Made by a program: the position numbers and the translations under genes
Notes under the pieces: model-generated
What the model saw: only the letters and a program-made list of their open reading frames with translations
The model's database searches: none
What the model was told of the DNA's origin: nothing
Shown here: positions 1-64,000 of the stretch, in pieces
Numbering within the stretch: position 1 is the first letter of the stretch
How the letters are laid out: each line of letters opens with the position of its first letter
Assembly: GCF_011074955.1 (NCBI RefSeq)
Contig: NZ_WUQJ01000031.1
Span: 1-64,000, forward strand
Length of the DNA stretch: 64,000 nucleotides
Direction of reading: 5' to 3'
DNA from: Marinobacter caseinilyticus
Lineage (GTDB): Bacteria > Pseudomonadota > Gammaproteobacteria > Pseudomonadales > Oleiphilaceae

Positions 1-744
1 CACTTTCTTGCCGAGAACCTGTCGGAACTGGTTGCCGAAGTGGGCAAGGGCTACGGCCACATCTTCGCCGCCGCCGGCACGACGGGCAAAGATTTCATGC
101 CTCGCGTCGCGACCTTGCTGGACGTTGCTCAGGTTTCTGACATCATTCGCGTCGAGTCGGAAGACACCTTCGTGCGTCCCATCTACGCCGGCAACGCGAT
201 TGCGACGGTGAAGAGCGGCGACAGCATCAAGGTGGTTACCGTGCGTCCGACAGGTTTTGACCCGGTAGGCGGCGAGAGCGGTTCTGCGACGGTTGAAGCA
301 TTGGACGTAGTTAAGGATGCGGGTCTTTCATCGTTCGTCAGCGAACAGAAAGCCGAATCCGACCGTCCTGACCTGGCCAGTGCCGGCATCGTTATTTCCG
401 GTGGCCGCGGCATGCAGAACGGCGAAAACTTCAAGATGCTGGAGCAGGTGGCGGACTTGCTGGGCGCCGCGGTAGGTGCTTCGCGCGCAGCCGTCGATGC
501 CGGTTTTGTTCCGAACGACATGCAGGTTGGCCAGACGGGTAAAATCGTCGCTCCGGATCTGTACGTGGCGGTTGGTATTTCCGGTGCCATTCAGCACCTG
601 GCCGGTATGTCTGACTCCAAGGTGATCGTTGCGATCAACAAGGACGAAGAAGCACCGATCTTCCAGGTTGCGGACTATGGCCTGGTTGCCGATTTGTTCG
701 AAGCAGTCCCTCAGCTGGAGAAGAAGTTAGAGAAGTCGATATAA
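1..744 (+). CDS. etfA: Electron transfer flavoprotein alpha subunit, 3' part (5' end outside window)
   Basis: The frame is open at base 1, so the gene starts upstream; 247 C-terminal residues are visible. EtfA pairs with EtfB, carries FAD, and passes electrons from acyl-CoA dehydrogenases to ETF-ubiquinone oxidoreductase. The visible part holds the FAD-binding domain: [36 protein letters not shown] and the C-terminal [15 protein letters not shown] segment are all family hallmarks. It ends with TAA at 742-744. The acyl-CoA dehydrogenase of the catabolic block to the right would need this protein as acceptor, but the genes are 13 kb apart and on opposite strands, so co-regulation is not implied. 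Confidence 0.95.
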
Positions 745-1251
745 ATTGTTACCATTGTTGTGCTTTCTTTCGCCCTCTCCCCGAGGATTTTTTTAAAGTT
801 TTACTGACTCTTAGGCACCGCGAGTCAATAAAACCTGACACTTTATGGTTATCAGACATCTCGTTTAGGGTGGCAGTATTACCACCTACGTCGGTATCCT
901 GTCAGAGAACATTAAAGTTTGATAAAAAACCTATAATTTTGATGCAATTTCGCCTCAGAAAAATTCTAAAGTTTGACATTTTTCGAACTCGGCGACATTT
1001 TCCGCAGTGAATCTAATGACAATAAACTTTGATCTTTTCCTAAGAAACCACAGAGTCTCAGCCTTGTCACGGGATTACCTGATTACCCATCAGGCACTAG
1101 ACGCGCCACACCGAATATACTCAATATGACCGCTAACCGGCTAAATTCGAAGGTAGACTCCTATATTGTACTGTTCAAGACTTAGTTCCCGGATGTTCAG
1201 CAGATAACACAATGCCCCAAAGCTGACCATCCAGGCCCTGGTGCCTCGGTA
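745..1251. other. Intergenic region with spaced TAAAGTTTGA-type repeats
   Basis: No convincing gene lies between etfA and the GH88-like gene, which ends here on the other strand. The stretch is AT-rich. It contains TAAAGTTTGA at 913-922 and 967-976 and the near copy TAAACTTTGA at 1023-1032, spaced 54 and 56 bases; a looser TTAAAGTTTT lies at 793-802. The spacing of about five helical turns could mean a protein-binding array, but no protein is assigned. Confidence 0.4.
774..794 (+). terminator. Weak candidate terminator after etfA
   Basis: A short CCTC/GAGG stem (774-777 with 783-786, loop TCCCC) is followed by A and seven T. The stem has only four pairs, so it may be a weak intrinsic terminator or chance. 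Confidence 0.3.
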
Positions 1252-2424
1252 TCAGCCAGGTTTATTGGTGGGCAACAGACCTGTCAGTATACCCAGGCAG
1301 TGCAGCAGGAAGTAGTCGCCCCAGATCAGCTCATTCTCGGTGGCGACACCGCGCATTGGATCGAAGCAGCCTCGTGTTAGCATTGCGGGCCGGATAGCGC
1401 CATTGCCCCATGGCGCGACCACAACATAGTCACGACAAAGTGTTTTGACGGTGTTACGGGCTATTCGTTGATAATCCTGCGCGGCTTGGCGATCATCAAG
1501 AACAGTAGCCAATGTCAGCAGGGCATAGCAGGCGATAGAGGTGGCAGAGGTGTCCTTCGGAGTGTCGGCTTCTTGGGGCGCGTCGAAATCCCAGAAAGCC
1601 ACCCCGTCGTCAGGCACATTCTGGGTCCACCATCTACACACTTTTTCGGCATAGTCACGGATTTCACGATTCTCCGGATACAGTGCCGATAGATAAGCGT
1701 AGCTCATCATAGCCCAAGCCTGCGCACGGGCCCAGGTAGAGTTCGGGCCGTAGCCCTTGTGGGTATAGGTTTTGATCAACTTCCCGGTCTGGTTGTCAAA
1801 GCTAGCGGATTGGCATACTGAGCCATCCTCGCGCACACAAAAGTCAGCGTTAGTCAGGGCATGGCGGATTGCCACATCCCTGAATTTATCGTCACCAGTC
1901 TTCTCCGCAGCCCAGGCAAGCACTAGGCTGGCTGATAGGCTGTCGATGTTGGTTTCGTTCTCGCCGACCGTGTGGGCCTCTTCCGCCGATGTGCCCAAGG
2001 GCATCAGACCGATATTTGGGCGAAAAGTAGCGTACAGGCTACTGGCCGCAGCTAACGCCAGTGTCTCGGCTTTCCTGCTACCCGCAAGATCTGCCCCAAC
2101 AGAGCACCCAAAATAGAACAGGAAGCCCCGAAATACCGAATCGGAGTCAACCCTCGGCTCAAGGCGCTCTACCCACTCCTCGGCCGCTTGCCAGAGTGAT
2201 GAATCGCCAGAATAATGACCGCTCAACCAGAGTACACCGGGCCAGAAGCCCCCCGTCCAGAAACCATCTTCCGTGGTAGTCCACTCTCCGGTCGTCGTGT
2301 CGGCGTAGTGGGGAAACCCAGTTAATTGTTTTTTCAGAGTGAGACGCGCCCGCTCCACCAGACCTTCAATGGTTTGGTCAAACAAGCGCTTTTCGTCATT
2401 GCCGTATGGTGATTTGACGTTCAT
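1252..2424 (-). CDS. GH88-family unsaturated glucuronyl hydrolase-like protein
   Basis: 390 residues with no signal peptide, so probably cytoplasmic. Family members hydrate the enol ether of unsaturated uronic acid ends and release a keto sugar. Supporting motifs: DGFWTGGFWPGVLW (53-66), NETNIDSLSASL with Asp161 matching the general acid/base (Asp149 of Bacillus UGL, from memory), YTHKGYGPNSTWARAQAWAM (His222, Arg233, Trp237), VAFWDFDAPQ and LIWGDYFLL. Oddity: where the family has HHDIGF, with its second catalytic Asp (Asp88), this protein reads VFRGF near 97-101, so that Asp appears to be Phe98. It lies 36 bp downstream of the CoA-transferase gene and is probably co-transcribed with it. Fold assignment is good; the substrate is uncertain. 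Confidence 0.8.
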   Translation of the reverse strand: MNVKSPYGNDEKRLFDQTIEGLVERARLTLKKQLTGFPHYADTTTGEWTTTEDGFWTGGFWPGVLWLSGHYSGDSSLWQAAEEWVERLEPRVDSDSVFRGFLFYFGCSVGADLAGSRKAETLALAAASSLYATFRPNIGLMPLGTSAEEAHTVGENETNIDSLSASLVLAWAAEKTGDDKFRDVAIRHALTNADFCVREDGSVCQSASFDNQTGKLIKTYTHKGYGPNSTWARAQAWAMMSYAYLSALYPENREIRDYAEKVCRWWTQNVPDDGVAFWDFDAPQEADTPKDTSATSIACYALLTLATVLDDRQAAQDYQRIARNTVKTLCRDYVVVAPWGNGAIRPAMLTRGCFDPMRGVATENELIWGDYFLLHCLGILTGLLPTNKPG

Positions 2425-2460
2425 GATTTAGTGCCCCTCTTAATTGTGTTTGATTGCCAA

Positions 2461-3636
2461 TCAGGTAATAACTCCGCGTTCCTGGAAGTCTCTGATCTCG
2501 TTTTCGGAGTAGCCAAAGTCACTTAGAATCTCACTGGAAAATTCGCCCAGAGCGGCGGGTGGCCGTGGCATTTCTTTACCCTGGCTGGCCAGTTTTACCG
2601 GATTGCCAACCAGTTGGACTGATCCATGGCCGGGTATGTCCACCTCCCGCAAAATATCGTTCTGCAGGGTTTGCGGATGTTTCAAGGTGTCGTCCAGATC
2701 CATCACCGGGGCACACAGGATGTCGGTTTTGGATAATCGCTTTACACATTCATCGGTGGTATAGCGTTCCATCACCGGCCCGAATTTTTCCTGAACTATG
2801 TCGGCATGCTTACGTTGTAGAGTGGAGTTGGCGAGCAGTGGATCCGCGCTCATGTCGTCTTCGCCAAACGCCATGCACATGAGTTGCAGTGGGTTGTCCC
2901 GAAACAGAGTGAGAACAGTGATCCAGCCGTCCGAGGTCTTGAAGATCATGGCGTACTGAACCCAGTCGGTGCGGTAGTCGTAAAGTGCTCGACTGGAGGT
3001 TTCCAGCAGTTGCATGGCAATGGCGACATCAAACAGAGAAGTAGTTACGAGGTCACCTTTACCGCTGCGTTCCCGTCCCAAAAGTGCCGCCAGCACCCCC
3101 TGAGATAACGATGCCGCAGTGGCATAGTCGACTATAGGGGTGGCAGTAAGACGGGGACGGCCACCGGGCTCAACCCCATTCATGGCAAAGCCGCTGAGAG
3201 ACTGCGCCAGCATATCCTGGCCCGGCATACCTGATAACGGGCCCTTTGCGCCAAAGGCGTAACCAACCGCATACACCAGCCGAGGATTGCGCTTAGAGAC
3301 TTCGTCGTAACCAAAGCCGAGTCGCTCCATGGCACCGGGCCGAAAGTTGTGAATCAGCACGTCGGCGTTATCAATCAGCTTGCCAAGGACTTCTCGGCCT
3401 TCATCCTGCTTGAGGTCGAGGCACAGGGTCCTCTTATTACAACCAACCGCAGCGTAATAGCAGCTCATTTCCTCACGGGCGGTGCCGACCTCGTCGAGAT
3501 CCCGCATAATGTCGCCTCGGGGCGGTCGCTCAATCTTAATTACGTCGGCGCCGTAATCCCCAAGCATCTGCCCGGCAAGTGGCACCTGCATAACCATGCC
3601 AAGCTCTAGCACGGTGACCCCAGAAAGTGGTTTCAT
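2461..3636 (-). CDS. CaiB/BaiF family (class III) CoA-transferase
   Basis: 391 residues. Class III CoA-transferases move CoA between carboxylic acids through an aspartyl-CoA intermediate, as interlocked dimers. Visible signs: the opening LSGVTVLELG, GDYGADVIKIERP, the SCYYAAVGCNKRTLCLDL segment, VLIHNFRPGAMERLGFGY, and PGQDMLAQSLSG, where Asp141 is the likely catalytic residue. Length is normal for the family. It is read leftward and is followed after 36 bp by the GH88-like gene. It is divergent from the acyl-CoA ligase across a 128 bp gap with a candidate operator. The name CaiB would imply carnitine metabolism, for which there is no direct evidence. Confidence 0.88.
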   Translation of the reverse strand: MKPLSGVTVLELGMVMQVPLAGQMLGDYGADVIKIERPPRGDIMRDLDEVGTAREEMSCYYAAVGCNKRTLCLDLKQDEGREVLGKLIDNADVLIHNFRPGAMERLGFGYDEVSKRNPRLVYAVGYAFGAKGPLSGMPGQDMLAQSLSGFAMNGVEPGGRPRLTATPIVDYATAASLSQGVLAALLGRERSGKGDLVTTSLFDVAIAMQLLETSSRALYDYRTDWVQYAMIFKTSDGWITVLTLFRDNPLQLMCMAFGEDDMSADPLLANSTLQRKHADIVQEKFGPVMERYTTDECVKRLSKTDILCAPVMDLDDTLKHPQTLQNDILREVDIPGHGSVQLVGNPVKLASQGKEMPRPPAALGEFSSEILSDFGYSENEIRDFQERGVIT

Positions 3637-3764
3637 TGATTTCCTCCGTCATTCCATTTTACTTACTGACCGTATAGTATTTATTTAATATACACAAGCC
3701 AGTTTGACAAGTACTGATCGTTATTCTATTTCACAAGGCACGCCTTGATAGCCGGAGACGCTTT
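3637..3764. promoter_or_regulatory. Divergent promoter region with candidate TetR operator
   Basis: This 128 bp gap separates the divergent CoA-transferase and acyl-CoA ligase genes, so promoters for both must lie here or nearby. CCGTATAGTAT at 3670-3680 resembles TCGTATATAATA at 6167-6178, upstream of the tetR gene, and CCGGATAGTAT on the minus strand at 14541-14531, upstream of the acyl-CoA dehydrogenase. A shared site for the local TetR protein is inferred from this recurrence only. Confidence 0.45.
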
Positions 3765-5450
3765 ATGGTTCTAAACGAACAATTACCTGCATTCGCGATT
3801 CCCGATTCGCTCTCTGAGTGGACATTACCCAAAGTGGCTGCACGGCGCTTGGAGGCCTCACCCGATGCAGTTTTTGCCCGCGAGGTCTCGGGTAATCGAG
3901 AGACTTATGGCCAGTTTATGGCCCATGCGGAGGCGCTAGCAGCGCATTTCCTTCAGGTAGGTATTGAGCCCGGTGACCGTATCCTGATATTTGCTGCCAA
4001 CAGTATTGCCGCATTGCACGCATGGATGGCTGCAGCGCTAGTTGGCGCGGTCGATGTGTCGGCGAATACCGGCTATCGCGGTAACTCTTTGGCCCATGTC
4101 CTCAACCTGGCCAAACCCAGCCTGATTGTCAGCGATGCTGACTTAATGCCGTGTATTACCGAACTGACTTGGGACTTTTCCGGCGTCCGGCAGATTGTCG
4201 TTATCGACAACACGGAAACTGGTCCTAGCGAACTGGTCAAAGCATTTGAGGCAAAAGGGAATATCCGCGTGAGGCATCACCAAGAACTCATCGCCAAGCC
4301 AACACTATTGAAGCAGCCTTGGCCAGAGATTCAGCCCTCCGATGCAGCGTCTGTGGTGTTCACATCTGGCACCACTGGTCCCGCCAAGGGCGTGGTGATG
4401 CCCCATGGCCACGTCTGCCTGTTGGCTAACACCACCGCAGGGGAAACAGACATGACCGCGTCTGACGTGTTCTACAGCGCCCACCCTCTGTTTCACATTG
4501 CCGGTAAGTTCATGGGAGTACTCGCCATCTTTGCCGCCGGCGGAACACTGGTTCTTGACCGAAAGTTTGACGCTAAACGCTGGCTGGATCGCATCCGGGA
4601 AAGTGGAGCAACCATCAGTATTGCCCATGGACCGATGATAGAAATGATCCAGGCAGAGCCGCCACGGTCCGAAGATTCAGATAACGTTCTTACCCGTCTG
4701 ATGTGCTGCCCATTGCCTAAACGTGATGGTGATGCCTTTCTGGAGCGGTTTGGCGTCAAGGGTATCGAAATGTGGGGTATGAGTGAAGTTGGCTGCCCAT
4801 GTTGGACGTCACGGCAATTCTCTGCGGTTTCTGGCTCCTGCGGCAAAGTACTAACGGAATGGTATGACGTGGAAGTCGTCGATCCGGAAACAGACCGTCC
4901 GGTACCGGACGGCACCGCAGGTGAAATTGTGGTCAGGCCCAGGCACCCCTGGACTACCATGTTGTGCTACATGGGTATGCCGGAAGAAACCGTGAACGCA
5001 TGGCGAAACCTTTGGTTTCATACCGGAGATATCGCCGTCAGGGATAGCAACGGCAACATGTTCTACATCGATCGCAAAGGCGACCGTATCCGCCGCCGGG
5101 CCGAGAATATCTCCTCATTTGATATCGAAGCTGCAGTGGCTGACTTTCCTGGTGTGAAGGAATGCGTGGCGGTGGGTGTTCCGTCGAGCTATGAGAACGA
5201 CGACGATATTCTGGTTTATATCGTAACCATGGAGGACGCAGTAGTTGAACCACCGGCGCTGTTGAGTTTCCTGGCACGCGCACTGCCCCATTTCATGGTG
5301 CCACGCTATATAGAAATCATCGACGAACTACCGAGAACACCCACCAACAAGGTGAAGAAAAAGCAGCTATCACAGCGCGGCATTCAAACCAGCACCTGGG
5401 ACCGCAAAGCCGCCGGCGTCAGCCTAAAGGAGCTTATCGACGAGGGATAA
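3765..5450 (+). CDS. Acyl-CoA ligase of the AMP-binding family, CaiC-like
   Basis: 561 residues. It should activate a carboxylic acid with ATP and CoA through an acyl-adenylate. The P-loop-like A3 motif SGTTGPAKG is at 201-209. MWGMSEVG (A5), WFHTGDIAVRD (A7), YIDRKGDRIRRRAENIS (A8) and the C-terminal PRTPTNKVKKKQL with the adenylation lysine follow in order. The RAENISSFDIE hinge recalls crotonobetaine/carnitine-CoA ligases. It is the only rightward gene of the catabolic block, divergent from the CoA-transferase and convergent with tetR. The true acid substrate cannot be read from the sequence. Confidence 0.9.
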   Translation: MVLNEQLPAFAIPDSLSEWTLPKVAARRLEASPDAVFAREVSGNRETYGQFMAHAEALAAHFLQVGIEPGDRILIFAANSIAALHAWMAAALVGAVDVSANTGYRGNSLAHVLNLAKPSLIVSDADLMPCITELTWDFSGVRQIVVIDNTETGPSELVKAFEAKGNIRVRHHQELIAKPTLLKQPWPEIQPSDAASVVFTSGTTGPAKGVVMPHGHVCLLANTTAGETDMTASDVFYSAHPLFHIAGKFMGVLAIFAAGGTLVLDRKFDAKRWLDRIRESGATISIAHGPMIEMIQAEPPRSEDSDNVLTRLMCCPLPKRDGDAFLERFGVKGIEMWGMSEVGCPCWTSRQFSAVSGSCGKVLTEWYDVEVVDPETDRPVPDGTAGEIVVRPRHPWTTMLCYMGMPEETVNAWRNLWFHTGDIAVRDSNGNMFYIDRKGDRIRRRAENISSFDIEAAVADFPGVKECVAVGVPSSYENDDDILVYIVTMEDAVVEPPALLSFLARALPHFMVPRYIEIIDELPRTPTNKVKKKQLSQRGIQTSTWDRKAAGVSLKELIDEG

Positions 5451-5479
5451 ACAGCATTAGGTAAACCCAATGGGATAGC

Positions 5480-6103
5480 TTAGCCGATACCGTGCAACAA
5501 CATGCGCCGCACATTTTTGACCAGATCGGGGCCGCTAATTTCAGCGCCACGCAGGTGCCATTCCAGCATCATGCCATCGTGGACCGCCACGATCATGGAG
5601 GCGAACGAGCGTGCGTCAATGTCTGACGACATCGAACCAACGGCCTGGGCCTCGCTGACCACCGCCTCGACAGCGGCGTGTACATCTCCGTATAGCTCCC
5701 TGATTGCCGTGGCGATGACATTCTCCTGGCGAGCGAACTCGATGGCTATCTGGATCATGAAGAGCAGCTCGTTGGGCCGTTCCGCGCCGAAATCAGCACC
5801 CTTGTGGATATAGCGGATTATGCGGTCCACATGGCTGCCGACAGGATTTCTCAGAGTGGCCACCAGACCATCCACAAGATCCTCACGAAGAACTTCAAAC
5901 ATGTGCAGGATCAGCTTTTCCTTGCTGCCAAAGTAAAAATAAACCGAGCCTTTAGTGAGGCCGGCTTTTGATGAAATAGCCTCCAGGCTGGTGGCATGGT
6001 ATCCGCGTATCACAAACAATTCGAATGCAGCCTGTATCAACCGATTCATGCTGCGTTCACGAGATATTTCGTTCTTGTTAAGTTTCTTGCCCGTCGTAGT
6101 CAA
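5480..6103 (-). CDS. TetR/AcrR family transcriptional regulator
   Basis: 207 residues. The N-terminal helix-turn-helix covers roughly residues 18-64, with FVIRGYHATSLEAISSKAGL, TKGSVYFYFGSKEKLI and the usual TetR spacing; the C-terminal part is the ligand-binding and dimer domain. It lies 161 bp after the aldehyde dehydrogenase gene in the same direction and 29 bp from the end of the convergent acyl-CoA ligase. Its position inside the block and the recurring CGNATA-type motif upstream of itself, of the ligase/CoA-transferase pair and of the acyl-CoA dehydrogenase suggest it represses the block until an acyl-CoA or acid ligand binds. That regulatory role is inference. Confidence 0.9.
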   Translation of the reverse strand: MTTTGKKLNKNEISRERSMNRLIQAAFELFVIRGYHATSLEAISSKAGLTKGSVYFYFGSKEKLILHMFEVLREDLVDGLVATLRNPVGSHVDRIIRYIHKGADFGAERPNELLFMIQIAIEFARQENVIATAIRELYGDVHAAVEAVVSEAQAVGSMSSDIDARSFASMIVAVHDGMMLEWHLRGAEISGPDLVKNVRRMLLHGIG

Positions 6104-6264
6104 CTTTGTTTCCTAAATGAATTCAAACTCTCGAATAAATGGTTTCCAGCTTGCGCACCGGTTCATTCGTATATAATACAGTAAATGGAAAGTGCCGCTA
6201 AATCGTGCTTTTTATCTGCTCGGCACGCTCTAGCCGCCGGGCCCATCACCCTGGCTTGTCACAT
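6104..6264. promoter_or_regulatory. Upstream region of tetR with candidate operator
   Basis: This 161 bp gap precedes tetR. It contains TCGTATATAATA (6167-6178), which matches the motif in the 3637-3764 and 14474-14635 regions. The AT-rich TATATAATA could also supply promoter elements, consistent with autoregulation. No strong terminator for the aldehyde dehydrogenase gene was seen. Confidence 0.4.
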
Positions 6265-7842
6265 CTATGCTTCCCGCTCACCATCCAACAAGCGGTGCAG
6301 CCTATAAGGGTTTTCCTCCTTCAGAGCATGCGGGAGCAGGGCGTCGGGGAAATTCTGATAACATACAGGCCGGAGAAAGCGTCGAATAGCCGCGCTGCCT
6401 ACCGATGTGGTGCGGCTATCAGAGGTGGCCGGGAAAGGCCCCCCATGAACCATGGCATGGCAGACTTCTACACCTGTCGGCCAGCCATTGACCAATATCC
6501 GGCCAGCCTTCGTTTCCAATATTGGGAGTAGTGATTGCGCAGCCCCCATGTCGCCCTCATCCATGTGCAGAGTGGCTGTGAGCTGTCCTTCGAGGCTCTC
6601 GGCAACGCGCTGCATCTCCTCCAGTCCCTCACACTCGATAATCAAGGACGCGGCCCCAAAAACCTCCTGTTGCAATGTTTCATCTATGAGAAAGTCGCTG
6701 GCATGGGCGGCAAATAAACGGGGTTGGCAGGCGTTCGAGACTACGCCTTCCTCTCCACTCGCTAGACACTGGACGTCGGCATTGCCGGATAAACGCTCAA
6801 TACCCTGCGTATAGGCTGCATGAATATCCGATGTCAGCATGGTCTGAGCATCCGCTTGGGCAACGGCATCCGTGGCAGCTTGTTTGAAGGCTTCAAGGGC
6901 TTTGCCACGACAGCCAATGATCAGCCCCGGGTTGGTGCAGAATTGACCTGCACCCATACTAAGGGATACCGCGAATTCCATGGCAAGGTTACCAGTACGG
7001 GCCGCAACGGCTTCTGGCAGGATGAATACCGGGTTAATACTGCTCATTTCAGCGAACACCGGAATCGGTACGCTGCGCTGCTGCGCAATCGCTGTCAGGG
7101 CTAACCCGCCGCGCCGCGAGCCAGTGAAGCCAACCGCCTGGATGCAGGAGTTCGCCACCAGGGCCTGGCCGATCTCGTTGCCGACACCGAACAACAGTGA
7201 AAATACGCCATTCGGCATCTGACAGAGCTTGGCCGCTTGTTGGATTGCCCGGCCCACCAACTCCGATGTACCGGGGTGGCCTGGGTGGCCCTTGACCACC
7301 ACCGGGCAGCCTGCTGCCAACGCGGATGCAGTATCGCCGCCTGCGACCGAGAACGCTAGCGGGAAATTACTAGCCCCGAAAACCGCAACTGGCCCGACAG
7401 CGATGTGCCGCTGGCGCAGATCAAGCCGGGGCATCGGCTGGCGCTCAGGAAGCGCCGGGTCCACCCTGACGTCCAGCCACTCACCGTCACGCACTACCGA
7501 GGCAAACAACCGGAGCTGACCACAGGTACGACCGCGCTCACCTTCAATCCGGCCCTTCGGTAGTCCAGTTTCAGCCATCGCTCGCTCAATCAGTCCGGAG
7601 CCGAGAGCCTCGATTTCCGTGGCAATAGTTTCGAGAAAACTGGCTCGCGCTTCCAGAGAAGTTTCGCGATACTCACCAAAGGCCTCCAGGGCCAAACTGC
7701 AGGCTTGTTCGATATCCTTGCTACTGGCACCGGGGAATTCTGGCTCCAGGCGCTTTCCGGTGGCAGGGTCAACCGGTTCAAGGGCAGCCTGATCCCCCCG
7801 GTAGCTGGTCTGACCAATCAATTGGTGTCCTGATACAGTCAT
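6265..7842 (-). CDS. NADP-type aldehyde dehydrogenase, alpha-ketoglutarate semialdehyde dehydrogenase group
   Basis: 525 residues. It oxidises an aldehyde to its acid with NAD(P). Active-site residues are in place: GASNFP (Asn159), [14 protein letters not shown] (Lys184), FAEMSSINP (Glu265) and [10 protein letters not shown] (Cys302). [10 protein letters not shown] and the C-terminal [29 protein letters not shown] and RPVCYQNFP blocks are typical of 2,5-dioxovalerate dehydrogenases of sugar-acid and hydroxyproline catabolism. The Vibrio harveyi fatty aldehyde dehydrogenase belongs to the same group, so a fatty or branched aldehyde is an alternative substrate. It follows dctM by 58 bp and is probably the last enzyme gene of the leftward operon. 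Confidence 0.88.
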
Positions 7843-7900
7843 GATGATCTCCTTCGTATGTTCGGTGGTCGAATTATTTTCAAAGTTTAGCCTCGGCCAT

Positions 7901-9217
7901 TTAGCCCAGCAGTATTTCTGGCAACCAGGTCGCTAGCTCCGGGAATACCAGCACCACCGCCAAGGTAATGATCTGGAGGATGATGAACGGAATAACTCCG
8001 CTGTACATATGCCGTAGGGTGATCTCCGGCGGCGCCACCGCTCGAAGATAGAATATTGACGGTGCCATGGGTGGAGTCAGATAGCTGGTTTGCAATACCA
8101 CCAGGAAGGCAATACAGAACCAAATCGGGTCAAAGCCAAGGTTCAGCACCAGAGGCATGGCAATCGGGATGACGATCAGCACCACCGAAATCAAGTCAAG
8201 GACAAAGCCAGCTACAAATGTCAGAAGCAGAATCAATGCAATCACACCCCAGGCTGGGATACCCAGGTCGTTTAGCAGCGTCTGGATTGCCAACATCCCA
8301 CCTGATGCAAAGAACACCCCCGCAAACATACTGCCGCCCAGAACGATGAGCAGGATCATTGTAGTTATTAGCAGGGTTTTCATCAGGGCGTTACCAAACA
8401 AGGACCAGGTAAACGTGCGATAGATAGCCGATAAACCAACCGCTCCCAGCGCACCCCATGCAGCTGCCTCCGTGGGTGTAGCAACACCCATAAGGATGCT
8501 GCCGAGCACGGCGAAGATAAGTATTGAGGGCGGAATCAGCGCTACTGCAGTTATTCGCAGTTTCTGTCCAAGGCTGTACTTGGGGCCACCCTCCATAGTG
8601 CGGGGAGCCATGGCCGGTTTGGCAACAGCAACACCGACCACGTAAAGACCAAACAGCACAGCCATGATCAGGCCAGGCAACAGCAGACCGGCAAACAGCT
8701 CACCCACCGAAACATTGGCAACCGGACCCAGCACAATCACTGTGATGGAAGGCGGAATTACCGTGCCCAGCGACCCACTGGCGCACACGGTGCCGGAAAT
8801 CAGCCGTTTGTCGTAGGCGTGTTTCAGCATAACCGGGACGGTTAGCAATCCAATCACGGCCTCTGTGGCGCCTACCACTCCGCTGATGGCAGCAAAGATG
8901 GCACCCATGATAATGGTGCTAAGAGCCATGCCGCCGGGAAGTCGCCATGTCCAGATATGGATAGCCTCAAGCAACTTGGATGCAATACCGCTTTTCTCCA
9001 GGAAAGCTCCCATGAAGACAAACAGGGGCACTGCGGCCAGTACCGAGTTGCCCGCCACGCTGTCAATCTGGGAAATCAACTGGAATGACGCGGCATCGCC
9101 GAACTGAATAACACCAAAGATAAACGCTGTGCAGATCATCGACAACGCAATGGGAAAACCACCCAGAAGGAAAATCAGGAGAACCGGGAACATCCAGAAT
9201 CCGATGTATTCAGTCAT
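7901..9217 (-). CDS. dctM: TRAP transporter large permease subunit (DctM family)
   Basis: 438 residues and strongly hydrophobic, with about twelve membrane helices. DctM is the channel subunit of tripartite ATP-independent periplasmic transporters, which use the sodium or proton gradient and a periplasmic binding protein. The starts of both halves, [11 protein letters not shown] and [17 protein letters not shown], and [12 protein letters not shown] are typical. Its start overlaps the dctQ stop by 8 bp, so the two are translationally coupled. The substrate is set by the DctP protein encoded upstream in the same operon. Confidence 0.93.
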
Positions 9218-9740
9218 GCCACACCCCCGGCTCTTTGTCGCCCTTAATTAGAATGGCAATGGAGCGCACCAATTCGACCGCGGTTTGCGCGGTTAGTATA
9301 CCGAACCCGACAACCCAGACGGTTCGGAACGGCCAGATCACAGGATTCCAGCCTGAAGCTCCGGAGGTTTCCTGGTACTCGTAGGCCTCCAGCGCATACA
9401 AAAATAACGCGTCAACGATCCAGACCAGCGCCACTAACAAGATGGCCAGGCCGATCATGTCCATGGTCGCTTTGCCTCGCGGCGGCATAATGGCATAAAA
9501 GAGATCTACGTTGACGTGTTGGCGGACCTTCAGCGCGTACGCCATGCCCAATAGAAAAATTGAGCCCATGAACATGTAGCTCATTTCGTAGGCCCAGGCT
9601 GTTGGTGAGTTCAGGATATAGCGGCTAACGACCTCATAGGTCAGCGAGCCGATCAGCGGCACGATCAGCAATGCACCGATTAGCGCAGCGGCTTTCGAGA
9701 ACGCATCCACAGTTTTTCCGAGGAAGCTAAAAACTTTCAT
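9210..9740 (-). CDS. dctQ: TRAP transporter small permease subunit (DctQ family)
   Basis: 176 residues with four hydrophobic helices. DctQ is the small membrane subunit that pairs with DctM. The first helix (GALLIVPLIGSLTYEVVSRYI) is followed by SPTAWAYEMSYMFMGSIFLL and the ALKVRQHVNVDLFY segment, which are characteristic of the family. The gene lies between dctP and dctM, overlaps dctM by 8 bp, and is separated from dctP by 125 bp that contain a hairpin. Confidence 0.92.
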   Translation of the reverse strand: MKVFSFLGKTVDAFSKAAALIGALLIVPLIGSLTYEVVSRYILNSPTAWAYEMSYMFMGSIFLLGMAYALKVRQHVNVDLFYAIMPPRGKATMDMIGLAILLVALVWIVDALFLYALEAYEYQETSGASGWNPVIWPFRTVWVVGFGILTAQTAVELVRSIAILIKGDKEPGVWHD

Positions 9741-9822
9741 TATGCATGCCTTGTTGCTACCGATGACCCCGACCCGGGAGCAATTTGGCTTGGGCCGGGG
9801 GCATCGTGTCTCTTACAACGTA

Positions 9823-9849
9823 GGGCCTCGCACATAGAAATAGAGGCCC
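9823..9849 (-). promoter_or_regulatory. Intercistronic hairpin between dctP and dctQ
   Basis: GGGCCTC (9823-9829) pairs perfectly with GAGGCCC (9843-9849). There is no T-run after it in the leftward direction, so it is more likely an mRNA-stabilising or attenuating hairpin than a terminator. It could keep dctP transcript above dctQM levels, as the binding protein is needed in excess. Confidence 0.5.
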
Positions 9850-9865
9850 GGGTAACACCCTGTTG

Positions 9866-10924
9866 TTAATGCTTACCGCCGATGGGAAAGCGATACTCGG
9901 GCCAGACTGCCAATTGACCCTCGAAGTCCCTCAGGGAATTAAGCACCCTGGCAAACCACTTATTGTCCTCGGCCTGCTCGTCTTCCCACTTGTTCGTGGC
10001 TTCTTCAATTGTCGCCATGAAGTCCGGATCAAGGTGCACAATTTCATTGTCACCGTCGGTCATCTCCTTGAATGCGGAGAGATCAGCATTGGCACCGGCA
10101 CTCCAGCTTTCATACATGGAGAGCCTTGCCGCCGTGGCGATCGCCTGCTGGTCTTCCTCGGACAGGCCAGTCCAGACGTCCTTGTTGATTTCGCACTCAA
10201 GGACGCCGCCGGGCTGGTGCATGCCGGGTACGACCACATACTTAGCTATATCGGTGAAACCGGTCGGCTTGTTGATTTCCGGGCTGCCCCATTCAGTGGC
10301 GTCGATAACCCCTCGGTCAAGCGACGTATATACCTCGGCTCCAGGCATCACAATGGTGGAAGCACCAAGGTTTGACGCAATCTCGGCCCAGGCGCCGGAG
10401 GTGCGAAGCTTCAGACCCTTGAAGTCTTCGTGGGTCTGAACTTTCTTATTTGAGTGCAGAAAAATTTCCGTGCCAATAATCGCGCAGGGGAAAGACACCA
10501 CATTGAACTCTTCATCGCGGTACTCTTGCCAAAGTTCCAAGCCACCACCCTCGTAGAGCCACATCAGATAGCCTTCCGGGGTAGGGGAACCAGCATAACC
10601 AGCAAACAGCGCAGTGGTTCGGTCCCTGCCCCAGTCATAGGCCATCCAGTTGTGGCCAATCTCAACAACACCGCGGTTGACTGCCTCGGTGACTTTCAGC
10701 GGGTTGGAAAGCGTACCGCCCGGAAAGACATTGATTGTGATGCGGCCACCGGTGAGGTGCTCCACATTTTTGGCAAAGCCTTTAGCATCCCTTTCCAGCC
10801 AAGGACCACCACCCCAGGGTGTAGCCATTTTCCAAGTTACTTCCTCGGCCATGGCACCACCGGTAGTAAGGGTTAGGCTGGCGGCTATGACGGCCACCTT
10901 GATAGGGTTTGTGAGTTTCTTCAT
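9866..10924 (-). CDS. dctP: TRAP transporter periplasmic substrate-binding protein (DctP family)
   Basis: 352 residues. A signal peptide covers residues 1-26 (KVAVIAASLTLTTGGAMA, cleavage before EEVTWK), so the product is periplasmic. The DctP fold is shown by WLERDAKGFAKNVEHLTGGR, the PGGTLSNPLKVTEAVNRGVV segment, DFKGLKLRTSG (the region with the carboxylate-binding Arg) and EVYTSLDRGVIDATEWGSPE. The DATEW signature places it near binding proteins for 2-oxo acids and similar monocarboxylates (TakP type, from memory); this is a guess at substrate class. It follows the racemase gene by 104 bp in the same direction. Confidence 0.92.
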   Translation of the reverse strand: MKKLTNPIKVAVIAASLTLTTGGAMAEEVTWKMATPWGGGPWLERDAKGFAKNVEHLTGGRITINVFPGGTLSNPLKVTEAVNRGVVEIGHNWMAYDWGRDRTTALFAGYAGSPTPEGYLMWLYEGGGLELWQEYRDEEFNVVSFPCAIIGTEIFLHSNKKVQTHEDFKGLKLRTSGAWAEIASNLGASTIVMPGAEVYTSLDRGVIDATEWGSPEINKPTGFTDIAKYVVVPGMHQPGGVLECEINKDVWTGLSEEDQQAIATAARLSMYESWSAGANADLSAFKEMTDGDNEIVHLDPDFMATIEEATNKWEDEQAEDNKWFARVLNSLRDFEGQLAVWPEYRFPIGGKH

Positions 10925-11028
10925 TATTGAACTCCTCTCAGTCTTGCGTAATTGGCCGGTTCACCCTGACGGTGTTCCGTCCGGTTCTTGTTGTTATGAA
11001 CTGTTGTGATGGATTGGCTCTGCGGTTC

Positions 11029-12180
11029 TCAGGATTGACAGGATTTAACCGGTGGCCATACGAGCCCTGTCACATTCGAGGGCTCAGAAACGGCTTTGTT
11101 GATCTTCGCTTCTGACAGACCTAACTCTCGGAGGACCGTATGCGAACTGTCCTTGCCATCAGTAACACCCGGTATGGTCGGGGTTCGGGAATAGCGGGGA
11201 ATGGCCGGAGTAGCATAGGTGTCACTGCCAGGAAACCGCGCCTGTACATGCGGGTGTCGGAACACCTCATCTGGCGCCAACACCGGTGAAACGCAAGCAT
11301 CCCGGCCCTCGAAATGCGCCACCCAGGCGTCACGGGACCGGCTGGCGAATAACAGCTCGAACTGCTCAGTCATGGCGGGCCATGTATCCGGGTTCATGTG
11401 ATCTGGCATTGGCTGCTCAAAGTTCAACCCCCGCCACAGATTGGTGAAAAATGCGCTCTCCAAAGCCCCGACCGCCAGATACTTGCCGTCGTTGCAGACG
11501 TAGCAGCGGTAGAAAGGCGCTTCTCCGGTCAGCAGTCCTTTGCCGCGAGAAGGCAACACTGGCTTACCCCAGTCCGGATAGTGCATCGTCATCAGCGAAA
11601 GACAGCCATCTACCATGGCGACATCAAGGAACTGGCCCAGTCCCGAGCGCCCCCGCTCCAGCAGGGCTCCGAGGATAGAATAGGCGGCGTAAAGCCCGCC
11701 CGCGGCAAAGTCGGCAATAATATTCAACGGCAGTGCTGGTGGCCCATCGGCCGGGCCCATGGCGCCAAGGGCGCCGGAAAGACCAACATAGTTGATGTCG
11801 TGGCCTGCCTCTTGAGCGAGCGGACCATCCTGGCCGTAGCCGGTCACCGAGCAGTACACCAGTTTCGGGTTGTCTTGCTTAAGGGCTTCATAGCCGAGGC
11901 CTAGGCGGTGCATAACACCAGGACGAAAGCCTTCCATCAAGACATCCGCATCGGCAGCCAACAGGCGGAATGCATCCAGACCTTCTTCGCTTTTCAGGTC
12001 AAGGTTCACAAAACGCTTTCCGCGTCGGTAGCAATCAATCGGCAAGCCGGAGCGGCCGCCGCCAACAACAATAACCTCTGCCCCCATATCCGCCAGCAAC
12101 ATTGAGCCGTACGGACCTGGTGCAAGACGAGTCAAGTCCAGCACACGGGTGCCTTTCAAGATTGAATTCTGGCCAGTCAT
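11029..12180 (-). CDS. Alpha-methylacyl-CoA racemase-like protein (CaiB/BaiF superfamily)
   Basis: 383 residues. The start GTRVLDLTRLAPGPYGSMLL is typical of alpha-methylacyl-CoA racemases, which epimerise 2-methyl-branched acyl-CoAs so that beta-oxidation can proceed. Residues matching the catalytic set of the mycobacterial enzyme are present: His127 in GHDINYVGLSG, Asp157 in NIIADFAAGGLY and Glu241 in AVGALE. This separates it from the CoA-transferase at 2461-3636, which has the transferase Asp instead. It sits 24 bp after the alcohol dehydrogenase gene in the leftward operon. Its presence suggests a methyl-branched intermediate in the pathway. Confidence 0.87.
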   Translation of the reverse strand: MTGQNSILKGTRVLDLTRLAPGPYGSMLLADMGAEVIVVGGGRSGLPIDCYRRGKRFVNLDLKSEEGLDAFRLLAADADVLMEGFRPGVMHRLGLGYEALKQDNPKLVYCSVTGYGQDGPLAQEAGHDINYVGLSGALGAMGPADGPPALPLNIIADFAAGGLYAAYSILGALLERGRSGLGQFLDVAMVDGCLSLMTMHYPDWGKPVLPSRGKGLLTGEAPFYRCYVCNDGKYLAVGALESAFFTNLWRGLNFEQPMPDHMNPDTWPAMTEQFELLFASRSRDAWVAHFEGRDACVSPVLAPDEVFRHPHVQARFPGSDTYATPAIPRYSRTPTIPGVTDGKDSSHTVLRELGLSEAKINKAVSEPSNVTGLVWPPVKSCQS

Positions 12181-12204
12181 ATCAAACTCCTCATGGTCAC
12201 AACC

Positions 12205-13338
12205 TCAGCCCATGGTTTCTTTCAGCATGGCGAGGAAGTCCTCAGCCGACGCTGGACGCGGATTGGTGGCGGTGGAGTGGTCTTCTTCGGAAAACTGGGC
12301 CATATCCTCGAGCTCCTCGTCCGGCACACCCATTTCACGAAGATTCTTCGGCATGCCAAGTTCGGCATTCAGACGCTCGAATTCTGCTGGCAGATCGGCA
12401 TCGGCCGCTAGGCCCATGGCGGCCTTGAGGTGGTCAAATTTGTCACCGCAATGACTCTGGTTAAAACGCAGTACCGGGGGCAACAACACCGCGTTCAGCG
12501 TGCCATGGTGGAGCTTTAGCTCCTTCAGGCCACCAAGGGCGTGGGACATGGAGTGAACTCCCCCCAAGCCCTTTTGGAATGCCAGCGCGCCTTCAAGGGC
12601 CGCAATCATCATTTCACTGCGTGCTTCCATATCGGTTCCGTCGTTGACAGCACGAATCAGATACTTCGAAGCTCGGCGCAGACCGTCCAGTGCAATGGCA
12701 TCGGCCGGCGGGTTGATCTTGGGGCTCAGGTAAGTTTCAACGCAATGGGCAATAGCATCCATCCCGGTTGCGGCGGTTAGGTTGGCCGGAAGTGAGCGTG
12801 TCAGTTCCGGGTCGCAAATGGCCAAGTCTGGGATCAAGTATGGGGAAAGAAATCCTAGCTTGCGGCCGTCCCGCAGCGTTATCAGGGATGCCCGGCCTAC
12901 TTCGCTGCCGGTACCTGCGGTGGTGGGTACTGCAACCAGGGGGACGGTTGGGCCGATTTTGGCAACGCCACCATCGATAGCCGCATATTGGCGCAGTGGC
13001 GGCTTATGGGTTGCGAGCAAAGCTACGGCCTTGGCAAGATCGATACTGGAGCCGCCTCCGATGGCAACAATACTATCGCAATTGTTAGAACGATAAGCTT
13101 TCAGGGCCTCTTCCACCGCCACTTCAGTTGGATTGGCAGGTGTGCCATCGTAAATGGCAACATTGTCCGGAAGCTTGGCAGTTGCCTTCGCCTTATCAAG
13201 CAGGCCGGTTGATGACAAGCCGGCATCGGTGATGATCAGCGGCTTGCTTACTTTCAGGTTTGCTAGCTCATCATTCAGTGAAGCCATTGCGCCTGTGCCT
13301 AAGCGGATATTGGTCAGGTAGTTAATCTGGGCAATCAT
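12205..13338 (-). CDS. Iron-containing (group III) alcohol dehydrogenase
   Basis: 377 residues. These enzymes interconvert alcohols and aldehydes or hydroxy and oxo acids using NAD(P) and a divalent metal. GGGSSIDLAKAVAL (94-107) is the nucleotide-binding region and VPTTAGTGSE (137-146) the family signature. Metal ligands are Asp194 and His198 in GMDAIAHCVE, a His in GVHSMSHALGG (262 or 266) and His278 in LHHGTLN. The gene lies 10 bp after the acyl-CoA dehydrogenase gene, so the two are co-transcribed. With the aldehyde dehydrogenase further down it could form an alcohol-to-acid oxidation step. Confidence 0.92.
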   Translation of the reverse strand: MIAQINYLTNIRLGTGAMASLNDELANLKVSKPLIITDAGLSSTGLLDKAKATAKLPDNVAIYDGTPANPTEVAVEEALKAYRSNNCDSIVAIGGGSSIDLAKAVALLATHKPPLRQYAAIDGGVAKIGPTVPLVAVPTTAGTGSEVGRASLITLRDGRKLGFLSPYLIPDLAICDPELTRSLPANLTAATGMDAIAHCVETYLSPKINPPADAIALDGLRRASKYLIRAVNDGTDMEARSEMMIAALEGALAFQKGLGGVHSMSHALGGLKELKLHHGTLNAVLLPPVLRFNQSHCGDKFDHLKAAMGLAADADLPAEFERLNAELGMPKNLREMGVPDEELEDMAQFSEEDHSTATNPRPASAEDFLAMLKETMG

Positions 13339-13348
13339 GGTTTTCGCC

Positions 13349-14473
13349 TTAATCTGAAAGCATGGCTTTAGCGACGATCAATTTCTGGATCTCGCTGGTT
13401 CCTTCGTATATCTGAGTAATTTTCGCATCACGCATCATGCGCTCGACGGGGAAATCGGTCAGATAACCTGCACCGCCATGGAGCTGTACGGACTCGGTGG
13501 CCACTTTCATGGCAACATTGCTGCAAAATAGCTTGGCCATGGAGGCTAGGGTGCGGGCCTCAGGCTCTTTGTTTTCAACCGCTTCACAGGAGCGATAAAG
13601 TAGTTGGCGGGAGGCTTCGATTTCGGTTGCCAGGTCGCCAATGGTGCCGCGGATCATTTGAAAGCGTGCCACTTGCTGGCCAAAAACCTCCCGCTCCTTA
13701 ACGTACTTGATGGCGGCATCAAATGCCCCTTGGGCAATACCGAGCGCCTGAGCCCCAATTAACGGCCGGGTATAGGCCAGTGAATCAGTGATGTACTGGC
13801 GGCCTTCTTTCGAGTCACCGAGGAGCCGGTAATCGTCAACCCGGCACTCTTCAAAAATTACATCGGCAGTGGGGCTGCCCCGCACACCCATCTTCGATTC
13901 CAGCTTGCCGAAGGAGAGACCGGGGTCAGATTTATGCACCGCAAACACACCAAAGCTGTTTTCACCGGTACATGCCAGGACCGAGTACCAGTCGGAGCGG
14001 CTGGCATTGGTGATGTAGCGCTTCTGGCCGTTGAGCACCCACTGGCCATCCTTGTACTGGGCGCGACTGCGAGCACCCCAGACGTCAGAGCCGCCGTGAA
14101 TTTCAGTCAGACAGATGGAGGCCACGATGTTTCCATTAATGGCCGGTTTCATCACCTCTTCGACCAACTGCGGCGAACCAAACGAGGCTATTGGGCCGAG
14201 CCCGGCCCAGATCACCATCAGCGTAAGCGACGAGGTGGCACAGACACGGGCGATTTCCTCCAAACAGATGCATTGGGCCAGCACGTCCCCAGACTGGCCA
14301 CCGATGCTTTCATCAAAAGGCAGCGCAATCAGTTGTAATTCCTTGAATGCGGCAAGTGCCTCTTCGGGAAATCGCTTCTTTTCATCAACGTCCGCAGCAT
14401 GAGGCTGAATTTTGGTTTCAGCCAAACGCCTCACCGCCTTGCGAAACTCTTCGTAATCCTGTCGTTCAAGCAT
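13349..14473 (-). CDS. Acyl-CoA dehydrogenase
   Basis: 374 residues, the normal length for short and medium-chain members. FAD-dependent desaturation of an acyl-CoA, with electrons passed to ETF. Recognised by CLTEIHGGSDVWG and WVLNGQKRYITNASRSDWY in the middle domain, MKVATESVQLHGGAGYLTD near the C-terminus and QIYEGTSEIQ, where Glu357 is the catalytic base in the position used by short/medium-chain enzymes. It is the first gene of the leftward operon, with a candidate promoter and operator just upstream. Chain length and branching of the substrate cannot be told, but the neighbouring racemase suggests a branched acyl-CoA. Confidence 0.93.
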   Translation of the reverse strand: MLERQDYEEFRKAVRRLAETKIQPHAADVDEKKRFPEEALAAFKELQLIALPFDESIGGQSGDVLAQCICLEEIARVCATSSLTLMVIWAGLGPIASFGSPQLVEEVMKPAINGNIVASICLTEIHGGSDVWGARSRAQYKDGQWVLNGQKRYITNASRSDWYSVLACTGENSFGVFAVHKSDPGLSFGKLESKMGVRGSPTADVIFEECRVDDYRLLGDSKEGRQYITDSLAYTRPLIGAQALGIAQGAFDAAIKYVKEREVFGQQVARFQMIRGTIGDLATEIEASRQLLYRSCEAVENKEPEARTLASMAKLFCSNVAMKVATESVQLHGGAGYLTDFPVERMMRDAKITQIYEGTSEIQKLIVAKAMLSD

Positions 14474-14521
14474 CGTTATTTCTCCCCGTTTTTTATTGGT
14501 AGTGGGTGCGTGTTTTAGTTA

Positions 14522-14548
14522 ATAAAACACATACTATCCGGATGGTCA
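14522..14548 (-). promoter_or_regulatory. Candidate promoter/operator of the catabolic operon
   Basis: Read leftward, TTGACC (14548-14543) is followed after 17 bases by TTTATT (14525-14520), a plausible sigma-70 pair with a weak -10. CCGGATAGTAT (14541-14531) lies between the two boxes and matches sites at 3670-3680 and 6167-6178; ACTATCCGGATGGT around it is a near-palindrome. An operator between -35 and -10 would fit repression. Just beyond, at 14569-14581, a GGGGT/ACCCC hairpin could end glmS transcription. Confidence 0.45.
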
Positions 14549-14635
14549 ATAAAAACAGAAATTAGATTGGGGTTCTACCCCGTTACTTATCGAACTTTAA
14601 TGTCCTTTGGCAGGCGGCCCATCGGGCGGTCACGG

Positions 14636-16468
<1,833 letters not shown>

Positions 16469-16542
16469 GAGTCTGTTGTCCTGTCTTCGGTGATACCTTG
16501 GGAACCCTTGAACACTCGCTTAGGTGTCAAAACCTGAGACCT

Positions 16543-16571
16543 CGCCACACGAGGCTAATCTCAGTGTGGCG
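16543..16571 (-). promoter_or_regulatory. Hairpin between glmU and glmS
   Basis: CGCCACAC (16543-16550) pairs perfectly with GTGTGGCG (16564-16571), and GAG/CTC extends the stem inside. No T-run follows leftward, so it looks like an mRNA processing or stability element rather than a terminator. In E. coli the glmUS transcript is cleaved between the genes; a similar role here is inference. Confidence 0.5.
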
Positions 16572-16598
16572 GGGGCGCCCGCCAATCATGTTTGTTCG

Positions 16599-17969
16599 TC
16601 AGCTTTTCTTTTCAGGCCGCGGCCAGTCTGGCACGTTCCGTTGTTTTCCACGGGCCACGGCCAGTTCACCCGCCGTGACATCGCGGGTAATGGTGGAACC
16701 GGCGCCAATCGTGGCCAGTTCCCCAACCGTGACCGGAGCCACCAGGGAGGTGTTGGAGCCCACGAATACTTTGTCCCCCAGTACCGTCTGGAACTTGTTA
16801 ACTCCATCATAATTGCAGGTGATCGTTCCTGCACCCACATTTACACCCCGCCCAAGAATGGCGTCGCCGATGTAGCTCAGGTGATTGACTTTACTGCCTT
16901 CACCAATCACGGCTTTTTTCATTTCGACAAAATTACCGACCTTGGTTCTGGCCGCCAGCGTGGCACCGGGCCGCAGGCGCGCAAAGGGTCCGATTTCGGC
17001 ACCTGGACCAATGTCGGCGCCGTCCAGTACCGAGTGGGGATGAATGATCGTGCCTTCAGCAATCCGGGTGTTGCGAATCACACAGCCGCTGCCGATGGAT
17101 ACACCCTCCGCCAGATGCACTTCCCCCTCAAAGATGGTGTTCACGTCGATGATCACGTCCTGACCAACCACCAGTTCCCCCCGGACATCCACCCGGGCCG
17201 GGTCCAGCAAGGTGGCCCCCTGGGCCATCAGCCGTTCGGCGATTTGTCCTTGAAACCATCGTTCGAGCTCGGCCAGCTGCTGACGGTTATTGACGCCCTG
17301 CACCTCGTACACGTTGCCAGGCTGGGCCACTTCCACCCTGACCTTGCGGTCGGTGGCCATGGCAATAATGTCTGTCAGGTAGTATTCGCCCTGGGCATTG
17401 CGATTGGATAATTGCGGCAACCAGTCCTTCAGGTGACGGGCTGAAACCGCCAGGATACCGGTGTTCACTTCCCGCACGGCCAGTTGGGCCTGGCCGGCAT
17501 CCTTCTGCTCGACAATGGACTGCACGGCCCCGTCGTGATCGCGAATGATGCGGCCATAGCCACTGGGATCGTCCAGGGTCATGGTCAACAACCCGAGGCT
17601 ATCCTCGCTCACGAACGACACCAGATGTTCCAGTGTCTCGGACCGGGTCAACGGCACGTCGCCGTACAGCACCAGCACCCGGGCATTATCCGGTACGTTG
17701 GGCAACGCCTGCTCGACCGCATGGCCGGTACCCAATTGCTCAGCCTGCAGCACCCACTGAATGTCCTGGTTCGGTGTGGCACTGCGAACCTGCTCGGCCT
17801 CGTGCCCGATGACCCCATGAATCCCCGCTGCTCCCAGTGCCCGGGCGGTATCCATCACATGATGCAGCATTGGCTTACCGGCAACAGCGTGGAGAACTTT
17901 CGGCAGGTTGGATTTCATTCTGGAGCCTTGTCCTGCGGCCAGAATGATGACGTGCAACGGATCGGTCAT
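16599..17969 (-). CDS. glmU: Bifunctional N-acetylglucosamine-1-phosphate uridyltransferase / glucosamine-1-phosphate acetyltransferase
   Basis: 456 residues from the chosen ATG at 17969, equal to E. coli GlmU. A longer in-frame start at 18050 would add 27 residues that run through the atp terminator, so it is rejected. The N-terminal uridyltransferase has LAAGQGSRMKSNLPKVLH. The C-terminal acetyltransferase is a left-handed beta helix with hexapeptide repeats (VSIGSGCVIRNTRIAEGTII, GPGAEIGPFARLRPG) and NYDGVNKFQT. It makes UDP-GlcNAc for peptidoglycan and LPS. It follows atpC, separated by a terminator, and precedes glmS. Confidence 0.97.
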   Translation of the reverse strand: MTDPLHVIILAAGQGSRMKSNLPKVLHAVAGKPMLHHVMDTARALGAAGIHGVIGHEAEQVRSATPNQDIQWVLQAEQLGTGHAVEQALPNVPDNARVLVLYGDVPLTRSETLEHLVSFVSEDSLGLLTMTLDDPSGYGRIIRDHDGAVQSIVEQKDAGQAQLAVREVNTGILAVSARHLKDWLPQLSNRNAQGEYYLTDIIAMATDRKVRVEVAQPGNVYEVQGVNNRQQLAELERWFQGQIAERLMAQGATLLDPARVDVRGELVVGQDVIIDVNTIFEGEVHLAEGVSIGSGCVIRNTRIAEGTIIHPHSVLDGADIGPGAEIGPFARLRPGATLAARTKVGNFVEMKKAVIGEGSKVNHLSYIGDAILGRGVNVGAGTITCNYDGVNKFQTVLGDKVFVGSNTSLVAPVTVGELATIGAGSTITRDVTAGELAVARGKQRNVPDWPRPEKKS

Positions 17970-17991
17970 GGTTGGGTAATGCTCCTTTTTT

Positions 17992-18071
17992 AAACAAAAA
18001 AGCCGCACCTTTCCGGGTAAATGAACAACAGACGGGTTGTCTGCCTCCATCTCCGTTTCAGGATGCGGCTT
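17992..18071 (-). terminator. Terminator of the atp operon
   Basis: Read leftward, AAAGCCGCA near 18071-18063 pairs with TGCGGCTTT near 18006-17998 and is followed by a T-run and GTTTAAAAAAGG. The large loop carries its own hairpin CAGAC-AACCC-GTCTG. The structure lies between the atpC stop and glmU and fits an intrinsic terminator with a branched loop. Confidence 0.65.
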
Positions 18072-18101
18072 TGGCGATCAGATGATGCCTTGCAATAATG
18101 C

Positions 18102-18524
18102 CTAACGCATTTTGCGGCGCAGATTCTGGATGGTTCGCAACTGGGCGGATGCTTCTGCCAGTTCCGTTGCCGCCCGAGAATACTCGAACTCACCTGTTTT
18201 ATTCGCCAGTGCTTTTTCGGCTTCACGCTGAGCCTCTACGGCAGCTGCTTCGTCAAGATCTTTTGCACGAACCGCTGTATCCGCCAGTAGCGTAACGACC
18301 GAAGGCTGGACCTCGAGGTAACCACCAGAGACGTAGAGGATTTCTTCCTCACCGCCCTGCTTGATTACCCGTACCGGGCCCGGCTTCAACTCCGTGAGCA
18401 GAGGGATGTGACCGGGTGCAATACCCAGTTCACCCTCTGACCCGGTGGCGATCAGCATTTCGACCAGCCCGGAGTAGATTTTTTCTTCGGCACTCACCAC
18501 GTCACAATGCACGGTAATACCCAT
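18102..18524 (-). CDS. atpC: ATP synthase F1 epsilon subunit
   Basis: 140 residues. Epsilon links gamma to the c-ring and inhibits ATP hydrolysis through its C-terminal helices. The N-terminal beta sandwich shows [34 protein letters not shown] and [19 protein letters not shown]. The C-terminal helical pair ends [11 protein letters not shown]. It is the last gene of the operon, 38 bp after atpD, followed by a terminator before glmU. Confidence 0.97.
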
Positions 18525-18562
18525 TTAATAACGCCTCTTTGATCGGTCCGGAAACTGTTGCC

Positions 18563-20017
<1,455 letters not shown>

Positions 20018-20881
20018 TTAGACCGCGGTCGCGCCGCTTACGATCTCCGATATCTCTTGGGTAATGGCTGCCTGACGGGCCTTGTTGTAGACCAGCTGAA
20101 GCTCGCTAATAATGTCACCCGCGTTGTCCGTCGCGCTCTTCATGGCAATCATTCGGGCTGCCTGTTCACACGCCAGATTCTCTACCACACCCTGATACAC
20201 CTGGGACTCAATGTAACGTGATAGAAGGCCATCAAGAATCGGCCGGGCATCGGGCTCGTAGAGATAATCCCACTGGTTCTTAATCTCTTCTTCATCAGAG
20301 CCTTCCGGCAGGGGCAATAACTGCTCCACCTGAGGACTCTGGGTCATGGTGTTGACGAACTTGTTGCTCACGAGGAACAAACGATCGATCTGGCCTTCTT
20401 CGAAGGCGTCCAACATGACCTTGACGTTGCCGATGAGTTTTTCAGAGCTCGGGCTATCGCCCAGATGGGTCAGTGCCGCTAGCACATTGCCACCGTAACT
20501 CCGGAAAAAGGACGCGCCTTTCTGACCAATGGCGCACAGGTCAGCGTCAACGCCCTTATCTTTCCATCCCCGCATTTCACGGACCAATGCCTTGAACAAA
20601 TTACCGTTCAGGCCACCGCAAAGTCCCCGGTCGGTCGACACGACAATGTAGCCGACACGATGCACTTCCCGATCAATCATGAACGGGTGTTTGTATTCCG
20701 GGTTCGCTTTCGCGATGTGTCCAATAACCTGGCGCATCTTTTCTGCATACGGACGGGTTTCCTGCATGCGTTCCTGAGCTTTGCGCATCTTACTCGCCGC
20801 CACCATTTCCATGGCGCTGGTGATTTTCTGCGTGCTCTTGATGCTCGATATTTGGTTACGTATTTCTTTTCCGACGGCCAT
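20018..20881 (-). CDS. atpG: ATP synthase F1 gamma subunit
   Basis: 287 residues. The central rotor shaft of F1. The N-terminal helix [20 protein letters not shown] and [16 protein letters not shown], the central [16 protein letters not shown], and the C-terminal helix with [12 protein letters not shown] and [20 protein letters not shown] are classic. It follows atpA by 77 bp that contain a strong terminator-like hairpin, which may lower gamma relative to alpha. Confidence 0.98.
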
Positions 20882-20918
20882 AACTCACTGCCTTCTCAAG
20901 TGTGACACCCGACGCTTC

Positions 20919-20952
20919 AAAAAACCGACCTGCGACAGTACTGCCACAGGTC
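20919..20952 (-). terminator. Terminator-like hairpin between atpA and atpG
   Basis: Read leftward from 20952, GACCTGTGGCAG pairs with CTGTCGCAGGTC (two G-T pairs), giving about eleven pairs with a tight loop, then GG and six T. It begins 7 bases after the atpA stop codon. It has the form of an intrinsic terminator, yet atpG, atpD and atpC lie beyond it, so it must be leaky or serve as a 3' end stabiliser for the upstream transcript. Confidence 0.6.
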
Positions 20953-20958
20953 CGATTC

Positions 20959-22503
20959 TTACCAGCTCTGAGTGGTCTTGAATTTCTCAAGTGCAGCTTT
21001 CAGGCCGGCAGCGATTTCATCGTTGAAATCACCTTTCTCATTGATCTTGGCCAGAAGCTCTTTTTGATCAGCGCGCATCCAGTCCAGCAGTTGTGCTTCG
21101 AACTTCACAACTTTCTCTACATCAATGTCGTCCAGGAAGCCTTCGTTGGCTGCGAACAGAACAGTACCCATCTCAGCCACCGACATCGGGCTGTACTGGT
21201 TCTGCTTCATCAGTTCGGTAACCCGCTGACCGTGCTCCAGCTGCTGACGCGTTGCTTCGTCAAGGTCCGACGCGAACTGGGCGAACGCCGCCAATTCACG
21301 GTACTGGGCCAGGGCCAGACGAATGTTACCGCCCAGCTTTTTCATGATCTTGGTCTGGGCAGAACCGCCCACACGAGAAACCGAAATACCCGCGTTCATG
21401 GCCGGGCGGATGCCCGAGTTGAACAGGTTGGTTTCAAGGAAGATCTGACCGTCGGTGATCGAAATAACGTTGGTCGGTACGAACGCGGATACGTCGCCGG
21501 CCTGCGTTTCAATGATCGGCAACGCCGTCAGGGAACCCGTCTTGCCTTTGACTTCGCCATTGGTCAATTGCTCGACGTAATCGGCGTTTACCCGGGATGC
21601 ACGCTCAAGCAAGCGGGAGTGCAGGTAGAAAACGTCACCTGGGTAGGCTTCACGTCCTGGCGGACGACGCAGCAACAGGGAAATCTGGCGGTACGCCACA
21701 GCCTGCTTACTGAGGTCATCGTATACAATCAGGGCATCTTCACCACGGTCACGGAAATACTCACCCATGGAGGTACCGGCGTACGGTGCCAGGAACTGCA
21801 TCGCTGCAGGATCCGCCGCACCGGCGGCAACCACGATGGTGTGATCCATGGCGCCGTGCTCTTCCAGCTTACGAACGACGGCCGCAATGGAAGACTGCTT
21901 CTGGCCAATCGCCACATAGATACATTTGATGCCGGTATCTTTCTGGTTGATGATGGCGTCGATCGCCACGGCGGTTTTACCGATCTGGCGGTCACCGATG
22001 ATCAGCTCGCGCTGGCCACGGCCAATCGGCACCATGGTATCGATCGCTTTAAGACCGGTCTGAACCGGCTCGTCAACGGATTGACGTGCGATAACACCCG
22101 GTGCCACTTTCTCGATTGGCGACGTCAGGGTTGCGCCCAGATCGCCTTTGCCATCGATGGCGTTACCCAGGCCATCCACGACGCGACCCAGCAGTTCCGG
22201 ACCTACCGGGACTTCCAGGATACGACCGGTACAACGAACTTTCTGACCTTCGGCCAGATCTTCGTAGTCGCCCAGTACCACCGCACCAACAGAATCGCGC
22301 TCAAGGTTGAGCGCCATACCGAACGTGCCATTGGCAAATTCAATCATCTCACCGTACATAACGTCGGCAAGACCGTGAACCAGTACGATACCGTCCGATA
22401 CAGACAGGATGGTACCTTCGTTTCGTGCTTCGGAAGAGATGTCGAGCTTTTCGATTCTCTTCTTGATGATGTCACTGATCTCGGATGGATTCAGTTGCTG
22501 CAT
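20959..22503 (-). CDS. atpA: ATP synthase F1 alpha subunit
   Basis: 514 residues, near the E. coli length of 513. Non-catalytic nucleotide-binding subunit of F1. Seen: the N-terminal [17 protein letters not shown] that contacts delta, Walker [34 protein letters not shown], and [15 protein letters not shown] with [14 protein letters not shown]. It lies 28 bp after atpH. The following hairpin before atpG is discussed separately. Confidence 0.98.
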
Positions 22504-22531
22504 GCCTTTATCCTCAAACCTTATGCTGAAA

Positions 22532-23068
22532 TCAGGAGCCCAATGCCTCGGCCAGTTTGGTCAGCTTTCCGCGTACAGATGCGTCAATAACCATGTCGCC
22601 CGTGCGAACAATCACACCGCCAATTAACGATTTGTCCAGCGATGTTTCGAGTGTCACTTGGCGCTCGAGTTTGGTCGACAGTGCCTGGGTCAACTTCTGC
22701 TGCTGTTCGTCGGTCAGCTCAAACGGCGCGCTCACCTGAATGTCAACGGTGCGCTCCAGATCAGCTCGGTACGTGTTGAAAAGCGTCGCAATCTCGGGAA
22801 GCAGAGCCAGTCTATGGTTCTCAGCCAGAATCGCGAAGAAGTTACGCATCTCATCCGAAGTCGACTGTTCTACACAGTCCAGAATCAGATCCGCCTTCGC
22901 CAATTCCGCCATTCCCGGATTTGTAAGAAGCTGTCGTATCTTTTTGTGTGCCGCGATCTGTCCAGTACCTGACAGCAAATCAGACCACTCAGCCAACTGT
23001 TTTTGTGACTGTGCGTTCTGAAATGCGGCCTTGGCGTACGGACGGGCCAGCGTTGTCAGTTCTGCCAT
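22532..23068 (-). CDS. atpH: ATP synthase F1 delta subunit
   Basis: 178 residues. Delta sits on top of F1 and ties it to the b-subunit stalk. The start [14 protein letters not shown] and the C-terminal [20 protein letters not shown] with LTKLAEAL are the conserved parts of the family (OSCP/delta). It lies 12 bp after atpF and 28 bp before atpA in the operon. Confidence 0.97.
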
Positions 23069-23080
23069 GATGAACCTCGT

Positions 23081-23551
23081 TTAGAGTTCGGCTGCCAGCT
23101 TGTCCAGCATTGCGCTGTGCTTGTCAGCATCGACAGAAGATTCCAGAATCTTCTCCGCGCCGGCAATCGCAATGGCGGCAATCTCTGCACGCAGGGCGTC
23201 TCTGGCCTGAATTCGCTGTTGCTCGATCTCGGCTTTGGCCTGCTCCACCAGCTTTTGCCCCTCAATCCGGGCATCGTCTTTGGATGCATCCACAATCTGG
23301 TTGGCACGCTTGTTGGCTTGCTCGATCAACGCAGCGGCTTCCTGCTTGGCCTTCCGGAGTTCCTGAGCGGACTTTTCTTGTGCCAGCTCCAGGTCTCGTG
23401 CGGCCCGGTCGGAAGCGGCCAGTCCATCAGCGATCTTCTTTTGTCGTTCCTGCAGGGCCGCGATAATCGGCGGCCACACATATTTCATGCAGAAGACAAC
23501 AAAGATAAAGAACGCGATGGCTTGACCAATCATCGTCAAATTAATGTTCAC
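23081..23551 (-). CDS. atpF: ATP synthase Fo b subunit
   Basis: 156 residues, as in E. coli. One N-terminal membrane helix ([20 protein letters not shown]), then a long charged, Ala-rich coiled coil that forms the peripheral stalk. The start codon is GTG at 23551, chosen because GAGGTG lies just upstream and the start [10 protein letters not shown] matches the family. It lies 66 bp after atpE with a hairpin between them. Confidence 0.97.
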
Positions 23552-23588
23552 GTCTTCACCTCTCGCCTGTTGTGTAAAGAATCATCAA

Positions 23589-23605
23589 TCCGGGAACAGC
23601 CCGGA
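23589..23605 (-). promoter_or_regulatory. Small hairpin between atpE and atpF
   Basis: TCCGGG (23589-23594) pairs with CCCGGA (23600-23605) with a five-base loop. No T-run follows. It may help to set the c to b ratio by RNA stability; this is inference. Confidence 0.35.
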
Positions 23606-23617
23606 GTGGCGACTCGA

Positions 23618-23893
<276 letters not shown>

Positions 23894-23932
23894 TTAGGTT
23901 TTTAAGTTGTGGGTTTTCGTGTAATGCTTTGC

Positions 23933-24814
<882 letters not shown>

Positions 24815-24823
24815 TCAGGTCCT

Positions 24824-25225
24824 TTAGCTTCGCTGCGGTCTACCACTTGCCAGAAGCGGCGTCAGCCAGTTGATGACCAGCATGATCGCAAATGTTAAAA
24901 ACAATGCCGCTACGTCGAGCGGCTGAATCCAGATAAACACCGTGGTGAACAACACGGCGCACAGAATGAGTTTGCCGGCCTCACCCTGGTAAAATGAACT
25001 TATAATCTGTCGGGCGGCCCGGGCTCCGGCATAGCGGAACGCCTTAAATGCAAAATACGCATTGGGAAGCAGAAAAATCAGGCCTCCCAACAGGGCGGAG
25101 TAGCTGGCAACGGGGCTCTTCACCAAAAAAGCCAGTCCAATAAGGATCAACATCACACACTGGAATAAAAGCCACCGGCCAATGGGCGGACGGCTAATAC
25201 CGCTGTGTTGTGCTGTCGTCATCAT
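24824..25225 (-). CDS. atpI: ATP synthase assembly-associated protein AtpI
   Basis: 133 residues from the ATG at 25225 (the next codon, 25222, is an equally possible ATG). A longer in-frame start at 25363 would place the promoter inside the gene and is rejected. Four hydrophobic helices are seen: LLFQCVMLILIGLAF, YSALLGGLIFLLPNAYFAF, LILCAVLFTTVFIW and VAALFLTFAIMLVINWLTPL. AtpI is thought to help c-ring assembly or to carry Mg/Ca. It is the first gene of the atp operon. Confidence 0.9.
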   Translation of the reverse strand: MMTTAQHSGISRPPIGRWLLFQCVMLILIGLAFLVKSPVASYSALLGGLIFLLPNAYFAFKAFRYAGARAARQIISSFYQGEAGKLILCAVLFTTVFIWIQPLDVAALFLTFAIMLVINWLTPLLASGRPQRS

Positions 25226-25294
25226 TGCCCCAATCAACCGTCTTGAAAATGTGTGTCCGGACGGTTTCTTAATCCACCTGTACGAGCGCCGCCG

Positions 25295-25323
25295 ATTATA
25301 GGTGTTCAAATGACATGAATCAA
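25295..25323 (-). promoter_or_regulatory. Sigma-70 promoter of the atp operon
   Basis: Read leftward, TTGATT (25323-25318), 17 bases, TATAAT (25300-25295). The -10 is perfect and the -35 matches four of six. It lies about 70 bp before the atpI start, with no other gene between. Confidence 0.75.
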
Positions 25324-25352
25324 CAAAGCCCCGGTCCCTGCGAGCTAATGGG

Positions 25353-25378
25353 ACCGCCGCCATTGGCGGTAATTTTTT
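25353..25378 (+). terminator. Hairpin with T-run between parB and atpI
   Basis: ACCGCC (25353-25358) pairs with GGCGGT (25365-25370), followed on the plus strand by AATTTTTT. No rightward gene precedes it, so it may stop antisense transcription. On the minus strand it could act as a simple hairpin between parB and the atp promoter. Confidence 0.35.
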
Positions 25379-25527
25379 GGCAATTGATTACAAATTGATC
25401 TTGAAAGCCCTTTTACCCACTAGATGTAGTGTCTCCGTCGTTTCTTGCAACTTAAGGACCAAGTCGACAGTGCTAGAAAATATGCACCAAAAATGATCTT
25501 CAAATGCACCCATATAACTCATCGGAT

Positions 25528-26415
25528 CTATTGAATATGACTCAAAATACCATCCAGCTCATCCAGTGAGCTGTACTCAATCACCAGTTTGCCCTTGCCT
25601 CGGTTACCATGATCAATGGCAACGCGTGCACCCAGTCGCTCAGCCAGATCGTCCTGCAGTCGCCGGATGTTGGGGTCGACCTCCGACGTTTTCGGGGCCT
25701 TGGCGTTGGGTTGCTCCTGCTGGAGCCGGCGAACCAGCGCTTCGGTCTGCCGCACCGAGAGGGATTTGGCGACCACCTGACGGGCAACCTGCATTTGTTG
25801 TTCCGGGGGTAGGGTCAGCATGGCCCGGCCATGGCCCATTTCAAGGTCTCCGTGTTCCAGCATCACCCGCACGTCTTCCGTCAGGCTTACCAGTCGCAAC
25901 AGGTTGGTGATGGTGGTTCGGGACTTGCCAACCGCTTCCGCGACCTGGGCCTGGGTCAGGCCAAACTCTTCCTGAAGCCGCTGCAGGGCGAAGGCTTCTT
26001 CAATGGGGTTGAGGTTTTCGCGCTGAATGTTCTCGATCAGCCCCATGGCAATGGCGGCTTCGTCCGGCACATCGCGGATGATGGCCGGAATACGATCAAG
26101 ATCGGCCATTTGAGCGGCGCGCCAACGACGTTCACCAGCGACCAGCTCATAACGGCCTTCACCGATGGGCCGCAGCACGACCGGCTGCATCACACCCTGC
26201 TGACGGATGGAGTCCGACAGCTCCTGCAACGCCGTCGGGTCCATGTCCCGTCGGGGCTGGAACCGGCCGCGTTGAATCAGGTCAATGGGGACATCCCGGA
26301 GTTCGCCGTCCTGGTCACTGACATCGCGGTCCAGATTTACCTTGGAGCCCGCCAGCAGTGCGCCTAGTCCGCGCTCACCCAATCCTCGTTTTTTCGCCGC
26401 CATGGTGTTGGTCAT
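25528..26415 (-). CDS. parB: Chromosome partitioning protein ParB
   Basis: 295 residues. A CTP-dependent clamp that loads at parS and spreads. The N-terminal CTPase domain has PIDLIQRGRFQPRRD, and GERRWRAAQMADLDRIPAII (box II) with NIQRENLNPIEEA follows. The helix-turn-helix is LTQAQVAEAVGKSRTTITNLL. The C-terminal part is the dimer domain. It lies 41 bp after parA; a second possible start is the Met at position 5. Two parS-like palindromes inside recF at 49.96 and 50.60 kb are likely targets. Confidence 0.97.
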   Translation of the reverse strand: MTNTMAAKKRGLGERGLGALLAGSKVNLDRDVSDQDGELRDVPIDLIQRGRFQPRRDMDPTALQELSDSIRQQGVMQPVVLRPIGEGRYELVAGERRWRAAQMADLDRIPAIIRDVPDEAAIAMGLIENIQRENLNPIEEAFALQRLQEEFGLTQAQVAEAVGKSRTTITNLLRLVSLTEDVRVMLEHGDLEMGHGRAMLTLPPEQQMQVARQVVAKSLSVRQTEALVRRLQQEQPNAKAPKTSEVDPNIRRLQDDLAERLGARVAIDHGNRGKGKLVIEYSSLDELDGILSHIQ

Positions 26416-26456
26416 TCGTCCAGGTGAAAATCAGTCGTTATAGAGTGTTCGGTATC

Positions 26457-27251
26457 TTACACGGCAACGGCCGGTGATGTCTTTTGTGAACCGTGCCGAC
26501 GGACCATTTCGCCCGCCAGTGCCAGATAGGCCACGGCGCCCTTCGAGACGCGATCGTATTTGAGCGCAGGCAGGCCGTAGCTGGGCGCTTCGGCGAGCCG
26601 AACGTTACGCGGAATGACGGCACGGTAGACCTTGTCACCAAAATACTCGGTGAGCTGCGAGGAAACGTCCAGTGTGAGACTGTTGCGGGGGTCGTACATG
26701 GTTCTCAGAATGCCCTCAACCTGCAATGCCGGATTGACCGTCTCCTGAATCTGCTCAACGGTATTCATCAAGGCCGCCAACCCTTCCAGGGCATAGTACT
26801 CGCACTGCATGGGTATCAATACGGTGTCCGCCGCCGACAGGGCATTAACGGTCAACAGGCTGAGTGAGGGCGGGCAGTCGATCAGAATGTAGTCGTAATT
26901 GTCCCGGACAGTGTTAAGGGACAGCCTCAACCGGTGCTCGCGCCCGATTTCATTCATCAGTTCAACTTCCGCCGCGGTTAAATCGCCGTTGGCGGGCAGG
27001 ATGTCGAACCCGGACGCTTCGGCGCGAATGATCACTTCCGCAGCGCTGGCACGTTTGGTCAGCATGTCGTACCCGGACAGCGATAATTCACTCTTATCGA
27101 TGCCGCTGCCCATGGTGGCGTTGCCCTGCGGGTCCATATCCACCAGCAATACCCGACGCTTGGTGGCCGCCAGTGACGCCGACAGATTGACACAGGTGGT
27201 GGTTTTGCCAACGCCGCCCTTCTGATTGGTGACCGCTATGACACGTGCCAT
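26457..27251 (-). CDS. parA: Chromosome partitioning ATPase ParA (Soj)
   Basis: 264 residues. A deviant Walker A ATPase that binds DNA non-specifically when dimeric and moves ParB-parS complexes. The motif QKGGVGKTTTCVNLSA (residues 8-23) contains the signature lysine, LLVDMDPQGNATMG is the switch region, and DYILIDCPPSL is Walker B. It starts 2 bp after the rsmG stop, so it is translationally coupled to the mnmG-rsmG-parA-parB operon. Confidence 0.97.
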   Translation of the reverse strand: MARVIAVTNQKGGVGKTTTCVNLSASLAATKRRVLLVDMDPQGNATMGSGIDKSELSLSGYDMLTKRASAAEVIIRAEASGFDILPANGDLTAAEVELMNEIGREHRLRLSLNTVRDNYDYILIDCPPSLSLLTVNALSAADTVLIPMQCEYYALEGLAALMNTVEQIQETVNPALQVEGILRTMYDPRNSLTLDVSSQLTEYFGDKVYRAVIPRNVRLAEAPSYGLPALKYDRVSKGAVAYLALAGEMVRRHGSQKTSPAVAV

Positions 27252-27253
27252 GG

Positions 27254-27901
27254 CTAAACTCCTGTGTTGGAAACTCGATCAATAATGAGCAAGTGGCGCT
27301 CGCCTGAGCAGCCTGGCACCTGCAGTCTTTCGTGGGCTTTCACCCTCCAATCGTTGGGCAACGCCGCCACTTCATCATCCGGAAACTGCCCTTTCATGGC
27401 AAGGAACTGGCCATCATCCGCCAGCAGATACCCGCACCAGTGCACCAGGTTCGCCAGTGCGGTGAAGGCTCGGCTGCTGATCTGGCCGTACCGCACACTC
27501 GGATCACAGGCCTCGGCCCGACCGTGAATGACCGTGACATTGGCAAGTTTTAGCTCCAACACACACTGGGTCAAAAACCGGGTTTTTTTGCTGTTGCTGT
27601 CCAACAGCGTGAACTGGGTGTCGGGCATCACGATGGCCAGCGGTATCCCGGGCAGTCCCCCACCGGCGCCCACATCGAGCAGGTGGTCGGTGGTCACAAA
27701 CGGCTGAATGCTCAGGCTGTCGAGCAATTGCCGGGACACCATCTCCGCCGGCTCGCGCACCGCCGTAAGATTGTAGGCCTTGTTCCACTTGGCCAACAGT
27801 TCAAGAAACGCCACCAGTTGCGTTTGCTGTTGGTCCGTCACGGGCAGCCCTGCGGTCGCCAACCCTTGCTCAAGCTGGCGCCGCCATAGTGAGTCGGTCA
27901 T
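27254..27901 (-). CDS. rsmG: 16S rRNA (guanine527-N7)-methyltransferase
   Basis: 215 residues from the ATG at 27901; a TTG at 27910 in frame would give 218. Adds a methyl group to G527 of 16S rRNA from S-adenosylmethionine; loss gives low-level streptomycin resistance. The SAM-binding motif is LLDVGAGGGLPGIPLAI, preceded by KWNKAYNLTAVREP. No Shine-Dalgarno is visible, and it begins 9 bp after the mnmG stop, which suggests translational coupling. Confidence 0.95.
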   Translation of the reverse strand: MTDSLWRRQLEQGLATAGLPVTDQQQTQLVAFLELLAKWNKAYNLTAVREPAEMVSRQLLDSLSIQPFVTTDHLLDVGAGGGLPGIPLAIVMPDTQFTLLDSNSKKTRFLTQCVLELKLANVTVIHGRAEACDPSVRYGQISSRAFTALANLVHWCGYLLADDGQFLAMKGQFPDDEVAALPNDWRVKAHERLQVPGCSGERHLLIIDRVSNTGV

Positions 27902-27910
27902 GGCAGGCAA

Positions 27911-29797
27911 TCAGGCGCTTTGTTTGCGCAGCAAATCGCGCTTTTTCAGATTCACCAGCAATTGCGACACCGCCGCCGGGGTAACGCCCTGGATGCGGGA
28001 AGCCTGGGCGATCGTTTCCGGCCGCACGGCTTTCAGCTTCTGTTTGATCTCATTGGACAGACCACCAACCGCATCATAGTCGAGATCGACAGGCAGAACG
28101 GTGTTCTCGTTACGGCGCAGGCGCTCGATTTCGTCGGTTTGACGCGAGATATAGCCTTCGTATTTGATCTCTATTTCCACCTGATCGGCCACGATCGGAT
28201 CCTCAGCCTCTTCACCGCTGATGTCCGCGACATGGCGATAGACAATTTCAGGCCGCCGCAGTAGGTCGGCCAGGGTGTGCTCGCGGGTCAGTGGCCGCTG
28301 CAGATAACGGTCTGCAATCACGCCCTGCTCGCTGCCCGGGTGCACAAACGTGGCGTCCAGGCGTTGCCGTTCCGTGGCAATGGCGTCCCGTTTTTCGTTG
28401 AACCGCGTCCAGCGGTCGTCATCCACCAGTCCCAGTTTGTGACCGGTCTCGGTCAGGCGCAGGTCCGCGTTGTCTTCCCGCAGGATCAAGCGGTATTCCG
28501 CACGGCTGGTAAACATGCGATAGGGTTCCGACGTTCCCATGGTGATCAGGTCGTCCACCAGCACACCCAGGTACGCCTCATCCCGACGGGGGTACCAGGC
28601 GTCTTTTTCCTGCGCTTTCAGGGCCGCGTTGATGCCCGCCAGCAACCCCTGGGCACCGGCTTCTTCATAGCCTGTGGTGCCGTTGATCTGGCCGGCGAAA
28701 TACAAGCCCTGGATGAATTTGGTTTCCAGCGTGTGCCGTAGATCCTGCGGATTCAGGAAGTCATATTCGATGGCGTAACCCGGGCGCGTGATGTGGGCAT
28801 TCTCAAACCCGGGAATGGTCCGCACCGCTGCGAGCTGAATATCGAATGGCAGACTGGTGGAAATTCCATTTGGGTAGAGCTCGTTGGTGGTCAGGCCCTC
28901 GGGCTCGACAAAGATCTGATGGGAATCCTTGTCCGCGAAGCGATTGACCTTGTCTTCAATGGACGGGCAATAGCGTGGCCCGATGCCTTCAATATTGCCG
29001 GCAAACATCGGCGAGCGGTCAAACCCGCTGCGAATGATCTCGTGGGTTTGCTCTGTGGTACGCGTCACGTAGCAGCAGACCTGCTCCGGATGTTGCGAAC
29101 GTGAACCCAAAAACGACATCACCGGTGTCGGGTCATCGCCCCACTGTTGCTGCATCACTGAGAAATCCACACTGCGGGCGTCAATCCGAGGCGGGGTGCC
29201 GGTTTTCAGGCGGCCGACGTTGAACGGCAGTTCGCGCAGGCGTTGGGCCAGCGCATTGGCCGGGGCATCACCGGCACGGCCACCGGAGTGATGCTGCATA
29301 CCAATGTGAATCACCCCACCCAGGAAGGTACCGGTGGTGAGCACGACGGTTTTGGCGTTGAAGCGAATGCCGGTCTGGGTCACCACACCGGTCACTTGAT
29401 CGCCTTCAACAATCAGGTCGTCAGCCGCTTGCTGGAACAGCGTCAGGTTGGGCTGACTTTCCAGCATGCCGCGAATTGCAGCCTTGTACAGCACCCGGTC
29501 CGCCTGGGCCCGGGTCGCGCGAACCGCAGGCCCTTTACGGGAATTCAGGGTACGGAACTGGATACCGGCCTGGTCGGTGGCCAGCGCCATGGCCCCGCCA
29601 AGCGCGTCAATTTCCTTCACCAGATGGCTTTTGCCGATCCCCCCAATCGCCGGGTTACAAGACATCTGTCCCAGCGTCTCTATGTTATGGGTCAGCAGCA
29701 GCGTCTGTGATCCCATGCGAGCGGCCGCCAGCGCGGCTTCTGTGCCGGCATGGCCACCCCCAATCACAATCACATCGAAACGGGTCGGAAAATCCAC
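27911..29797 (-). CDS. mnmG: tRNA uridine-5-carboxymethylaminomethyl modification enzyme MnmG
   Basis: 628 residues. FAD-dependent partner of MnmE in forming cmnm5U34 of tRNAs. The FAD-binding start is [19 protein letters not shown], then [19 protein letters not shown], and [18 protein letters not shown] near the middle. The start codon is GTG at 29797, chosen because GAGGTG stands 5 bases upstream and the protein start [14 protein letters not shown] fits. It heads the mnmG-rsmG-parAB operon. TATACT at 29840-29835 (minus strand) could be its -10 box. Confidence 0.97.
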
Positions 29798-30142
29798 ACA
29801 TCACCTCAAAAAAGACATAAAAAACAGGGGCAGGAGTATAACGCGTCAGCGCATCAAATGCAGTTGGAATGTGCAAAAATTAACCACTTTCCCCGTGGAC
29901 ACGTGAGGGCGCACACCGAGTCCATAATTAGGACATCTGAAAAACAAACATTGTTGATTAATCAGATGGTTGGGAGGATCACTTCACAAAAGTTTTTAAG
30001 AAAGTTATCCACATTTCGAACCCTGCCTAAAACTCCGAATATATTGCGCATCTATTTGTTTTATAACGCTATAAAAAAAGTAATCCAACCCTTATGCCAA
30101 GGTTGTTCAGTACTTTATCCACAACTCTACCCCGTCCTCAAA
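29798..30142. other. AT-rich intergenic region upstream of mnmG with two perfect DnaA boxes
   Basis: This gap separates mnmG from the MFS-PlsC gene. TTATCCACA, the perfect DnaA box, occurs at 30005-30013 and 30115-30123 in the same orientation, 110 bases apart, with AT-rich sequence between (TATATTG, TTATAACGCTATAAAAAAAG). In enterobacteria oriC lies beside mnmG (gidA), while in pseudomonads a second origin-like segment is found there. It may be an ancestral or secondary origin, or a DnaA-controlled mnmG promoter. Confidence 0.5.
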
Positions 30143-32020
30143 TTACGGGTGACCGCCCCGGAGTCGCTTTACCTCCGACTCCAGATCCGCGGCACGTGCG
30201 TCGCTGGCGGCCACCGGTTCGGCGGCAAGCAAGTGAATACGGGACCAGAACCGGGACGGCCAGTGCTTCATCGCGGGCCCACCTGCGTGGCTGAAAAAGC
30301 TGCCCCACAGGCCTTGCAGCGCCATGGGCACCACCGGCACCGGGTAGCGTGCGACGATGGCTTCAATACCGGGCCGGAATTCGCCGACTTCGCCATCCGG
30401 AGTCAGCCGGCCCTCGGGGAAGATACACACCACCTGGCCGGCCCGCAGTTCCTCTTCAATGCGATCGAATGCCTGATTGTAGATGGCTTCATTGTGGCTG
30501 CGCGGCGCTATGGGTATGGTTTTGGCCAACCGGAACAACGCTCCCAGAACGGGCGTATTGAAGATGCGGGAGTCCATCACAAAGCGCACCGGACGGCGCA
30601 CAGCCCCGCCGATCACCAGCGCATCCATATAGGACACATGGTTGCACACCAGCACCACCGGGCCTTCGTCGGGGATGTTGTCGAGGCCCCGATGCCGCAC
30701 GCGGTAGAGGGTGTGAGACAGCGTCCAGATGATGAACCGTAACGCGAACTCCGGCATCTGCTGATACACAAACCCGGCCACCACCAGGTTCATGATCGAC
30801 AACACCAGGAAGAACTCCGGAATGCTCAGCTCCAGTACGCCCAATACCACAATGCCCATGATCGCACTGACCACCATAAACAATGCATTCATGACGTTGA
30901 GCGCGGCGATAATCCGCGCCCGCTTGTCCCTCGGCGTTTCATGTTGCACAAAGGCGTAAAGGGGCACAATGAACAGGCCACCGGAGACGCCAATTCCGAG
31001 CAGGTCCAGCATAATGTGGCGATACCCGGCGTCGGTCAGCATCGCCCACCAGTCCGACGGCACCGGCTGCGCTGGCATGCTGGCGTATAGATCAAAGCCG
31101 AACAGGCTCAAACCGACCGAGCCGATCGGCACAATACCCAGCTCAATGCGATGGCCAGACAGGCGTTCGCACAGCATCGAACCGACCGCGATACCGATGG
31201 TGAAAATGGCCAGCAGCAGGGTAACCACGGTCTCATCACCCATCAGATCGGTTTTGGCAAAATTGGGGAACTGGGTCAGATAGGCGGCCCCCAGGAACCA
31301 GAACCAGGAAATCGCCATGATGCTCAGCAGTACCACATGACGCTCACGCGCCAGGGCAATCAGATGCCAGGTTTCCCGCAAAGGTTGCAACCGGATTTTC
31401 AGACTCGCGGCACCGGCATCCGTGGCCGGCACCCGGCGGGCCACCAGATAACCCAGCACCGCCATTGCCAGTACCCCAACGGCGGCGACCTTGGCCGCCG
31501 ACGCCAGTCCCATGATCAATCCCGCCGTGATGGTGCCCAGCAGAATGGCCACAAAGGTACCCATGCCCACCAAGGCGTTGCCCCCCACCAGCTCATCGTC
31601 GCTCAATACCTGCGGCAGAATGGCGTACTTGACCGGACCGAAGAATGTCGATTGCGCGCCCATCAGGAACAACAGCAACAGAAGCAACTCGTACCAGCCG
31701 AACCAGAGTCCGACGGCCGCGATCAGCATGATGGCGATTTCGAGCAGTTTGACCCGTCGGATAACCAACGCTTTTTCATACTTGTCGGCCACCTGGCCGG
31801 CAATACCGGAGAACAGGAAAAACGGCAATATAAAGAGGAAGGCGGCGAAATTAACGACCACATCGGTGGATAAACCAAACAGTCCTCCGGTGCTGTAAGT
31901 CACCAGGAGCAGCAGCGCATTTTTGAATAAATTGTCGTTAAACGCGCCCGAGAATTGGGTCAGAAAAAAAGGCAGGAATCGACGCTCAGTCAAAAGGCGG
32001 AATTGGCTGTGATCGGCCAT
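30143..32020 (-). CDS. MFS lysophospholipid transporter-like protein fused to a PlsC acyltransferase
   Basis: 625 residues from the ATG at 32020 (a longer start at 32143 adds 41 residues of poor composition). The first 420 or so residues form a twelve-helix major facilitator domain of the LplT type (FFLTQFSGAFNDNLFKNAL). The last 200 form a glycerolipid acyltransferase with NHVSYMD (HX4D, His461 to Asp466) and FPEGR (534-538). Such fusions flip and re-acylate lysophospholipids at the inner membrane. The acyl-ACP synthetase domain of the larger Aas-type fusions is missing, so an acyl donor must be made elsewhere. Function is inferred from domains. Confidence 0.9.
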   Translation of the reverse strand: MADHSQFRLLTERRFLPFFLTQFSGAFNDNLFKNALLLLVTYSTGGLFGLSTDVVVNFAAFLFILPFFLFSGIAGQVADKYEKALVIRRVKLLEIAIMLIAAVGLWFGWYELLLLLLFLMGAQSTFFGPVKYAILPQVLSDDELVGGNALVGMGTFVAILLGTITAGLIMGLASAAKVAAVGVLAMAVLGYLVARRVPATDAGAASLKIRLQPLRETWHLIALARERHVVLLSIMAISWFWFLGAAYLTQFPNFAKTDLMGDETVVTLLLAIFTIGIAVGSMLCERLSGHRIELGIVPIGSVGLSLFGFDLYASMPAQPVPSDWWAMLTDAGYRHIMLDLLGIGVSGGLFIVPLYAFVQHETPRDKRARIIAALNVMNALFMVVSAIMGIVVLGVLELSIPEFFLVLSIMNLVVAGFVYQQMPEFALRFIIWTLSHTLYRVRHRGLDNIPDEGPVVLVCNHVSYMDALVIGGAVRRPVRFVMDSRIFNTPVLGALFRLAKTIPIAPRSHNEAIYNQAFDRIEEELRAGQVVCIFPEGRLTPDGEVGEFRPGIEAIVARYPVPVVPMALQGLWGSFFSHAGGPAMKHWPSRFWSRIHLLAAEPVAASDARAADLESEVKRLRGGHP

Positions 32021-32336
32021 GGTGGTTATGGGTCCCTTAATTTGGCGTCCTCGGTGGTAGCAACGATGCGACAAAGTGGCAGGAGGGGCAACCGGTTTTT
32101 GTTGCGCCACCGTGGGCAATGCGCCCATTTCCGAGCCACACACCCCACAAAACGCACTAAGTCAGAGCGATTTGCCATCCTTGAATGCTGAAATGACAAT
32201 TGTATGGCACTGATTTTGCCAACAATGCGCTATTATTTTGACTTATTGGCATGGATATCGCAGTCATTTAGCACGGTGAATGCCGTATTCAGCAGTCCAT
32301 ACAAGCCAGGGAGGGTTTAATCAGTGTGAGCGTCGT

Positions 32337-33608
32337 ATGAGCAATGTTGTATCTTTAAACAAACAACCCCAAGACCCGCAAGCTATTGAGTTCGATGCAT
32401 TTCTAGCACGCTACCAATTCACCTCGGCATTTCAGCCCATTTTCAGCCCCAGCCACCGCCGACTGGTCGGCTTTGAGGCTTTGATCCGGGTGCAAAGCAA
32501 CGACCACCCCATTACCCCGCCGGCCCTGTTCAAACAGGCCCTGGAAGCCGGCCATACCGAGCGGCTGGACCGCCACTTGCTCTCCCATCACCTGAACACG
32601 TTTGCCGCCCAGCCTGAGCCCACCTGGCTGTTCCTCAACATCAGCCCCGATACCTGCGTGCATCCGGACGATTCCCTGGACCAACTGTCGTCCGACTGCA
32701 AAGCCTCTGGCCTCAGCCCGTCCCAAGTGGTGCTGGAAGTGGTGGAAACCGCCACCAGTGACAAGCAAGCATTGCTGCGATTCGTCAAGCAGGCCAAACA
32801 GTATGGCTTTCAGATAGCCATTGATGATTTTGGCATGGGCGACTCGAATTTTGAGCGCATGTGGCAACTGGAACCACTGATCGTCAAACTGGACCGCAGC
32901 CTGTTGGTCAACGCCGTCCAGCATCGCCGAGCCCGACTGCTGCTGGAAAGTCTGGTCAAGATGATTCGTGAAAGCGGCAGCCTGGTACTGCTGGAGGGGA
33001 TTGAAACCGAGACTGAGGCACGTCTTGCATTGTCCACCGAAGCCGACCTGTTGCAGGGTTTCCTGTTTGGCCGACCCGCCGCGCTGGAGAGCACGGTCAC
33101 CGAGCCCAGTGAAAAGGCCTTTGATACACACCTGGAACTGTTCTGGCGCCATTCCCAGAAAGACGTCGTGGCGCACGAAGGCTATTTGCGGCTACTGCGC
33201 TATGAAATCATGGAAGCCAGTCACGGCATCATTCGGCGTCAGGGCTTTGCCGAAATTTGCCGCAGCCTGCTCGCCATTGACGGGGTCCAGCGGTGTTTCC
33301 TGCTGAATGGGCAAGGTATACAGCAAGGCGGGTTCACCTGCGCCCGGCCGGAACACCGGGACACTACCTTCAACCCCCTGTACTTATCCAGCGGCGCCTG
33401 CTGGCAGCATCGGGAATACTTCAGAAACGCACTGGAGCGGCCTCAGGATATCCACGCCTCCCGACCTTACGTTGCGCTGCCGGATGCGGTCCGAACCGTT
33501 ACGCTGTCTTGCGGCTTGCGGGTCGATGACCAATACCGGGTATTTTGCGTGGATTTGCACCCTGACGCGGTGTTTGATGGCAACCTCAGTTTCCCGGATA
33601 CGCTCTAA
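32337..33608 (+). CDS. EAL-domain cyclic-di-GMP phosphodiesterase with C-terminal sensor-like domain
   Basis: 423 residues from the ATG at 32337; an in-frame ATG at 32280 would add 19. The EAL domain (about 25-265) keeps FEALIR (47-49 EAL), LFLNISP, the Glu of LEVVETA, IDDFGMGDSNF, KLDRSLL, LEGIET and QGFLFGRP, so it should cleave c-di-GMP. The remaining 160 residues (VQRCFLLNGQGIQ, WQHREYFRNALERP, VTLSCGLR) resemble the Cache-like C-terminal domain of YkuI-type proteins. No membrane helix is seen, so it is cytoplasmic. It is divergent from the MFS-PlsC gene. Confidence 0.88.
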   Translation: MSNVVSLNKQPQDPQAIEFDAFLARYQFTSAFQPIFSPSHRRLVGFEALIRVQSNDHPITPPALFKQALEAGHTERLDRHLLSHHLNTFAAQPEPTWLFLNISPDTCVHPDDSLDQLSSDCKASGLSPSQVVLEVVETATSDKQALLRFVKQAKQYGFQIAIDDFGMGDSNFERMWQLEPLIVKLDRSLLVNAVQHRRARLLLESLVKMIRESGSLVLLEGIETETEARLALSTEADLLQGFLFGRPAALESTVTEPSEKAFDTHLELFWRHSQKDVVAHEGYLRLLRYEIMEASHGIIRRQGFAEICRSLLAIDGVQRCFLLNGQGIQQGGFTCARPEHRDTTFNPLYLSSGACWQHREYFRNALERPQDIHASRPYVALPDAVRTVTLSCGLRVDDQYRVFCVDLHPDAVFDGNLSFPDTL

Positions 33609-33631
33609 CCGGCCCGCTCGTTTCGATCCGA

Positions 33632-36600
33632 TTAGAGCGGTTCCCGGGATGGCTTGCGCTCAGCGCTTCCAATCCGTTGCTGACGTTCCGTCTCCGCCTG
33701 CTGATCCAGTGCCACCGCGACTGCATTGGCGGATTTTGCGAAGCGGGCCAGCAGGTTGTACAACACCGGTATGATAAACAGCGTCAACGTGGTGGCAAAC
33801 AACAGCCCGCCCAGCACCACCGCGCCGATCGCGGCCCGGCTTTCGGCACCCGCTCCGGTGGCAATGACCAACGGCACCGCGCCGAAAATGGTCGAGATGG
33901 TGGTCATCAATACCGGCCGGAATCGCAGAATGGCCCCTTCCAGGATGGCATCGTGGACACTGTAACCCTTATCCCGGAGCTGATTGGCAAATTCCACAAT
34001 CAGGATGCCGTTTTTAGCCATCAATCCCAACAGCATGATGATGCCGATCTGGCTGTAGATATTGAGGCTGATACCGGAGACCAGCAATGCGATCAGCGCA
34101 CCGGTCACGGCCAGCGGCACGGACAGCATGATGATCAACGGGTGTATCCAGCTTTCGAACTGTGCCGCCAACACCAGAAACACAATCAGGAAGGCCAGCC
34201 CAAAGGTGACGTAAATGGCCGCCGACGATTCTTCAAATTCCCGGCTTAACCCCTTATAGCTGACCCGCGCTTCGGCCGGCAAATAATCCACCGCCAACCC
34301 GTTCAGGTAATTCAGCGCCGAGCCCAAAGCGTACCCCGGCGCCAGCGAGCCACTGATAACAACCGCCGGTAACCGGTCAATGCGCCGCAGGTCCGGGTTG
34401 GCCCCGATTTCTTGCACATCCACCAGTGCCTGTAACGGTACCAGTTGCCCACCCTCCCGCGGCCGCATGAAGATCTGCCCCAGGTCCTCCGGCGAAGCCC
34501 GGTCGGCGTCGCCCGCCTGCAAGATCACATCGTATTCCCGGCCCCGGTCAAGGAAGGTCGTTACCTGGCGGGAGGCCAGCATGGTTTGCAGTGTCAGCCC
34601 CACATCTTCCACGGTGATGTCGAGGTCGGCCGCTCGCTGACGGTCAATGGAGACCCGCAATTCGGGCCGGGTTAATTCGAAATCGGTCTCAAGATTTTGC
34701 AGGTTGGGGTTGTCCCGGGCCTGTTCCAGAATATCCTGACTCCAGCGCTGTACCGTCTCGTAGTCAGGGCCGCCAATAACAAACTCGATGGGCTGGTTGA
34801 ACCCACGCTGACCGAGGCCCGGCGGGTTGACCGCAACCGATCGCACACCGGGCACTTCAGCCAGCTTTGGGAACAGCTCAGCGCTGATGGCCTGCTGTTT
34901 GATGTCGCGTTCGTGCCAGGGCACCAGTCCGATAATCATGAATGCACGGTCGGCTTCGTCCCGGAAACCCACAATCGATAACAGCCGGTCGGCCACGCCC
35001 TGCTCCAGATAGGGCAACAGTTTTTGCTCAATCTTCCGCACGTGATGGTCAGTGTATTCCGCGGTCGAGCCCCGGGGGGCGCTGGTCGGCATGATGATAA
35101 TGCCGCGGTCTTCGGTCGGTGCCAGTTCTTGCGGCAACCGCGGGAATATCACCACCGCGACTACCATGCCCGCCACCCCAAGGCCCAAAAACAGACCGGG
35201 CTGACGCAGGGAAAACTTCAGCAGTTTTTCGTAGCCTCGATTCAAACCGTTTAACACCCGTTCACTTGCGGCCCACACGCGATGGCCTTCCGCTGATTCG
35301 GGGCTGTGCCTGAGCCACTTAGAGCACAGCATGGGCGCCAATGTCAGCGCCACCAGACTGGATACCACCACCGCGGTGGCCAGGGTAAAACCGAATTCCC
35401 CAAACAAACGACCGACGTTACCGCCCATAAACGAAATGGGCACAAACACCGCCACCAATGTCAGGGTGGTGGCAATGACGGCAAACGCCACCTGCTTCGC
35501 CCCCTGGTATGCGGCCAGCAGCGGGGGCTCGCCGTTGTCGATCCGGCGCTGAATGTTCTCCAGCATCACAATGGCGTCGTCAACCACCAGACCAATGGCG
35601 AGAATAATCGCCAGCAGGGTCAGTACATTGATGGAAAACCCGAGCGCACCCAAACCGATGAAGGCGCCTATCACGGCCACCGGAATGGTGACCGCCGGAA
35701 TCAGCGTGGCGCGCCAGGATCGCAGGAACATAAAAATCACCAGAATCACCAGCGACACCGAGATGGCCAGTGTCACCAACACCTCCTTGATCGACGCCCG
35801 GATAAAAATCGATTCGTCGTAGCTCTCTGCGATGGAAACTTCCGGCGGCAGGGTTTCCCGAATCCGCTCCAGTTCCTCACGGACCGAGTCGGACACCGCC
35901 ACGGTGTTGGACTTGGACTGGCGGATAATCCCCATCCCAATCGCGGTGCGGCCGTTGGCCCGCAGCTTGCTGGTGTCGGACTCAACGCCCATCTCGACAT
36001 CGGCAACATTGCCCAAGCGCAGCAAGTCGTCACCGTCCCGGCGGATGATCAGTTCGCGGAATTCCTCGACTGTGGACAACCGACCTTCGGCCCGCACCGT
36101 GAAGTCTCGGGAGGTCGACTCGATCGACCCTGCCGGCAGCTCAATATTGTTTGATCGCAGGGCCTGTTCGACTTCCGCAACGGTGATGTTGTGCGAAGCC
36201 AGCCGTTCCTGGTCGAGCCATACTCGCATCGCATAGCGGCGCTCGCCGCCGATGCGCACATCCGCCACACCGTCGAGCACTGACAGCCGGTCCACCAAAA
36301 CCCGTTCGGCGTAATCGCTCAGCTCGACACTGTCCCAGACATCGCTGCGCAACGTCACCCACATCATCGGCCGGGCATCGGAATCGGCCTTGCGAACCAC
36401 CGGCGGGTCGGCCTCATCCGGCAACTGGTTCAGCACCCTGGACACCGCGTCGCGAATGTCGTTAGCGGCAATATCCACATCCCGGGAGGTGGAAAATTCG
36501 ATCGACGTGCGGGATTCGCCCTGTTCGGTGCTGGACTCAATCGAGCGAATGCCTTCGACACCACTGACCGCGCCTTCGATCACTTGGGTAATCTGGGTAT

Positions 36601-36778
36601 CGACCACCTCGGCGGCGGCCCCGATGTAATCGGTGGAAATGGACACCTCGGGCGGATCAATATCCGGGTACTCACGGACCGGCAGCCCCATCAGTGCCGC
36701 CAAGCCAAACACCACGATCAGCAGACTGATCACGGTGGCGAACACCGGTCGTTTTATGGATACGTCAGATAGAATCAT
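33632..36778 (-). CDS. RND (HAE1) multidrug efflux inner-membrane transporter
   Basis: 1048 residues, typical of AcrB-like pumps. Proton-driven export of hydrophobic compounds from the periplasm. The N-terminal helix starts SDVSIKRPVFATVISLLIVV, the porter domain follows, and GLVVDDAIVMLENIQRRI in helix 4 holds the paired aspartates of the proton relay. The second half ends GAVVLGGLLFATTLTLFIIPVLY. The gene is 6 bp after the membrane fusion protein gene; no outer-membrane channel gene is nearby, so it probably uses a TolC-like protein made elsewhere. Confidence 0.95.
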   Translation of the reverse strand: MILSDVSIKRPVFATVISLLIVVFGLAALMGLPVREYPDIDPPEVSISTDYIGAAAEVVDTQITQVIEGAVSGVEGIRSIESSTEQGESRTSIEFSTSRDVDIAANDIRDAVSRVLNQLPDEADPPVVRKADSDARPMMWVTLRSDVWDSVELSDYAERVLVDRLSVLDGVADVRIGGERRYAMRVWLDQERLASHNITVAEVEQALRSNNIELPAGSIESTSRDFTVRAEGRLSTVEEFRELIIRRDGDDLLRLGNVADVEMGVESDTSKLRANGRTAIGMGIIRQSKSNTVAVSDSVREELERIRETLPPEVSIAESYDESIFIRASIKEVLVTLAISVSLVILVIFMFLRSWRATLIPAVTIPVAVIGAFIGLGALGFSINVLTLLAIILAIGLVVDDAIVMLENIQRRIDNGEPPLLAAYQGAKQVAFAVIATTLTLVAVFVPISFMGGNVGRLFGEFGFTLATAVVVSSLVALTLAPMLCSKWLRHSPESAEGHRVWAASERVLNGLNRGYEKLLKFSLRQPGLFLGLGVAGMVVAVVIFPRLPQELAPTEDRGIIIMPTSAPRGSTAEYTDHHVRKIEQKLLPYLEQGVADRLLSIVGFRDEADRAFMIIGLVPWHERDIKQQAISAELFPKLAEVPGVRSVAVNPPGLGQRGFNQPIEFVIGGPDYETVQRWSQDILEQARDNPNLQNLETDFELTRPELRVSIDRQRAADLDITVEDVGLTLQTMLASRQVTTFLDRGREYDVILQAGDADRASPEDLGQIFMRPREGGQLVPLQALVDVQEIGANPDLRRIDRLPAVVISGSLAPGYALGSALNYLNGLAVDYLPAEARVSYKGLSREFEESSAAIYVTFGLAFLIVFLVLAAQFESWIHPLIIMLSVPLAVTGALIALLVSGISLNIYSQIGIIMLLGLMAKNGILIVEFANQLRDKGYSVHDAILEGAILRFRPVLMTTISTIFGAVPLVIATGAGAESRAAIGAVVLGGLLFATTLTLFIIPVLYNLLARFAKSANAVAVALDQQAETERQQRIGSAERKPSREPL

Positions 36779-36784
36779 CGGTGT

Positions 36785-37879
36785 TTACCAGCCTTGAGCG
36801 GTTGGGGCACCGCTGCTGATCAGTGCGTCGGCGTCGTCAACGATGGCGACCCTGTCGCCGCTGCTGAGACGGTCCTGACCGGTGATGACCACCGCATCGT
36901 CCAGTGCCACGCCGGTCCTGACCTCGACCTGACCCGGCTCCCGAACCCCCAGGCTCACCTCCATCCGGCGGGCTTCGCCGTCCACAGCTACAAACACAAA
37001 CGCCTTGGTTCCACGCACCAATACCGCCTGTTCGGGTATGACCAAAGCCTGCCGTTGACGCAGGGTGAGATTGACCGAGATAAACTGGCCGGGCCGCAAT
37101 TTGCCCTCACGGTTATCAATCAGCGCCTTGACCGGCAAGGCCCGGCTCAGTGAATCGATTCGGGTGCCCAGTTCGGCCAGCGTGCCCTGGAAGGCCAGAT
37201 CCGGGAATGCCGCCGTGCGGGCGGTCAGGGTTTGTCCCTGGCTGATCTGACCGAGGTAACGCTCCGGCACTGAAAACGTCAGTTCCATGGGGTCAACCGC
37301 ATCCAGCGTCGTGATCGATTCGCCCAGGGTGATGTAGGCCCCGACACTGATGTCCACCAGGCCCACGACACCCGCAAAGGGGGCATGGATCCGATGATTG
37401 TCCAACCGCGTCCTGGCCGCCTGGCGCTGGGCATCGGCCACCTCCAACGCGGTGCGCAAAGCATCGACCTGGGATTGCGAGATGCTGTTGTTCGACTGCA
37501 GACTCCGGGCCCGGTCATACTGACGTCGGGCATCGGCGTATTGGGCCTCCGCCACCTGCAAATCGGCCCGCGCCTGGCGGTCGTCCAAGCGCACCAGTAG
37601 CTGGTCTTTCGCCACCGGATCTCCGGGCTCAAAATTCAGCGCCACGATGCGTCCGCTGACTTCACTGATGAGCGCCACTGCGTTGCGCGCGCGCAAGGTT
37701 CCGACGGCCGCCACCACATCCCGCACAGTCCGCATCTGGGGCTGCACCACATTGACATTGCTGACCCGTTTTTCCCGGACGGGTTTGTCCCCGGCCCCGG
37801 TACTCCAATACCAGAACGCACCGGCCCCCCCGATGGCCAGGAACACAATGACTATTGCGGTAATCCATTGCTTTGCCAT
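36785..37879 (-). CDS. RND efflux membrane fusion protein
   Basis: 364 residues. A single N-terminal membrane helix (WITAIVIVFLAIGGAGAFWYW) anchors it. The lipoyl-like half (ISEVSGRIVALNFEPGDPV), a coiled coil (residues about 105-155) and HAPFAGVVGLVDISVGAYI follow, then the beta-barrel. It joins the RND pump to the outer-membrane channel. It lies between the DUF3833 gene (60 bp) and the pump gene (6 bp), so the three are an operon. Confidence 0.94.
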   Translation of the reverse strand: MAKQWITAIVIVFLAIGGAGAFWYWSTGAGDKPVREKRVSNVNVVQPQMRTVRDVVAAVGTLRARNAVALISEVSGRIVALNFEPGDPVAKDQLLVRLDDRQARADLQVAEAQYADARRQYDRARSLQSNNSISQSQVDALRTALEVADAQRQAARTRLDNHRIHAPFAGVVGLVDISVGAYITLGESITTLDAVDPMELTFSVPERYLGQISQGQTLTARTAAFPDLAFQGTLAELGTRIDSLSRALPVKALIDNREGKLRPGQFISVNLTLRQRQALVIPEQAVLVRGTKAFVFVAVDGEARRMEVSLGVREPGQVEVRTGVALDDAVVITGQDRLSSGDRVAIVDDADALISSGAPTAQGW

Positions 37880-37939
37880 ACCCGCTCTCTGTTGTGAACG
37901 TCGTTTGTGTTGCGTCAGCGGACACCGTTGGGGCGTCCG

Positions 37940-38524
37940 TTACTGTTTGTTCCGCTTTTGAATCACCAGGACCAATTCCCCCACCTCAATGCCCCACTTG
38001 CTCATGGTGGTCTGGTTGATCAGGGTGTCCGGCGTCACCAGGTACATCCAGTCATCCATTCGCACATCCAGAGTCCCGTCACCATAGGCCAGCCGAAGCA
38101 CGTAGTTCATATGGATGGCGTTGCCCTGCCAGCGCATCTGACCGGCTTCCACCACATCCCCGGCGGTGGCCCGATAACCGTCTTCGTTGGGCGTCAGGGT
38201 CCACATACGGGATTGTGTTTCACCGTCGTCAAAACGGAATTGTTCGCGGAGTGTGCCGACGCCCTGATCATTCCAGCTTGCCACGATATCGGCGTCAAAG
38301 GTTCGAATTACTTCGCCAGAGATATCCTTGACGATGCCTTGGGCCGATAGTTCCCCGCTGAAAAACTGTTCAGGCACCAACGTTGGTGAACGGTCCTGAT
38401 AGTCGTCCAGCGAAGAGCCGGCGCAACCGGCCAGCACCAACACCACGCCCATACTGCCAAGGATACGGGCGACACGAATTAACGAAACGCCAAAACGCTG
38501 TCTTTGCATGATTTTTACACTCAC
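37940..38524 (-). CDS. DUF3833 family lipoprotein
   Basis: 194 residues, or 189 from the internal Met at 38509. A lipobox VLVLAGC with Cys34 follows a hydrophobic stretch, so the mature protein is a lipoprotein facing the periplasm. PEQFFSGELSAQGIVKD, FDADIVASWND, GTLREQFRFDDGE and VRMDDWMYLV are typical of DUF3833. The function of the family is not known. Being upstream of the efflux genes in the same direction, it may be co-expressed with them. Confidence 0.88.
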   Translation of the reverse strand: MSVKIMQRQRFGVSLIRVARILGSMGVVLVLAGCAGSSLDDYQDRSPTLVPEQFFSGELSAQGIVKDISGEVIRTFDADIVASWNDQGVGTLREQFRFDDGETQSRMWTLTPNEDGYRATAGDVVEAGQMRWQGNAIHMNYVLRLAYGDGTLDVRMDDWMYLVTPDTLINQTTMSKWGIEVGELVLVIQKRNKQ

Positions 38525-38679
38525 GGATCGAATTCAACAAGGTTGTCAGGGTGTACGGCATGCGTCAGCCGATGGACCTGCGTGGCCCATTCGGGGACCA
38601 CGTGCCAGGCAGCCGCGCGTACGTCATTGAAGGCTATTGTCCTCCTTGAGTGGCGTGCCTGTGGTTTTAATGGAGCTGG

Positions 38680-39206
38680 TTGACAGGACACCCTTGCGAG
38701 ACGGCGCATCTGGTTGTGCAGGCTGTCGATGGCCATGGCTTCATCCGCGAGTATGGCCTGGAGCAGATTGTCCGGGATACCGGAATCGCCACACTTTACC
38801 GGGGCGCTACCGGCATGCAGGCCCTTGACCTGCTCGGTCGGAAGGTTCTGATGATAATTCAGGGGGTGCAGAGGGTGCGAGAGGTGCGGTGCGGGAGTTC
38901 ACCTGGACCCGTTCCAACGTCGCCCGCCGGCAGCTGGCCCACAAAAACCCTGCGGCCGGAGATTTCCGGATGTTCGGTGGTTACGTCACCATGGCTTGCA
39001 TGTGGGCGCGAATGGCCGCTGGCGCGGTCAACAAACTGGATTGGGGAGATGCAGAAGCGGCCGAGTTTTATCAGGCCACACTGGCGACGGCGGTATTTCA
39101 CAATGGACGGCTGCTATCGGGGACTCAGGCTCACGCCACCTGCACGCTGGGCCCGACCAGGACGCCGATGCAGTTGGCGCCTGAGCCGTTTTCATCTATG
39201 GACTGA
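38680..39206 (+). pseudogene. Decayed C-terminal fragment of an acyl-CoA dehydrogenase
   Basis: Two overlapping frames together resemble the end of a long-chain acyl-CoA dehydrogenase with the extra C-terminal domain. The first (38680 to about 38870) reads GHGFIREYGLEQIVRD, then ATLYRGATGMQALDLLGRKV. The second (from 38889) reads GGYVTMACMWARMAAGAVNKL and AEFYQATLATAVFHNGRLL. A frameshift lies between, the N-terminal two thirds are missing, and the catalytic Glu of the usual YEGT is Arg (YRGA). It is a remnant between the DUF3833 gene and the binding protein gene. Confidence 0.75.
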
Positions 39207-39262
39207 AACTTGGCGGGGGATCGACACTGGCGTGTCGTCCACCGCCACGTGACCGTGCCGGT

Positions 39263-40009
39263 CTACAGGCCGTATTTATCGCCAATGGCTTCAAACATGC
39301 CGGTTTTCTTCACTTTTTCAAGCGCCGCATTGAGTTCTTTGATGACCTCGTCCGGGGTCGACGGGTTCATCGCCAGGTACAGATCGGTGTCATTGAACGA
39401 GTAGGCCGGAACCATGCCTTCGACGTCCTGCTGCGACGCCAGGTAAAAACCACCCAGGCGGTCGGCGATCCACAAATCGATCTGGCCAAGCGCCAGTCGT
39501 TTTGGGTTCAGTTCGTCACTGTCGAGTGCAGACACTTCAATGCCCATATCCTGCAAAAAAACGGTTTTGACATCGTTACGGTAGCCACCGATTTTCTTGC
39601 CCCGGACATCTTCGATGCTGTCGATTTTCACGGTGCTGCCGGGGGGGGCAAAGATGGTCCAGAGGTTTTGGGTGAGTGGCCCGATCCATTTGAACTGGCT
39701 CGACCGCTTTTCGGTGAAGGTGGTGCAGAAAATGCCATGGTTTTTCTTGTCAAGGACACGGTTATAACCGTAGTCCCAGTTCCGCAGCTTGATGATGTAA
39801 TCCAGCTCGGTGTGCTGCATCATCGCCTTCACCATATCGGTGCACAGGCCATCGATGCTGTCACCCTTATGCTCAAACGCCCGGCCGGTCGCGCTCATGT
39901 TGTAAGGCGGGAAGTTCTCAGTATAGAAGTACAGTTTGTCGGCGGCTTGAGCCAGTGACAGGGGCGCTAAACTGGAAACGAACAGGATCAGTGCGAGCAA
40001 TCGTCGCAT
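39263..40009 (-). CDS. Periplasmic substrate-binding protein, ABC-type family 3 (SBP_bac_3-like)
   Basis: 248 residues from the ATG at 40009; the longer start at 40066 would put residues before the signal peptide. Signal peptide MRRLLALILFVSSLAPLSLA is cut near AQA-A. The mature start LYFYTENFPPYNM and GLCTDMVKAMMQ, LRNWDYGYNRVL, IEDVRGKKIGGYRND and GQIDLWIADRLGG fit the amino-acid-binding family that lacks a linked ABC transporter in many marine bacteria. No permease or ATPase gene is beside it. The ligand is unknown; a role as sensor partner is possible. Confidence 0.82.
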   Translation of the reverse strand: MRRLLALILFVSSLAPLSLAQAADKLYFYTENFPPYNMSATGRAFEHKGDSIDGLCTDMVKAMMQHTELDYIIKLRNWDYGYNRVLDKKNHGIFCTTFTEKRSSQFKWIGPLTQNLWTIFAPPGSTVKIDSIEDVRGKKIGGYRNDVKTVFLQDMGIEVSALDSDELNPKRLALGQIDLWIADRLGGFYLASQQDVEGMVPAYSFNDTDLYLAMNPSTPDEVIKELNAALEKVKKTGMFEAIGDKYGL

Positions 40010-40329
40010 AATAGTGGCTCTCCATGAAAAGGGACTTAGCCCAATACCTGTAGCAGATAAGGACAATCAGTATCGATTTTCAGTCTACCTCAGGTTGTGA
40101 CAAAGTTTTGCATTCTTCACTGTTCGAATTTGTAAGCCCTAATAAGGTGCGGCAATCACGGCACATAGTGCACAAAACTGAGCCAGGCCTGTCCGTTATA
40201 TGCCGGTATAAAAACCGCGGGCGTCCTCCCCGGGCACTGGCCAGCCAAGCCTTCGTCGGTGTGATACTGGTCGGGGTCTTGGCATTGTTGAAGTGGTTGT
40301 CATCATTGCGATGGCAGTGATTGCAGGCA
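40010..40329. other. Intergenic region between mnmE and the binding-protein gene
   Basis: 320 bp between the mnmE stop and the leftward binding-protein gene. The reading frames here have no family resemblance. There is no clear hairpin with a T-run; CCGCGGTTTTTATACCGG read leftward is the nearest, and it could weakly end mnmE transcription. A promoter for the binding-protein gene probably lies here but none stands out. Confidence 0.4.
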
Positions 40330-41700
40330 TCACTTCCCAATGCAGAAACTGCTGAAGATCTTGCCCAAAAGGTCATCCGGGGTAAGGTGGCCGGTGATCT
40401 CCCCCAGAGCGTCCTGCGCGGCGCGAAGATCCTCGGCCAACAACTCTCCGGCCCCGTAACCTTCAAGCTGGCGCTGCCCCTGAAGCAGCGACTCCCGAGC
40501 TCGTTCCAAGGCGTCCAGATGGCGACGGCGGGCCAGAAATCCGCCTTCGGTAGAGCTGGCAAAACCCATGCATTGTTTCAGGTGCTCTCGCAACACCTCC
40601 AGACCATCAGCCGACTTGGCCGCCAAACGGACAACCGGTGCCGCCCCGTGCCCCGGTTCGGTAATGCCGACTGCCTCACCATTCAGATCCACCTTGTTAC
40701 GAATAATCGTCACCGGCGCGGTCTTCGGCAACTGGTCAATAAAGTCAGGCCAAATTTCGAGGGGTGTGGTTTTGTCTGTAGTGGTGGCATCCACCATCAG
40801 CAGGATCCGATCGGCCTGGCGGATCTCGTCCCACGCACGGGCAATACCAATTTGCTCCACTTCGTCCAGACTCTCCCGCAGACCGGCGGTATCGATAACA
40901 TGAAGAGGCATGCCATCAATGTGTATGTGTTCACGCAAAACGTCACGGGTAGTCCCCTCAATAGCCGTCACAATGGCGGCTTCTCGGCCGGCTAGGGCAT
41001 TGAGCAGGCTGGATTTGCCGGCATTTGGCCTGCCACCGATAACGACTTTCATTCCATCGCGCAGAATCGTGCCTTGCTGGGCTTCGGCAAGAATGGCGTC
41101 GAGGCGGTTCAGTAAAGCCTGAAGATCCGTCGCGACCTTGCCATCCGCGATAAAATCGATTTCTTCCTCGGGGAAATCGATGGCGGCTTCGACATAAATC
41201 CGTAAGTGAGTGACCGCTTCCACCAGGTCGTCGATGCGGCGCGAGAATACGCCTTGCATGGACCGCACTGCACAGCGGGCGGCCTGCTCCGAACTGCTTT
41301 CAATCAGATCGGCAATGGCCTCCGCTTGGGCCAGATCCAGTTTGTCGTTCAGAAACGCGCGTTCCGAGAATTCCCCCGGCCTGGCCAGACGAGCCCCCAA
41401 ACCGCAGACGGTGCGAAGCAACAAATCCAGTATCACGGTGCCGCCATGGCCCTGAAGTTCGAACACGTCTTCACCGGTAAACGAATGGGGGTTCGGAAAC
41501 AGCAACCCGATGCCCTCATCCATGGTGGTGCCGTCCAGGTCGTAAAACGGACCGAAATGAGCGTAACGAGGCCGGGGTTCGAACCCCAGCATTGTCTTCG
41601 CAATCTCACAGGCCAACGGACCGGATACCCGCACAATCCCAACGCCGGCCTGTCCGGGGGCAGTGGCGATGGCAGCAATGGTGTCGGTTTGATGGCTCAT
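40330..41700 (-). CDS. mnmE: tRNA modification GTPase MnmE (TrmE)
   Basis: 456 residues from the ATG at 41700; an in-frame start at 41712 adds four. Partner of MnmG in wobble uridine modification. The N-terminal folate-binding domain has SVAP-like [20 protein letters not shown] and [17 protein letters not shown]. The inserted GTPase domain shows [33 protein letters not shown] and NKVD. The protein ends FCIGK, the conserved tail with the essential Cys. It lies downstream of yidC, separated by a hairpin. Confidence 0.97.
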
Positions 41701-41733
41701 GGTCTCGGTCACCGTTTAAAGGCGTTAACGACA

Positions 41734-41756
41734 AAGGGCTCCACGTGGGAGCCCTT
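41734..41756 (-). terminator. Hairpin between yidC and mnmE
   Basis: AAGGGCTCC (41734-41742) pairs perfectly with GGAGCCCTT (41748-41756), loop ACGTG. The leftward continuation TGTCGTTAACG is not T-rich, so it is a partial terminator or a stability hairpin. The CACGTG core is not a parS site. Confidence 0.55.
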
Positions 41757-41779
41757 CATGCAAAGTCGTGTTTTTCGAC

Positions 41780-43492
41780 TCAGTATTTTTTAGTAGCGGC
41801 TTCCGCTTCGATCTTGCGGGTAATGTACCACTGCTGGGAAATTGACAGAATGTTGTTCACCAGCCAGTACAGGACCAGACCTGCCGGGAACCATAAGAAG
41901 AAAACAGTGAATATCACCGGCATCATCTTCATCACTTTTGCCTGCATGGGATCCGGCGGGGTCGGATTCAGACTCATCTGAATGAACATGCTGGTACCCA
42001 TCAGGATTGGCAGGATGAAATACGGGTCCATGACTGACAAGTCGTGTATCCACAACATGAATGGGGCATGACGGAGCTGGACACTTTCGAAGAGTACCCA
42101 GTACAGCGCTATGAACACTGGCATTTGTACCAGGATCGGCAGGCAACCCCCCAGAGGATTGATTTTTTCCCGTTTGTAGAGCCCCATCATTTCCTGCGAC
42201 ATGCGCTGCTTGTCGTCACCATGAAGTTCCCGCAAGCGGGTCAACTGTGGCGCGACCGCACGCATTCGGGCCATGGAACGGTAGCTCGTGGCGGACAGGT
42301 GGAAGAAGACGCCCTTAACCAGAACAGTCAACAGGATGATCGCGACACCCCAGTTACCTAACAGGCTGTGGAACCAGTCCAGGATGATGAACAATGGCAA
42401 TGCGATGAAGAACAAGAAACCAAAATCGACCGTGCGGTCCAGATTGGGGGCGACGGTTTCCAGGCGATCAATGATTTTCGGTCCCACGTAGGCCTTGGCA
42501 TGGGCCTCGCCCGTCTGACCGGGTTCGACCACTGTGGCAGGGCTGACAAAGCCCATTACGTACAGGTTGTTTCGCTGACTGGTCTGAAACTGATGGGTCT
42601 CGCCCTGGGGCGGGATCCACGCGGTCAGAAAGTAATGCTGAAGAAACGCCAACCACCCGTCGGTGACGGTTTTCTTGATGGGCGTTTCTTCCAGGTCGCC
42701 GAAATCGAATTTCTCATAGGGGTCTTCCGGCGTGCTGATAACGAGGCCGAGAAACGATTTAATCCCCATGCTGTTTTGTGCCGTGGGATCGGGGCTTTTG
42801 TCACGAATGATCTTGCCGGTCAGGTTACCCTGCCAGGTCTCGGACGACTGGTTGTTGATCAGGTAACGAACTTCGATCTCGTAGCTATTGCGGGCCAGTT
42901 CATACTGCTTCGTCACTTCGACACCGGATTCGCTGGTGTAAGTGAGATTGATGGTAAGGGTTTGGTCCGTGTCCTGGAGTTCGTAGGTTGATGCCCCGAC
43001 CTGATACTCCGGGGTGGGACCATTGCGGCGACTGTCAAAACCGTTCTTACCGATGAGCCCGCTTTCCAGCATGTACACCCGGGACCGGGAATTCTGCAGC
43101 AGCTTCAAGGACGCCTTGCTGTTCAGGGAATCATCGTAATTGATCATCGCCGCTTCGACGATGTTGCCGCCGACTCGATCAATTTTGAGTTCAAGAACAT
43201 CGGTTTTTACAGTGATGAGTTTGTCGCTGACGGAAGCGACGTCACCTGACGATTCAAGGCTGTCGCCGGAATCCTGTTCGGGTGTGGAAAACTCGTCGCC
43301 GGCGTTATTTGCCGAAGCGGACCCGTTGTTGGTCGGCGTGGCAATGTTGTTGCTGCTTTCACCAAAATCCGATGGGCTTTGCTGAACGACCGGGGTGGTT
43401 TGGGGCTGGTGATAGTCTTCATTCCAGGCCAACACCATCATATAACTGACAACCGCCAGGCCTGCAAATAATACGATTCGTTGAATGTCCAT
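41780..43492 (-). CDS. yidC: Membrane protein insertase YidC
   Basis: 570 residues from the ATG at 43492; the track start at 43645 would extend through yidD and is rejected. N-terminal membrane anchor MDIQRIVLFAGLAVVSYMMV, a long periplasmic beta domain typical of Gram-negative YidC (to about residue 340), then the five-helix insertase core with VKGVFFHLSATSYRSMARMR, GGCLPILVQMPVFIALYWVL and IFTVFFLWFPAGLVLYW. It inserts Fo c and other membrane proteins. It lies 4 bp after yidD. Confidence 0.97.
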   Translation of the reverse strand: MDIQRIVLFAGLAVVSYMMVLAWNEDYHQPQTTPVVQQSPSDFGESSNNIATPTNNGSASANNAGDEFSTPEQDSGDSLESSGDVASVSDKLITVKTDVLELKIDRVGGNIVEAAMINYDDSLNSKASLKLLQNSRSRVYMLESGLIGKNGFDSRRNGPTPEYQVGASTYELQDTDQTLTINLTYTSESGVEVTKQYELARNSYEIEVRYLINNQSSETWQGNLTGKIIRDKSPDPTAQNSMGIKSFLGLVISTPEDPYEKFDFGDLEETPIKKTVTDGWLAFLQHYFLTAWIPPQGETHQFQTSQRNNLYVMGFVSPATVVEPGQTGEAHAKAYVGPKIIDRLETVAPNLDRTVDFGFLFFIALPLFIILDWFHSLLGNWGVAIILLTVLVKGVFFHLSATSYRSMARMRAVAPQLTRLRELHGDDKQRMSQEMMGLYKREKINPLGGCLPILVQMPVFIALYWVLFESVQLRHAPFMLWIHDLSVMDPYFILPILMGTSMFIQMSLNPTPPDPMQAKVMKMMPVIFTVFFLWFPAGLVLYWLVNNILSISQQWYITRKIEAEAATKKY

Positions 43493-43496
43493 AAAC

Positions 43497-43790
43497 TCAG
43501 TGCGTCGTCTGGTTAGGGTGTGAAGAGCTGCGAGCCTGCTGGCAACAACCATCTGTGGGGGTACGGTTTGATGTTGAACTCGCCGGGACAGGATCATACC
43601 CGCCTTCGGACCAGGGATGACACCGCAATAATCGCTTGATGGCAAGTATCAGCCCATATACCGCGCCATGGGTTTCAATGGCGTCAATGGCATACGCGGA
43701 ACACGTTGGGTAATGGCGGCAATGACTGGCCATTAGCGGACTGATGGCGTACTGGTAGCAGCGGATAGGCAGGAGCAACCATTTGCGCAT
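43497..43790 (-). CDS. yidD: Membrane protein insertion efficiency factor YidD
   Basis: 97 residues. Small protein with an amphipathic N-terminus that aids Yid[21 protein letters not shown] and [35 protein letters not shown] are the conserved parts. The C-terminal 25 residues ([17 protein letters not shown]) are variable and Ser-rich. The ATG overlaps the rnpA stop by one base (TAATG), so translation is coupled. Confidence 0.95.
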
Positions 43791-44194
43791 TAACCCGCTC
43801 CTTTACCAACGGCGGTTGAGGTGTCCGAAATTGGGCTGGGCCGAGCTGATTTCCGTATTAGACGTTCCCAGAGGTCATTCAACATTCGGTGAAGCGCATC
43901 GTTTTCCACGGATGCCAAACCTTGCCTGCCTAATACCACGATATCGATCGCAGGTAGATCGGTTCGGTGTCGGAATGTCTCCCGCACCAGGCGTTTGACT
44001 CGGTTACGTTGAACCGCGTGCTTCAGGTTTTTCTTGGAAAACACAAGCCCAACCCTGGCATGCCCAAGGGTATTGGGTGCTGCCAGGATCAGAAAATGCT
44101 TGTGCGGTACTCGGATCTGTACGTTACCGAAGACTTCGCTGTAATCCCGAGGTGTCAGTAATCGCGATGATCTCGGAAAAACATAAGTCCCCAT
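43790..44194 (-). CDS. rnpA: Ribonuclease P protein component
   Basis: 134 residues. Binds the RNase P RNA and helps cleave the tRNA 5' leader. [37 protein letters not shown] and [11 protein letters not shown] (the RNR motif region) and [20 protein letters not shown] are typical. The basic region needed for RNA binding is intact. It lies 16 bp after rpmH in the standard rpmH-rnpA-yidD-yidC order. Confidence 0.97.
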
Positions 44195-44210
44195 GCGGTC
44201 GCTTTACGAC

Positions 44211-44345
44211 TTACGCTGACAGACGCGCACGGCCTTTGGCACGACGACGGGAAATTACTTTACGGCCGTTGGCAGTTGCCATACGAGCGCGAAAACCGTG
44301 AACGCGCTTACGCTTCAGTACGCTGGGTTGAAACGTTCTTTTCAT
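44211..44345 (-). CDS. rpmH: 50S ribosomal protein L34
   Basis: 44 residues, read from the ATG at 44345 to TAA at 44211-44213. The sequence starts [20 protein letters not shown] and continues [24 protein letters not shown], the almost invariant L34. It is the first gene of the leftward rpmH-rnpA-yidD-yidC-mnmE cluster and borders the oriC-like gap. AGGCTC just upstream of the start is a weak ribosome-binding site. Confidence 0.98.
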
Positions 44346-44992
44346 GGTGAGGCTCTCACATTACGAAGTTAAATACATTCAGTCGTTGGCTGCAAAATGA
44401 ACAGTCAAAACAGGTGCGGCATTCTAGTCAATGTGGCCGATGAATTCAATGGGTATTACCAGAGGAATTATGGGAAGCGGTGTGGAGGGGCAAATCGGCA
44501 ACCTATTATTAATTTAATAGGTGTTTTTAATTCTTTTAGTTCTTTTAACTACTACTGTTATTAGACAAGGCAATTTCTGTGGGTAAGCGTTATTTATTCA
44601 ACAAAGTCATAAGGTTGAAGCAATGACAAGGCGGTTGACCAACCATCGTGAGCACTGTGGGTAAGCGTCTAATGGTTTGTGGGTAAGTTCGTCAGGGCGG
44701 CGACGGGGAAGTTATTCATGGTTGCATACACCGGTTGTGAACAGGTTTGGAGGGTGGTTGCCAACATCACACTGTGGGTAACTTTTTTTGATCATTTATC
44801 TGTACACAAGCCTGTAGGTAAGTTTGTAAGAAATTGAAAAATAATACTAATACTTTCCACAGGCTGTTCATTACTTTCGTTTAGGGCTTTCACTTAAGGG
44901 GGCCTGGGGGTAGAATTCTGGGTCATCTTTAACACTGAGATTCCGGATTCGTTGAATCGTAGGATTTCCCCCAGCATCGGAGGCAGACTGTC
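44346..44992. other. Candidate chromosomal replication origin (oriC) between rpmH and dnaA
   Basis: 647 bp without a gene in the position where pseudomonads keep oriC. TGTGGGTAA occurs four times exactly, at 44578-44586, 44656-44664, 44678-44686 and 44773-44781, all in the same orientation, and TGTAGGTAA at 44813-44821. This is one base off the reverse complement of the perfect box TTATCCACA. TTATTCATG (44712) and CTTTCCACA (44853) are looser boxes. An AT-rich stretch (44501-44565) with the palindrome ACCTATTA-TTAATT-TAATAGGT (44501-44522) could be the unwinding element. dnaA itself starts at the right edge. Confidence 0.75.
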
Positions 44993-46438
44993 GTGCCGCA
45001 GCGTATTTGGCATCAATGTCTTGAAGTACTCCGGGACGAGTTCCCTGCCCAACAGTTTAATACCTGGTTGCGGCCACTTCAGTCGGATCATCGCGAAGGC
45101 CAGCTTATGCTGTTTGCGCCGAACCGATTTGTCATGGATTGGGTGAATGAGAAATACCTTCGGCGAATTGAGGAGGTTCTGAAAGATCTGGAAGGGGGAC
45201 AGGCTCCGCGTGTCAACATGACGGTGGGGTCAGCGCCAAAGGCTGGCAAACTGGTCAATGTGTCTGATGGTCCCCCGATAAAGCCGCAATTTCGCGACGA
45301 TCCCGGAGTGGCGAATGAAGAAGAACGCGGAATAGCGGCCACAGTCGCGGAAAGACCCGGCGGTCAGATGGCTCGTACCGGCCGACGGCCGGTTCAGGTC
45401 GAAGGCGATATCAAGCATCAGAGCTTCCTGAATGAAGGATTTACCTTTGACACTTTTGTGGAAGGCAAATCCAACCAATTGGCGCGGGCAGCCTCGATGC
45501 AAGTAGCCGAAAATCCCGGCGGCGCCTACAACCCTCTGTTTTTATACGGTGGCGTGGGCCTGGGTAAGACTCACCTGATGCACGCCATCGGGAATGACAT
45601 CGTCAGACGGAATCCACGGGCGAAAGTGGCGTATCTGCGTTCGGAACGGTTTGTCGCCGACATGGTCAAGGCCCTGCAACTGAACGCAATCACGGAATTC
45701 AAACGATATTACCGGTCTGTGGATGCGCTGTTGATTGACGACATCCAGTTCTTTGCGCGAAAGGAGCGTTCACAGGAGGAGTTTTTCCATACCTTCAATG
45801 CGCTGTTGGAGGGGGGGCAGCAGGTTATCGTCACCTGCGACCGGTTTCCGAAAGAAATTGTCGACATGGAGGAGCGTCTGAAGTCCCGTTTCGGCTGGGG
45901 GCTCACCATCATGGTGGAGCCGCCTGAACTGGAAACCCGGGTGGCAATATTGATGAAGAAAGCCGAACAGGTGAATGTTCGTTTGAGCAGCGAAGCAGCG
46001 TTTTTCATTGCGCAAAAGATACGGTCAAACGTTCGAGAGCTTGAAGGCGCGCTGCGTCTGGTGATAGCGAATGCTCACTTCACCGGCTCAGAAATCACCC
46101 CTCCATTCATTCGTGAAAGTCTTAAAGACCTGTTGGCGTTGCATGAGAAGCAGGTCAGTATCGACAACATTCAGCGAACGGTGGCGGAGTACTACAAGAT
46201 CAAGGTCGCCGACCTGTTGTCCAAGCGTCGAACCAGAAACATCACCAGGCCGCGACAAGTCGCTATGTCGTTGTCCAAGGAACTGACGAACCACAGCCTG
46301 CCGGAAATAGGCGACGCCTTTGGCGGACGGGACCACACCACTGTTTTACACGCCTGCAAAAAAGTGGTCGAGTTGCAGGGGACGGATCCCAACATCCGTG
46401 AGGACTACCAGAATTTTATGCGTTTATTGACGACTTGA
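44993..46438 (+). CDS. dnaA: Chromosomal replication initiator protein DnaA
   Basis: 481 residues from a GTG start with GGAGG 9 bases upstream. Domain I is [20 protein letters not shown] and NTWLRPLQ; domain II (about 75-145) is a flexible linker rich in Gly, Arg and Pro. Domain III, the AAA+ core, has [11 protein letters not shown] (Walker A 186-193), LLIDDIQFF (Walker B) and [18 protein letters not shown] (arginine finger region). Domain IV ends with [15 protein letters not shown], which contacts DnaA boxes. ATP-DnaA opens oriC. It is the first gene of dnaA-dnaN-(ABC1 kinase)-recF-gyrB. Confidence 0.98.
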
Positions 46439-46544
46439 TTCTAAAACGAGCAGGCGGGATGGGTTTTGTCGTCCGGCCTGACTAGAATAGGCCGTAAGCA
46501 ATACACGTGAACCGTTCAACCCACTTATAAGAATGCTGAGTGCC

Positions 46545-47648
46545 ATGAAACTGACGATCAGCCGAGAATCGCTATTAACGCCATTGCAATCCATCGCAGG
46601 GGTGGTCGAACGCAAGCAGACCATGCCGGTCCTGTCGAACGTATTGGTGGTCGCCGAGGGTAATACCCTGACGCTGACCGGCACCAATATGGAAGTTGAA
46701 TTGATTGGCCGGGTTACCCCGGTGCATATTGATCAACCCGGGCGCATTACAGTACCGGCGCGGAAGCTGTCTGACATTTGTCGGGCGTTGGGGGATGAGT
46801 CACCGATCGAGTTGTCGCTTGAAGGTGATCGTTTGCATCTGCGCTGTGGCGCCAGCCATTTCACGCTGTCGACGCTGCCGGCCGAACATTTCCCCAATGT
46901 CGAAGACGAGCCGGAAAGTTTCCGGCTGGAGTTGCCTCAGGGCGAACTGGGCAAGATGCTCGACGCCACGGCGTTTGCCATGGCTCAGCAGGACGTTCGT
47001 TATTACCTTAACGGGCTGTTGCTGGAAGTGGACAAAGAACATGTCCGAACGGTGGCGACAGACGGTCACCGGTTGGCGATGGCTCATATTGATATGGCCA
47101 CCGGCTGTGCGGAACCCCGGCAAGTGATTGTGCCGCGTAAGGGTGTGCTGGAGTTGGCACGCCTACTGGACGACGTGCAGACACCGGTTACCCTGGTGAT
47201 TGGTGACAACCATCTGCGTGCGACAGTCGGGTCCTATACGTTTACCTCGAAACTGATTGAAGGCAAATTCCCGGACTATAACCGGGTCATTCCCCGGGGT
47301 GGCGATAAAACCGTGCTGGCCGATCGCAGTACATTAAAGAACACCTTGCAGCGAGCGGGTATTCTGTCTCACGAAAATATCCGTGGCGTGCGCCTGAACC
47401 TGGCGTCTGGGGAACTGCAAATATTTGCCAACAACCCCGATCAGGAGCAGGCCGAAGATGCGCTACCGGTCGACTATCAGGGCGAATCCCTTCAGATTGG
47501 TTTCAATGTAGGCTACCTGGTGGATGTGTTGAACGCTCTGGATGATGATCAGGTGAAAATTACCCTGGCCAATCCTAACAGCAGTGCGCTCATCGAATCG
47601 CCCAATGACACCAGTTGCTTGTATGTGGTCATGCCGATGCGTCTGTAG
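46545..47648 (+). CDS. dnaN: DNA polymerase III beta subunit (sliding clamp)
   Basis: 367 residues from the ATG at 46545, near the E. coli 366; an in-frame ATG at 46533 would add four residues. Ring-shaped dimer that tethers polymerase III. Seen: MKLTISRESLLTPLQSIAGV, ERKQTMPVLSNVLV, RKLSDICRALGDE, TDGHRLAM, and the C-terminal VVMPMRL, the usual end of the hydrophobic cleft region. It lies 106 bp after dnaA. The next gene is not recF, as would be usual, but an ABC1 kinase. Confidence 0.97.
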   Translation: MKLTISRESLLTPLQSIAGVVERKQTMPVLSNVLVVAEGNTLTLTGTNMEVELIGRVTPVHIDQPGRITVPARKLSDICRALGDESPIELSLEGDRLHLRCGASHFTLSTLPAEHFPNVEDEPESFRLELPQGELGKMLDATAFAMAQQDVRYYLNGLLLEVDKEHVRTVATDGHRLAMAHIDMATGCAEPRQVIVPRKGVLELARLLDDVQTPVTLVIGDNHLRATVGSYTFTSKLIEGKFPDYNRVIPRGGDKTVLADRSTLKNTLQRAGILSHENIRGVRLNLASGELQIFANNPDQEQAEDALPVDYQGESLQIGFNVGYLVDVLNALDDDQVKITLANPNSSALIESPNDTSCLYVVMPMRL

Positions 47649-47928
47649 CAACTTGTGGGTTGGCTAGAGCCGAGCTTGTGGTTGGGGAAGCACTATTAAT
47701 AGGTGAACAGCACGACCATAAGACGGTCAGCCTGATCGATAAAGGCACCGCCTAAAGAGGCCTAACGGCAACGGGTGTTGGTCAGGTAAGTAAGCTTATC
47801 TGCTAAGAAAGGATTCGACGGTCGGTCGCGTGGATGAACCAGGCCATTGTTCGGACCGGAGTCCGGGTACGGTCAGAGGTTAAGGATAGCTGGCTGATCA
47901 GGGCCATTGTTTATAAGGTGGAGAGTGT

Positions 47929-49200
47929 ATGAGCGCGGTTATCAACAGTGTCAAAGGGGCATTAAGGATTGGCCAGACGGCGTCTGTTCTGGGGCGTACG
48001 GGGTTGATGTGGCTTCGGGGCCACCGACCACCGGCACCGCAATTGCTGCGGCAGACGTTTGAGTCTTTGGGGGCCACCTACATTAAGTTGGGCCAGTTTA
48101 TTGCGAGCTCACCGACGTTCTTTCCCAAGGACTACGTGGAAGAATTCCAGTATTGTCTCGACCGCACCCCTAGCCTGCCCTTCAGCGTGATAAAAAAAAT
48201 CATCCGGAACGAACTTGACCGACCGATTCCCGAAGTGTTTGCCGATATTGATCCGGTGCCACTTGCGTCCGCCTCCATTGCCCAGGTTCATGCGGCCCGT
48301 TTGGTGACCGGTGAAGATGTGGTGATCAAAGTGCAAAAACCCGGGGTCGAGAATATCCTTCTCACCGATCTGAATTTTCTTTACGTTTCGGCAAAAATTC
48401 TCGAAACACTGGCACCGAAGCTGTCCTGGACGTCGCTGTCCGGAATTGTGGAAGAAATTCAGCGCACCATGATGGAAGAATGTGATTTCATCAAGGAAGC
48501 CAACAATCTGAAGGTATTCCGGGAGTTTTTACACGATACCCACAACGAGGACGCCACGGTTCCGAAAGTCTACGAACAGTCCAGTACCCGGCGCATTCTG
48601 ACCATGGAGCGTTTTTACGGCGTGCCACTGACGGACATGGACAGTATTCGGGGCTACGCCAGAGATCCCGAGCGAACCCTCATCACTGCCATGAACACCT
48701 GGTTTGCCAGCTTGACCCAGTGTGAATTTTTCCACGCGGACGTGCACGCCGGAAATCTGATGGTTTTAACCGATGGCCGTGTCGGGTTCATTGATTTTGG
48801 CATCGTTGGCCGGATCAAGCCGGATACCTGGCAGGCAGTCTCGGACTTTATTTCCTCTGTGATGGTGGGGCATTTTGAGGGCATGGCCGATGCCATGATT
48901 CGTATTGGCATTACCCATGACACCGTGAATGTGAACGCCCTTGCCGCCGACCTGCGACGTCTGTACCAGCAGATGGATCGAATGGTGCCGGATGCGACAC
49001 CCTATCAGCCGGATCAGACGGAAGACGAAGTGAACAACATCCTGATGGACATGGTTAAAATTGGTGAAGGTCACGGTTTACACTTCCCAAGGGAATTCGC
49101 GCTGTTGCTTAAGCAATTTCTGTACTTTGACCGCTACGTCCACATTCTGGCACCGGAGATGGATGTGTTCATGGATAAGCGTCTGACCATGCTTCATTAA
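47929..49200 (+). CDS. ABC1/UbiB (AarF) family atypical protein kinase
   Basis: 423 residues. All ABC1 signatures are intact: KLGQ (KxGQ, 53-56), the Ala-rich loop ASASIAQVHAA (113-123), VVIKVQKPGV with Lys134, EECDFIKEANN (ExD, 183-193), FFHADVHAGNLMV (268-280) and IDFGIVG (288-294). In ubiquinone makers UbiB (about 546 residues) has two C-terminal membrane helices; this protein lacks them and so is a soluble paralog. Its place between dnaN and recF is unusual. It is preceded by a good GGTGGAG site and followed by a strong terminator, so it may be its own unit. Role unknown; ATPase activity in lipid or quinone metabolism is the family norm. Confidence 0.92.
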   Translation: MSAVINSVKGALRIGQTASVLGRTGLMWLRGHRPPAPQLLRQTFESLGATYIKLGQFIASSPTFFPKDYVEEFQYCLDRTPSLPFSVIKKIIRNELDRPIPEVFADIDPVPLASASIAQVHAARLVTGEDVVIKVQKPGVENILLTDLNFLYVSAKILETLAPKLSWTSLSGIVEEIQRTMMEECDFIKEANNLKVFREFLHDTHNEDATVPKVYEQSSTRRILTMERFYGVPLTDMDSIRGYARDPERTLITAMNTWFASLTQCEFFHADVHAGNLMVLTDGRVGFIDFGIVGRIKPDTWQAVSDFISSVMVGHFEGMADAMIRIGITHDTVNVNALAADLRRLYQQMDRMVPDATPYQPDQTEDEVNNILMDMVKIGEGHGLHFPREFALLLKQFLYFDRYVHILAPEMDVFMDKRLTMLH

Positions 49201-49391
49201 GTCGCCCGGTATTTCTTCTAAGCCCGTGCCCATTGACCCGTTGCCGACAGCCAACCAACCAGGCGATCAAGCTACATCAAAGTACGGGTTAAAAATGCTA
49301 ACCCTATAACAGTGGCGATTACTGTCTCTCGGTGGTTAGGAAACAGAACGCCAACGGTGTTCGCCTTCACCGGACAGGTTTTGTAAAATGG

Positions 49392-49443
49392 AACAGCGCC
49401 TTGCACTGAACCGGCCCAGGTTCGAGTCAGGCGCTGTTTTTTT
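49392..49443 (+). terminator. Strong intrinsic terminator between the ABC1 kinase and recF
   Basis: AACAGCGCCT (49392-49401) pairs perfectly with AGGCGCTGTT (49429-49438), an inner GAACC/GGTTC stem extends it, and seven T follow. It should end transcription from dnaA-dnaN-ABC1, so recF and gyrB need a promoter at or after it. Confidence 0.85.
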
Positions 49444-49475
49444 ATCCTCCGGTGTTATTTGGACAGTCCTTTTCT

Positions 49476-50633
49476 ATGGCGCTAGTGAAGCTGCAAACGG
49501 AAAATTTCCGTAATCTGAACGGTGCGCCGGTCGTGTTTTCCCCCTCCATGAATTTGCTCTACGGTGAAAATGGCAGTGGCAAAACCAGTTTCTTGGAAGC
49601 CATCGGTTATTTGGGGCTGGGACGATCATTTCGTGTGGGTCGTCACCAAGCGGTGTGCAAACACCAGAGCAATCGTCTGACGGTGTTTGGCGGACTTGAC
49701 CACGGCTTGAGGGATCACCGACCCGCCACTGGCAGTGACAGCGTAGGCGGCGAGCCGCTTCGTGCCACGTCCTTTGCCCATCGCCTGGGGTTTGCGAGGG
49801 ACATCGTGAGCAAGGAAACATTCCTGAAGGTGGATGGTGAGCCGGTGCGGAGTCTGTCGGCACTGGCGAAACACTTTCCGGTATCGGTCATTGACCCGGG
49901 CGTGTTTGACATTGTTGCCGGTGGCCCCGGCAAACGCAGACAGTTTTTAGACTGGGCCGTGTTCCACGTGGAACCCTCGTTCGCATCCCACTGGCAACAG
50001 TGTCAAAGAGTCACATCACAGCGGAATCAAACCCTCAGAAATGGTAGACTAGACGATTCCCTGATGCGGGTCTGGGATGGCCAATATGTTACCTTGGCAA
50101 CCCAGGTGAATGAGGCTCGAACAACGGCCTTTGGAATGTTTAAAGACGCCTTTGACGCCTTGCTCAACGAAGTACAGGCCCCATGGGCGGTAGGCATGAA
50201 GTTGGACTTTTACCCCGGTTGGGATACTAGCCAACCGCTGGCGGATGTCCTGCTTCAGCATCGGGATCAGGAACTGAAAATGGGTCATACATTGTATGGC
50301 CCCAATCGAGCGGACATCCGGCTGCGGTTCCAAGGACGGCCGGTAGCGGAAACCTTTTCCCGCGGTCAACAAAAGACCCTGGTGATCCTGATGAAAATTG
50401 CCCAGGGAATGGTGTTGAACAGTCTAGGGAAACAAGTGACGTTTCTGCTTGATGACATTAATGCAGAACTGGATGCGGAGCATCGCGCGACGCTTGCAGA
50501 AAAATTACGGTTGTTGAAGTGTCAGGTATTCATTACCTCCATTGAACGACCAGAGCCACAGAGCTTGTGGCGAGACACTATGCCCGATTTCAAAATGTTC
50601 CACGTGGAACATGGCGGATTAACGGAAGAATAA
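49476..50633 (+). CDS. recF: DNA replication and repair protein RecF
   Basis: 385 residues from the ATG at 49476; a GTG at 49452 in frame would add eight. It loads RecA at gaps with RecO and RecR. Walker A is YGENGSGKTSFLEA (29-42), the ABC signature is ETFSRGQQKTLVI and Walker B VTFLLDDINAEL. It is some 20-25 residues longer than E. coli RecF; the excess lies near residues 70-95 (RPATGSDSVGGEPLRATS). Two parS-like palindromes are embedded in the coding sequence at 49960-49975 and 50596-50611, constraining codons for FHVE. Confidence 0.95.
   Translation: MALVKLQTENFRNLNGAPVVFSPSMNLLYGENGSGKTSFLEAIGYLGLGRSFRVGRHQAVCKHQSNRLTVFGGLDHGLRDHRPATGSDSVGGEPLRATSFAHRLGFARDIVSKETFLKVDGEPVRSLSALAKHFPVSVIDPGVFDIVAGGPGKRRQFLDWAVFHVEPSFASHWQQCQRVTSQRNQTLRNGRLDDSLMRVWDGQYVTLATQVNEARTTAFGMFKDAFDALLNEVQAPWAVGMKLDFYPGWDTSQPLADVLLQHRDQELKMGHTLYGPNRADIRLRFQGRPVAETFSRGQQKTLVILMKIAQGMVLNSLGKQVTFLLDDINAELDAEHRATLAEKLRLLKCQVFITSIERPEPQSLWRDTMPDFKMFHVEHGGLTEE
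49960..49975. promoter_or_regulatory. parS-like site inside recF
   Basis: TGTTCCACGTGGAACC matches the pseudomonad parS form TGTTCCACGTGGAACA at 15 of 16 positions. ParB bound here would spread over the origin region. ParA and ParB genes are in the same window. Confidence 0.85.
50596..50611. promoter_or_regulatory. Perfect parS site near the 3' end of recF
   Basis: TGTTCCACGTGGAACA is a perfect 16-base palindrome and a known parS variant (established form in pseudomonads). It encodes FHVEH near the RecF C-terminus, 636 bases after the first site. Confidence 0.92.
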
Positions 50634-53069
<2,436 letters not shown>

Positions 53070-53082
53070 CGTTGGTACGGCG

Positions 53083-53112
53083 AAAAAAAGGCGGCCTTTT
53101 GGCCGCCTTTTT
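53083..53112 (+). terminator. Bidirectional terminator after gyrB
   Basis: AAAGGCGGCC (53087-53096), loop TTTT, GGCCGCCTTT (53101-53110), with A-run before and T-run after. It serves gyrB rightward and the convergent VC0807-type gene leftward. Confidence 0.92.
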
Positions 53113-53138
53113 CTTATCTATCAATCACTTGAAAACGT

Positions 53139-53888
53139 TTACTTGGAAGGTTCGTCCTGTTGCTTGGCAGACCGCGATGCGACCTGTTCCGAGAGCACCT
53201 CTTCCAGGGTAAATCCGGTCAGGCGCCGTATGGAGCGCCACAGGTAATAGAAAATGGCGAACATCATGATCATGGATGGGATCGCAATCATCGGATAACT
53301 CACCAGAGTCATGCGTCCCAGTTCTTCGTTGAACGCCGAGCTCCCGGAAGTGCTGGTGACGATCCATTTCGCCAGCACGTAGTTCATCACCGCTGAGAAA
53401 AAGAAAGTGCCGCTAAAGAAGTAACTGGCGTTCAACAGTCGCGCTTCGAAAACGTCCACAGTGCCCCTCTCCTCCAGGGTCCGTTGAATCTTTTTCACAT
53501 CCAAAATGGTCGGGTTGTAAAGCAGGGTGCGCACCAATGGGTATTGCGTGCGGGTCGACACCAATACCGCAATGCCGATCAGCGCCGGCACGGCCGCTTC
53601 CTTGATGGCCAGCCATTGGGCGTCCAGCTCCAGCAAGCCTATACCACCGGTCAGTCCGACACTGATTACCCCGAGTACCGCAATAAAGTTCTTTTTCCGG
53701 TATCGGATCAATTCAAACAGGCCCCAGCCCAATGGAAACGCCAAACCGATGATCAGCGCGCCGGTGGCGCCAAGGAATCCATCGCCACTGAGCTTCATCA
53801 GAATGACAGAAGGGATGACGATACTGATCAGCAGGTCGACCCACGGACGGGGTTTGTGGGTCGCATGTGCGGTAGAACCGGAATTCAT
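53139..53888 (-). CDS. VC0807-type integral membrane protein
   Basis: 249 residues from the ATG at 53888; the longer start at 54071 would add 61 unlikely residues. About six membrane helices: LLISIVIPSVILM, GALIIGLAFPLGWGLFELI, FIAVLGVISVGLTGGIGLL, ALIGIAVLVST, ASYFFSGTFFFSAVMNYVLA and IPSMIMMFAIFYYLWRSI. The RYRKKNFIAVLGVISVG pattern is that of the VC0807 family, for which no function is known. It is convergent with gyrB and lies where pseudomonads usually carry a plsC gene. Confidence 0.8.
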   Translation of the reverse strand: MNSGSTAHATHKPRPWVDLLISIVIPSVILMKLSGDGFLGATGALIIGLAFPLGWGLFELIRYRKKNFIAVLGVISVGLTGGIGLLELDAQWLAIKEAAVPALIGIAVLVSTRTQYPLVRTLLYNPTILDVKKIQRTLEERGTVDVFEARLLNASYFFSGTFFFSAVMNYVLAKWIVTSTSGSSAFNEELGRMTLVSYPMIAIPSMIMMFAIFYYLWRSIRRLTGFTLEEVLSEQVASRSAKQQDEPSK

Positions 53889-55214
53889 AGGATTGCCTAC
53901 AGTGGGTCCGATGGCGGTTATTTCGGACGGTGAACGATAGGCGTCAGTATACGACGAATCAACGCATTCGCGCAGTCCCTCGGGTGACGTCTGTGATCTG
54001 CGGCTCAGCCGGCGGTAAGTGGTCGCTGGGCCGAGGCAGGCGTCGTTACCGATACCTTGGGACACCCGCAACCGTTGCTAAATAATGTCCGACTGCCGGT
54101 TTGCCCGGCCCGTTGCCGGTTGGGGCGCAGCCAGATGCGGCGTCCCAGCGTTGCCCTGCCCATCCGGAGGGTCCATAACCGAGTGGGCGCCAAGTGTTAA
54201 TTGCTGAATGGTGGCCGGTTGCCGGTGACACAGCTACTGTGGCCGTCTGAGCCCGGCCTTGGCCGCCCCGGCAATCAAACGTCAGGTTGACACTGCCGCC
54301 GCAACCGGTGTCAGGCGTTAGCCCTCTGACCAGAGCGCCATGGGAAAGCCGCTCCGGTGGTTCTGTGGGGGTAGGGAGAGGAGCGACAGCGCGTGCGGCA
54401 TAAAAGGGAGTAAGTCTTCCCATCACTATGGCACTGGGAAGCGATCGTTAGCTGACCGCTCTGATAACCACAGCAGATAACACTCACCGTGTCCGTTATC
54501 TAACTAGTAATCGATCACTTACAGTACATTGCTTGAATTCATTAGAGTTTGGCTAAAATTAGCCCTTTGGAATTGTTACTACTGGTAAAATAGACACAAT
54601 GTTGCCAACCCCCCTACCAGATGCATCTTAACGAGCCGGGTCTGTGGGCTGATATCTATGTTTGTTAGTGAAAGATAGGACGCGTGAGCATGGTTGCAAT
54701 AAGCCTTACGCAAGGAATCTATAGCCGTTAGGCAAGGGTCGCCATTCTGCCGCAGCAATTAAAATTCCGTGTGGTTGTGGTACGTATCTGTTCAATCTGA
54801 GTGCTGACAACATTGAGAACGTGGTGATTATTACAGCAGAATGATCCGTGTGGCGTCGCACCAGGCAATGCGCGACCAGCAGAGTGACCCGATCCACCAG
54901 CAGTGCCGCCATCGTCAGAACATAATTGACGCCTTCTTTTCTAACGATGTTATTCACCACAGGCCCAGCGAAACGCTCCATGGCTTCGGTTTCGAGGTGC
55001 ATGCCCACTGCTTGATGGTTAACAACGGGCTACTTTTATGTGGGCGGGTTCCGGGTGGCCACGGCTTGGTGTTTGAATATGCTGACGCCGATACGGCCAT
55101 TTTTTGGTCGAGCCGGGACGAGCCCGGAGTTGAAGCCCATCATCCCCTGCAACTCTCAGCCCTTGGCTTTCCATGATTACCCTTTTTAGGGTTTTAACCG
55201 CAACTTCAATCAAT
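53889..55214. other. Region without a recognisable gene; high-GC left half, AT-rich right half
   Basis: From 54000 to 54420 the sequence is GC-rich and open on the minus strand (54046-54426, 126 codons) with a protein rich in Gly, Thr and Pro that matches nothing I know. From 54430 to 54700 it is AT-rich, with the inverted repeat AGATAAC (54475-54481) / GTTATCT (54495-54501). From 54706 to 55176 both strands have open frames of about 100 codons that overlap; neither looks like a known family. I see no tRNA or clear insertion sequence. It may be remnants of lost genes. Confidence 0.4.
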
Positions 55215-56381
55215 CTACTGCAGGTTATTCAGCGCCTGGTTGACAGAGCGATAGAGAGACCCCAAGGTTTTGTCGAATACCCACCTGATGAATTGATAGG
55301 TAAGTTCTGAGACCGCGACCATTGCATGGCCTGCAAATACCAGCATGTGGCCGAGTAGTCCTGCGGTTTGTCGAGCGAATCGAAGTGATGATTTGGCGAC
55401 CTCCTGCAAAGTTTGCGAGACCATATCGTAGAACGTTAGGGTTGTGCTGATGGCCGCCTGAGTAACGACAGCTTGATAGTATCCTGCGTCCTTTAGCAAC
55501 GTAATCAGCGCAGCATTGATACGGTCAGCCCATTGCCCGGAAAACGACGCCTGAAAACGGTTTTCGTATTTCAGCCTCACTGGTTGATTGAGAAATTCCG
55601 CCGAACTTCGGCGCAGGTTGCTCCACTCTTGGCCTTTGGCGGTATTGCGATATCCCGGATGAGCACTTTCACCCATTCCGTGAGCCGCCACACTGATACC
55701 TAGCCCGCTATCGAGACGAAATTCTCCAGCCCCACTGTTCGGCGCATGAGTAAATGGCCAAAGTGGTACTTTTGGGACTGGGTCAGCGCCATGGGTACAA
55801 CGATATATATTGTCGATTCCAAAAGTCGTTTTAGTGGCAAAACCGTCTAATCCTACTCGTGGAGAGCCAAAGGTATAGAGATTAACAGGGCACCGATAGC
55901 GCGCCTTAACCCAGTCGGCAGTGAGTGACGCCAGGGCGCCGCCAAGACTGTGGCCAACACAGTGAACGATGCCGGTGCTTTTCAAAGTTGGCGAAAGTTG
56001 TTTTTCTATGATGGGCTGCATGCTTTGGAACGTTTGATTGAATCCCGCGTGCACGGCAGAACGATTGTGAGCCACAGAGAATCCGACATTCAAATCCGTA
56101 AGGCCATCATGCAGTGATTTCGTACCCCGCATCGTGATCACATGGTGATTTTGAAACGGACCTTTGCCGTGACCAATTACAGCAAATCCTGAGGTTTTTC
56201 GATATAGACCCAAAAAACCACCCGATGAACCGTTTATGGGCCCTTTCGAAAGATCGAAGCTGAAATGTTTATCTAACTCGGGGCTTTGAGTCAGCTTGTA
56301 GGTTCCGGTGGCACCGGGTTGCATCACGCCATAGACAATTTCAGCCAGTTCCGAAGCCAGCCTTGGTGATATTGCTAACAT
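55215..56381 (-). CDS. Class 3 lipase family protein, candidate secreted effector
   Basis: 388 residues, alpha/beta hydrolase of lipase class 3. The nucleophile elbow CVGHSLGGALAS has Ser145; HGADPVPKVPLW gives Asp200; and His234 or His241 in VAAHGMGESAHPGYRN completes the triad. VITMRGTKSLHDGLTDL forms the oxyanion-hole strand and YTFGSPRVG follows. There is no N-terminal signal peptide; the C-terminal third has a hydrophobic segment near 340-365. It lies 25 bp after the exported protein gene. A lipase without signal peptide next to a small exported protein resembles type VI lipase effector/immunity pairs, which is a hypothesis only. Confidence 0.85.
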   Translation of the reverse strand: MLAISPRLASELAEIVYGVMQPGATGTYKLTQSPELDKHFSFDLSKGPINGSSGGFLGLYRKTSGFAVIGHGKGPFQNHHVITMRGTKSLHDGLTDLNVGFSVAHNRSAVHAGFNQTFQSMQPIIEKQLSPTLKSTGIVHCVGHSLGGALASLTADWVKARYRCPVNLYTFGSPRVGLDGFATKTTFGIDNIYRCTHGADPVPKVPLWPFTHAPNSGAGEFRLDSGLGISVAAHGMGESAHPGYRNTAKGQEWSNLRRSSAEFLNQPVRLKYENRFQASFSGQWADRINAALITLLKDAGYYQAVVTQAAISTTLTFYDMVSQTLQEVAKSSLRFARQTAGLLGHMLVFAGHAMVAVSELTYQFIRWVFDKTLGSLYRSVNQALNNLQ

Positions 56382-56406
56382 CAGTAAATCCTTTTACATT
56401 TTTGAG

Positions 56407-56961
56407 TTAGTCGTTGCCATCCCAGCGACAGACGCTATGAATATTGTGGGTAAAAGAGGGATTTTCCTGTTTGGTAAAGTGCTGTAGTTTTTCGGACTTT
56501 GACAGTTCGCAGTTCATATACTCCAGTTTTTCGACGACGCTTATCTCGGGTTTGATGCTGTCAGTCACGGCATACCACAATACGTATTTTTTGCCCTCGT
56601 GTTCTGCCACGATGACCTGTCGATTGCGTGTTTCATCTAGCGGCTTGCCGGGTATCTGGGAGCGAATATTAACGGCAGGCATTGAAAACCTCCCTTCTAC
56701 GTCTGTGACTGTTTTATCCAGATACTCTTTTCCATAAGTGAGTTCGCGCGTGATCACGACATTTGAAAGGGGGTGCCCTTTCAACGTAACTATGCCCTCT
56801 ATTTCGGGAGACAAATGCACATCATGAAATTCAAAGAAACCAAACATGCCGGCTGTAACCTGGTTCGTAAGTAGTAAGGAATATAAGAACATCAACAATG
56901 CAGCGGCGGATCGCCGTGAAGACTTGGACGTTTGAACGTATGACTTCATTTTGATGCGCAT
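56407..56961 (-). CDS. Small exported protein with carboxypeptidase-regulatory-like beta domain (DUF6795-like)
   Basis: 184 residues. A hydrophobic stretch (RSAAALLMFLYSLLLTNQV, about 18-36) suggests a signal peptide or anchor; ATG at 56961 or the Met at position 5 are possible starts. After it, GMFGFFEFHDVHLSPEIEG, VTLKGHPLSNVVITRELTYG, KTVTDVEGRFSMPAV and YVLWYAVTD recall proteins with a prealbumin-like fold that I remember as DUF6795 (from memory, unchecked). Two Cys (YMNCELS, HSVCRW) could form a disulfide. It comes just before the lipase gene in the same direction and may protect the cell from it. Confidence 0.65.
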   Translation of the reverse strand: MRIKMKSYVQTSKSSRRSAAALLMFLYSLLLTNQVTAGMFGFFEFHDVHLSPEIEGIVTLKGHPLSNVVITRELTYGKEYLDKTVTDVEGRFSMPAVNIRSQIPGKPLDETRNRQVIVAEHEGKKYVLWYAVTDSIKPEISVVEKLEYMNCELSKSEKLQHFTKQENPSFTHNIHSVCRWDGND

Positions 56962-58165
56962 GTTGATCCCAGTTAGAGCACGCAGTGACTAGCATCAACG
57001 CAACCGAATGTAGTGTGTTGACGATGGAACGTTGGCCCGCAGATTGAGCTCTGAGAATTGGAGTGTTCTGGCAATACGATATATCGCGGATGAGAACATT
57101 TTCCCTGTCCTTTATGGTGTTGGGTAACAGCAAATCCGGTTGCTGTGGTTGAAACCCTGAGACTGAAAATTACGTGACAGTGACACACGGCGTCAACCAA
57201 AAACTACCATTGCTCCCTGGTTGCCGATAGCCATGCTCCAGGAATCTGAGTGGCAGAAGGGTTCACTACCCTGTTCTTTTTTTTTGGACAACGGTGTGTC
57301 CAAAATGATCGGACACCGGTTTCCATGGGCCTTCTTTTCGCGACGGACATGATAACAGCGCAGTCTCAGATAGAGATGTTTGCCATGGCCGGTCAAATGG
57401 CGAACCGTTTGTGTTGGAAACCGGTGAATAACAGATTAATGGGAGATAAGTGTACAGGTTTATTGTTTGTAATCAGTGGTGGACGGCGTCACGCAACGCC
57501 CAACCCAACGACTCAAGTCAGAGGATCCCTTCTGCTATTGAATGATCCCCGGTCCTCATCAAAGCATTGGTCAATCCCATACCCGATGTATTTATCGAGT
57601 AAGACCGATAGGCCAATGTTTCCGCCTGACAGGAAAGCTGGGTTGCAACCAAGGCAATAACGGGTCCTGTTCCATGAACCATTTCAACTACGAAAAGAAG
57701 TGCCGTTGTGACGTAGCTGTGAATGCGCGTCGGCTGCAGGCGCCGTTGTTCCAGACCATCCTTGTGGAAAGTCACTTCAAAGAGATTGAAAATACGACCA
57801 GTACAGGCCAGCACTTTAAAGCACACCAAAGGCCAGGTTACATCGAAATGTGGGGTTACAAAGACCGTATTATCGATTCTTAAATGAGGCTTTCACCCGA
57901 GGCTACAAGGAAAAAGTAGAGTGAGGACTTTCGTCTGTGGGGAGGATTCACTAGGTATCAATGATGAGGGAAAACCTCGGCGCGGGCAATTGATCATGTG
58001 GTCCGATCGCTGACGCGCAGGTCAGGCCGGTAAGTGTGAATAACCACGGTGTTTTTTTTCTGTTTAGGTATGAAGGCCGTGACTCTGTCATCGCGCAACC
58101 ACGGTATAAAATAAATCCGGACTCAAAGAAATACACGGAAGGCGGCGTAAACAGGGAGAGAAAGC
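56962..58165. other. Region without a recognisable gene between the exported protein gene and tRNA-Pro
   Basis: About 1.2 kb. Open frames of roughly 100 codons exist on both strands near 57250-57880 but overlap and match nothing I know. At 57291-57320 GGTGTGTCC and GGACACC flank AAAATGATC, and TTTTTTTTGGACA stands just before; this resembles a decayed insertion-sequence end. GC is lower than in the housekeeping genes nearby. The stretch ends at the 3' end of tRNA-Pro, a common place for gene acquisition. Confidence 0.4.
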
Positions 58166-58242
<77 letters not shown>

Positions 58243-58253
58243 ATGTGGTCGGT

Positions 58254-58282
58254 ATTATACTGATCATAGTACTGAATGCCAG
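58254..58282 (-). promoter_or_regulatory. Promoter of tRNA-Pro
   Basis: Read leftward, CTGGCA (58282-58277), 17 bases, TATAAT (58259-58254), ending about 12 bases before the mature tRNA 5' end. The -10 is perfect. Confidence 0.75.
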
Positions 58283-58313
58283 CCTCTCAACCCCCAGGGC
58301 CTGAGCGCATCGC

Positions 58314-58853
58314 TTACGCGATGAGGTCGTCGACCAGGGCGGCCAGATCGTCGAAGACCCTGACGCCGGCCAGCGGGCGTTTGAGCAAATGGGTCTCGGT
58401 GTCCCGGCCATTGCCGGTACGCACCAGGGCCACGTTGCAGCCGCCCGCCAGGCCCGCTTCCAGATCCTTGCGGCTGTCCCCCACCATCAGACTGCCCGCC
58501 AGCGACGGCAGAGCCAGGGCCTGCTGGATGGCGTACAACAACCCGGGCTTGGGTTTGCGGCAGTCGCATCCATCGTCCGGGTGGTGCGGACAGTAGGCGA
58601 TAAAATCGATCCGACCACCGATCGCCGACACCAACGCGTTCAGCCGTTGATGCATGGCGTCGAGGTCGGGCACATCGTACAGGCCCCGGGCAATGCCGGA
58701 CTGGTTGGTGGCGATGGCGACCCGGTGCCCGGCCTGGCAGAGGCGGGCAATGGCGTCGATGCTGCCGGGCAACGGGTGCCATTCATCCACGGAGCAGATG
58801 TAGTGGCCGTCATACGCGTTGATGACCCCGTCCCGGTCCAGAATGATCAGCAT
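58314..58853 (-). CDS. gmhB: D-glycero-beta-D-manno-heptose 1,7-bisphosphate 7-phosphatase
   Basis: 179 residues. HAD-superfamily phosphatase that makes heptose-1-phosphate for the LPS inner core. ILDRDGVIN carries the nucleophile Asp6 and acid Asp8; the histidinol-phosphatase-like zinc loop [11 protein letters not shown] has Cys88, His90, Cys96 and Cys98; [16 protein letters not shown] has the Mg ligands. It lies 8 bp after glyS, as in Pseudomonas, where the next gene toward gyrB is usually plsC; that gene is absent here. Confidence 0.95.
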
Positions 58854-58861
58854 GGCGGGGG

Positions 58862-60943
58862 TCAGCCGGCGGCCGGCAGCAGGGAAATGTCCGCGACGCG
58901 CAGGAACAGGTTCCGGAGCTGGTTCAACAGCGCCAGCCGGTTGTTTCGTATGGCATCGTCGTCGGCCATCACCATGACTTCTTCAAAGAAGTGATCCACC
59001 GGCTGCCGCAGGGTTGCCAGTGACGCTAGGGCGGCACTGTAATCGCCTTTCTCGAACAGCGGCAGCACCGCGTCCGATTGCTCACTCACCGTGCTGGCCA
59101 GGGCCTTTTCCGCCCTGTCCTGCAGCAGGCTCGGGTCGACGGTTTCGCCGACCTGTTCCCCACCCTGTTTGGTCAGGATGTTGGACACCCGCTTGTTCGC
59201 CGCCGCCAGGGCCTGGGCTTCCGGCATTTTGCGGAAGGCCTCGACTGCTTTGACACGCTGGTCAAAATCGAGGGGCTTGGTCGGCCGGCGTGCGTGCACG
59301 GCAAGATACACTTCGGCACCAATGCCCTGCTCGTCGTAATGTGCCCGGAAACGCTCGAGCATGTAATCCACCACCGCAGAGGCTGGCTCGTTGGCCGTGA
59401 GCTGATGGAAGTTTTCCGCCGCCCACTCGCAGCAAGCCTGCAGATCCAACGGCAACTGGCGTTCAATGATGATGCGCAGCACCCCCAGCGACGCCCGGCG
59501 CAGGGCGAATGGGTCGCGGGTTCCGGACGGTGGCTGGTTGATGCCGAACAGCCCGACCAGTGAGTCCAGGCGGTCAGCGATGGCCACCGCACAGCCGGTC
59601 AGGGTTGCGGGCAGCTGGTCGCCGGCAAAGCGCGGCAGATACTGCTCGTTCAGGGCCTGGGCGACATCGTTGTGCTCGTCGTCATGGTGGGCGTAGTACT
59701 GGCCCATAATGCCCTGCAGGTCGGTAAATTCCAGCACCATTTCGGTGACCAGGTCGGTTTTGGCCAACATGGCGGCGCGCTCAGCCAATGCCGGATCGCT
59801 GCCAATGGCATCGGCGATGCGTTTCGCCAGCGCGGCGACGCGGACCGATTTGTCGTGCAGGCTGCCGAGCTTGTCCTGGAATACGATAGGTTTCAGGCGT
59901 TCTATCCGGTCGGCCAGTGGTGTTTTCAGGTCGGTCTCATAAAAGAAGGCGGCATCCGACAGGCGGGGACGAATCACTTTCTCATTACCGGCAATGACCT
60001 GAGCCGGGTCTTTGCTTTCCAGGTTGGCCACCGTGATGAACAGCGGCAGCATGCGGTCGTCGCCGTCCACCACGTGAAAGTACTTCTGATGCTCCTTCAT
60101 GGAGGAGATCAACGCCTCCGCCGGTACTTTGAGGAAGCGCTCTTCAAAGCGGCCGAGCAATGGCACCGGCCATTCATTCAGCGAGGTCACTTCGTCCAAC
60201 AGATCGTCATCAATAACGGCGTTGCCCTGGCCCTGCTGCTGGGCGATGGCGGTAACTCCGGCCCGGATTTTCTCGCGACGTTCGGCAAAGTCGGCAATCA
60301 CCCACCCTTCTTTCTTCAATACGACTTCGTAGTCGTTGGGGGTTGGGATGATCAACGATTTCGGGCAATGGAAGCGATGGCCGCGAGTCTTGTTGCCGGG
60401 CGTCAGGCCCATAATGGGGGCGTCGATGATCTTGTTGCCAAGCAGCAGCAGCACCCAGTGTACGGGCCGCACGAATTCGGTTTTGTGGGCACCCCAGCGC
60501 ATGCGCTTGGGAATGGGCAGCGCCGCCAGGGACTGTTCAATCAGGTCGGGCAGCAAATCCACCGTCGGCTTGCCCTGCTCGACCGTGCGGTACACGACCC
60601 AGGCGCCTTTGTCGGTTTCCATGGTATCGAGCTGGTCCGGGGTCACGCCCTGTGAGGTGGCGAAACCGGTCAGGGCGCGGGTCGGATTGCCGGCATCGTC
60701 AAAGGCGGCCTTCACCGCCGGGCCACGACGTTCAACGGCCTTGTCAGGCTGCGCGTCCGCGAGTTTACGAATACGTACCGCCAAGCGTCGGGGCGCGGCA
60801 AAGGCTTCGACCTTGCCATATTTAATGCCGGCGTTGGTCAGACCCTGCGTGATGCCACGGGTGAAGGCCTCGGAGAGTGTTTTCAAGGCCTTGGGTGGCA
60901 GTTCTTCAGTGCCCAGCTCGACCAGAAAATCCTGTGTTGCCAT
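58862..60943 (-). CDS. glyS: Glycine-tRNA ligase beta subunit
   Basis: 693 residues. Beta subunit of the bacterial alpha2beta2 glycyl-tRNA synthetase; it binds tRNA-Gly and contains an HD-like domain. FLVELGTEELPPKALKTLSE, RRGPAVKAAFDD, RMRWG, RFLKVPAEALISSMKEHQKY and LSDAAFFYETDLKTPL are signature parts, and the anticodon-binding region is at the C-terminus. It begins 2 bp after glyQ. Confidence 0.97.
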   Translation of the reverse strand: MATQDFLVELGTEELPPKALKTLSEAFTRGITQGLTNAGIKYGKVEAFAAPRRLAVRIRKLADAQPDKAVERRGPAVKAAFDDAGNPTRALTGFATSQGVTPDQLDTMETDKGAWVVYRTVEQGKPTVDLLPDLIEQSLAALPIPKRMRWGAHKTEFVRPVHWVLLLLGNKIIDAPIMGLTPGNKTRGHRFHCPKSLIIPTPNDYEVVLKKEGWVIADFAERREKIRAGVTAIAQQQGQGNAVIDDDLLDEVTSLNEWPVPLLGRFEERFLKVPAEALISSMKEHQKYFHVVDGDDRMLPLFITVANLESKDPAQVIAGNEKVIRPRLSDAAFFYETDLKTPLADRIERLKPIVFQDKLGSLHDKSVRVAALAKRIADAIGSDPALAERAAMLAKTDLVTEMVLEFTDLQGIMGQYYAHHDDEHNDVAQALNEQYLPRFAGDQLPATLTGCAVAIADRLDSLVGLFGINQPPSGTRDPFALRRASLGVLRIIIERQLPLDLQACCEWAAENFHQLTANEPASAVVDYMLERFRAHYDEQGIGAEVYLAVHARRPTKPLDFDQRVKAVEAFRKMPEAQALAAANKRVSNILTKQGGEQVGETVDPSLLQDRAEKALASTVSEQSDAVLPLFEKGDYSAALASLATLRQPVDHFFEEVMVMADDDAIRNNRLALLNQLRNLFLRVADISLLPAAG

Positions 60944-60945
60944 GA

Positions 60946-61914
60946 TTAAGCGTTTCCTTTCTCGAGTTCGGATTCAGCCTTCGCCAGCATTTCCTGGCGC
61001 AGGGCAGCCGGTGCCATCGGAAAGCCCAAGGCCTGACGGCTGTCGAAATAAGCCTGAGCTACGGCGCGGGCCAACGTCCGGACGCGGAGAATAAAGCGCT
61101 GGCGCTCGGTCACTGAAATCGCGTGCCGGGCGTCCAGCATGTTGAACGTGTGGGACGCCTTGAGCACCTGCTCATAGGCAGGCAATGCCAAACCGGACTC
61201 AATCAGGCGCTTGCTCTCACGCTCATGGACATCAAAACTGTGGAACAGGAAGTCGGTGTCGGCCTGCTCGAAGTTGTAGGTCGACATTTCCACTTCCTGC
61301 TGGTGAAACACGTCGCCGTACGTGACCACGCCGTCCGGACCTTCGGTCCAGACCAGATCGTAGACGCTGTCGACGCCCTGCAGGTACATGGCAATGCGCT
61401 CGAGGCCGTAGGTCAGCTCGCCGGTAACCGGGTAGCACTCAATGCCGCCCACTTGCTGAAAGTACGTGAACTGGGTGACTTCCATGCCGTTCAGCCAGAT
61501 TTCCCATCCCAGACCCCAGGCGCCCAGGGTGGGTGATTCCCAGTTGTCTTCCACAAAGCGGATGTCGTGAACCAGCGGGTCCAGACCCAAGGCCTTGAGT
61601 GAGTCCAGATACAGTTCCTGGATATTGTCCGGTGACGGTTTCAACACCACCTGGAACTGGTAATAGTGTTGCAGGCGGTTGGGATTGTCGCCGTAACGGC
61701 CATCGGTGGGACGACGGCTGGGCTGGACATAGGCGGCGTTCCAGGTTTCCGGGCCAATGGCGCGCAAAAACGTGGCGGGGTGAAAGGTACCGGCGCCGAC
61801 TTCCATATCCAGGGGTTGAAGCACCACGCAGCCATGCTGCGCCCAGAACTTCTGCAGAGCCAGGATCAGACCCTGAAAGGTGTGTATGTCCTTACTTGCA
61901 TCGATTGTTGCCAT
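60946..61914 (-). CDS. glyQ: Glycine-tRNA ligase alpha subunit
   Basis: 322 residues from the ATG at 61914; a GTG at 61923 in frame would give 325. Catalytic class II subunit. [59 protein letters not shown] and [14 protein letters not shown] are nearly invariant. It is the first gene of glyQ-glyS-gmhB, with a promoter in the 132 bp gap before it. Confidence 0.97.
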
Positions 61915-61990
61915 GTCTGTCACAACGATTGCCTGCTGAGCTGTCTGTGTGTCGCGCGGCGATTTGGCGGCCGCGCCTCGAAAGGCGGGT

Positions 61991-62020
61991 ATTATACGCT
62001 GCTCGACTCGCTATTTCTAA
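61991..62020 (-). promoter_or_regulatory. Promoter of glyQ-glyS-gmhB
   Basis: Read leftward, TTAGAA (62020-62015), 18 bases, TATAAT (61996-61991). It is followed by a GC-rich leader of about 75 bases before the glyQ start. Confidence 0.65.
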
Positions 62021-62055
62021 GTCTGTGGTTTTTTCTGTGGGGTGTGGCGCAGATA

Positions 62056-63504
62056 TCAGCGACGCCAGAACGCCGGGGTCAGCAAAACCAGTAGGGTAAA
62101 GACTTCCAGCCGGCCCAGCAGCATGGCAAAGCACAGCACCCATTTGGCTACGTCGTTCAGATCGCCGTAATGGTAGGTGACCTCCCCCAAGCCGGGGCCG
62201 AGATTGTTGATGGCGGAGCCGACGGCGGTCCAGGCGGTGACCTGATCAAGCCCGGTCGCCAGCAGGATCAACAGCATCAGCAGGAACATCACCATATACA
62301 CGGAGAAAAATCCCCACACCGCCTGCAGCACCCGATCAGAAACCGGCCGGTTACCCAGCTTGACCGGGATGACCGCGTTCGGGTGCAGCAGGCGCTTGAT
62401 TTCCCGGGAGCCCTGGCGGTAGATCAGCAGGATCCGGACCACCTTCATGCCGCCTCCCGTGGAGGCTGCGCACCCCCCCATAAATGCCATGATGAACAGC
62501 AGGAACGGCAGCATACTGGGCCACTGGGAAAAGTCGGAGGTCACGAACCCGGTGGTTGTGGCAATGGAGACAACCTGGAACATGCCCTTGGTGATGGCGG
62601 TGAACGGATCGAGCGTGGAGGTGACCACCAGGATCGTTATGGTGATGATGCTGACCGTCGACAGCGCCGCGACGTAAAAGCGGAATTCCGGGTCCTGCCA
62701 GTACAGCAGCGGATTGCGTTGGCGGAAGGCCATGAAATGCAGGGCGAAGTTGGCGCCGCTGAGAAACATGAAGACGACCGCAATCATCTCAATGGCGGCG
62801 TTGTCGAAATACCCAATACTGGCGTCGTGGGTGGAAAACCCCCCGATGGCGACCGTGGAAAAACTGTGTCCGATGGCGTCGAACCAACTCATGCCGGCAA
62901 GCCAGTAGGCCGAGGCACACACCAGGGTCAGGGCAACGTAGATGTACCAGAGCGCTTTCGCGGTCTCGGCAATGCGGGGTGTGAGTTTGTTGTCCTTGAC
63001 GGGGCCGGGCACTTCCGCCCGGTACAGCTGCATCCCCCCGATGCCCAGCATGGGCAGGATCGCCACCGCCAATACGATGATGCCCATGCCACCCAGCCAC
63101 TGCAGCTGCTGGCGATACCAGAGGATGGATTCCGGCAGCGAGTCGATACCGGTGATGACGGTGGCACCGGTGGTGGTCAGGCCGGAGACTGCTTCAAACA
63201 GCGAATCCACAAAGGTATAGGGGGCGTTGTTGCTTAGATAGAACGGAATCGAGCCCGCCATACTGAGCACCACCCAGAACAACGTGGTGACCAGGAAGCC
63301 GTCCCGTACCCGTAAGTCGCCGGCCACGTTGCGAAAGGGCAACCAGACAATCAGACCACTGACCGCGACGATGCCGAGGGCGTCAAGAAACCGCAGCCAC
63401 TGGCCGTCGTCGAACAGCAATGAGATGCCCAGGGGCGGCAGCATGGTGATGCTGAACAGCATCATCAGAATACCCAATATTTTGGCGATGACCGGCAAGC
63501 GCAT
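62056..63504 (-). CDS. trkH: Trk potassium uptake system membrane subunit TrkH
   Basis: 482 residues with about ten membrane helices. Potassium channel-like subunit of four M1-P-M2 repeats. The selectivity segments are visible: FEAVSGLTTTGATVITGID, SFSTVAIGGFSTHDASIGYF, VSIATTTGFVTSDFSQWP and TAVGSAINNLGPGLGEV. It starts RLPVIAKILGILMMLFSITM. It lies 17 bp after trkA in the same direction, so the two are an operon. Confidence 0.97.
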   Translation of the reverse strand: MRLPVIAKILGILMMLFSITMLPPLGISLLFDDGQWLRFLDALGIVAVSGLIVWLPFRNVAGDLRVRDGFLVTTLFWVVLSMAGSIPFYLSNNAPYTFVDSLFEAVSGLTTTGATVITGIDSLPESILWYRQQLQWLGGMGIIVLAVAILPMLGIGGMQLYRAEVPGPVKDNKLTPRIAETAKALWYIYVALTLVCASAYWLAGMSWFDAIGHSFSTVAIGGFSTHDASIGYFDNAAIEMIAVVFMFLSGANFALHFMAFRQRNPLLYWQDPEFRFYVAALSTVSIITITILVVTSTLDPFTAITKGMFQVVSIATTTGFVTSDFSQWPSMLPFLLFIMAFMGGCAASTGGGMKVVRILLIYRQGSREIKRLLHPNAVIPVKLGNRPVSDRVLQAVWGFFSVYMVMFLLMLLILLATGLDQVTAWTAVGSAINNLGPGLGEVTYHYGDLNDVAKWVLCFAMLLGRLEVFTLLVLLTPAFWRR

Positions 63505-63521
63505 GAATCAGACAGCCCTGA

Positions 63522-64000
63522 TCAAAAGAAGGTCAATCCGACCTGGAACAACCGTTCAACTTCCCGGATTCGGGACTTGTCCACCAGGAACAGAATCACA
63601 TGGTCATCGGGTTGGACCCGGATGTGGTCATGGGCAATCAATACTTCGTTATGCCGGACAATGGCCCCGATGGTGGTGCCTTCCGGCAAGGTGATCTCAT
63701 CCAACCGCTTGCCGACCACTTTTGAGGAGCGATGATCGCCGTGGGCGATCGCCTCGATCGCCTCAGCGGCGCCCCGGCGCAGGGAGTGAACATTGACTAC
63801 GTCACCCTTGCGCACGTGGGTCAGTAGACTACCGATGGTGGTCTGCTGGGGTGAAATCGCGACATCAATCTCGCCCCCCTGAATCAGGTCCACGTAGTCG
63901 GGGTTGTTGATCAGGGTCAGGACTTTCCGGGCGCCCAGCCGTTTCGCCAGCAGGGACGCCATGATGTTGGCTTCGTCGTCGTTGGTGACGGCGCAAAAGA
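63522..64000 (-). CDS. trkA: Trk system NAD-binding subunit TrkA, 3' part (5' end outside window)
   Basis: About 159 C-terminal residues; the frame stays open to base 64000 with [19 protein letters not shown] at the left end of the visible protein. TrkA is the cytoplasmic regulator that binds NAD and gates TrkH. The second RCK_N end ([20 protein letters not shown]) and the second TrkA_C domain ([36 protein letters not shown]) are seen. It precedes trkH by 17 bp. Confidence 0.95.

Follow-up and report, generated by a model that had tools for sequence, protein, structure and literature searches.

A putative catabolic module for a cyclic alpha-alkoxy carboxylic acid, with a GH88-like protein, in Marinobacter

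Introduction

The locus described here raises the question of which compound is broken down by a gene block that sets a relative of the unsaturated glucuronyl hydrolases (glycoside hydrolase family 88, GH88) among CoA-dependent enzymes. The block spans positions 1252-14473 of the window (the whole 64,000-nucleotide stretch of Marinobacter caseinilyticus DNA analysed), a region filled by 11 open reading frames of families named beforehand (Table 1). An earlier note on this DNA had taken these genes for a single catabolic unit that imports a compound, activates it with CoA, racemises it and desaturates it, and so it appears; the neighbourhood is also conserved elsewhere. Here it is proposed, tentatively and with slightly less than even confidence, that this conserved set of genes has spread horizontally as a module for the catabolism of a cyclic alpha-alkoxy carboxylic acid, of which tetrahydro-2-furoate would be the simplest case.

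Gene content and organisation

Every gene family that the earlier note had named was recovered as an open frame with a Pfam match. The genes are arranged in three transcription units instead of the two opposed units described there: a minus-strand unit from the acyl-CoA dehydrogenase to the TetR gene (14473 down to 5480), the minus-strand pair of the class III CoA-transferase (CaiB1) and GH88-like genes (3636 down to 1252), and the ligase gene, alone on the plus strand, divergent from CaiB1 and convergent with the TetR gene. The TetR frame was used as a search query at 5483-6088, and checking of the start codon placed it at 5480-6103.

Table 1. Features of the Marinobacter block (positions in the window; scores in bits)
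Feature	Position	Strand	Evidence
GH88-like protein, proposed enol-ether hydratase	1252-2424	-	PF07470 36.9, cut-off 26.6; 1vd5 E 7e-51
CaiB1, class III CoA-transferase	2461-3636	-	PF02515 313; Asp170
Candidate operator, CaiB1/ligase intergenic	3670-3685		16 bases matching 14526-14541, opposite strand, 3 mismatches
AMP-forming acyl-CoA ligase (CaiC-like)	3765-5450	+	PF00501, PF13193; best NCBIfam NF004808, 419, cut-off 722
TetR-type regulator, TTG start	5480-6103	-	PF00440 on 5483-6088
Aldehyde dehydrogenase, proposed 2-oxoglutarate-semialdehyde dehydrogenase	6265-7842	-	PF00171; 3v4c E 3e-145
DctM, TRAP large permease	7901-9217	-	PF06808, TIGR00786, both above cut-off
DctQ, TRAP small permease	9210-9740	-	PF04290
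DctP, TRAP solute-binding protein	9866-10924	-	PF03480, NF037995, above cut-off
CaiB2, alpha-methylacyl-CoA racemase family	11029-12180	-	2g04/1x74 E 1e-81/2e-78; His127, Asp157, Glu241
Iron-containing alcohol dehydrogenase (Fe-ADH), 4-hydroxybutyrate dehydrogenase family	12205-13338	-	NF058672 548.5, cut-off 500
Acyl-CoA dehydrogenase	13349-14473	-	PF00441, PF02770, PF02771; best NCBIfam acryloyl-CoA reductase 318, cut-off 640
Candidate operator, upstream of acyl-CoA dehydrogenase gene	14526-14541		16-base match to 3670-3685

The full His/Asp/Glu set ascribed to the racemase is present in CaiB2 (alignment with solved racemases), its residues corresponding to His126, Asp156 and Glu241 of the mycobacterial racemase (MCR). 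Asp170 of CaiB1, in the place of the catalytic Asp of class III CoA-transferases, aligns with an Asp of the formyl-CoA:oxalate CoA-transferase chain. All three subunits of the TRAP transporter are encoded, and lactate-binding and ketoacid-binding proteins are among the ten best solved relatives of DctP. The core of the 16-base operator candidate is kept in two further genomes (G060 and G096); since shuffled sequence reached the 16-base match (3 mismatches) in 4/60 trials (18-base, 4/60; 20-base, 0/60), a shared TetR operator is no more than suggested.

Distribution of the module

The block was found in 5 of the 124 genomes surveyed in the genus of Marinobacter maritimus, to which the host genome belongs. 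The module is rare, since the GH88-like query at 1e-50 matched one of 369 genomes of its class (the query's own) and one of 337 in the class of genome G523; the DctP query at 1e-90 matched two of 398 genomes of the phylum, one being its own. In the host the block adjoins glmS, which is absent beside the other four copies in the genus. Although all eight other Marinobacter genomes tested have glmS, a search for a homologue of the etfA end gave nothing within 1.5 kb in any of them, nor within about 9 kb downstream in the four extended, so that no empty counterpart of a conserved insertion site was seen.

The earlier note had suggested a search for conserved synteny, and the neighbourhood does recur in Aminobacter, Agrobacterium, Azospirillum, Rhodococcus and Cupriavidus. 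The recurring module comprises a GH88-like protein, an acyl-CoA dehydrogenase, an alcohol dehydrogenase and a CoA-transferase, usually with a CoA ligase and an aldehyde dehydrogenase; among the clusters examined from hosts other than Marinobacter and Bradyrhizobium, all 14 combine the first four (Aminobacter, 1; Agrobacterium, 2; Azospirillum, 1; Rhodococcus, 3; Cupriavidus plasmids, 2; Burkholderiaceae genomes, 5). As most of the same families are clustered in Alpha-, Beta- and Gammaproteobacteria and in Actinomycetes, the grouping exceeds chance. Versions of the module are carried on plasmids of unrelated soil bacteria, with differing transporters and some parts swapped: no ligase gene was found in the two annotated Rhodococcus stretches, while the Cupriavidus and Azospirillum versions, in which the GH88-like gene and Fe-ADH persist, have an additional MaoC-type hydratase, and the eight clusters of this type lack the racemase and CaiB1. 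The cluster is present in C. pinatubonensis HN-2. The Aminobacter host strain is known for methomyl degradation (reference cited in PMC8235418); as a pointer to the substrate this proved uninformative.

The GH88-like protein

The protein is a member of the GH88 family and matches a solved unsaturated glucuronyl hydrolase (Table 1). According to PMC4528949, GH88/GH105 enzymes are thought to hydrate a C=C bond, the acid being the residue equivalent to Asp149; four residues of the solved enzyme are deemed functionally important, and the Asp88 position is Asn in two GH105-type enzymes, RhiN and YesR. Asp149 is retained as D161 and is present in 20/20 aligned sequences, whereas Asp88 is replaced by F98 and His193 by Q205. 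All 13 core sequences have this Phe and Gln, keep Trp42, Phe46 and Asp149, and share a new, invariant THKG stretch together with [VA]F[RK]GF and QSA motifs. Both positions are altered in 17/20 aligned sequences, the exceptions being two comparators and, at His193 only, a haloarchaeal sequence. A single-sequence structure prediction (mean pLDDT 42.6) was set aside.

These results bear on the statement in the earlier note that a hydratase is missing: since GH88 chemistry is C=C hydration (PMC4528949), the obvious candidate for this role is the GH88-like protein. Hydration by this protein is nevertheless not assured, as two of the four important residues are altered. A broader and more conjectural proposal, held somewhat below even confidence, is that a GH88-fold subfamily works as a hydratase that opens ethers once a CoA-dependent desaturation or dehydration has taken place. 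Bacteria might in this way break the rings of cyclic alpha-alkoxy acids with neither oxygenases nor polysaccharide lyases, and different modules would serve different ring acids in Gamma-, Beta- and Alphaproteobacteria, Actinomycetes and perhaps haloarchaea.

Proposed route

We infer the reactions, their order and the substrate from gene content. The acid would be taken up by the TRAP transporter and activated to its CoA ester via the ligase and via CoA transfer by CaiB1, and racemisation by CaiB2 of the chiral carbon adjoining the carboxyl would render both enantiomers usable. The acyl-CoA dehydrogenase would then yield 4,5-dihydro-2-furoyl-CoA, an enol ether with the carboxyl on the ether carbon, from which CaiB1 could hand CoA on to a new substrate molecule. 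Hydration of the enol ether by the GH88-like protein would give a hemiketal opening to 5-hydroxy-2-oxopentanoate, to be oxidised by Fe-ADH to 2,5-dioxopentanoate and by the aldehyde dehydrogenase to 2-oxoglutarate. Hydration would thus fall on the group that the natural GH88 substrate (a 4,5-unsaturated uronic acid) also has, its source being CoA-dependent desaturation and not a polysaccharide lyase.

The earlier note had placed alcohol oxidation before activation, an order that the model scores do not favour. Fe-ADH and the aldehyde dehydrogenase are better placed as the last steps, since the former passes the curated 4-hydroxybutyrate dehydrogenase cut-off (5-hydroxy-2-oxopentanoate would be a keto homologue of 4-hydroxybutyrate) and the Agrobacterium module carries in the same slot a different aldehyde dehydrogenase with two best models, both below cut-off, of alpha-ketoglutaric semialdehyde (551, cut-off 770) and 2,5-dioxovalerate dehydrogenase (512, cut-off 750). 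No solved 2-oxoglutarate-semialdehyde enzyme was among the 14 matches of the Agrobacterium enzyme at 1e-90. These models suit its subfamily better than that of the block enzyme (551 against 88 of 770 bits), which scores 91 of 750 (2,5-dioxovalerate dehydrogenase) and 88 of 770; it passes no curated NCBIfam model (best, aminobutyraldehyde dehydrogenase, 94 of 615), and a solved relative is annotated 'Aldehyde dehydrogenase (NADP+)' (3v4c). Among 64 scanned of 106 same-strand neighbours of its relatives were 8 DHDPS-family, 4 Ldh_2, 4 DAO and 2 MR_MLE_C genes and 16 GntR/FCD regulators; three of five Burkholderiaceae stretches held no full-length relative of the block enzyme, and a fourth a piece only. 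That a thiolase is missing, as the earlier note observed, holds for the block, but none would be required if the product is 2-oxoglutarate.

A point against the route is that the tetrahydro-2-furoate scheme leaves unexplained the presence of the MaoC-type hydratase and the absence of the racemase and CaiB1 in Cupriavidus and Azospirillum. The lack of a ligase gene in the two annotated Rhodococcus stretches, the lack of both acyl-CoA dehydrogenase and Fe-ADH in the Bradyrhizobium loci examined, the aldehyde dehydrogenase results just given and the closeness of the Aminobacter aldehyde dehydrogenase to succinate-semialdehyde dehydrogenase also count against it. Tetrahydro-2-furoate is the acid of tetrahydrofurfuryl alcohol, and we know of no natural marine source of it. 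A literature search, covering few subscription papers, returned no link between GH88 and CoA and no genes named for the later tetrahydrofuroate steps; PMC2842291 alone was relevant, and it reports that tetrahydrofurfuryl alcohol is degraded by C. necator JMP134. This report, the cluster in C. pinatubonensis HN-2 and the lactate- and ketoacid-binding relatives of DctP speak for the route.

Alternative substrates

The same chemistry could instead serve another alpha-alkoxy acid, namely a six-membered ring acid, a hydroxylated sugar- or nucleoside-derived ring acid, or an open-chain lactyl ether yielding pyruvate and an alcohol; we regard this as rather unlikely. In the three Bradyrhizobium records examined, out of 15, the GH88-like relatives lack the acyl-CoA dehydrogenase and Fe-ADH and have an enoyl-CoA hydratase in place of the former, with AraD1- or DHDPS-family genes nearby in 3/3 loci, and a more distant haloarchaeal relative lies beside an AMP ligase, an enoyl-CoA hydratase, a ribokinase and deoC; related modules may thus handle oxygenated rings. 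The AraD1- and DHDPS-family neighbours also speak for the tetrahydro-2-furoate reading, as some enzymes of these families act on 2-oxo-3-deoxy acids, and so does an AraD1-like frame (judged by eye) near the Azospirillum GH88-like gene. The Marinobacter block, however, holds no kinase, aldolase or AraD1-type gene (Pfam search of the block genes), and its Fe-ADH, being of the 4-hydroxybutyrate type, fits a small unsubstituted chain.

Improbable, in our estimation, is the route of the earlier note, which takes a 2-methyl-branched alcohol or hydroxy acid through oxidation, activation, epimerisation and desaturation, with the GH88-like protein as bystander or sugar remover. The complete MCR catalytic set and the acyl-CoA dehydrogenase are in its favour; nevertheless, across the 14 clusters the GH88-like and alcohol dehydrogenase genes are constant while racemase and CaiB1 are missing from eight, so that the 2-methyl centre finds no support. 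Furthermore, the block holds no thiolase or lyase, and the GH88-like residue changes speak against a uronate sugar substrate.

Use of 4-hydroxybutyrate or gamma-butyrolactone, with Fe-ADH and the aldehyde dehydrogenase leading to succinate and the CoA genes as a side branch, is quite improbable. Besides the Fe-ADH score, it draws on the Aminobacter aldehyde dehydrogenase, closest by model score to succinate-semialdehyde dehydrogenase, and on the Agrobacterium module adjoining the attM/blcR genes. The attM group, however, already supplies an Fe-ADH and a succinate-semialdehyde dehydrogenase, making a second set redundant there, and the racemase, acyl-CoA dehydrogenase and GH88-like protein would have no evident role; a pure 4-hydroxybutyrate block was therefore rejected. 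A saprophytic uronate or glycoside route with an ordinary unsaturated glucuronyl hydrolase is very unlikely and was rejected on the residue changes, despite clear kinship with the solved enzymes. The HHD motif and His are retained in the two comparators, whose neighbours include heparinase II/III, and no polysaccharide lyase or uronate gene is among the block genes (Pfam, NCBIfam).

Comparison with known systems

If the tetrahydro-2-furoate reading is right, genes would be assigned to the later steps in the breakdown of tetrahydrofurfuryl-type compounds (biomass-derived solvents), a glycoside-hydrolase family would be seen to cleave ethers of small molecules, and the labels 'glycoside hydrolase family 88' and 'glucuronyl hydrolase' would be wrong for some of the proteins that bear them.

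With the GH88 unsaturated glucuronyl hydrolases and GH105 YteR, the GH88-like protein shares the sequence family and Trp42, Phe46 and Asp149, and by analogy it probably performs the same hydration of a carboxyl-bearing enol ether; it differs in Phe for Asp88, Gln for His193 and the THKG stretch, and its partners are CoA enzymes instead of polysaccharide lyases. Tetrahydrofurfuryl alcohol degradation (Ralstonia eutropha Bo, Cupriavidus JMP134) offers a second parallel, as Cupriavidus has the GH88-like/Fe-ADH/acyl-CoA dehydrogenase module. Its first enzyme was reportedly identified, by Zarnt et al. in 1997 and 2001, as a PQQ-dependent quinohemoprotein alcohol dehydrogenase, which the Marinobacter block does not encode. 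Such an enzyme is expected to be larger than 472 aa, and nothing of that size lies in the five 20-kb Burkholderiaceae stretches, where no uncovered frame exceeds 472 aa. The carnitine (cai) gene cluster comprises a ligase, a class III CoA-transferase, an acyl-CoA dehydrogenase and the enoyl-CoA hydratase CaiD; the first three families are common to the block, in which CoA is probably recycled by the transferase in like manner, while CaiD is absent and the racemase, Fe-ADH, aldehyde dehydrogenase, GH88-like protein and TRAP uptake are additional. Finally, CaiB2 has the family and catalytic residues of MCR, and the gene context suggests that it acts on an alkoxy carbon, unlike the methyl-branched one of MCR.

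Organisation of the block

The eleven catabolic genes ascribed to the block by an earlier note were all recovered as open frames with family matches in Pfam and NCBIfam, although the two opposed transcription units proposed there have to be replaced by three, the plus strand holding the ligase gene only. The window is the start of its contig (genome 4.3 Mb), whose first bases fall inside an ETF alpha gene (1-744), so the assembly breaks off on the far side of the block.

Positions of the block and of the truncated gene at the contig edge
Feature	Positions	Strand	Basis or remark
ETF alpha subunit, end part	40-744		family matches; gene cut by contig edge
Eleven-gene block	1252-14473		Pfam and NCBIfam matches
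Ligase gene	3765-5450	plus	sole gene of its unit

Distribution and conservation

The block is rare outside its genus: the class-level sample yielded one positive genome in 369 (the query's own), another class one in 337, and a Burkholderiaceae sample, queried with the Cupriavidus protein, 5 of 249. A GH88 relative was found by tblastn in 215 plasmid records (188 at 1e-20), and the neighbourhoods of the nearest ones are of the same kind as the block. The close-group plasmid records examined (Aminobacter, 1 of 1; Agrobacterium, 2 of 5; Azospirillum, 1 of 1; Rhodococcus, 3 of 10; Cupriavidus, 2 of 5) and five Burkholderiaceae genomes make up 14 clusters, all of which combine a GH88-like gene with an acyl-CoA dehydrogenase, a CoA-transferase and an alcohol dehydrogenase; in 11 of them the alcohol dehydrogenase is an iron enzyme (Fe-ADH). 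Conservation of the neighbourhood, suggested earlier as a test of the grouping, holds for most of the genes and fails for the TRAP importer.

Among 124 same-genus genomes, the GH88-like gene occurs in five, the same five that carry DctP orthologues (92-100% identity), while three further genomes have DctP paralogues only (51-59%). Gene order is identical in G060, G096 and G036; in G027 the block is shared by two contigs and no TetR gene was seen in this split copy. The acyl-CoA dehydrogenase, CaiB2 (racemase family), DctP, aldehyde dehydrogenase, CaiB1 (class III CoA-transferase) and GH88-like genes of the G036 copy (L017) each lie in more than one frame, owing to either sequencing error or decay. 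The glmS gene adjoins the acyl-CoA dehydrogenase gene in the window and in none of the other four block copies, and no block gene lies within 9 kb downstream of glmS in G060 or G096, so the block has moved. Block-bearing Marinobacter genomes also carry a second TRAP system (L116 5613-8614 in G060, L119 in G027, L120 in G036), possibly a sister pathway, with 58% (DctP) and 67% (DctM) identity to that of the block; its neighbours in G060, judged by eye from translations, are TauD-like dioxygenases, an SDR and a cupin.

Related clusters in other bacteria

The Aminobacter MDW-2 cluster matches the block in order and relative strands, with identities of 65% for the acyl-CoA dehydrogenase, 60% for Fe-ADH, 57% for CaiB2, 40% for TetR, 55% for the ligase, 54% for CaiB1 and 50% for the GH88-like protein; a branched-chain-amino-acid-type ABC importer replaces TRAP, and a succinate-semialdehyde-type dehydrogenase replaces the block aldehyde dehydrogenase. 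Agrobacterium pusense has an Aminobacter-like set with ETF and ETF-quinone oxidoreductase, adjoining attM lactone genes. This attM group, directly beside the module (L127 1-3358; L144 1849-6204), has its own Fe-ADH and succinate-semialdehyde dehydrogenase; blcR lies beside the module in one strain, and in one strain an IS66 element separates TetR from the ligase stretch. The Rhodococcus stretch contains CaiB2, acyl-CoA dehydrogenase, CaiB1, a zinc alcohol dehydrogenase, the GH88-like gene and an NADP-type aldehyde dehydrogenase, with no ligase within it; the R. jostii RHA1 cluster is similar (zinc alcohol dehydrogenase 88% identical).

A second type (Cupriavidus/Azospirillum) comprises GH88-like, MaoC, family I CoA-transferase, Fe-ADH, acyl-CoA dehydrogenase and ligase genes, and none of its eight stretches gave a racemase or CaiB1 match. 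The acyl-CoA dehydrogenase (37% identity to the block) and ligase (26-31%) have diverged, while Fe-ADH (56-57%) and the GH88-like protein (42-44%) are closer. In the stretches from the five Burkholderiaceae genomes, a relative of the block aldehyde dehydrogenase is full-length in one, a piece in another and absent from three. The cluster is present in C. pinatubonensis HN-2, a strain of the same species as JMP134. Degradation of tetrahydrofurfuryl alcohol is reported for JMP134 (PMC2842291). The abilities of that strain do not alone assign the cluster, since it uses cyclohexanecarboxylate too.

Proposed route

Two members are constant: the GH88-like protein, with relatives that add water to an enol ether adjoining a carboxyl group, and an alcohol dehydrogenase. 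The acyl-CoA dehydrogenase could convert an alpha-alkoxy acyl-CoA to such an enol ether, and the chirality of the alpha-alkoxy carbon would explain the racemase in one cluster type. With tetrahydro-2-furoate as substrate, 4,5-dihydro-2-furoate would take up water to give a hemiketal opening to 5-hydroxy-2-oxopentanoate, which would be oxidised via 2,5-dioxopentanoate to 2-oxoglutarate. Ether-acid breakdown via a GH88-type hydratase, other alpha-alkoxy acids included, is considered probable and replaces the 2-methyl-branched route of the earlier note; the full route from tetrahydro-2-furoate is put forward tentatively, at slightly under even chances.

As regards the dehydrogenases, the block Fe-ADH belongs with the 4-hydroxybutyrate enzymes (548.5 bits against a cut-off of 500). 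The Agrobacterium aldehyde dehydrogenase, of another subfamily, has alpha-ketoglutaric semialdehyde (551 bits, cut-off 770) and 2,5-dioxovalerate (512, cut-off 750) dehydrogenases as its best two models, and no 2-oxoglutarate-semialdehyde enzyme is among its 14 solved-structure matches at 1e-90; the Aminobacter enzyme better fits succinate-semialdehyde dehydrogenase (481 bits, cut-off 646). No curated model fits the block aldehyde dehydrogenase well (best, 94 of 615 bits). Among the genes beside its relatives, DHDPS-family members account for 8 of 64 scanned (out of 106 on the same strand, around the best 80 from a set of at least 590 relatives), in line with a 2-oxoglutarate-semialdehyde role for this enzyme but not proving it.

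Comparison with known GH88 systems

The next group, Bradyrhizobium (15 records, GH88-like identity 38-40%), lacks both acyl-CoA dehydrogenase and Fe-ADH in the three stretches examined (L135, L136, L137), where the plasmid-borne GH88-like gene accompanies a CoA-transferase, an enoyl-CoA hydratase and AraD1 (two of three) or a DHDPS-family gene (one of three). Such neighbours are expected if the GH88-like protein yields 2-oxo-3-deoxy acids, and these modules perhaps apply the same trick to sugar-derived ring acids. On a haloarchaeal plasmid (L143 3343-10839), a GH88-family gene lies with AMP ligase, enoyl-CoA hydratase, SDR, deoC and ribokinase genes.

The GH88-like protein is related in sequence to solved unsaturated glucuronyl hydrolases and, in the numbering of the solved chain, retains Trp42, Phe46 and Asp149, with Asp88 changed to Phe and His193 to Gln. 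This Phe and Gln are invariant in the 13 core sequences and three Bradyrhizobium relatives; the protein of G1049 has Tyr and Gln, the haloarchaeal relative, whose gene lies among those of CoA enzymes, combines Phe with a retained His, and two comparators with heparinase neighbours retain HHD and His. The mechanism proposed for GH105/GH88 enzymes has the residue equivalent to Asp149 protonate the C=C bond and activate a water molecule that is positioned by the counterpart of His193 (PMC4528949). On this mechanism, the altered site of the GH88-like protein could plausibly still catalyse hydration.
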